Positions 1 to 30,008 of a stretch of DNA of 30,008 bases are shown here, piece after piece. The translations under genes were made by a program, and so were the position numbers. Source of the DNA: a virus. A model generated the notes under the pieces. That model had not been told where the DNA came from. It worked only from the letters and a program-made list of their open reading frames with translations, and did not search any database. The number at the start of each line of letters is the position of its first letter. The first letter of the stretch is position 1. The stretch covers positions 1 to 30,008 of the IMG/VR virus record IMGVR_UViG_3300035698_033375; one strand, written 5' to 3'.

Positions 1-4
1 AATA

Positions 5-838
5 ATGAATTTAAATAATCAATACATACAAAAGAAAATAAAATTAAAGCCGAAAAAAAAACTAGCTTTTGATTTTAATAGCTCACGACCAACAGCGTCC
101 AATAGATATGAGGACCTATATATTCCCATTTTATTAACTAGAACATTTGAGATTATAGATTATGTAGATATAAAGAAGGATGAAAAAACTTTAAAAATAG
201 AAAGACAAGAAATTAATCCTTTCTTCATTGAAATGGGAATATTCGAAGGCATATCAAGAATAAAAACAAATTCTGGAGATGATTTAACAATTAAAATGAT
301 AGAATATATTGAAAAAAACATAGAAAACGTTCAGGTTTTAGAAGAATATAAGCTTGGATATATGGAATCATTATTATTGCCTACAACTAGTAGATATTAT
401 GGAAAAATAGGACTTATGATTGATGATGAAGACAGAAAAGAAACTCGACCTGGAACATCTAAGGTTATTTTAGAAGGGGGTTCTCCGTATGACGGTATTT
501 ATACTATAGAATTTGATTATATTGATGCTAATGAAAAGATAGGAGGATTTTTTTGTACCCCCGCAATCCCTTTAAGTGTTGATAGCTACCAAGAAGGCAA
601 TTGGATGAGGTATCGCCCTAACGAAACAGATAATATCACAATCAAATTAGTTGATATAAAATTTCAAAACGAAGCAGAAATTAGACAGTGGTTTTCTGAA
701 GTAGGATATAATGAATTGTTAGAGCAAACAGATGTTGATTCTCAAGAAGAGTTGGTTTATTATATTGATAAAATCGAAACTGTCTGGAGTAATTTAATCT
801 CTAAAGCAGCATATTATAACATTGACGTAAATAGATAA
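5..838 (+). CDS. Unknown phage protein, probably structural (277 aa)
   Basis: I do not recognise this protein. It is soluble-looking and acidic to neutral, with a basic N-terminus rich in lysine (residues 9-19) and no membrane segment or signal peptide. The central part contains short beta-rich stretches and glycines; the last 60 residues look helical. Its stop codon overlaps the ATG of the next gene by one base (TAATG), so the two are translationally coupled and likely act in the same structure. Neighbours further on are tail and baseplate genes, so a virion or baseplate role is the best guess. The ATG lies four bases from the window edge and no in-frame stop is visible before it, so the true start could lie further upstream. 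The reading frame is secure; the function is not. Confidence 0.8.
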   Translation: MNLNNQYIQKKIKLKPKKKLAFDFNSSRPTASNRYEDLYIPILLTRTFEIIDYVDIKKDEKTLKIERQEINPFFIEMGIFEGISRIKTNSGDDLTIKMIEYIEKNIENVQVLEEYKLGYMESLLLPTTSRYYGKIGLMIDDEDRKETRPGTSKVILEGGSPYDGIYTIEFDYIDANEKIGGFFCTPAIPLSVDSYQEGNWMRYRPNETDNITIKLVDIKFQNEAEIRQWFSEVGYNELLEQTDVDSQEELVYYIDKIETVWSNLISKAAYYNIDVNR

Positions 839-2550
839 TGACGTACAATTTTAACATATTGATAAACAGAATGTTTTCGTCTACAACGAAGGATTTTAAA
901 CAAAGTAATTTAAAGTCTTACAATAACTATTTGCTCAATGAAGAGGGGGAGTACAATAAAATAGTTGATGAATATAATGTAAGAGGATTTATTGATAATG
1001 CAAGAAATCAAGCTGTTATAAGTGGTTTTATGGCTTATTTAACAGGCAATACGTTGATGAATGAACTAATGCAAACATCAAACGGAACCGAATTTAAAGC
1101 TTCCCCAGCGTTTAAGGAAATATATTATAATGATAAAAAACTTGCCGAAGTTTTTAATGATTATTATAATAATACAGTCCTTAGGGGCAGTCTTTTTAAT
1201 GAGAAATATCTTTCAAATCAAATCTCCAATTTAAATGAGACTGAATTTGAATATAAGTTATTTTCAAAAAGAAATAATAATTTTTTATGGAACACAGGCA
1301 CTACTACAATGTTGCCTAAGTATTTACAATATATCCCTTTAGATTTTAATACAGAACAAAGAAACAGAGAATTTGAAAATGTTATAATTAAAATGCCCAC
1401 AGATGAAAATTATTTTATTAATATTTTATTACAAAGAAAGACTGCTCAAATCTCAAGGGACAATTTTGAATTATGTGATAAAAAAATAATAAAAAGCCTT
1501 TCTTTAGGCAATACGGTTTTTTTTAATCTTGATTCAACAAATATCGAAGATGGATTTTTAAATAGTTTAATTGAACGTAACTCAACAGTTCGACCAAGAA
1601 CTATACCTATCGAAGTAAATAATTCGAATTTAGATATAACACCAACGATTTCTATAAAGGAAAAACAAAAACAATTGATTGATAAAATTAGCGTAGTTTC
1701 AGATGAACTCAATTTAAAGAAAAAGGAAATTGTCAATGATGGAGATGATGTTTTTACAGATGACCAAATCTACAGTGTAGTAAGAAGTTTTTATGAAACT
1801 AAGGGATATAAGAAAATCAATAAGATTGAAAAACAAGAATTGGAAAAAGACATTAGTTTAAGACAACAAAACGTGTATATAAATTCTGATGGCTTTGAAG
1901 ATGTGAATTATGTTTCAATACCATTTGCACATGAGTTTGTTTTAAGAAACAACATTCTTTTTGAAGACGATATCGTAAACGATACTATAAGGGCAGTTAA
2001 TTTTGACACTAACATTAGAATAATCAATGAGGCAGTTTTAAATGGCACAGAGCATCTGTTATCAGCTCAAACTTTAACAAATGCAATAGATACGCAGCCA
2101 GAGGTAATTGTTAGTAATGAGCAGCCACAATTGATTCAGTGTTTTGTAGATTTAAATTTAAAAACAAATGAAAACGAGTTCTTTTCAAATATAGAAGTTT
2201 TAATTGGATTGGAAAGTAGTAGGCTTTCTTATAATGAAGAAGAAAATTTCCAGGTAAAAGTTTTATTATCTGAACCAGCATTTGGAAATGAGTCATTTAA
2301 AGTTTCGTGGGAGTTTCAAGATTATTTATTACAATCTTCTGATTTTGAATATGGTGTTGAGGATAAATTTTATTATCCACAAGAGGGACAGGAATTTATT
2401 TTGTTAGATATTGCAAAAGTACTATTAGATACGCTTAATCTTAGGGATAGAAGGTGCGAGATAAAATTAAGTAATTTATTTAATTTACAATATAGAACAG
2501 AATCTAGCTCTAGGTCTGAAATAACAATTATTGACACTACCGATGGGTAG
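838..2550 (+). CDS. Unknown large structural protein, possible C-terminal beta-sandwich (570 aa)
   Basis: This is a long, hydrophilic protein rich in asparagine, glutamate and phenylalanine, without membrane segments. Residues about 270-350 look helical and lysine/glutamate-rich. Residues about 440-565 look like a beta-sandwich; the stretch around VLIGLESSRLSYNEEENF followed by a line ending in LLDIAKVLL loosely recalls a Calx-beta or Ig-like repeat, but I cannot confirm the family by eye. The ATG overlaps the previous stop codon by one base, so both genes are in one unit. A new late-type promoter follows it at 2605. Context with baseplate and fibre genes suggests a virion component, possibly a baseplate or tail-attached protein. 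Function is inference only. Confidence 0.8.
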   Translation: MTYNFNILINRMFSSTTKDFKQSNLKSYNNYLLNEEGEYNKIVDEYNVRGFIDNARNQAVISGFMAYLTGNTLMNELMQTSNGTEFKASPAFKEIYYNDKKLAEVFNDYYNNTVLRGSLFNEKYLSNQISNLNETEFEYKLFSKRNNNFLWNTGTTTMLPKYLQYIPLDFNTEQRNREFENVIIKMPTDENYFINILLQRKTAQISRDNFELCDKKIIKSLSLGNTVFFNLDSTNIEDGFLNSLIERNSTVRPRTIPIEVNNSNLDITPTISIKEKQKQLIDKISVVSDELNLKKKEIVNDGDDVFTDDQIYSVVRSFYETKGYKKINKIEKQELEKDISLRQQNVYINSDGFEDVNYVSIPFAHEFVLRNNILFEDDIVNDTIRAVNFDTNIRIINEAVLNGTEHLLSAQTLTNAIDTQPEVIVSNEQPQLIQCFVDLNLKTNENEFFSNIEVLIGLESSRLSYNEEENFQVKVLLSEPAFGNESFKVSWEFQDYLLQSSDFEYGVEDKFYYPQEGQEFILLDIAKVLLDTLNLRDRRCEIKLSNLFNLQYRTESSSRSEITIIDTTDG

Positions 2551-2604
2551 TTTTAAAATAAAACTCCGAATAGTTTGAGAATTTTTAAAAATTTTATTAT
2601 TATA

Positions 2605-2612
2605 TATTTATA
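2605..2612 (+). promoter_or_regulatory. Late-type promoter box TATTTATA
   Basis: TATTTATA is followed directly by a run of eight A residues and then GTT before the ATG at 2624, leaving 11 bases between box and start. The same arrangement recurs before other structural and lysis genes in this window, which is the main evidence that it is a promoter. Assignment as late is inferred from the genes it precedes. Confidence 0.6.
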
Positions 2613-2623
2613 AAAAAAAAGTT

Positions 2624-3505
2624 ATGGCAGTAGGAATATATGGAACAAAAAGGCTAGCAGATGTAGATTTTAACGATATAGACATTTTATATGCCTATTC
2701 TCAGAGCAGAGAACAAGTCACCGACAATCAACTTTCACCGTTATTCTCAAATGTAACAAGCTCAGAATTTATGAAAATGTTTGGAGCTGATGGTGCTTTT
2801 AAATTAAGATTGCCAGCATCTATTTTTAATCAATTGGGCTTTTATGTTGTTTTAGTAAAGCCAAAATCATATGAAGTAGAAATAGTTGATTGTTCTTATG
2901 TTGTTAGAGAAACAGATGAAGACATACAAGTTTCAAAAAAAGGAATTGTTATTCCAAAGTTGCAATTTCAAGGAACTGGTAGCTTAATAGGTTATCAATT
3001 AGAATATTTTGATGACAATAACATAAAGGTTAAAAATTTTCATAGAATTATTACAGGAAGTGACTTGGTAAGTTCGGCTCCAAATAGTAATCAGTCCAAC
3101 CCGTCTTCTTCTCAATCATATGTTTTAGATGATAATGGTGCATTTTTATTTTTAACATTAACTCCAGATGAAATTAGCTTAATTTCTGATGTCAAACAAG
3201 CAGATTTAGGCAAGGCTGGTCAACAAATTATAATTTCTAATACTTTTTTTGACCCAATTATGTTAGAAATTGAAATGGTTGACCAAACTATTAAAACTTT
3301 AAGTTATGGTATTTTTGGGAATTCAACAAGAGACCTTGAAACGGGTATATATAGTATTTTTGATGAAAATGGAAGCTTATACAAACAATATAATCTATTA
3401 ACTAGAAAGAAACTTTTTTCTCGTGGAGAGGTTGATATCAAAGAAGAGCGTAGTACAATTAACTTTAATCAAGATTTTGACCAATTTTCTCAGCAAAATA
3501 CGTAA
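2624..3505 (+). CDS. Unknown phage structural protein (293 aa)
   Basis: This protein starts right after a late-type promoter box and A-tract, so the ATG at 2624 is well supported. It has no membrane segment or signal peptide. The N-terminal half (1-130) looks like a compact beta-rich domain beginning MAVGIYGTKRLADVDFND. A serine/asparagine-rich linker around residues 152-167 separates it from a second domain (about 168-270), and the tail is polar and glutamine-rich. Two-domain proteins with such linkers are common among phage tail accessory proteins, but I recognise no family. It ends three bases before the stop of the converging minus-strand fibre gene, so no dedicated terminator fits between them. 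Confidence 0.8.
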   Translation: MAVGIYGTKRLADVDFNDIDILYAYSQSREQVTDNQLSPLFSNVTSSEFMKMFGADGAFKLRLPASIFNQLGFYVVLVKPKSYEVEIVDCSYVVRETDEDIQVSKKGIVIPKLQFQGTGSLIGYQLEYFDDNNIKVKNFHRIITGSDLVSSAPNSNQSNPSSSQSYVLDDNGAFLFLTLTPDEISLISDVKQADLGKAGQQIIISNTFFDPIMLEIEMVDQTIKTLSYGIFGNSTRDLETGIYSIFDENGSLYKQYNLLTRKKLFSRGEVDIKEERSTINFNQDFDQFSQQNT

Positions 3506-3508
3506 TTA

Positions 3509-4201
3509 TTATGATGAGTTGTAATTATATCCGATATTCCAATATTTAACACCGTTGATATCTACAAAAGAAACAATATCTTCTGCACCAGCTGTTGAAG
3601 TAACGTTTAAAACTCCTCCGCCTCCGTTTACAATTTTATTTGTTCCTGAGAGAGCGAGTTTATGGCCTCCATCTTGAATTACCATGGATGTTCCAATCAT
3701 CCCATTACTAGAGCCTGCTACCTGTAGGGTAGTGTCCGCTGTTAAATTAAAATACACATTAGCATCACTATTAACATCCCAAAGTATATTTCCAGCAGAA
3801 AAATAAACAATCTCAACAAAAGGAGTTACCCCTCCACTAGTGCCCCCAGATATCGAAGCTATAATATCACCCAAATCAGTACTTCCTGAGTAAATTGTTG
3901 ACGCTGAAAGTACGTTAAAACTTGAGTTTCCGCTTGATATGAAATTTTCCACTGAAGGAGAGTCAGCTAAATTAACAATTGGCGAATTTGCGGTGCCACC
4001 AGTTATTATATTTGCCCCTGACTGGACTCTTGTTATATCGTTTCCATCTGCCTCTGTTAAAAATATATTATACAAATCAGTACTTCCTGAGTAAATTGTT
4101 GACGCTGAAAAGACATTAAATTCAGCTGTGCCACTAAAAGCATTGTTTATAGCAATTCTTCCCTGGTCGTATGTGTATGCGGTTAATATTAGTTCACTCA
4201 T
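3509..4201 (-). CDS. Fibre-like tail protein with duplicated STIYSGSTDL segment (230 aa)
   Basis: This is probably a small tail-fibre or virion appendage protein. The segment FNV(F/L)SASTIYSGSTDL occurs twice, at residues 28-43 and 95-110, separated by a glycine- and asparagine-rich stretch. The C-terminal 100 residues (about 130-230) follow a pattern I know from many phage adhesin ends: a WDVNSDANVYFNLTADTTL start, a middle with QDGG, a GGGG turn near 193-196, and an aromatic finish (KYWNIGYNY). Low complexity and high serine, glycine and threonine content fit a trimeric beta-structured fibre. It is read on the minus strand from its own late-type promoter box at 4219-4226 and does not share an mRNA leader with the following minus-strand gene. 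No membrane segment is present. Confidence 0.85.
   Translation of the reverse strand: MSELILTAYTYDQGRIAINNAFSGTAEFNVFSASTIYSGSTDLYNIFLTEADGNDITRVQSGANIITGGTANSPIVNLADSPSVENFISSGNSSFNVLSASTIYSGSTDLGDIIASISGGTSGGVTPFVEIVYFSAGNILWDVNSDANVYFNLTADTTLQVAGSSNGMIGTSMVIQDGGHKLALSGTNKIVNGGGGVLNVTSTAGAEDIVSFVDINGVKYWNIGYNYNSS
3872..3909. repeat. 38-bp perfect direct repeat, copy 1
   Basis: This 38-base stretch is identical to 4073-4110, offset by 201 bases (67 codons), and encodes part of the duplicated STIYSGSTDL segment of the fibre-like protein. Perfect DNA identity over wobble positions suggests a recent duplication or ongoing recombination between the copies. Confidence 0.95.
4073..4110. repeat. 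38-bp perfect direct repeat, copy 2
   Basis: This is identical to 3872-3909. Recombination between the copies would delete exactly 67 codons in frame, leaving a shorter fibre protein. Confidence 0.95.
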
Positions 4202-4218
4202 TGTATTTTATTTTTTTT

Positions 4219-4226
4219 TATAAATA
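4219..4226 (-). promoter_or_regulatory. Late-type promoter box (TATTTATA on the minus strand)
   Basis: Read on the minus strand this is TATTTATA followed by ten A residues and an A-rich leader; 17 bases separate the box from the ATG at 4201. It matches the boxes at 2605, 8649, 24224, 25430 and 29223. Confidence 0.6.
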
Positions 4227-4238
4227 GTTAAAACATTT

Positions 4239-5873
4239 TTAAATGAAATAATTTTCATTAGCTAATTTATTCCAAGTGTCAATATTGTTACCCCAAACTA
4301 GCTTTATTTTAAAGGATAAACTTGTATTTCCTGTAATAGAGACATCTCTTGAATCTTGTTTGTAGCCTCTGTAGTTTGTTACGAGAGTATATTCACCTTC
4401 ATCAATTTCATTAAATTCATAATATCCAGTTTCTGTTGTGGTTTGAGAAATGTATACGTCACTCGGATAGTATAAATAAACGGTTGCACCAGTAACTATA
4501 CTCCCGCTTACAATTCCACTTAGAGTGTAGGTGGGCTCTTCAGTATCATCTATGTATGTAGGGGTTTCATATATTGGAACAGTTTCAACATATGGACTAT
4601 CCGATTCCACTTGAACAAATGTGGATAATAAATCAGAACCTGTAGTTGCACTTAAAATATCTGAGAAGGTAACTACGCTTTGGTCAACACCAAATAAATT
4701 ATTAATTGTTTTAATGTTTCCTATTCTATACCAAAAATTTTTGTTTGGTTTTAAAGGTGCGGATAGCTTTCTAAATACATCTTTTACTTCATAATCTATT
4801 CCCCAATCTCCACTTTCCAACCCTAGCATTTCCCTTGTATCTAAGGCAGAATCCTCTTTACTTAATGGATATGAGTATACCGTTCCTGAAAAGCTCATAC
4901 TATCCCCTGAACTATAAACAACTTGTAATAAATACTTATTGCCATCATCTACATCAGAAAAACGAAAAGTAGGCGTAAACGTATCTAGTTGACCACTCAC
5001 TAAAGGCTCTTGTAGTTTTGGTTTATTTGGAATTAAAAAATAAGAAAAGAAATTTCCTGCCACGCTTAAGCCAGAAAATGTCCCCGCTGTAATTGTATAG
5101 TTTACTATCGAAGTTTCTTCAACAAATGTTTTTTGAAAATCGTACTCATATAAACCGCTTTCATCACTATATTTGTAAAAATCAACATAATCTTCACCTT
5201 GAGTTCTTTCAAACATAAAGATTGTTGTAATAAAATATTGAGACCTATCTTCAAATAGTTGAAATTTATATGACCCTAAATTTTTATAACATTCATCTAA
5301 GGCTAAATCATAAATATTACTTGTTATTCCCGTAGTAGATGCTGTTATTGTTAAAATTGGTGTTTCTAATAGCGTTTCTACATTTGAATATGCATTATCA
5401 TAAAAATCATTTATATTGACATTGTTTTCTGTTAAGGTGGCCGTAGTTTTATCAAATTTATTTTTTTGATTATTTTCAGTAATTTCCTTTATAGAAAGGT
5501 TTTCTTTAGAAGCATCATTCAATTGAAGGTTCGAGGAGCTCTTTTGAAATGTCTTAAAGTCAATTTTATAGATATTATGAACAATTGTAGTTCCAGTGCC
5601 AAAACTGTCTGTATTGGCGCTAAAATTGAATCTGATGGAAGGTCTATATGTATTAGTGAATATAGAATTTATATCTTGTCCATAATAATTTAGCGTACCA
5701 CCTATTGTTGTATACATTGGGGTATCATATGCAAAGAGGCTAGTTTCCCCTACTTCTTTTTCAATCCACCTATTTGAATAAAATATTTGTGCATTTGACA
5801 AATCGCCTCCTGAAATCCTATTGTATTCATTTTGGACAAATATTTGTTTTATATCGCTATATTCTAAAATCAT
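4239..5873 (-). CDS. Tail/baseplate protein with carboxypeptidase-regulatory-like domain (544 aa)
   Basis: This large virion protein is best explained as a decorated tail or baseplate component. Residues about 445-528 form a recognisable carboxypeptidase-regulatory-like (transthyretin-type) beta-sandwich: it opens TYTLSGIVSGSIVTGATVYL, continues with the typical TTTETGYYEFNEIDEGEYTL hallmark, and ends in a SLSFKIKL strand. Residues about 285-400 look like a fibronectin-type fold (PTFRFSDVDDGNKYLLQV). The N-terminal half is polar and unrecognised. Such Ig-like modules in phage virions are usually surface-exposed and thought to bind carbohydrate or stabilise. The gene starts 10 bases after the 883-residue baseplate gene and shares its transcript. 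No signal peptide or membrane segment is present. Confidence 0.85.
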   Translation of the reverse strand: MILEYSDIKQIFVQNEYNRISGGDLSNAQIFYSNRWIEKEVGETSLFAYDTPMYTTIGGTLNYYGQDINSIFTNTYRPSIRFNFSANTDSFGTGTTIVHNIYKIDFKTFQKSSSNLQLNDASKENLSIKEITENNQKNKFDKTTATLTENNVNINDFYDNAYSNVETLLETPILTITASTTGITSNIYDLALDECYKNLGSYKFQLFEDRSQYFITTIFMFERTQGEDYVDFYKYSDESGLYEYDFQKTFVEETSIVNYTITAGTFSGLSVAGNFFSYFLIPNKPKLQEPLVSGQLDTFTPTFRFSDVDDGNKYLLQVVYSSGDSMSFSGTVYSYPLSKEDSALDTREMLGLESGDWGIDYEVKDVFRKLSAPLKPNKNFWYRIGNIKTINNLFGVDQSVVTFSDILSATTGSDLLSTFVQVESDSPYVETVPIYETPTYIDDTEEPTYTLSGIVSGSIVTGATVYLYYPSDVYISQTTTETGYYEFNEIDEGEYTLVTNYRGYKQDSRDVSITGNTSLSFKIKLVWGNNIDTWNKLANENYFI

Positions 5874-5883
5874 TTTTTTAATT

Positions 5884-8535
5884 TTATGTTAAATCTATTA
5901 AATTATGTAAATAATCTGCAGTTTCTCCATCTACATTACTATTAACATCCCATCCTGCAATTCTTGCACTTATGCTTGAGCCTATAATCATTTCAATATT
6001 AAAAACTGAATTGTTTACTACATGTTGACTAGGTATGATTGTGCTAACAACAATGCAATTTAATGTGCCCTCTACTCCTGTAGAAACATTTAAAGAAAAA
6101 TGCTTTGGATTTATAGACGGGTCAATATCGTCTTGTAAATGAGTTTGAAACGTTGAGCCTTTATCTATACCTTCTTTGTAAACAAATTTTTGTCTATGGA
6201 ATTCTGGGTTTTTATATGTAATAGACCCTTCTCCTTTAAATATTGTAGTTGCGGGAATTAGTTGTTGTATATAATCCCCCAAATGAGTTTCTAATAAAGT
6301 TAAAAAAGATTCTAGTTTTCCCATTGTTAAATGATTTCCTTCTGGGTTAACAGAAAAATAATAATTTAAATAAATATTTTTCAATTCAGGATAATGCCAT
6401 GTATTATGTCCTTGCGCATTTGTTTTTCTTGTAGTGGGGTCTATTGAATTTGTGAAAATATAATCTATATATTGACTTAAAGTCATGTCTTCTATATTGC
6501 TTGGGCTCGCCACGGAACAATCAAAGTTTAAATATTCATAAGGGACAGTCAAAGCGCTAAAAGAAGGTCCCGTGCTTCCCCAACTCCAACAACTACCTGT
6601 TTGTTGGTAAAACTCAAAGACATCACACTCTATAGCTTTCGCTGGAGTAAAATATAAATCTACTTCTTTAGAGTTCATTATTGTTTTAGTTCCTATTCTT
6701 ACATCTGTATTTCCAGTTTGAACTTTCACGTTGTCAATCCTAATAGTAGGATTAAATTCTGGTCTCCATTGATTGATGTAGTCTTGGCCATCGCCTCGAC
6801 CCGCTCCTCCTTGTTGGAAAATATATGTTGAATTCTTGTAATTTACAAAGCCATTTGCATCTACTTTATTGCTATTTATTTCAGGAATTTCAATGTTTAT
6901 TGGAATTATAATGTCCGAACTTACTATACCAGATAACATTGTTTCGTTTATTGTAAATGCACCAGGTACAATTGGTTGTACGCTTGGTGTAAAATAAGAG
7001 GGTTGAATTGGGAAAGTCCCAATGGCTGGAGAAACTAAATTTAATTGTGACTCATCCAATGGAGTAAATGTAGGTGTTGTAAAATTAACCAGCGTATTTG
7101 TTGTGCTTAACAAAAATGCCTGTGCTGATGCTACGGCACGAATAGGTGGTGTTATAACAATTCTTTCTACATCATAAACAAATTCATTAAAATTAACTAA
7201 ACAATCAGGAGCACCTAACAATTTAAAAACAAAAGACAAAGCATCTCTTGTTCCTTTTTTCTTGTACAACCAAACTATGTTAACCATAATTCTCTTCCAA
7301 ATCTCTAAGTTAAAATGTGAATAAGAATTGTCTTCTTCGTCTAAATCTGTCGTAAGATATTCAAATAAATCTAATTCACTAAATGAGTCTGAAAGTTGCC
7401 ATCCTAAAAGATTGCTTAATTTAATTAAAAATTTGCCAGGCACACTTTCTTCATCATTGTAATTAATTGAGTGTGCATAAGCAATCCCATCTATAAATTT
7501 CTTCAACCTATCAAATTCTCTAGCATAAGATTGTACTAATGTCCTATAAATCATACTATCAGAATCATACTCTAAATAATTTTCAGGAATTATTGTCTTT
7601 ATGAATATGTTAGTCTTCTCTTCATCAATTTTTTCAGAGGCAGCCAATAATTCTTCTTTAAAAGTCTCATAATCATCTCCATAAGAATCAGGTGCAAACC
7701 CATCAATTGTTCTAGGCCAGTAGAATGTTTCTAAATAAGACCTGTCTGAGGCATATTCAATATCAGGAATATACAATTCTCCTGTATTTAATAACTGGTA
7801 TTCAAGTGAAGTAATTGAATTATAATAATTATTAAATGTTTCCTTGATGGGTTTTATATAAATAGCTTCTGTGCTTGTTGATATATCATCTCCAAATATA
7901 GACCCAAATACAGTGAATGTTAATTGTTCCCCCGAAAAAGAATACTCTTTAATACTGTACGTATTTGTTTCTCCTGATACTTGAATGTCATAATTACTAT
8001 ATTCATAAATTAGGCTGATTTTATCAAGCGTGTTTCCTGAATTTATTATAATATTCCCTTGGTTTGTTAGAGCGGAAAGATGTAGTGAAAACGTTGAGTA
8101 TGTTACCCCTGAAATCATATTTATTTCTTCACTATAATTGAAAACATTAACAGCGCCTTCGCTCCATGCTAAAACAGCATAAGGAAAATTTTCAATAATA
8201 TTATTAATTGCAGTTGCAGCCTCGGTATAAAAAGAAGAAAAATAAACGTGGCTTTCTGGGTCTGTTGGGGGAAGATTTAGTTCATTTTCATTGACGCTAA
8301 TGCTAAGTCCAGAGTCGTCAAAATTAACTGCTTTTAATGTTTCTAGTGTAGAAAATCCACCAAAACTTGCAGAATTGGTTGTGCTTGACATGACATCTTG
8401 ATAAAGATTACGCTCAATTTTAAAATCTCCAAAAGAAAAAAGAGCACTTTTATTACTTGCAATAAGTCTCTTATTTTCTCCTGGTCTATAATTTAACGAT
8501 AGAGTGTTTGCACTATTTGATTCAGCGAAAGCCAT
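5884..8535 (-). CDS. Baseplate protein with P2 gpI-like region (883 aa)
   Basis: This is a probable baseplate wedge protein. Residues about 325-445 carry the pattern I associate with tail protein I of phage P2 and relatives: a helical start (SMIYRTLVQSYAREFDRLKK, 327-346), then LIKLSNLLGWQL (370-381), then KRIMVNIVWLYKKKGTRDAL followed by LLGAP (414-443), where the K-K-K-G-T-x-x-A-L box is the hallmark. P2 gpI is only about 180 residues, so this protein carries long extra N-terminal (1-320) and C-terminal (460-883) regions that I cannot assign; the C-terminus is rich in polar residues and could reach outward to fibres. It heads the minus-strand unit with the 544-residue gene, from a late-type box at 8550-8557. 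The family call is moderate; the frame is certain. Confidence 0.85.
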   Translation of the reverse strand: MAFAESNSANTLSLNYRPGENKRLIASNKSALFSFGDFKIERNLYQDVMSSTTNSASFGGFSTLETLKAVNFDDSGLSISVNENELNLPPTDPESHVYFSSFYTEAATAINNIIENFPYAVLAWSEGAVNVFNYSEEINMISGVTYSTFSLHLSALTNQGNIIINSGNTLDKISLIYEYSNYDIQVSGETNTYSIKEYSFSGEQLTFTVFGSIFGDDISTSTEAIYIKPIKETFNNYYNSITSLEYQLLNTGELYIPDIEYASDRSYLETFYWPRTIDGFAPDSYGDDYETFKEELLAASEKIDEEKTNIFIKTIIPENYLEYDSDSMIYRTLVQSYAREFDRLKKFIDGIAYAHSINYNDEESVPGKFLIKLSNLLGWQLSDSFSELDLFEYLTTDLDEEDNSYSHFNLEIWKRIMVNIVWLYKKKGTRDALSFVFKLLGAPDCLVNFNEFVYDVERIVITPPIRAVASAQAFLLSTTNTLVNFTTPTFTPLDESQLNLVSPAIGTFPIQPSYFTPSVQPIVPGAFTINETMLSGIVSSDIIIPINIEIPEINSNKVDANGFVNYKNSTYIFQQGGAGRGDGQDYINQWRPEFNPTIRIDNVKVQTGNTDVRIGTKTIMNSKEVDLYFTPAKAIECDVFEFYQQTGSCWSWGSTGPSFSALTVPYEYLNFDCSVASPSNIEDMTLSQYIDYIFTNSIDPTTRKTNAQGHNTWHYPELKNIYLNYYFSVNPEGNHLTMGKLESFLTLLETHLGDYIQQLIPATTIFKGEGSITYKNPEFHRQKFVYKEGIDKGSTFQTHLQDDIDPSINPKHFSLNVSTGVEGTLNCIVVSTIIPSQHVVNNSVFNIEMIIGSSISARIAGWDVNSNVDGETADYLHNLIDLT

Positions 8536-8549
8536 ATTTCTTCTTTTTT

Positions 8550-8557
8550 AATAAATA
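8550..8557 (-). promoter_or_regulatory. Late-type promoter box variant TATTTATT (minus strand)
   Basis: On the minus strand this reads TATTTATT followed by an A-rich leader, with 14 bases between box and ATG. It differs from the common form only in the last base. Confidence 0.5.
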
Positions 8558-8648
8558 TAAGTAAAAAAGAATTCAAAAATAAACTATTTTCTTTTTTTTC
8601 CGTTTTACTATTTATTTTAATTTTTTTTTTAAATATTTTTTCCTAGTA

Positions 8649-8656
8649 TATTTATA
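8649..8656 (+). promoter_or_regulatory. Late-type promoter box TATTTATA
   Basis: TATTTATA is followed by A-rich sequence and the ATG at 8671, a gap of 14 bases. It opens the plus-strand appendage gene group. Confidence 0.6.
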
Positions 8657-8670
8657 ATAAAAAAATTACA

Positions 8671-10722
8671 ATGGGCTATATTATAAAAGAACCTACAAAC
8701 TTCATCAACATGAAGTTAACCGATACAGGTAGAAGATTGCTTTCTCTAGGAAGATTAACATTTGCAAAAGTTGGTTTATTTGATAATGAGGTAAACTATT
8801 CTTTGGTTACAGACAATTATGATGTTTGTAATAATATGATTTTAAATCCTCAAGATGACAATCCAGATGTTCCTACTACAAGTTATGATGGGTCTGGTTT
8901 TGTTACTTTAGATGGACAAAATTTAGGGAGTGCAAGACAAATTGTATCTGCAGAAACTGAAAGTCGAGGTTTTTTTACTGGAGATACTAATAATTTTACT
9001 ATTGACATAAATGCTGAACTAGGACAAGGAGCGCCTATGGGAGTCAGAGAAATAAATTATTCCGCTTTCACACCCAATGGGGGAGAAGAAATTACTTTAT
9101 CTGGAGGGTCTTATTCTCCAGAGGTTGGCAATTTAGTTTACATTCCTTGGGAGCCACCACAATATAGAGGAATTACAAACAGCACATCGAATATTTATTC
9201 AGGACAACCAAGTGTTGCAATGTGGTATAGAATACATGGGGTAACTGGCGACACAATTTCAGTAGACAGAGCAATACCGAATTTTGGTAGTTCAGCAATT
9301 TCAGGTTCTTTACAGCAAGTGCAAACTTACTTTTACCCTTATGATGGAATAGAAACATATTATGGTTCATCTACTACTATTAACACTGGAGTTTGGAACA
9401 TGAATATAGCTAGAACTACATCAGAAATAGGAACCACAGTTGCTATGAGTGGGTTTACTTCATATGGTTCTTTAGATTATAATGGAACAAAAATGCTTTT
9501 AGGATTTTCATCAGAAACAAAATCATTTGGAATTGTTCATTACACAAATCAATTTTCAGGAAATACATATGCAGAACAATTAGTGCCAGGAACGACAGAA
9601 ATAGACATTCCAAATATTATGTGGCACAAAAATTCTTTATCTTCCCCAGTTGGAACAGAAACACAACAAGGTTTGGTATTATATGATGTTGCTGGTGATG
9701 TATATTATGACAGTGCTGCAAAAACTCATTATAAAGAATTACGAGATTCAGAGGTGGAAACAGGATTAGTTGTGGGTAGAATTTATCATAAGTTAAAAAT
9801 ATTTGTAATAACCAATCAGGAACTATTAACTGCATTAACATATAAATCCAACAGAAACTATACTCTTCCGAATTTGAACTTAACTGTACAAAGTAGTCCC
9901 TCATCTTCTTATCCAACTCAGACTGGATTGTGTAAGTCAGGAAAAACGTACTTTGCAACATATGTTCTAAGTAGTAATAGCTATGAAGAAGGTGGAAGTT
10001 TTGGATACTCACAACCAATACATTGTGAAAGTATCTCAATGGCACCAATAGTTGCAGATAATAGCTTGCCACAATATTTAAGGGCAGAATTTCCAACAAA
10101 TCAATTTCCTTTCATGAGAAACGAAGCTAATTTATACAGTTTAAGTGGAACGGGTTGGAATGCAAATAAAATTCAACTGTTAGTAAAAGAAATGGCTACA
10201 TCAGCAGTTACCACAGTGGGGGAAATATTAACATATGATTGGAAACTAGTCTCAACGGGAATTGGAAATGGAATATATACTGGAGAAACAGGAAGTGCCA
10301 CTATTGACCCTGTTTATTTACAAGCTCATTCTTTTGTAGTATCTCAAGAAGATTATGATTCAGGAACAACATATTCGTTTGAAGGTGCTTATTCTGCTTT
10401 TACATCTAATGATGACATTCAAACAAGCGGCTTAACTTTTGGTAATGAAAGTTTCTTTTTTGGAAATATTAAAACTGGAATAATGTCAACGGTTTTTAAA
10501 ACTGTCATCACTGTATATGCTAGAAATAGCGAATTTAATAGTTCAAATAATATTTCATATGCCAGTGTAGAAGATTTAGAAGAAGAGTATAAAAGCACGT
10601 TCATTACTGAAATAGGAATTTTTGATGGTGATAGTAATTTAGTTGCTGTGGGAAAGCCGTCTTATCCCATAAAAAAGGACGCATCAAGATTTTTATCATT
10701 TCAATTAGAACTCGATTTTTAA
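8671..10722 (+). CDS. Tail appendage/fibre protein with N- and C-terminal shared modules (683 aa)
   Basis: This is a large beta-rich, serine/threonine/glycine-rich virion protein, probably a tail fibre or collar-type appendage. Its N-terminus has KLTDTGRRLL at residues 15-24 and a LFDNEVNYSL box at 36-45; the same arrangement (LTKKGR, then DVNYNL) occurs in the 139-residue protein encoded just downstream and, from memory, at the start of structural proteins in other large phages. Its last 44 residues (640-683) have the pattern TEIGIFDGDSNLVAV followed by a K-rich turn and a FQLELDF finish, shared with the C-terminus of the 379-residue protein at 11974; this recalls tail-collar fibre proteins in which an EIGLFD-x-x-G-x-LIAVG motif occurs. 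The long middle part (about 50-635) is unassigned. Confidence 0.85.
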   Translation: MGYIIKEPTNFINMKLTDTGRRLLSLGRLTFAKVGLFDNEVNYSLVTDNYDVCNNMILNPQDDNPDVPTTSYDGSGFVTLDGQNLGSARQIVSAETESRGFFTGDTNNFTIDINAELGQGAPMGVREINYSAFTPNGGEEITLSGGSYSPEVGNLVYIPWEPPQYRGITNSTSNIYSGQPSVAMWYRIHGVTGDTISVDRAIPNFGSSAISGSLQQVQTYFYPYDGIETYYGSSTTINTGVWNMNIARTTSEIGTTVAMSGFTSYGSLDYNGTKMLLGFSSETKSFGIVHYTNQFSGNTYAEQLVPGTTEIDIPNIMWHKNSLSSPVGTETQQGLVLYDVAGDVYYDSAAKTHYKELRDSEVETGLVVGRIYHKLKIFVITNQELLTALTYKSNRNYTLPNLNLTVQSSPSSSYPTQTGLCKSGKTYFATYVLSSNSYEEGGSFGYSQPIHCESISMAPIVADNSLPQYLRAEFPTNQFPFMRNEANLYSLSGTGWNANKIQLLVKEMATSAVTTVGEILTYDWKLVSTGIGNGIYTGETGSATIDPVYLQAHSFVVSQEDYDSGTTYSFEGAYSAFTSNDDIQTSGLTFGNESFFFGNIKTGIMSTVFKTVITVYARNSEFNSSNNISYASVEDLEEEYKSTFITEIGIFDGDSNLVAVGKPSYPIKKDASRFLSFQLELDF

Positions 10723-10740
10723 AAAAAAATAAAATTTAAA

Positions 10741-10748
10741 TATTTATT
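10741..10748 (+). promoter_or_regulatory. Late-type promoter box variant TATTTATT
   Basis: TATTTATT is followed by an A-rich leader and ATG at 10770, a gap of 21 bases. It probably drives the three genes from 10770 to 13113, whose internal gaps (27 and 13 bases) contain no further box. Confidence 0.45.
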
Positions 10749-10769
10749 ATAAAATAAACAATAATTATT

Positions 10770-11189
10770 ATGGGAAACATTTTATCAGCATCAACAATAT
10801 ATGCAAATGCTTATTTAACTAAAAAAGGTAGAAATTATCTTTTTAATCAAGAAAACAATAGATTTTTAACAGACCCAGTAACGGGAACTATGATAGATTT
10901 AATGCAAATAACTCATTTTTCTCTTTCTGACCCAGATGTTAATTACAATCTTTTAGACGGAATTCAATTGGAATCAGGGGATGTTCCAGATATTTCAGGA
11001 AGGAATGAAAGTTGTATAAAGTCTACTGTTGTTTCAGAGGAGAAAAATTTAATTTCTCTTGATGGTAGTTTAATTACAAGTCACACTACAGGGGATGATA
11101 TACAAATAGAATATGGCACAGATGCAAGAGATAATTCTTTCAACATTAATATTAATGTTGAAAACTTACTGCCAACTTCTTTAATATAA
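10770..11189 (+). CDS. Small virion protein: stand-alone appendage N-terminal module (139 aa)
   Basis: This short protein corresponds to the N-terminal module of the 683-residue gene before it. Both carry a glycine-arginine pair at residues 20-21 (LTKKGR here, LTDTGR there) and a later VNY(N/S)L box, here at 57-61 in SLSDPDVNYNL. It also contains the string LSASTIY (residues 5-11), which matches the core of the duplicated segment in the minus-strand fibre-like protein (LSASTIYSG). The rest is polar and beta-prone, ending at PTSLI. It is likely a virion protein that attaches an appendage, or a chaperone-like partner. It is the first gene of a three-gene unit. Confidence 0.8.
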   Translation: MGNILSASTIYANAYLTKKGRNYLFNQENNRFLTDPVTGTMIDLMQITHFSLSDPDVNYNLLDGIQLESGDVPDISGRNESCIKSTVVSEEKNLISLDGSLITSHTTGDDIQIEYGTDARDNSFNININVENLLPTSLI

Positions 11190-11216
11190 AATAATTAACA
11201 CTTTAAAAAAAATAAT

Positions 11217-11960
11217 ATGTCAACAGAATCAAGAATAAACGCAATTGACGATAGGTTAGCAACTATAGGAGGAACAAGAGCTACAAATTTACAACCATTG
11301 TATGCTAATCGTTTTCCAGAGTCCTCTAACATGCTGTCAAAAAAAGTGCAAATGTCCACTAAAGATGTAACAGACCCTCAAAATCCTATAACTATAGATG
11401 AAGAATTTCAGGTAATACCTGGAAATTTCTCACCTACAAAATTGGCTAATTCGGGTGGAAATAGATGGATATTACCTTTTGGTGCTAGTGGTTATGGAAT
11501 GAAATTTCATTTTCCTTATGGAGAAAACAGAAATATGATTTATATTACTTTTTGCAAAAGAGCTTCTGATTATGTAGATGGGTGGATGGATTATCAACAA
11601 AGTGTAGATGTTGCATGGACAAACGCAGCCATTACTTATGCTAGCAGAATGCCTTCAAATGTAGGGGATTCACGAACAAAAAACTTTGCATCAGACCAAT
11701 TTTTAACTTACAATGAATTAGTGCTTTGGGCTAATTTTAAAGGCTTAGGACCATCTTCGATTGCAAGTGACACTCAAGGAAAAGTTTATTTCAAACTTCA
11801 ATTTGTAGATAATCCATCAGCAATAGAAGTGGGTACAGGCGGATTTACTCAACCATATATACCACCAATAACACCAGTAACTCCTACAATACCAGCAATG
11901 CCTGGAACATTAGAAACAGATGCAATAACTAGAGCAATAAACGATATACGAAATAATTAA
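11217..11960 (+). CDS. Unknown virion-associated protein with proline-rich C-terminus (247 aa)
   Basis: I recognise no family. Residues 1-45 look helical and polar, residues 60-205 form an aromatic-rich globular domain (for example WILPFGASGYGMKFHFPYGE around 83-102 and YNELVLWANF near 166), and residues 211-232 form a threonine/proline linker with repeated T-x-P and I-P units. The last 15 residues look helical. Both neighbours in the same unit are appendage proteins with shared modules, so this is probably an appendage component or receptor-binding partner. There is no signal peptide or membrane segment. The start at 11217 follows an A-run leader (AAAAAAAATAAT) typical of this genome. Confidence 0.8.
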   Translation: MSTESRINAIDDRLATIGGTRATNLQPLYANRFPESSNMLSKKVQMSTKDVTDPQNPITIDEEFQVIPGNFSPTKLANSGGNRWILPFGASGYGMKFHFPYGENRNMIYITFCKRASDYVDGWMDYQQSVDVAWTNAAITYASRMPSNVGDSRTKNFASDQFLTYNELVLWANFKGLGPSSIASDTQGKVYFKLQFVDNPSAIEVGTGGFTQPYIPPITPVTPTIPAMPGTLETDAITRAINDIRNN

Positions 11961-11973
11961 TAAATAATAAATC

Positions 11974-13113
11974 ATGGCATTATATTTAAAACAAGTAGAA
12001 ACTTCAATTTCAACCGTTAGAGAATCTTCAACATCAAAATCTTTAATAGATGCTGAAGTTGTATATACACTAGCAGATAGAACTGACACAAGCGAAAAAG
12101 AAAGCAATTATTTTTCCTCTTTTAATCTTCCTTACGCTTTGGCGGAAATGGGAAGCGGAACTACGGTTGCCCAAATGTCGCCCGAAAAATTTCAACTTAA
12201 TACAAACACTGCGGTTTTTGTACAAATATCCAGAAATGATTATTCTGAATTTATGGATGGCAGGTCTATAACAATAGAAGTGCCACAAATTGGAGGTACA
12301 ACAAAAAAGGTAATATCTGCATTTTTCTCAGAATCAGACAATACAAAGAAGGTTAATAATGATTCTATGCTGGGAGAAAATGTTGCTTTTCTATTTTCTG
12401 ACGAGATAAATTTGCCTTATACGGGCACGTCAGAAAATACGTCTGTAGATAGAAGTGCAGTAGCAACTTGGGACCCAACAACAGACTTTAGAGATAGACC
12501 TAACGCTGTAGCTTACATTGACCTGACTCAAAATGATAAAAACTCTGACCAGAGAGAGTGGAGTGGTGTTAGTACTGCCGTTTATGTTCCAGAAAGCTGG
12601 CCAGAAAGTCTTGACCAGGGTTATAATTATGATATTCCTGTGGGGTTCGCAGCTCTTAATAAAGGCTATTTAGTATTGACCCATCCAGACATTATTAATA
12701 ACATTCCATGGATGTCTGGAAGTACAGTGGCAATTGAGGGATATAGTGACGATGATGCGGGAGATGCTCAAATTACAGGAGCAAACACAGGAGCTTCAAG
12801 TGGGACTACAAATATAGTTTTTACGGGACAATCTTCTTCTTTAGCATTTCAAGATATTACCACAAGCTATACAACGTCTACGATTTGCATTGCAATGCCT
12901 AGAGAATTTTTCATTTCAACGAATCCATCTTGGAACAGAGCGTTAAATCTTGCAGAGGTTGAAAATGAGACTTATAATTTAGATTCAATTTTTGTTACCC
13001 AAGTTGGTTTATATAATATTGAGGGAGATTTAATCGCTGTTGCGAAACTTGATAGGCCTTTAGAAAAATCATATACAAACGTCTTAAATTTCAGTTTAAA
13101 CATTGATGTTTAA
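11974..13113 (+). CDS. Tail appendage protein sharing the C-terminal module (379 aa)
   Basis: This beta-rich virion protein shares its last 44 residues (336-379) with the 683-residue protein: TQVGLYNIEGDLIAVAK, then a P-L-E-K turn and a LNFSLNIDV finish, aligned with TEIGIFDGDSNLVAVGK and FQLELDF there. This motif resembles the E-x-G-L-(F/Y)-D-x-x-G-x-L-I-A-V signature of tail-collar fibre proteins. Residues 1-330 are unassigned, acidic and rich in serine, threonine and asparagine. The gene is last in the unit that begins at 10770 and is followed by a strong A/T-arm hairpin at 13139-13177 that probably ends the late transcript. No membrane segment is seen. Confidence 0.85.
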   Translation: MALYLKQVETSISTVRESSTSKSLIDAEVVYTLADRTDTSEKESNYFSSFNLPYALAEMGSGTTVAQMSPEKFQLNTNTAVFVQISRNDYSEFMDGRSITIEVPQIGGTTKKVISAFFSESDNTKKVNNDSMLGENVAFLFSDEINLPYTGTSENTSVDRSAVATWDPTTDFRDRPNAVAYIDLTQNDKNSDQREWSGVSTAVYVPESWPESLDQGYNYDIPVGFAALNKGYLVLTHPDIINNIPWMSGSTVAIEGYSDDDAGDAQITGANTGASSGTTNIVFTGQSSSLAFQDITTSYTTSTICIAMPREFFISTNPSWNRALNLAEVENETYNLDSIFVTQVGLYNIEGDLIAVAKLDRPLEKSYTNVLNFSLNIDV

Positions 13114-13138
13114 AAAAAATTAAATTTCCATTTACTTT

Positions 13139-13177
13139 AAAAATCGTTTTTTTTATATTTAAGAAAAACGATTTTTT
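13139..13177 (+). terminator. 13-bp inverted repeat with T-tract; loop holds a promoter-like box
   Basis: Arms 13139-13151 and 13164-13176 pair perfectly over 13 bases (AAAAATCGTTTTT with AAAAACGATTTTT) around a 12-base loop, and the right arm ends in six T residues. It follows the last appendage gene and fits an intrinsic terminator. The loop contains TATATTTA (13154-13161), a near match to the host-type -7 box TANNTTTG, 16 bases before the ATG at 13178. Confidence 0.6.
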
Positions 13178-13723
13178 ATGTTATTATCTTTAGATATCAG
13201 TACAAGCTGCGTTGGATATGCAGTGTTTAGTGAAAAAAGAGCTCTCTTAGAAATGAACTATGTTAAATTTTCTAATAAAAAAACAATATTTGAAAAACTT
13301 GAACAATTTAAAGGAAAAATTGCGCATTTATCAAAGTTCGACATTACTGCGATAGCAATTGAAGAGCCTTTAAAAAAGTTTCAAGGGAAATATTCTTCAG
13401 CAAATACAATTGCTATATTGAATTTCTTTAACGGAATGATAAGTTCATTTGTTGCAAGTCATTTTAAATTAGAACCTGTTTATTATAATGTTAATTTTGT
13501 CAGGTCAAAGGCGTTTCCAAACCTAAAAATTAAAAAACAAGGAGCATCTTCAAAACATCAAGTGTGGGAATGTGTTGTAGGTTTAGAGCCACAAATTAAT
13601 TGGAAATATGGCGTTCGAAGCAGAAAACTAGTAGAAGAAAACTATGATATGGCAGATGCTTACGCTGTAGGAAAGTGTTATTTAATAATGATGAAAATTC
13701 AAAAAGCAAAATTAAATAGCTAA
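13178..13723 (+). CDS. RuvC-like Holliday junction resolvase (181 aa)
   Basis: This is a probable RNase H-fold endonuclease that cuts branched DNA during phage recombination and before packaging. The four acidic positions of RuvC-type resolvases are visible: D6 in the first strand (LLSLDISTSCVGYAVF), E62/E63 in IAIEEPLKKF, and D157 and D160 in YDMADAYAVG. The length of 181 residues matches the RuvC family (about 160-180). The start must be this ATG because the catalytic first strand begins at once. The ATG directly abuts the T-tract of the upstream hairpin, so the mRNA leader is at most about ten bases if the box in the hairpin loop is used. It begins the nucleic-acid block that continues with primase and the SbcD-SbcC fusion, replacing the role of T4 endonuclease VII. 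Confidence 0.88.
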   Translation: MLLSLDISTSCVGYAVFSEKRALLEMNYVKFSNKKTIFEKLEQFKGKIAHLSKFDITAIAIEEPLKKFQGKYSSANTIAILNFFNGMISSFVASHFKLEPVYYNVNFVRSKAFPNLKIKKQGASSKHQVWECVVGLEPQINWKYGVRSRKLVEENYDMADAYAVGKCYLIMMKIQKAKLNS

Positions 13724-13726
13724 TTG

Positions 13727-13758
13727 TTTGGTTTATAACTATAATATTTGTATTTTTG
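13727..13758 (+). promoter_or_regulatory. Host-type Bacteroidota promoter (TTTG-N20-TATTTTTG)
   Basis: TTTG at 13727-13730 and TATTTTTG at 13751-13758 are spaced by 20 bases, matching the -33/-7 promoter known in Bacteroidota (TTTG and TANNTTTG). Only six bases separate the -7 box from the ATG at 13765, so the expected transcript would start at or within a base or two of the start codon. Confidence 0.65.
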
Positions 13759-13764
13759 CATTAC

Positions 13765-14769
13765 ATGGATGACCAAAAATACATCATATTATCAATTCTG
13801 AAGAATTTTCTAGGCGAACCTAAAAGTTCTACCGATATAGAAAACAGGGAGCAATGGGAGTTTAATTGTCCCAGTGAAACTTGCAGAAATGATGTAAATA
13901 AACATAATCTTGCATATAATTCTGAGCACAATGTTTTAAAATGTTGGAAATGTAAGGAAAGTGGAATTATTCATAAATTTGTTTACAAATATGGTAGCAA
14001 AGATGATTATAAGCGTTTAAAGCAAATATTACCAGTTTATAATTCGAATTTTGCAAATATATTTAAAAAGCAAAAAATAAATCATAACTTAATTACATGT
14101 CCACTTCCTGATGGTTTTATTCCATTAAATAAAGTTATTAGTTCTGGAATGTATCGACAATCTTATGATTATGTAACAAATGTTAGAAAAATAACCCCAG
14201 AACAAATAGATTATTTCAAAATAGGCTATACGGAAATAGGGGATTATAAGAATAGAATAATCATCCCATCATTCAATGGTTATGGAAACGTCAATTATTT
14301 TGAAGCTCGTGCATTTTTGAAGAGAATGAGGCCAACTTATTATAAGCCAGATAAAAAAGCTTTTCCAAACAAAAATGTACCTGAAAAATATGATATTATT
14401 TTTAATGAGTATAATATAAATTGGGATTTGCCTATTTTCTTAGTGGAAGGTATATTTGATATGATTAGAATACCCAATTCAATCCCGATGTTAGGAAAAA
14501 CTCCATCTTGGCTTCTAATTTCAAAGTTAATTGAATATGGATGTACAATAGTAATTTGCGTAGATGAGGATGCATTTAAAGACGGAATGGAGATTTATGA
14601 GAAACTTTCGTCATTAGACTTAGAAGTTTTTTTTATTGACCTTTACAAAAAAGGTGACGTTTCTTATGTTTATGAAAAACAAGGAAACTCAGGAATAATC
14701 AAACTTATTAGTAGTAAACAAAAAATTGATTTAAGTTTTCAACTAAATAGAATGATGTTAAAAAAATAA
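13765..14769 (+). CDS. DnaG-type DNA primase with zinc-binding and TOPRIM domains (334 aa)
   Basis: This enzyme should make RNA primers at the phage replication fork. The N-terminal zinc-binding domain has four cysteines: C35 and C40 (CPSETC) and C60 and C63 (CWKC). The TOPRIM core follows: E228 in FLVEGIFD, then D267 and D269 in CVDEDAFKDG, with a further acidic residue D298 in KKGDVSYVY. A nucleotidyl-transfer region rich in basic and aromatic residues lies between (about 160-215). At 334 residues it is compact, like the T4 gp61 class, and has no helicase domain. A TTG at 13756 would add three residues, but the ATG fits the promoter spacing and normal usage. It lies three bases before the SbcD-SbcC fusion gene. 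Confidence 0.88.
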   Translation: MDDQKYIILSILKNFLGEPKSSTDIENREQWEFNCPSETCRNDVNKHNLAYNSEHNVLKCWKCKESGIIHKFVYKYGSKDDYKRLKQILPVYNSNFANIFKKQKINHNLITCPLPDGFIPLNKVISSGMYRQSYDYVTNVRKITPEQIDYFKIGYTEIGDYKNRIIIPSFNGYGNVNYFEARAFLKRMRPTYYKPDKKAFPNKNVPEKYDIIFNEYNINWDLPIFLVEGIFDMIRIPNSIPMLGKTPSWLLISKLIEYGCTIVICVDEDAFKDGMEIYEKLSSLDLEVFFIDLYKKGDVSYVYEKQGNSGIIKLISSKQKIDLSFQLNRMMLKK

Positions 14770-14772
14770 TTT

Positions 14773-17700
14773 ATGAAAATAGCACACTTAGCAGATATTC
14801 ATGTAAAATTTTCGAGTAGACATGATGAATATAGAGAGGTTTTCACACGTCTTTATAAAGATTTAAAAAGTCAAAAACCAGATAGAATTACTATTGTTGG
14901 AGATTTAAATCATCAAAAAATTAATATGTCACCAGGTTCATTAGATTTGAATGCGGAATTATTGGTTAATTTGGCTAAAATAGCTCCTTTAGACATCTTT
15001 CTCGGAAATCATGATATGAACCTTTCCCAAAAAGAACAAGGCGATACAATTAGTCCTATGTTGAAAATCATAGAAAAATTTTCTGAATTACTTTCTCCAA
15101 TGTTGAAAGCTAAGATGAATAAATCATATATTGTAAGCAAAGAAAATGTAGGTGATATAGATTTTTCAAACAAAGGAATTTATTTTTTCCCAGATACTGA
15201 TTTTTATAAGATTAATGAAAAATTAGTATATGGTGTTTACTCATGTAAAGATAATAAATTATTAACATTAAAGAAAAAAGAAAAAGATGTAAATTATATT
15301 GGATTTTATCACGGAAGAATTTATGGAGCAAGGGGAGATAACGGTTATGAACTTTTTGGAGACGACCTTGTTAATCCAGCTACATTTAATAATTTTGATG
15401 TTGTAATGTTGGGAGATATACATGAACATCAATCTTTTAGAGAGGATGATTCAATGGCTTATTGTGGTTCTTTGATACAACAAAATAATGGAGAGTCAAT
15501 TAATAAAGGTTACTTAATTTGGGATATAGAAAAAAAGACATTTCAAAGAAGATATATTCTAAATGATTTTGGATTTGCCAAAATTACAATTGCTAAAGGA
15601 GAATCTGTAGAAGAAAGAGTTGATAACATACAGTTCAGTAATAATAAAAAGAAAACTAAAATATATGTTATTTGGGAAGATTACGAAGAAAACTATTCTA
15701 CTGAAAAAGAGTCTCAAATAGCAAGATTAATAAAAGAAAAGCATGGATGTGAAGTAGTTACTGTAAGTTTTAGTGCTCTTGAGAAAGCTGTTGCTGAAAA
15801 TACCGATGTAGCAGATGCAAAAAACAAAGAAACATTTATTGAACAATTAGTAGAGTATGTTGAGGATATCGAAAATGACTTTGATGATGATTTAAAAGAA
15901 GAGTTGGTTACCTTTGCAAAAAAGACTGATGAAATACTTGAAATAGGCGAAGTTGTCACTGAAGTGAAAAATTGGGATATCGAAGATGTTGAAATTAGTA
16001 ATATTTTTTCTTTTGATGAAAAACCCGTAAAAATTCCATTTAACAAATTTCGAGGACTTACTGGTATTTTTGGACGTAACTATTCAGGAAAATCAAATAC
16101 GGTTAAAGCAATTGTTTGGGGGTTATATCAATATATTTTAGATGATGGCGATGCTAAAAAAATAATAAACATTTACACAACATCAAATAAAGGGTATGTG
16201 AAAATCAATCTTGTTATTGAGGGTGAGCGTTATAGAATATATAGGCAAGTAATTACTACATTAAAAAAAGATGGAACTACATCGAATAATTATCCTGTAA
16301 GTTTTGAAAAACTCACTTTTAATGAGGACGGAAAGGAGATGTGGGTATCTAAAATTTCAGATAAGAGAGCAAATGAAAACACAGAAGTAAAAAATTTGAT
16401 TATTGCAGCTATTGGTAGTGTAGATGATTTTACTAAAGTATCTCTTGAATCTCAAGGTGGAGATGGGAGTTATATTAATCTAAAACAACAACCAAAAAAT
16501 GACCTCATTAATAGATATGTTGGCTTAGAATTCTTCAGAGATAGATATGATTATGGAAATGATTTTTTAAAAGATGTTAAGAAAACACAGAAAACTTTAG
16601 GAAATATAGTTGAAGTTGAAGGTGAGGTCATCCAAATAAAAGTTCAAATAAACACTCTAAAAAAAGAAATACAAAAAATAGAAAAAGAAAAAACAGATGC
16701 GGAAACATTAAAAGATAAAATAGACGCTAATATTTTAGAAACAACAAAAAAACTAAAACCCATTTTGGAATATGAAGGTGGAGATGTTTTAACTATTGAA
16801 GAAATTAAAACAAAAACATCAAAAATAAATCAAGAAATAGAGTTTTCAAATAATCAAAAATCTGAATTGTTAGTATGGTTGTTTGGTAATTTTAAAAAAG
16901 AACTTTCCTTAGACCCTAATTTGACTTTTGAGGGTTTGACACAAAATTTCAACGAAGAAGATGAATTATTCCAAACAGAAAAGGATAAATACGTAAAAGT
17001 AGAAAAATGGATTAAAGAAAATTTGGCTCAAGAGTTGGTAAATGTTGAGGGATATGATGCTAAAATTAAAGAAATGGATTTAGAAGTAGGGCAACTCCAA
17101 GCAAAACTATTAACATATAAAGGGGAGCAATGTCCAACATGTGGCCACATAACCCAACAACCAGACCCTCAAAAGTATCAATTGTGTTTAATTGAGATTT
17201 CTGAAAAACAAGGTATTTCTAATTCTTACAGCCAGGCAATTACACAAAATACCAATGCAGCTACTTATAACAATAATATCACAATTCAACAAGGTAATTT
17301 GGCAGTTTTAAAAAATTCTTTAATAATTAGAAAAAACAATAAAGATGAGATAAAGAAAACAATAGACCTATTTATTAAATCTGAAAGTATAATTGAACAT
17401 AATAAAAACGTTGAAACCAAAACATCAGAATTGGATATAGTTAAAAGTCAAATTGTAACAAAAGAAAAGGAAATTGATAAAATTAGTCTTAATGCTGATA
17501 AAATTAAAAATAACAAAAAGGCTCAAAACTATAACTCCAATTTAAATGATAAATTAGAAGGGTTTCAAGAACAATCTAAAGGATATAAATTTTCAATTTA
17601 TAATTTCAACCAACAATTAGTAGAAAAGAATGGTGATTTGAGAATTGAGAAAAATAATCTAGAAAATTTTGAAAATAAATATAAAGAGATTGCTAAAGAA

Positions 17701-18243
17701 GAACGAAAATTTAAAATATATTCTTTATATCTTCAGGCCGTACATCGTGATGGAATTCCCGCAAGGATTATTAGAAAAAAGCTCCCAGTTGTAAATAATA
17801 AAATTAATAGTATTTTGAACTCGATTGTAGATTTCCAAATTCAATTAAAAGTATTACCAAACGGAGATGTTGTAGAAGAGTTTTATTTTAATGAAGATAG
17901 GTCGGATGCACTCCCTCTTTCTTCTGCTTCGGGCTCTCAAAAATTCATTTCAAGCCTTGTAATCAAAGATGCGCTTCATTACATAAGTAATCTTATAAAA
18001 CCTTCAATTAACATCATAGATGAGGGATTTGGTACTTTAGACGATGAATTAACGTCTGGAATAGTAAATGTTCTTTATTATTTAAAGAATAAATATAAAA
18101 ATGTAGTTGTAATCACTCATAGAAATGAAATTAAAGATTTTATGGACAATATAATTGAAGCATACAAAGATACAAGTTCAATTTCTCAAGAAATTTTGGA
18201 TAAAAATCCAAAAGCTGGGGTAACTAAATTAAATGTTGTTTAA
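14773..18243 (+). CDS. Fused SbcD-SbcC (T4 gp47-gp46 / Mre11-Rad50) nuclease-ATPase (1156 aa)
   Basis: One uninterrupted reading frame holds both halves of the SbcCD complex, which trims and processes DNA ends in recombination-dependent replication. The N-terminal metallophosphoesterase has D8 and H10 (ADIH), GD at 43-44, GNHD at 78-81, H180 and GDIHEH at 214-219. After a linker (about 280-400), the ATPase starts with Walker A GRNYSGKS (434-441). Long coiled-coil arms follow, with the zinc-hook C-P-T-C at 787-790 near the apex. The return arm leads to signature LSSASGSQ (1049-1056), Walker B IIDE with D1083 and E1084, and D-loop GTLDDE. SbcD, Mre11 and gp47 are normally separate proteins of 340-400 residues, and SbcC/gp46 a separate subunit, so the fusion is unusual. 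It is co-transcribed with primase. Confidence 0.92.
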   Translation: MKIAHLADIHVKFSSRHDEYREVFTRLYKDLKSQKPDRITIVGDLNHQKINMSPGSLDLNAELLVNLAKIAPLDIFLGNHDMNLSQKEQGDTISPMLKIIEKFSELLSPMLKAKMNKSYIVSKENVGDIDFSNKGIYFFPDTDFYKINEKLVYGVYSCKDNKLLTLKKKEKDVNYIGFYHGRIYGARGDNGYELFGDDLVNPATFNNFDVVMLGDIHEHQSFREDDSMAYCGSLIQQNNGESINKGYLIWDIEKKTFQRRYILNDFGFAKITIAKGESVEERVDNIQFSNNKKKTKIYVIWEDYEENYSTEKESQIARLIKEKHGCEVVTVSFSALEKAVAENTDVADAKNKETFIEQLVEYVEDIENDFDDDLKEELVTFAKKTDEILEIGEVVTEVKNWDIEDVEISNIFSFDEKPVKIPFNKFRGLTGIFGRNYSGKSNTVKAIVWGLYQYILDDGDAKKIINIYTTSNKGYVKINLVIEGERYRIYRQVITTLKKDGTTSNNYPVSFEKLTFNEDGKEMWVSKISDKRANENTEVKNLIIAAIGSVDDFTKVSLESQGGDGSYINLKQQPKNDLINRYVGLEFFRDRYDYGNDFLKDVKKTQKTLGNIVEVEGEVIQIKVQINTLKKEIQKIEKEKTDAETLKDKIDANILETTKKLKPILEYEGGDVLTIEEIKTKTSKINQEIEFSNNQKSELLVWLFGNFKKELSLDPNLTFEGLTQNFNEEDELFQTEKDKYVKVEKWIKENLAQELVNVEGYDAKIKEMDLEVGQLQAKLLTYKGEQCPTCGHITQQPDPQKYQLCLIEISEKQGISNSYSQAITQNTNAATYNNNITIQQGNLAVLKNSLIIRKNNKDEIKKTIDLFIKSESIIEHNKNVETKTSELDIVKSQIVTKEKEIDKISLNADKIKNNKKAQNYNSNLNDKLEGFQEQSKGYKFSIYNFNQQLVEKNGDLRIEKNNLENFENKYKEIAKEERKFKIYSLYLQAVHRDGIPARIIRKKLPVVNNKINSILNSIVDFQIQLKVLPNGDVVEEFYFNEDRSDALPLSSASGSQKFISSLVIKDALHYISNLIKPSINIIDEGFGTLDDELTSGIVNVLYYLKNKYKNVVVITHRNEIKDFMDNIIEAYKDTSSISQEILDKNPKAGVTKLNVV

Positions 18244-18244
18244 A

Positions 18245-18676
18245 ATGGAAGAGTTACAAGAAAGCAGCTCAAGAAAAAGCGATTTAGAAAAAAGCAACTT
18301 AGTGAAAGCTCAAGTTCAAGCAGAACAAGAGGCAAAAACAATTCTCAATAGAGAAAAGCGAAGGTTTGAGAAACATCAAAAAGAACAAAAAAGAGAACTT
18401 CAATTATTAAATCCTAATATTGAAAAAAACGTAATTGAGTGGTGTAGAAAAAAAGGAGAACAAAACACTTTTGAAGGCTTAATTGAAGACGATGTTTGGT
18501 TTGAAATTAAACCTGGAATATTGACTTTTTCATTAAGAATTAAAAATATAGACTTATTAGAATATCATAAAGAAAATAAAAAGAGTATCAACACCAATGG
18601 TATAGAGCTTTTTGTTTTGCAGAAAAAAGCAAATAAAATTTTACTTGAGTTTATATCCAGGTCTCAAAAATTTTAA
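18245..18676 (+). CDS. Small coiled-coil protein of unknown function (143 aa)
   Basis: I do not recognise a family. Residues 1-60 are strongly charged with lysine, glutamate and glutamine and should form a coiled coil; residues about 65-140 look like a small mixed alpha/beta domain (VWFEIKPGILTFSLRI in the middle). It follows the SbcD-SbcC fusion by one base, so the two are probably translated together and may interact. Another ATG at 18233 lies inside the end of the upstream gene and would add four residues; the ATG at 18245, preceded by TTTAAA, looks more natural. The last 36 bases overlap the end of a converging minus-strand gene. No membrane segment is present. Confidence 0.75.
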   Translation: MEELQESSSRKSDLEKSNLVKAQVQAEQEAKTILNREKRRFEKHQKEQKRELQLLNPNIEKNVIEWCRKKGEQNTFEGLIEDDVWFEIKPGILTFSLRIKNIDLLEYHKENKKSINTNGIELFVLQKKANKILLEFISRSQKF

Positions 18677-19375
18677 CCATGGTTTTTTTGCATATAAGGG
18701 GTCGATTTCTTTTTCATATAATTCTTCTTCTTTAGCCCCAACCTCTTTTGAGTCTTGGTTTTCTGGCGCAGTTGCAGGTGTTATTCCCTGTGGCTTTATG
18801 TCTCGTAATTTGATTGGTTCCCCTTGGTCTGTTCCATCTTTTTCTTCTCTATCTATTTGAAATAGCTGAGCTCTACCGACATCATATTGTTCATCTATGC
18901 TGTTAAATCTTTTATCTCCCTTTTTGTAACCAGGCGGATATTCAAAGAAAAAACTCTCTGTAAACCACATGCTTTTAAATTTCGTATTATCCAAATCAAA
19001 TAATCTCCAAACGCTTGATGCTTCTTGACTTCTTCTTCCTGTGCCTCTTGCTGCTTTCTCAGATTGTCCAGCTAAGTGAAATGCACTTAGTTTCCATTTG
19101 GTTCCAGATTTAGTTTTGTAAACCCCCAAAGTTACAGGTAAAATAATTCTAAATTTAGTAACAGGCATATCTTCGCTTTTATACGAAACTCCAATGGCCC
19201 TTCCTTCTTTAATGGCTTCTCTAATCATATTGACGTCAAAACCAGTTGTTCTTTGCCAGCTTTTGTCATATGCTTGAGTTAAGTCTTGGTTAGAAAACTG
19301 AATAGCTTCATCCAAGGGTTTAATGTTTGCAAGATGCATTAAACGAGATTTATATGATTCTGAAAGGAAATTCAT
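18641..19375 (-). CDS. Unknown protein, possible WYL-like domain (244 aa)
   Basis: Residues about 50-145 loosely follow the WYL pattern of ligand-sensing SH3-like barrels: AIKEGRAIGVSYKS, then FRIILPVTLGVYKTKSGTKW, KLSAFH, and VWRLFDLDNTKF. In WYL domains W-Y-L would sit at the WKLSAF position, which is only partly conserved here. The C-terminal 60 residues are acidic and disordered and end in a lysine- and tryptophan-bearing tail (PWLKFLRPGYKLK). It is the only minus-strand gene in the replication region, between the resolvase/primase/SbcDC unit and the nuclease/helicase unit. The start at 19375 is preferred because longer versions run through the promoter and start of the diverging nuclease gene. 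A TATTTATT box lies only four bases upstream, so a later ATG at 19339 is also possible. Its 3' end overlaps the upstream gene by 36 bases. Confidence 0.7.
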   Translation of the reverse strand: MNFLSESYKSRLMHLANIKPLDEAIQFSNQDLTQAYDKSWQRTTGFDVNMIREAIKEGRAIGVSYKSEDMPVTKFRIILPVTLGVYKTKSGTKWKLSAFHLAGQSEKAARGTGRRSQEASSVWRLFDLDNTKFKSMWFTESFFFEYPPGYKKGDKRFNSIDEQYDVGRAQLFQIDREEKDGTDQGEPIKLRDIKPQGITPATAPENQDSKEVGAKEEELYEKEIDPLYAKKPWLKFLRPGYKLK

Positions 19376-19379
19376 CTTT

Positions 19380-19387
19380 AATAAATA
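19380..19387 (-). promoter_or_regulatory. Late-type promoter box variant TATTTATT (minus strand)
   Basis: Read on the minus strand this is TATTTATT followed by AAAG and the ATG at 19375. The gap of four bases is shorter than at other boxes (11-23), so either the start is leaderless or translation begins at the ATG at 19339. Confidence 0.35.
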
Positions 19388-19398
19388 TGATAATAAAG

Positions 19399-19428
19399 TT
19401 GTTTTTTGGATATTTTTTCTTATATTTG
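19399..19428 (+). promoter_or_regulatory. Host-type promoter (TTG-N19-TATATTTG)
   Basis: TATATTTG at 19421-19428 exactly matches the Bacteroidota -7 box TANNTTTG; a TTG at 19399-19401 lies 19 bases upstream. Sixteen bases follow before the ATG at 19445, giving a short A-rich leader. It should drive the unit from 19445 to 23775. Confidence 0.6.
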
Positions 19429-19444
19429 CAAAAAAGGATTTAAA

Positions 19445-20356
19445 ATGGCAGAAATTAACAAGGATGATTTGCGTAAGCAGCTTAAAGAAGAGAGAAAAGG
19501 TAATATTCACATTAGCTTCAGCGAATTTAGCCTCTACAATCAATGCCCGCAGCAACATTTGATTTACAAGTACTTAGGTCTTGATGAACGACCACCTTCA
19601 ATTCATTTGTATTTTGGAAACGCAGTTCACGAATCTATTGAGATGGCCGTAAAAGAAGGTTATGATATTGATGGTCGTGTTAAATATTTCCGTGACAAGT
19701 TCAAAACTGACATGATGGATAACATGATGGGAACTAAAGATTTCGATGAAACTGAGAACTTCTTAAATCAAGGGGAGAATATTTTACGAATTCTTGATGT
19801 AAAAGAAGTTTTGGGCGGAGATGATGTTTTTTCAGTTGAAGAAGAGCTTTATGAGCCTATTTTTAAAATATTTAGATTTAAAGGATTTATTGATGTTACT
19901 TCCCAAAACCCCCTAACTAAAAGATATCGAATAACAGACTGGAAAACATCTGGAGAAAAATGGTCTTTAAGTAAAAAATTAAAGGATAAAATATTTATGT
20001 GTCAGATGAGACTTTATAAATATTTTTGGGCTAAAAAAAATAATATCCCATTAGACCAAATAGATTGTCGTTATGTTGTTCTAAACAGATTAAAGAATAA
20101 AAAGGACCCTAATGGCGGCTTCGGAGAGGTTCAAATAGTTGACATTGAATCGTCTGAAGATGAGATTTTAGAGGCATTGAATATATTAGCTGAAACTATA
20201 AGAAAGATACATATAGCCAAAGAGTTTCCAAAGGTTAAGTTTACTGGAAACGAGAGGTGGGGATGTATGTTTTGTAAATTTAAAGGCGGAATTCATCCTC
20301 TATGTAATTCTAAATACAATCAATATTTAGAGATATTGGCTGAACATGGAAAATGA
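19445..20356 (+). CDS. Cas4/RecB-like PD-(D/E)XK nuclease with Fe-S cysteines (303 aa)
   Basis: This is a probable DNA exonuclease of the RecB/Cas4 group. The PD-(D/E)XK core is complete: H62 in FGNAVHESIE, D150 in RFKGFIDV, D165 and K167 in YRITDWKTSG, and the Q187-x3-Y191 motif in QMRLYKYF. One cysteine near the N-terminus (C34 in NQCPQQ) and three near the C-terminus (C274, C277 and C287) are placed as in Cas4, AddB and related enzymes that hold a 4Fe-4S cluster around the nuclease domain. There is no adjacent cas gene or repeat array, so a phage recombination role is favoured over CRISPR adaptation. A TTG-initiated longer version from 19406 would include the promoter and is rejected. It heads the unit with three unknown genes and an SNF2 helicase. 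Confidence 0.88.
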   Translation: MAEINKDDLRKQLKEERKGNIHISFSEFSLYNQCPQQHLIYKYLGLDERPPSIHLYFGNAVHESIEMAVKEGYDIDGRVKYFRDKFKTDMMDNMMGTKDFDETENFLNQGENILRILDVKEVLGGDDVFSVEEELYEPIFKIFRFKGFIDVTSQNPLTKRYRITDWKTSGEKWSLSKKLKDKIFMCQMRLYKYFWAKKNNIPLDQIDCRYVVLNRLKNKKDPNGGFGEVQIVDIESSEDEILEALNILAETIRKIHIAKEFPKVKFTGNERWGCMFCKFKGGIHPLCNSKYNQYLEILAEHGK

Positions 20357-20383
20357 TATGATTAGTAAAATAAAAATAAAAAT

Positions 20384-21094
20384 ATGATAAGAAGACAAAA
20401 TTTAAAAGAGCGTATAAAAACTAAATTTGGAATTTTTGTAATAAAAAAAGGCTCTAATTTAATGGCTAAAGGGTTAAATATAGCTACGCAGCCAGTTCGA
20501 TTTACTACAAAAACAGTGAGGCAAATGGTGGGAGAAACTCGTTTTAGAGAAGGCAGCAGGGAACGTGTTATGGTTGAAAGAGACGTAAAAGTAGACGTTA
20601 TAAATAAAGGCACAAAAGAAGAGGGGAATTTTTTATTTGTAACCAGTATAATTCTTTCTCAAGCAAAAAGAGATTATTATAAGTGGCTTAGCGATAATCC
20701 AAGATATAAATTTAATTCAACGGACAACTTCATAGGCCATATCTCCACAATTGCTTCGGCAGAGCCTATTTTAGAGCCAGTTATTAAAACGATTTGGAGT
20801 GAAAAAGAAGTCATTACTGCTATTGACAAAATTAAAGAGCTTAATTTTAAAGAAGATTTAAAATCAATTACAACAAAATATGAAGTTGAGGTTCCTAAGT
20901 CTAAAAGTTATGAAAAAAATTCAATTTTTGAATTTGAGATTGATAGTGGTACGAAAATTAAAATTGAGATAAACAATAAGCACAACGATGAAACTAAGTC
21001 TGATATTACTCAAATGAGTTTGTGTTTAAATGGAGCTAAATTATTACCTAAGCTTATTCCATCAGACGTAGCATCATTTATTAAAAAAACCTAG
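20384..21094 (+). CDS. Unknown protein with basic N-terminus (236 aa)
   Basis: I recognise no family. Residues 1-75 are strongly basic (IRRQNLKERIKTKFGIFVIKK, then further K/R-rich stretches), which fits nucleic-acid binding or attachment to the capsid interior. Residues 75-150 appear helical, and the C-terminal 85 residues (for example EFEIDSGTKIKIEINN) look beta-rich. No membrane segment is present. It sits second in the nuclease-helicase unit, 27 bases after the nuclease and six bases before the next gene, so a role in DNA replication or recombination is a reasonable but unproved inference. Confidence 0.75.
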   Translation: MIRRQNLKERIKTKFGIFVIKKGSNLMAKGLNIATQPVRFTTKTVRQMVGETRFREGSRERVMVERDVKVDVINKGTKEEGNFLFVTSIILSQAKRDYYKWLSDNPRYKFNSTDNFIGHISTIASAEPILEPVIKTIWSEKEVITAIDKIKELNFKEDLKSITTKYEVEVPKSKSYEKNSIFEFEIDSGTKIKIEINNKHNDETKSDITQMSLCLNGAKLLPKLIPSDVASFIKKT

Positions 21095-21100
21095 AAGATT

Positions 21101-21490
21101 ATGGCATATTATAATAAAAAAGAAGTTCTAGCATATGCTGAGAGCGAAAACAAAAAAGCAGAGGATAGAAAACTATCTCCCTTAACTCCTATTGAGAAAA
21201 CTATTGAGCAATTAGATACGGAATCTGAAATCGTAGGTTTTTTCTGGGTGAACATTACTGAGGGGGAAAAAATGAATCTAGAGGGTAAAACTTTTGTTAG
21301 AATTGATTTTAACCTCTATACGGATGATAGATTTGCAATCGACCTGCTTCAAGCACAAAATGATGAGAAAACTGTTTCTGAGATTATAAAAGAAAGAGCA
21401 GTAGAACAGGAAGATGCTAAATCTAAAATTGATGATAAAACTGATGTTGAAAAAGAAATAAAGGACACCGTAAAAAGGAAAGAGAAGTAG
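21101..21490 (+). CDS. Unknown small acidic/lysine-rich protein (129 aa)
   Basis: I recognise no family. A short globular part (about residues 35-85, with EIVGFFWVNITEGE and TFVRIDFNLYTDD) is flanked by charged helical ends; the last 40 residues are rich in lysine, glutamate and aspartate and likely extended or coiled. It lies six bases after one unknown gene and three bases before another in the nuclease-helicase unit, so the three are made together. Confidence 0.72.
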   Translation: MAYYNKKEVLAYAESENKKAEDRKLSPLTPIEKTIEQLDTESEIVGFFWVNITEGEKMNLEGKTFVRIDFNLYTDDRFAIDLLQAQNDEKTVSEIIKERAVEQEDAKSKIDDKTDVEKEIKDTVKRKEK

Positions 21491-21493
21491 AAA

Positions 21494-21829
21494 ATGAATC
21501 TGGAGGAATTGGAAAATTTAAGAAATCTAAATGAATTGGATTTATTGTATTTAATTACAAAAATTTCTCAAGATAGTTATGATGATGCTGAATCGGTTAT
21601 AAGGCAAAAAAGATGGAAAGTACCTGGAGTAAGATTGAGAACTCAAATGCAGGATATTAAGCTGATTGCTGGGATAATTCGTGATAATGTACAGATTAGA
21701 AAAAGCACCAATTGGAATTCTCGAACCCATGCTCTTGAAAAGGCAATTGAGAAAGAGAAAGAAAGGCTTCAGAGAGAATCTGAGTCAATAAAAAAGAAAA
21801 AGAAAAATAGATTATTAAATAATCTTTAA
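21494..21829 (+). CDS. Small basic protein, possible histone H1/Hc1-like DNA-binding (111 aa)
   Basis: This small protein has a helical acidic N-terminus (1-35) and then the segment WKVPGVRLRTQMQDIKLIAG (41-60) followed by IIRDNVQIRK. The G-x-R-x-R-x2-M-x2-I-K arrangement recalls the short basic histone H1/Hc1-like proteins found in Bacteroidota and their phages, but the match is made from memory and is weak. The C-terminus (83-110) is a lysine/arginine-rich coiled coil that could bind DNA. It is co-transcribed with the SNF2 helicase, which starts eight bases later. Alternative: an unrelated phage protein of unknown role. Confidence 0.7.
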   Translation: MNLEELENLRNLNELDLLYLITKISQDSYDDAESVIRQKRWKVPGVRLRTQMQDIKLIAGIIRDNVQIRKSTNWNSRTHALEKAIEKEKERLQRESESIKKKKKNRLLNNL

Positions 21830-21837
21830 GATACAAG

Positions 21838-23775
21838 ATGGCAAAAAAGAAAAAAAAAGAAGTTGTAGAAATAATAGTTAAAATTAGAAAATTAAAAGTT
21901 AACTATGAACTTAGATATGATTTTTTAAAAATCTTATCTGAATACATTAAACGCTTTCCTAAAGAACATAGAAAAGTGCGCAAAGATAGTGTAATTGGCA
22001 TGGATGGGAAGCCTAAGGATGACTGGGTAAGGACTGTTAGCAACGCAAGAATTGGAGAAGTTATTTCTTTTCTTATAGATAATAAAATACGTTTTGCTTT
22101 CGAAAATATTACTAAGGATGTAATGCAAGAGTTGCAAAATCAGTTTTTAGAAAGACAAAGAAAGATTTCTGAGGTTTTAAAGCTAAAAGCAGAAATGCTT
22201 GATGTTAGTGGTGAGAATTACTCATTTATGAAAATTCCCCCGTATGAATATCAAAAAAAAGCAATTAAGTTTTTTGAAATTAATGAAGGAAGAGCAATTC
22301 TTGGAGACCAGCCTGGAGTGGGAAAAACTTGCCCCGCCTTTGCTTATGCTATTAAACACAACTTAAGAACACTGATAATTTGTCCAGCTTCATTAAAATT
22401 AATGTGGAGAAAAGAGATTTTAAAATTTACACCTAAGAAAGCTTTTGTCTATAAATTTAAGCCAAAAAAGAAAAGTAAAATTGTAGCACATAAGAAAGAA
22501 GAGTCTATGTTTCATATTGTTAATTATGAATCTGTAGAAACGTACATCAAAATTGAGTATAGCCACAAGTGTAAGGGCAATATGCTGCAGCCTAATGGCA
22601 AAAATGGAGTTTGTGGATGGGAACAAGTAGATTTGAAAAAAACCTATAAAAAGTGCCCCATATGCGAAAATTCAGGAACAATAAAAAACCGAGCTGTCGG
22701 CCTTGTTGGATTTAAAGATGATATGCATATACCATTAAATCCCGAAGACTATGATTTGATTATAATAGATGAGTGTCATAGAATTAAAGAAATGACAACC
22801 GAATGGACAAAAATTATCCACAAAGCCTTTAAGGTAGTTCCTAAAAAAATATTACTTTCTGGAACTGTAATTAAGAGTAGGCCAATGGAGTTCTTCTCTT
22901 CTTTAAATTTTGTTTTTCCTGAAGAGTGGAAAAATTATCATGACTTTGGGGTTCGATATTGTGCTGGCTATGAAAGTGGCTATGGATGGGATTATAAGGG
23001 TGCATCTAATTTAGAAGAATTATTTACTCGAGTTTCTCCGTATTTTTTAAGGAGATTAAAGAGAGATGTTTTGACCGAATTGCCAGAAAAAACCTATTTG
23101 GACATTCCAATAGAATTAACTGATGCGGAATATAGAGAATATGTAAAATTAGAAAAAGCAGTAAAGAAAGAAATTATTGATGGTAAAGAGGTAATAAAAG
23201 AAGAGGGATTTTTAGAGAAAGTACATAAGCTAAAGGGCTTTACTGGTAGAGCTAAGATGAAAAGAGCAATTGAAATGATTGAAGATGTTGTAGCGACTGG
23301 AGAAAAAGTCGTAATTATTTCAGATTATCAAGAAATTGCTGAAGGTATATTTGCTCACTTTGGAGAGCAAGCAGTCTTACATACAGGCTCCATGTCCGAT
23401 GAAGATAAACAAGAATCTGTAGAAGCATTTCAAGAAGACCCAAAAATTAAAGTATTTTGCGGAATGGTTATAGCATCGGGGGTTGGAATTACCTTAACTG
23501 CATCAAGCAAGATGTATAGAATAGGTTTTGCTTGGACTCCTGCTGATATGGAGCAAATTGAAGACCGTATCCATAGAGCTTCCGCAACTGCTGATAAAAT
23601 AGAAATTATAACTTTAATTTGTCAAGATACAATAGATGAAGATATCAGTGAGCTATTAGAAGATAAAGCCTTCATTGTCACGAAGGCTTTAGATAATAAG
23701 GAATATGAAAAAAATTCTACTGTTTATAATGAAAGTATTTATAAAGAACTTTTAAAAAGAATGTTGACTAATTAG
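21838..23775 (+). CDS. SNF2-type DNA helicase/translocase with inserted zinc ribbon (645 aa)
   Basis: This is a superfamily 2 ATPase that would move on DNA and remodel forks or branched intermediates, similar in role to T4 UvsW. A Q-like motif (YEYQKKAI, from 136) precedes Walker A GDQPGVGKT (156-164). Motif II is DECH (311-314) within LIIIDECHRIKE, motif III is LLSGT (339-343), and the C-terminal RecA domain ends with GVGITLTASSKMYRIGFAW and the arginine-finger motif QIEDRIHRASA. Between motifs Ia and II an insertion carries four cysteines (C245, C259, C273, C276) arranged as a zinc ribbon. Residues 1-130 are basic and unassigned. The order and the D-R-I-H-R motif fit the SNF2/SMARCAL1 branch. 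It ends the unit begun at 19445 and overlaps the end of a converging membrane-protein gene by eight bases. Confidence 0.9.
   Translation: MAKKKKKEVVEIIVKIRKLKVNYELRYDFLKILSEYIKRFPKEHRKVRKDSVIGMDGKPKDDWVRTVSNARIGEVISFLIDNKIRFAFENITKDVMQELQNQFLERQRKISEVLKLKAEMLDVSGENYSFMKIPPYEYQKKAIKFFEINEGRAILGDQPGVGKTCPAFAYAIKHNLRTLIICPASLKLMWRKEILKFTPKKAFVYKFKPKKKSKIVAHKKEESMFHIVNYESVETYIKIEYSHKCKGNMLQPNGKNGVCGWEQVDLKKTYKKCPICENSGTIKNRAVGLVGFKDDMHIPLNPEDYDLIIIDECHRIKEMTTEWTKIIHKAFKVVPKKILLSGTVIKSRPMEFFSSLNFVFPEEWKNYHDFGVRYCAGYESGYGWDYKGASNLEELFTRVSPYFLRRLKRDVLTELPEKTYLDIPIELTDAEYREYVKLEKAVKKEIIDGKEVIKEEGFLEKVHKLKGFTGRAKMKRAIEMIEDVVATGEKVVIISDYQEIAEGIFAHFGEQAVLHTGSMSDEDKQESVEAFQEDPKIKVFCGMVIASGVGITLTASSKMYRIGFAWTPADMEQIEDRIHRASATADKIEIITLICQDTIDEDISELLEDKAFIVTKALDNKEYEKNSTVYNESIYKELLKRMLTN
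23664..23691. other. Perfect 10-bp stem-loop inside the helicase gene
   Basis: TAAAGCCTTC (23664-23673) and GAAGGCTTTA (23682-23691) pair perfectly around an 8-base loop, in the coding sequence about 85 bases before the helicase stop. No T-run follows on either strand, so it is not a standard terminator. It also lies just past the end of the converging minus-strand gene. Confidence 0.6.
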
Positions 23776-24118
23776 AACTAAAGTAGTCTAAGTCTTTTTT
23801 AATGCTTTCTATTACCTCTGAATTTAAAGAAATGTTTTGAAGGCTTTTATATGCTTTTTTCAACATAAATGCTGCAAGTCCAAGAGCAAAAGCTGCGGCT
23901 AAAAATTTTGCACTTAACAAAGTAACAAGACATAAGACAATAGAAATTGTAAACAATACTGAATGAAGCTTCAAACTAGACCTTGAGTCTTCGTTTTCTT
24001 TTTCATACTTAACAACACAGTCTTGCATTTCTCTCACGTCATCATAAGACATGTTTTCAATAATCTTTAGTTCTTCTGTTCTAAAGTCAAATTCTGTACT
24101 ATTTTCTATCTTTTTCAT
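23768..24118 (-). CDS. Small two-helix membrane protein, holin candidate (116 aa)
   Basis: Residues 1-50 are acidic and helical; two hydrophobic segments follow (about 52-70, LHSVLFTISIVLCLVTLLS, and 72-87, FLAAAFALGLAAFMLK) with a very short turn, and a polar C-terminal tail of 28 residues. This hairpin topology is that of many class II holins and of small phage membrane proteins generally. The endolysin gene lies 1.3 kb away on the other strand and has no export signal, so a holin is needed somewhere nearby. There is no sequence motif that proves the role. No clear promoter box is seen upstream (24119-24180). It overlaps the converging helicase gene by eight bases. Confidence 0.75.
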   Translation of the reverse strand: MKKIENSTEFDFRTEELKIIENMSYDDVREMQDCVVKYEKENEDSRSSLKLHSVLFTISIVLCLVTLLSAKFLAAAFALGLAAFMLKKAYKSLQNISLNSEVIESIKKDLDYFSSN

Positions 24119-24244
24119 AAGTCTGTTTTTAAATTAATATCGCTTCTTTATATTATATACGTAAAAATGTTGAAAAAAGTTTCTTATTTTTAAATAAATA
24201 TTTTAATTTATGTTTTTTTTTGATATTTATAAAAAAATAAAACT
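24119..24244. other. Divergent intergenic region
   Basis: This AT-rich gap of 126 bases separates the minus-strand membrane protein from the plus-strand coiled-coil gene. The only signal I can assign is the late-type box at 24224-24231 facing right. Nothing matching either promoter class faces left with normal spacing. Confidence 0.5.
24224..24231 (+). promoter_or_regulatory. Late-type promoter box TATTTATA
   Basis: TATTTATA is followed by seven A/T-rich bases and an ATAAAACT leader; 13 bases separate it from the ATG at 24245. Same arrangement as the boxes before structural genes. Confidence 0.6.
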
Positions 24245-25015
24245 ATGAAAGTAAAAAAATCTTTAGTTGAGCAAATTATTAAGGAAGAGGTAGTAAGGTT
24301 TCAAGAGCTAAAAACCCTTCAGAAAGAAAAGTTGCAACTTAAAAAGCAGTTGAATGAATTATTTGAAGATAAAAACGTTAAAGAAGTAAAAGCACTTCAA
24401 GGAGAAAAACAACAACTTAAAAAGCAATTGAACGAATTGTATGAAGATGAAAATGTTGAAGAGGGCATATTTAACAAAGGTAAAACAAGAGAACAGGCTT
24501 TGCAAATAATCCAAAAACATCCTACAAAAAACAAAGCTTATCAGTCTTTTGTACAGAATAGTCCAGAAAAAGCTGAAGCATATGTTAATTTTTTCATGAA
24601 AAATCCAAATGCAAATTATCCAATTTGGGATGAAGCTAAGAAAATATTTTATAACAAAGAATCTTATAGTACTCACTCTGGAGCAAAAGCAACGCCAGGC
24701 CCTGGAATAAAAGAGGATATCGAAGAAGGGTTTTTAGGCATGGGTACCGATTGGGACAATAAAGATTCTGTAGAAAAAGGTTTTGTTGGATTTTGGGACA
24801 GTCAATTTAAAACTCCACGTTTTAGAAAATTCAAAAGACCTAGTTGGACTTTGCTCAATGGAGGACAAGGTTTTAATAAAGCTATAGAAGCAGCACAAGG
24901 TCTCAAGTCGTTTGATATTAAATATAACACAAATACCAATGAATTTACAAAGAGAAAAGCTGGTCCTGGATTTGGAGGACAAAACATAATGGGAGCAGTA
25001 GGTGGCAGCGAGTAA
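24245..25015 (+). CDS. Coiled-coil protein with tandem 26-residue repeat (256 aa)
   Basis: I do not recognise a family. The N-terminus SLVEQIIKEEVVRFQELK is a charged amphipathic helix of a type seen in several other genes of this region. Residues 22-47 and 48-73 are a tandem duplication (LKTLQKEKLQLKKQLNELFE and VKALQGEKQQLKKQLNELYE, each followed by D-x-N-V-x-E), forming a coiled coil. Residues 75-140 look globular and helical; residues 160-256 are glycine- and aromatic-rich with two G-F-x-G stretches and end in a glycine-rich tail (GFGGQNIMGAVGG). It has its own late-type promoter and a terminator-like hairpin after it, so it is expressed alone and probably late; a virion or assembly role is inferred. 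Confidence 0.78.
   Translation: MKVKKSLVEQIIKEEVVRFQELKTLQKEKLQLKKQLNELFEDKNVKEVKALQGEKQQLKKQLNELYEDENVEEGIFNKGKTREQALQIIQKHPTKNKAYQSFVQNSPEKAEAYVNFFMKNPNANYPIWDEAKKIFYNKESYSTHSGAKATPGPGIKEDIEEGFLGMGTDWDNKDSVEKGFVGFWDSQFKTPRFRKFKRPSWTLLNGGQGFNKAIEAAQGLKSFDIKYNTNTNEFTKRKAGPGFGGQNIMGAVGGSE
24308..24463 (+). repeat. Two tandem 78-bp units (26 codons each)
   Basis: Units 24308-24385 and 24386-24463 encode 26 residues each, matching at most positions in protein and strongly in DNA, for example CAACTTAAAAAGCA in both. This is an in-frame duplication that extends a coiled coil. Confidence 0.85.
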
Positions 25016-25031
25016 TAAGCAATGAATAATG

Positions 25032-25060
25032 AAAAAAACATCAATTTGATGTTTTTTTTT
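25032..25060. terminator. Bidirectional terminator hairpin
   Basis: AAAAAAACATCA pairs with TGATGTTTTTTT around a three-base loop, giving A-run and T-run flanks. It lies between the converging genes 24245-25015 (+) and 25074-25364 (-) and can end both transcripts. Confidence 0.7.
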
Positions 25061-25073
25061 GCTTTAATTTATC

Positions 25074-25364
25074 TTAAAAATCGTCTATAGGCATTGATAA
25101 TGCAACTTTATAAAAAATAACAGTTTTTCTCACATTTTCTCTAAAGAAAAAACAAATCATTGATGAAACTGTCATGGTTGAACTTAAAATCAACCCAATT
25201 GTTGAAAATTTAAAAATTAAAATAGTTATTGCTAAGAAAACTATTAAACCAATAATTATATTTGTAATTGTCTTTAGTTTTACCAAACCAACATCAATTA
25301 ATTTTATTAGTTCATTTCTAAATTCTGAAATTTCCTCTAAACTCATTTTATCATTTGCTTCCAT
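25074..25364 (-). CDS. Small two-helix membrane protein, holin candidate (96 aa)
   Basis: An acidic amphipathic N-terminus (1-30) is followed by two hydrophobic segments (about 33-51, ITNIIIGLIVFLAITILIF, and 54-73, TIGLILSSTMTVSSMICFFF) joined by a short turn, then a basic stretch (RENVRK) and a polar tail. The layout parallels the 116-residue membrane protein at 23768-24118. It is divergent from the endolysin gene, whose start is 86 bases away, and a minus-facing TATTTATA box lies at 25406-25413, 41 bases upstream. Size, topology and position fit a holin or antiholin, but no diagnostic motif exists for these proteins, so this is inference. Confidence 0.75.
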   Translation of the reverse strand: MEANDKMSLEEISEFRNELIKLIDVGLVKLKTITNIIIGLIVFLAITILIFKFSTIGLILSSTMTVSSMICFFFRENVRKTVIFYKVALSMPIDDF

Positions 25365-25405
25365 AATCTATTATACGTTAAATAAAAACTAAAAGTTTCA
25401 TTTTT

Positions 25406-25413
25406 TATAAATA
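25406..25413 (-). promoter_or_regulatory. Late-type promoter box (TATTTATA on the minus strand)
   Basis: The minus-strand TATTTATA followed by an A-run faces the membrane-protein gene, 41 bases from its ATG. Together with the plus-facing box at 25430-25437, 16 bases away, it makes a compact divergent pair. Confidence 0.4.
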
Positions 25414-25429
25414 TTTCCAAAAAAACAAC

Positions 25430-25437
25430 TATTTATA
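25430..25437 (+). promoter_or_regulatory. Late-type promoter box TATTTATA
   Basis: TATTTATA is followed by eight A-rich bases and TATAAC, with 13 bases to the endolysin ATG at 25451. Placement before the lysis gene supports late timing. Confidence 0.6.
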
Positions 25438-25450
25438 AAAAAAATATAAC

Positions 25451-26353
25451 ATGTTTGTACAATTAGGCGATAGAAATAAAGATGTAGCAGAAGTTCAGAA
25501 ATTATTATCTCTTTTAGGATATGATTTAATAATTGATGGAGACTTTGGTGCCAAAACAAAAAGGTCAGTAAGAGCCTTTCAAAAAAGATTTAATTTAACA
25601 GTTGATGGTATAGTTGGAAGCAATACTTATACAGCGTTAAAGGCCGCTCAAAAGAAAACATCAAAAGAAAGTTCTGATATTTTAGATAGCGTTGATTATG
25701 GCGGCTTAGAAATAAACACTGATTATGAGCTGCACCCAGTTCAATACATTAAACAAGTTACTAATAAAACTCAAATATACATTCATTTTACTGCGGGTAG
25801 ACAAAGTGCAAAAAACACAATTTCTTATTGGGGGGCTGATGAACCAAAAATCGCAACTGCATTTGTGCTCGATGGCGATACTGGAATACCTTATCAGGCA
25901 TTTCATCCAGATTATTGGAGTTGGCACTTAGGGGCAAAAGGAACTAATGGTAGATTAGACAAAGCTTCTATTGGAATAGAAATATGCGCATTTGGCGGCC
26001 TTAAAAAGAAAAACGATAAATATTATGCATGGCCTACCAATTGGACTACAGAGGTTAATAGTGAAAAGGTATATCATCTTGATGAAGAATTTAGAGGATT
26101 TAAACATTTTTATTCATACACTGACTTGCAAATAGAGAATCTAGAAAATCTTTTATGTTTTCTGATAGAAAAATATGACATTAAAGTTCAGGAGAGTTTT
26201 GATTTAGATTGGTTTAGTTATAATCCAGAGCTGTTCAAAAAGACTTTGCCTGGAATTTGGACACATACAAATGTTAGAAAAGATAAATCAGACAGCTATC
26301 CTGACCATAGACTAATTGAGCTTTTAAATAAACTTGCTAAAAAATATAACTAA
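25451..26353 (+). CDS. Endolysin: PG-binding domain plus N-acetylmuramoyl-L-alanine amidase (300 aa)
   Basis: This is the phage lysis enzyme that cuts the amide bond between muramic acid and the stem peptide. Residues 1-67 are a peptidoglycan-binding type 1 domain (LGDRNKDVAEVQKLLSLLGY, then IDGDFGAKTKRSVRAFQKRF and VDGIVGSNTYTAL). An amidase type 2 (T7 lysozyme-like) domain follows at about 95-290: H112 in IYIHFTAG, WHLGA at 158-162, E177 in IGIEI, then H272 in WTHTNVR, and K279 and D281 in a K-S-D box. H112, H272 and D281 are the likely zinc ligands and K279 the catalytic lysine. There is no signal peptide or membrane segment, so export needs a holin. It is first in a unit of three genes driven by a late-type box. 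Confidence 0.92.
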   Translation: MFVQLGDRNKDVAEVQKLLSLLGYDLIIDGDFGAKTKRSVRAFQKRFNLTVDGIVGSNTYTALKAAQKKTSKESSDILDSVDYGGLEINTDYELHPVQYIKQVTNKTQIYIHFTAGRQSAKNTISYWGADEPKIATAFVLDGDTGIPYQAFHPDYWSWHLGAKGTNGRLDKASIGIEICAFGGLKKKNDKYYAWPTNWTTEVNSEKVYHLDEEFRGFKHFYSYTDLQIENLENLLCFLIEKYDIKVQESFDLDWFSYNPELFKKTLPGIWTHTNVRKDKSDSYPDHRLIELLNKLAKKYN

Positions 26354-26601
26354 TGGATAAGAAAGATGAAAAAATAATTCGAGACATTGTTAAAGCTGAA
26401 TTAAAAAAAGAACTTAAAGATAATGAAAAAAAAATGAAAGATATGTTTATGCAGCTTATTCAAAAAGAAATTGATAAAGCTGAAAAAAAATCTTTAAATA
26501 AACAAGATGTTAAGGATATTATAATAAAAGCATTTATTCAACAGAATAAATTTATGTGGGAGAAATCAAGTGTTGTAACTCAATATATGAATAAAGTTTA
26601 A
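26353..26601 (+). CDS. Small charged helical protein (82 aa)
   Basis: This short protein is almost entirely lysine/glutamate-rich helix (KIIRDIVKAELKKELKDNEK near the start). It resembles in style the helical segments of the adjacent and nearby genes. It overlaps the endolysin stop by one base (TAATG) and is followed two bases later by another gene, so all three are translationally linked. No membrane segment is present, so it is not a holin. The function is unknown; a small structural or assembly partner is possible. Confidence 0.72.
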   Translation: MDKKDEKIIRDIVKAELKKELKDNEKKMKDMFMQLIQKEIDKAEKKSLNKQDVKDIIIKAFIQQNKFMWEKSSVVTQYMNKV

Positions 26602-26603
26602 TT

Positions 26604-27221
26604 ATGGAAGAAGCAGATAAAATAAAAATCAGAAAAATAATTCAAGATACAATAAATGAACTTGTTTATGAAGAGGTAGGCAAAATGCCTGAGAAAATAG
26701 CTCAAAAAAAACAAGAACAATCACTTTCAAAGTCTCAAAAAGAAGAAAAAGTTCATGATGTTCTTTTTTTTGGAGGAGGAACTAAACAAGACTTTAGTAC
26801 AAAGTTCAACATACGAGAGGGTAATCAAATAAGAATTACAGCATCAGAAATTGACCAATTTCAAAAAGATTTAGCAAGCCATCTTGATGGGCATTCTTTA
26901 GAATTTCAAAAACAAAACATTGGCGGAAAAGAATCTATTGTCAACTTTCCAGTTGAAAGCAACACGGTTGATGCTATTATTATAGTTAAAGTAGATGAAA
27001 ACAGTGAATTTTCTATGTCATTGAAAAATGGGCTTATTTTTAAAACTAATGGTTTAGTAGTAAATGAAGAAAATAAAGAGTTGGTTTTAAAATTGCATAA
27101 TTTATACACTACAATATTTAAGAAAAAATTCTCAGAAATAATTTCTTCACCAGCTAGTGATGTAAATGCACAGCCTGAACAACAGTCTGAACAGCCACAA
27201 CCTGACCAGCCTACACAATAG
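26604..27221 (+). CDS. Unknown protein with glutamine/proline-rich tail (205 aa)
   Basis: The N-terminal 60 residues are charged and helical (IKIRKIIQDTINELVYEEVG), with many lysines and glutamates. Residues about 60-175 look like an alpha/beta globular domain with regular hydrophobic strands (VDAIIIVKVDENSEFSMSL). The last 20 residues are disordered and rich in glutamine, proline and acidic residues. No known family is recognised. It is last in the endolysin unit, two bases after the 82-residue gene, and its stop codon lies inside the left arm of an 11-bp inverted repeat that may terminate the unit. Confidence 0.75.
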   Translation: MEEADKIKIRKIIQDTINELVYEEVGKMPEKIAQKKQEQSLSKSQKEEKVHDVLFFGGGTKQDFSTKFNIREGNQIRITASEIDQFQKDLASHLDGHSLEFQKQNIGGKESIVNFPVESNTVDAIIIVKVDENSEFSMSLKNGLIFKTNGLVVNEENKELVLKLHNLYTTIFKKKFSEIISSPASDVNAQPEQQSEQPQPDQPTQ

Positions 27222-27253
27222 TTTTTAATTATATAATTTAAATAAAAACTATT
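27217..27253. terminator. AT-only 11-bp inverted repeat, possible terminator
   Basis: AATAGTTTTTA (27217-27227) pairs with TAAAAACTATT (27243-27253) around a 15-base loop. The left arm overlaps the stop codon of the preceding gene. The stem is almost all A-T, so it is weak; it could also be an operator for the promoter that follows. Confidence 0.35.
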
Positions 27254-27274
27254 TAATTTTATTATTCATAGTTT

Positions 27275-27282
27275 TATATTTC
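27275..27282 (+). promoter_or_regulatory. Host-type -7 box variant TATATTTC
   Basis: TATATTTC differs from the consensus TANNTTTG in the last base only and lies six bases before the ATG at 27289, the same gap as at the primase gene. No clear TTTG is found 19-20 bases upstream. Confidence 0.4.
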
Positions 27283-27288
27283 TATCAT

Positions 27289-27582
27289 ATGAATCACACT
27301 ATTCAAGAAATAATCAATAATCAAACTAAATTTAAAGATAAGATTACTAAATATCTTATTAAGGAATTTAATTCTGCAAAAAAAGAATTGAAGAAAATTA
27401 AAAGCCATAAGAAAGATATTATTAAAGAAAAAGAAAAACTTGAAAAGAAAATCACTAAAATTAAACCACTAAACAGCATAGGTAAGTTTTTTTTTATGAA
27501 CTCTAAAAGAAATAGAGATTTCTATGTTTGGTGGGATGAAGAAAGCAATGAAGCAGTAATTTTAAAATATGAAAAAAACTAG
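27289..27582 (+). CDS. Unknown small basic coiled-coil protein (97 aa)
   Basis: Residues 1-65 form a lysine-rich helix or coiled coil (for example KEFNSAKKELKKIKSHKKDI), and residues 66-95 form a short aromatic segment (DFYVWWDEESNEAVILKYEK) that may be a beta hairpin. No family is recognised. It heads a three-gene unit with overlapping reading frames; the next gene begins 14 bases before its stop. A -7-like box lies just six bases before the ATG, so its mRNA may be leaderless. Confidence 0.7.
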   Translation: MNHTIQEIINNQTKFKDKITKYLIKEFNSAKKELKKIKSHKKDIIKEKEKLEKKITKIKPLNSIGKFFFMNSKRNRDFYVWWDEESNEAVILKYEKN

Positions 27583-27910
27583 AAAAAACTCTTGCATTTA
27601 TCTGATTGACATTGGATATAAAAAGCCTATGAATTCTTTTTATGAATTTTATGGGAATAGCGTTTCTTATGCAGCTGTTGAACAGGAAAGCTATATTGAT
27701 TTAAAAAACATGGTATATGAAATAATTGGAGAAAAAATAAATTTCAGAAAACACGAACGTAGCCATATGGTTTTAACACTTAAGGTTGAGATGACCGAAG
27801 ATGAAAAGGAAAAATTTGCCTATTTATTAAATGAAGGAAAATTCCGCTTTTTTCATGAATATGAAATAAAGGATTTTAGAAATTTTAAAAAAGAGAATAT
27901 AGATGAATAA
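27569..27910 (+). CDS. Unknown small protein (113 aa)
   Basis: This compact mixed alpha/beta protein contains SCIYLIDIGYKKPMNSFYEF near the start and SHMVLTLKVEMTEDEKEKF in the middle. No motif or family is recognised and there is no membrane segment. It overlaps the preceding gene by 14 bases and the following gene by 8 bases, so all three are tightly coupled. Confidence 0.7.
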   Translation: MKKTRKNSCIYLIDIGYKKPMNSFYEFYGNSVSYAAVEQESYIDLKNMVYEIIGEKINFRKHERSHMVLTLKVEMTEDEKEKFAYLLNEGKFRFFHEYEIKDFRNFKKENIDE

Positions 27911-28655
27911 TTTAAGCCCAGCTGAAAAAGTAAGACTTGAGAGAGAAAAGAGATTTAAGAATTTAGGTTTACCTGTAAATGCAGGTAAAATAAACCAAGG
28001 TTCTCAAGTTATGCCAGCAAATGCAAATAATGATAAATTTAAAGCATTGCAAGACATTAAACGAGGAGCGAAAAAACAAATTTTTAAAGAAATAGTTCAA
28101 GCTACAGAAAACACCTCTGCAGGAGGTTATCAAATACCTGAGGCGAAAAAAAGAAGAAGTCCAACCCAAGCTCAGGAAAAATCTAAACATGCAGTTGCCC
28201 CTAAAGCCTTCGGTACAAAAAAAAGCGCAGAGGCAACATCATTAGAAAGTATGTTTACGGGTGGGGGTGGCGGAGCCATTTCAACAACTTCAAGTCCAAG
28301 CACTCCTTTACGGGAAAATCTTGTTTCCGAGGAAATGTCAGCTCCACTGTTTGACCCTGCAGCTTTTTTAGCAAATAAACAAAGAGACGCAGCTTCAACA
28401 CAACAACCTTCAGTTAATGAAGCATATGTTGAGCAGTTACAATCTACTTTTGATATGTCTGAACTTGAAAAAATGATATATGAAATAGCTGAAAAAGTAG
28501 CTCAAGAAAAAATTAAATCTGTAATAAATGATTTCTTAATCGAAAATAGAAATAAGAAGCAAAATATTTATGAAGTTTATAACAAAAGGCAAAACATTAT
28601 AAAAATTGATGATAAGTTATTTAAGTTAACCCCTGTAAAAATTAAAGGTCATTAA
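27903..28655 (+). CDS. Unknown protein, mostly disordered, with conserved-looking C-terminal helix (250 aa)
   Basis: Residues 1-40 are charged and helical (SPAEKVRLEREKRFKNLGLP). Residues 45-175 are low complexity, rich in alanine, serine, threonine and proline, and include a run of five glycines (MFTGGGGGAISTTS) and should be disordered. Residues 180-250 are a structured end: MSELEKMIYEIAEKVAQEKI, then a helix and a short strand pair (NIIKIDDKLFKLTPVKIK). This end resembles the charged helices in the endolysin unit genes. A scaffold-like or internal virion role is possible but unproved. The last 14 bases overlap the converging HNH gene. Confidence 0.72.
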   Translation: MNNLSPAEKVRLEREKRFKNLGLPVNAGKINQGSQVMPANANNDKFKALQDIKRGAKKQIFKEIVQATENTSAGGYQIPEAKKRRSPTQAQEKSKHAVAPKAFGTKKSAEATSLESMFTGGGGGAISTTSSPSTPLRENLVSEEMSAPLFDPAAFLANKQRDAASTQQPSVNEAYVEQLQSTFDMSELEKMIYEIAEKVAQEKIKSVINDFLIENRNKKQNIYEVYNKRQNIIKIDDKLFKLTPVKIKGH

Positions 28656-29136
28656 AAGAAAATTTATCAGTAAATACAACTTTTAAAGTTGTACTTGGTT
28701 TAAAAGTTCCCGATTTGATTTCTTTTAGAATTTGTTCGGGAGTTTTCTTTAAATCAAACAACTTGGAATTGGCATAAAGTTTTCTTAAATCTCCATATCT
28801 ACATGCAGCAACTAAAGTAGCTTGAGATAAAGTTGAATTTACAAATTTTACATATCCTTTTTCTATTGCTGATGCAATATGCTGAGTGGTATGACAAGCT
28901 TGACATAGAATTGTTGATTCAGAATTTTCTGGATTTTTTTGATTTATATTATATATATGATGTTGTAAACATTGATTAGAATTTGTATATTGTGGTTCAT
29001 GTCCACATGCAGAGCAAATCCCTTTATTAGCAACTTTTTGTATTGCTGAGTAATAAGCATTTTTTCCAAAATTTTGCCAAAATAAACTTTCAGGTAAAAA
29101 ATTACATATGTATAAGTCAAATTCTCCTTTTTTCAT
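28642..29136 (-). CDS. HNH endonuclease (164 aa)
   Basis: This is a stand-alone HNH nuclease. It has a zinc-binding pair C41 and C44 (CSACGH), H59 and H60 in QCLQHHIYNIN, and a second pair C78 and C81 followed by H82 and H86 (CQACHTTQH), giving the order Cys pair, HH, N, Cys pair that marks the C-x2-C HNH class. The C-terminal 80 residues are helical with a final basic segment that may bind DNA. Such genes in phages are usually homing endonucleases or packaging-associated nucleases; neither is shown here. The ATG at 29136 is preferred over the TTG at 29145, because TATCTTTG (29143-29150, minus strand), a full match to TANNTTTG, lies six bases before it. It converges on the preceding gene. Confidence 0.88.
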   Translation of the reverse strand: MKKGEFDLYICNFLPESLFWQNFGKNAYYSAIQKVANKGICSACGHEPQYTNSNQCLQHHIYNINQKNPENSESTILCQACHTTQHIASAIEKGYVKFVNSTLSQATLVAACRYGDLRKLYANSKLFDLKKTPEQILKEIKSGTFKPSTTLKVVFTDKFSFNDL

Positions 29137-29142
29137 AATGCT

Positions 29143-29150
29143 CAAAGATA
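29143..29150 (-). promoter_or_regulatory. Host-type -7 box TATCTTTG (minus strand)
   Basis: On the minus strand TATCTTTG matches TANNTTTG exactly and lies six bases before the HNH ATG. No TTG is visible at the expected upstream distance, so the promoter is partial. Confidence 0.45.
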
Positions 29151-29222
29151 CGAAAAAAATTTTAATTATGAACTATATTTAAAAAAAAATAACATTTTTC
29201 TTGATTTTTATGTTTTATGTAA

Positions 29223-29230
29223 TATTTATA
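29223..29230 (+). promoter_or_regulatory. Late-type promoter box TATTTATA
   Basis: TATTTATA is followed by six A residues and an A-rich leader of 23 bases before the ATG at 29254. Same form as the boxes before structural genes. Confidence 0.55.
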
Positions 29231-29253
29231 AAAAAATAAAATAATTTGCAATT

Positions 29254-29985
29254 ATGAATACAAAAAATCTTAATCAAGACGAATTCGCTAGTTTTATTCA
29301 AACAACAGCCAAAAGAGTTATAAAAGAAATGAAAGAAATTGAAAGCTTAGGTGACCCTACAAAGTTAGCTATGAACAAGAATGCAGAAAATGGTTTAACT
29401 GATACGGGAGCTAAAGTTTCTGTGGATGGAAAAGGAAAATTTAGCAAGAAAAGTGACGCTCCAGCTAATATTCCAGGAGAAAGCGAAACTACTAAAGACC
29501 CAGTTGATGTTAAAATGACTGAGAGAGATGGTGGTTCAGATGAAGAATGGTCTACAGCAGCAGCTGTTAAAGGAACAAATTCCAAAAAAGCTGGTACGAA
29601 AAATCATGCCGATGGTTTAGCGAAGCCAGATGTGACTTCTAAAGAAGGTAATCCAAGTGTTTCAACTGATGCAGACCCTACACAAGAGGGCGGTGTACCT
29701 GGAGATAAGGGCAACTTAACGCCAATGAACAAAGAAGATAAAGAAGATAAGCAAACAACACCAAAAACTCAAGTACTTGGAAAAGGCGAAATGAGCAAAG
29801 ATGGATTTTCAAAAGGGCAGACAGGTCAAGAAATTAATGTTAATGCAAAACAAGAATCTGACCCAGATAAAGAAAAAATAGATTCTCAAATCAAAACAAT
29901 TCAACTGCCAGAGTCTTTTTCTAGCAAAAAAGAGCTAATAAACTTTATGGAAAAAGAGGCTAGAAGAATTTCTAAAAACCTATAA
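29254..29985 (+). CDS. Very hydrophilic low-complexity protein (243 aa)
   Basis: This protein has a helical N-terminus (residues 8-30, ASFIQTTAKRVIKEMKEIES), a long middle (about 35-205) rich in lysine, aspartate, glycine, threonine and proline with almost no hydrophobic residues, and a helical C-terminus (LPESFSSKKELINFMEKEAR, then RISKNL). The middle should be intrinsically disordered. No family is recognised. Proteins of this layout in phages are sometimes scaffolding, decoration or internal head proteins, but nothing here proves it. Its own late-type box supports late expression. Another promoter-like A/T sequence (ATATATAAAAAAA) begins at about 29996, at the edge of the window. Confidence 0.75.
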   Translation: MNTKNLNQDEFASFIQTTAKRVIKEMKEIESLGDPTKLAMNKNAENGLTDTGAKVSVDGKGKFSKKSDAPANIPGESETTKDPVDVKMTERDGGSDEEWSTAAAVKGTNSKKAGTKNHADGLAKPDVTSKEGNPSVSTDADPTQEGGVPGDKGNLTPMNKEDKEDKQTTPKTQVLGKGEMSKDGFSKGQTGQEINVNAKQESDPDKEKIDSQIKTIQLPESFSSKKELINFMEKEARRISKNL

Positions 29986-30008
29986 AGCAATAAAAATATA
30001 TAAAAAAA

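Follow-up and report, generated by a model that had tools for sequence, protein, structure and literature searches.

A phage gene joining Mre11 and Rad50 in a single frame, with relatives cut at one site inside the nuclease domain

A stretch of viral DNA 30,008 nucleotides long, taken from IMG/VR record IMGVR_UViG_3300035698_033375 and referred to here in its entirety as the window, contains an open reading frame in which a first-pass annotation recognised homologues of both Mre11 and Rad50. The locus raises the question of whether the two are truly joined in one protein and, if so, how such a protein would serve the phage. The frame (14773–18243, plus strand) opens with ATG and runs for 1156 codons without an internal stop, a length expected by chance with a probability of about 10^-45 at the base composition of the window.

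Analysis of the encoded protein revealed an Mre11/SbcD nuclease at residues ~1–390 followed by a Rad50/SbcC ATPase at residues ~401–1156 (Table 1). Pfam assigns Metallophos to residues 1–218 (3.3e-8) and SMC_N to residues 403–1137 (5.2e-11), and PHROG_77, 'SbcC-like', spans residues 287–1141 (2e-33). Among sequences from the PDB, Mre11 of P. furiosus and T. maritima matches residues 1–269 and 15–252, respectively, and Rad50 matches residues 1046–1140. Foldseek searches with an AF2 model retrieved T. maritima Mre11 (3qg5/2q8u, ~300 columns) and Rad50 (7zr1, ~860 columns). The full-length model is of moderate quality, with a mean pLDDT of 65 and low values near the Walker A and Walker B loops, and secondary structure alone was therefore taken from it. 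Profiles, PDB sequences and fold thus match both families, in agreement with the annotation, and we assign the protein as an Mre11–Rad50 fusion with high confidence.

Table 1. Features of the fused gene and of its neighbours in the window
Feature	Position	Strand	Basis
RuvC-like Holliday junction resolvase	13178..13723	+	PHROG_159 1e-10; 71/95 loci
DNA primase, 3 bases upstream of the fusion gene	13756..14769	+	PHROG_47 8e-28; 85/95 loci
Fused Mre11–Rad50 (SbcD–SbcC) gene, 1156 aa	14773..18243	+	Profiles, PDB sequences, Foldseek
Mre11/SbcD calcineurin-like nuclease core, residues 1–263	14773..15561	+	Pfam Metallophos, phmmer, invariant columns
Core ligands D8, H10, D44, N79, H80, H180, D215, H217	within 14773..15561	+	
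GDIH motif, residues 214–217, Asp215 for His206	15412..15423	+	Alignment; R555 parallel (PMC3175470)
Hairpin loop FREDDSMA, residues 222–229, intact in the window; cut site of relatives	15436..15459	+	
Probable Mre11 capping region, residues 264–340	15562..15792	+	Low-confidence model, Mre11 anatomy
Helices 355–366 and 372–388, probable Rad50-binding helix-loop-helix of Mre11	15835..15936	+	AF2; order per PMC3175470
Linker of ~12 residues, 389–400, between the halves	15937..15972	+	AF2 secondary structure
Rad50 N-lobe of ATPase head, residues 401–585	15973..16527	+	Pfam, PHROG, alignment, AF2
Walker A, GRNYSGKS	16072..16095	+	
Coiled coil, residues 586–1015	16528..17817	+	Alignment, AF2
Zinc hook, CPTC	17131..17142	+	
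Rad50 C-lobe, residues 1016–1156	17818..18240	+	PDB sequence match, alignment, AF2
Signature, LSSASGSQ	17917..17940	+	
Walker B, IIDE	18013..18024	+	
His1116 of Rad50 C-lobe	18118..18120	+	
PD-(D/E)XK exonuclease	19406..20356	+	Pfam PDDEXK_1 3.9e-17; 30/95 loci
SNF2-type helicase	21838..23775	+	PHROG_62 4.9e-94, Pfam SNF2-rel_dom; 23/95 loci

The annotation had placed all the motifs of both families in this one frame. The frame and the motif positions hold: the nuclease motifs are D8-x-H10, G43-D44, G78-N-H-D81, H180 and G214-D-I-H217, and those of Rad50 lie at residues 434–441 (Walker A), 787–790 (CPTC), 1049–1056 (signature) and 1081–1084 (Walker B). The last nuclease motif, GDIH, is nevertheless non-canonical, since in a phmmer alignment Asp215 occupies the position of His206 of P. 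furiosus Mre11; Mimivirus R555 has the same substitution, at D242 (PMC3175470). The protein has the calcineurin-like fold and metal ligands of Mre11/SbcD, with this one ligand differing, and the ABC head of Rad50/SbcC, interrupted by a coiled coil that bears a CxxC hook. The ATPase residues are invariant in the aligned fused sequences; the zinc-hook cysteines are missing in the distant protein of phage Mel-JY01.

Among 14 aligned fused sequences, D8, D44, N79, H80, H180 and H217 are invariant. H10 is present in the window protein and is replaced by Gln in many of the others. Together, Asp215 and the loss of H10 in many relatives could mean that nuclease activity is changed or weak. If it had been lost altogether, the fusion would serve chiefly to tether or clamp DNA, driven by ATP, a proposal to which the Asp in both the window protein and R555 and the Gln in many relatives lend some weight. 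We consider it unlikely, because the six invariant ligands are kept across 23–57% identity, Asp is able to bind metal and H10 of the window is intact. The window protein is predicted with moderate confidence to be an active nuclease. The DxH motif is ADIQ in a large subgroup of fused proteins, which includes those of loci L004–L008, L010, L011, L013, L014, L017, L058, L060 and others.

How the halves are joined bears on how the chain might assemble. On the basis of the T. maritima complex, fusions were predicted to carry a helix-loop-helix followed by a linker of 9–12 residues (Yoshida et al., PMC3175470). The window protein is a single polypeptide with Mre11 first, and at moderate model confidence it has a region of the size of the capping and helix-loop-helix elements (residues 264–388) and a linker of ~12 residues, with the first Rad50 strand beginning at residue 401 in the AF2 model. 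This order and spacing support, without proving, the idea that the fused chain would assemble like the two-subunit complex.

A stop and a start between the two halves might have been lost through sequencing or assembly error, the case that the annotation itself regarded as fatal to its reading. The window is a metagenomic assembly, and single breaks do occur elsewhere in the gene in relatives. A first search returned 16 related loci and a profile search at least 80, the two sets partly overlapping, and nearly all have one frame across both halves. Looking for the same architecture in relatives, as the annotation had advised, thus yielded more than 50 distinct viral proteins, 24–58% identical, with both halves in one frame. 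This open junction frame, shared by independent contigs, excludes a lost stop in the window. Moreover, third-position GC is low throughout residues 201–500, so the junction bears no sign of a frame change, and the stretch from residue 235 to residue 475 has no internal ATG. The artefact is scarcely credible. As for the breaks themselves, the fused genes of L033, L067 and L083 contain stops or frame breaks elsewhere, which are probably sequencing errors or decay.

The working complex might instead consist of ordinary separate subunits, if the fusion were cleaved or if Rad50 were also started internally. There is a GTG at residue 398, close to where Rad50 begins, and relatives tolerate being in pieces; but this GTG, the one candidate start given the lack of an ATG, is weak, with only three of six Shine–Dalgarno matches, and we reject an internal Rad50 start. 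Separate Mre11 and Rad50 frames were, moreover, seen in just a single clade of five tagged loci (support 100/98). Such an arrangement in the window is very unlikely.

In a tree of 97 nuclease cores, built on ~210 columns, the uncut fusion accounts for 57 distinct rows, and the window clusters with L021, L024, L023 and L015. The coiled coil of L023 is ~95 residues longer than that of the window protein, apparently through internal repeats of coil segments, the extra coil lying at protein residues ~690–790 and 960–1040. Of 95 related loci, 85 have a homologue of the window primase next to the gene and 71 have a RuvC-like gene there. We conclude that these genes form a stable replication and recombination cluster of one broad phage assemblage, which bears out the annotation's suggestion that the fusion marks a phage lineage. 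Short contigs in metagenome-assembled genomes (L101, L102 and L104, from Deltaproteobacteria, Nitrosopelagicus and Bacteroidetes bins) also have the gene, two of them adjoining a primase; these are probably phage DNA binned into MAGs. Elsewhere in the window, positions 4239–5873 (minus strand) encode a 544-residue protein with a weak CarboxypepD_reg match (1.3e-7) and otherwise without a family match, and positions 25451–26353 (plus strand) encode an endolysin-like protein with a peptidoglycan-binding domain followed by Amidase_2.

The annotation's statement that Mre11 and Rad50 are separate in other systems does not stand. A study of 2011 described fusions in Mimivirus (R555), Bacillus phage 0305phi8-36, C. 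kluyveri plasmids and Deferribacter, and among eukaryotes in slime moulds, moss, a diatom and green algae; its authors inferred that fusions abound in aquatic viruses, of which many are probably phages (PMC3175470). To this known architecture the window gene adds a further case. BFVD likewise contains viral proteins of fused length, from Tupanvirus, Tetraselmis virus, Yasminevirus, Pyramimonas virus and Tenacibaculum phages pT24 and PTm1, which are the top BFVD fold matches of a related nuclease model, that of L178 (see below). The likeness to R555 extends to an N-terminal Mre11, a C-terminal Rad50, a helix-loop-helix-sized region and short linker between them, the Asp in place of His206, a viral source and frequent occurrence in aquatic samples (PMC3175470). 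The window gene differs in lying in a tailed-phage operon with primase and RuvC, and its product is ~200 residues shorter than the 1351 residues of R555. Microcystis phage Mel-JY01 (WWT39521) and the huge-phage records LR756501 and LR756508 are homologous in both halves at 25–28% identity; Mel-JY01 and LR756508 also have a primase homologue upstream, whereas the gene of LR756508 is cut after GDIH and has a nuclease gene in the gap. The gp47/gp46 pairs of T4 and Aeh1 are likewise phage Mre11/Rad50 proteins, from adjacent genes and with a presumed role in recombination-dependent replication, but they are two polypeptides with an intact GHxH motif (GHYH in Aeh1 gp47). No T4-like record matched the window protein by tblastn at 1e-5. 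The role of T4 gp46/gp47 in recombination-dependent replication is established.

Overall, we put at roughly 85% the probability that the window gene encodes a phage Mre11–Rad50 (SbcD–SbcC) fusion of the viral R555-like type, acting as a self-contained (Mre11–Rad50)2 end-processing machine for recombination-dependent replication. Two chains would most likely dimerise through their Mre11 halves, giving, because one gene encodes both halves, an (Mre11–Rad50)2 assembly of fixed stoichiometry. ATP would close both Rad50 heads on a DNA end and gate the nuclease, which would probably resect or trim the end. The machine would probably supply substrates for recombination jointly with the primase, RuvC-like resolvase, exonuclease and helicase encoded nearby, most likely in the part that gp46/gp47 play in T4 replication.

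The annotation had also allowed that the protein might always be cleaved into two. Division into two is indeed seen among the relatives, but it falls within the nuclease domain, at a point equivalent to residues 222/223, rather than between Mre11 and Rad50. The tree has 36 such rows out of 97, all distinct and from several lineages, in which the gene lies in two frames with a single common cut site, directly after GDIH and ahead of the [A/S]GSLIQQ strand, corresponding to the loop REDDS (residues 223–227) of the window protein. The C-piece carries Rad50 in most cut rows, 32 in number, a count that includes L112 and L114, whose contigs end before the C-piece and which were assigned by kinship; Rad50 is a separate frame in five tagged rows. 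The cut loci are L010, L011, L017, L018, L077, L108–L120, L122, L125–L132, L137, L140, L143 and L144, and, further, L147–L150, L153–L156, L158, L162, L169, L171, L175, L180, L182–L184, L186 and L187.

The pieces carry matching extensions. The N-piece ends in a tail of ~25–35 residues with the motif ..EL..Y...GWE.., in which GW is invariant and Tyr nearly so, and the C-piece begins with a head of ~12–22 residues, M..K.IKIKR.., a basic strand. In the 32 distinct tail/head pairs compared, every tail is acidic, averaging a net charge of −4.9 with none exceeding −1, and no head is acidic (mean +3.3). In L156 four bases separate the stop from the following ATG, and the gap is empty. In L178/L179 (3413–4363), tail and head are joined in frame within an uncut Mre11 piece, with Rad50 in a separate downstream frame. 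The AF2 model of L178 is confident (pLDDT 89.8, pTM 0.87), and its module consists of a strand (200–211), a helix (212–220), a strand (224–227), a loop (228–232) and a strand (233–244), this loop being the cut point in other relatives. The N-piece of L115 (2552–4186), which has the GW tail, contains an in-frame, intein-like insertion of ~300 residues just after GNHD; it begins with Cys, ends with Asn before Cys and has a weak Intein_splicing match (0.0014).

Among the matches listed, a nuclease-type gene or its remnant occupies the gap in ~8 distinct loci: one family occurs in L018, L155, L169, L186 and L017/L073, with a remnant in L011, and L077 has an unrelated nuclease-like gene. The gap of L017 contains a methylase, and 22 marine loci among the matches listed have a glycosyltransferase-like gene of ~310 residues there. 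Related gap frames in L017 (5712–6179) and L010 (9053–9526) were also seen; that of L010 weakly resembles a prohead core protease (Peptidase_S77, 0.032), a surprising cargo in a split recombination gene.

Genes-in-pieces have been reviewed for T4-like phages, with Aeh1 nrdA/mobE and T4 gene 60 with mobA as examples (PMC2988022). The cut relatives share with these a conserved cut site in an active-site region, a nuclease gene in the gap and short tails on both pieces, and differ in that another host gene is interrupted. By eye, the cut-Mre11 tails gave no clear match to those of Aeh1 NrdA-A/NrdA-B. Work by Crona et al. in 2011 is said to have found the tails on the Aeh1 pieces to be needed for assembly. 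The best reading of the cut relatives is that they are genes-in-pieces that homing nucleases have created or spread. Other explanations of the cut were set aside: no Rfam match at the gathering score indicated a group I or II intron in L010, L011, L017 or L018, and against a split intein the tails are too short, the L010 N-piece and L178 carry no intein profile, and L178 has tail and head in one frame, where they make up a small folded module in the model.

As to its history, close sisters in the tree differ in being cut or uncut (L112/L031 and L114/L040). A single origin of the cut with repeated loss fits an AU test that does not reject one clade of all tagged rows (p = 0.078), but parsimony requires 8–9 changes, and the starred branches force at least seven. 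The account that we hold somewhat better than even is that the Mre11 hairpin has been cut repeatedly by a mobile nuclease cassette. Such a cassette would cut the fused gene within the active-site hairpin in many phages, leaving an acidic strand-helix-strand tail on the N-piece and, at the start of the piece comprising the C-terminal part of Mre11 and Rad50, a basic strand. Tail and head would form a split docking module whose parts rejoin in trans through strand complementation. At this single site, cuts would have arisen or been exchanged on several occasions, the gap later taking nuclease, methylase or glycosyltransferase-like cargo, and the module could be re-fused in frame, as L178/L179 suggest.

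A search for the putative docking module gave one real match per genome in 23 of 26 records, and in the genomes searched it occurred at no other site; two additional weak matches proved on reading to be a stretch of low complexity and a 23-residue match that did not convince. Searching with a degenerate DNA pattern of the basic head returned three already known contigs and none further, and tblastn of the tail peptides in named phages found LR756508 and none further. No description of a cut Mre11 was found in the literature searched, which comprised few subscription papers. Genes-in-pieces as such are known; the single-site cut with matching, putatively docking tails appears to be the new part.

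The fused family is widespread among environmental phages, and a one-gene Mre11–Rad50 of fixed 1:1 stoichiometry is a handy model of the complex. If our account of the cut is true, the relatives display a tolerance of insertion into an active site that depends on neither intein nor intron, here in a conserved DNA-repair enzyme. They form a natural set of uncut genes, cut genes with or without a mobile gene, and re-joined ones, so that how an enzyme survives a break through its active site would become testable, and the cut relatives may yield short docking pairs.
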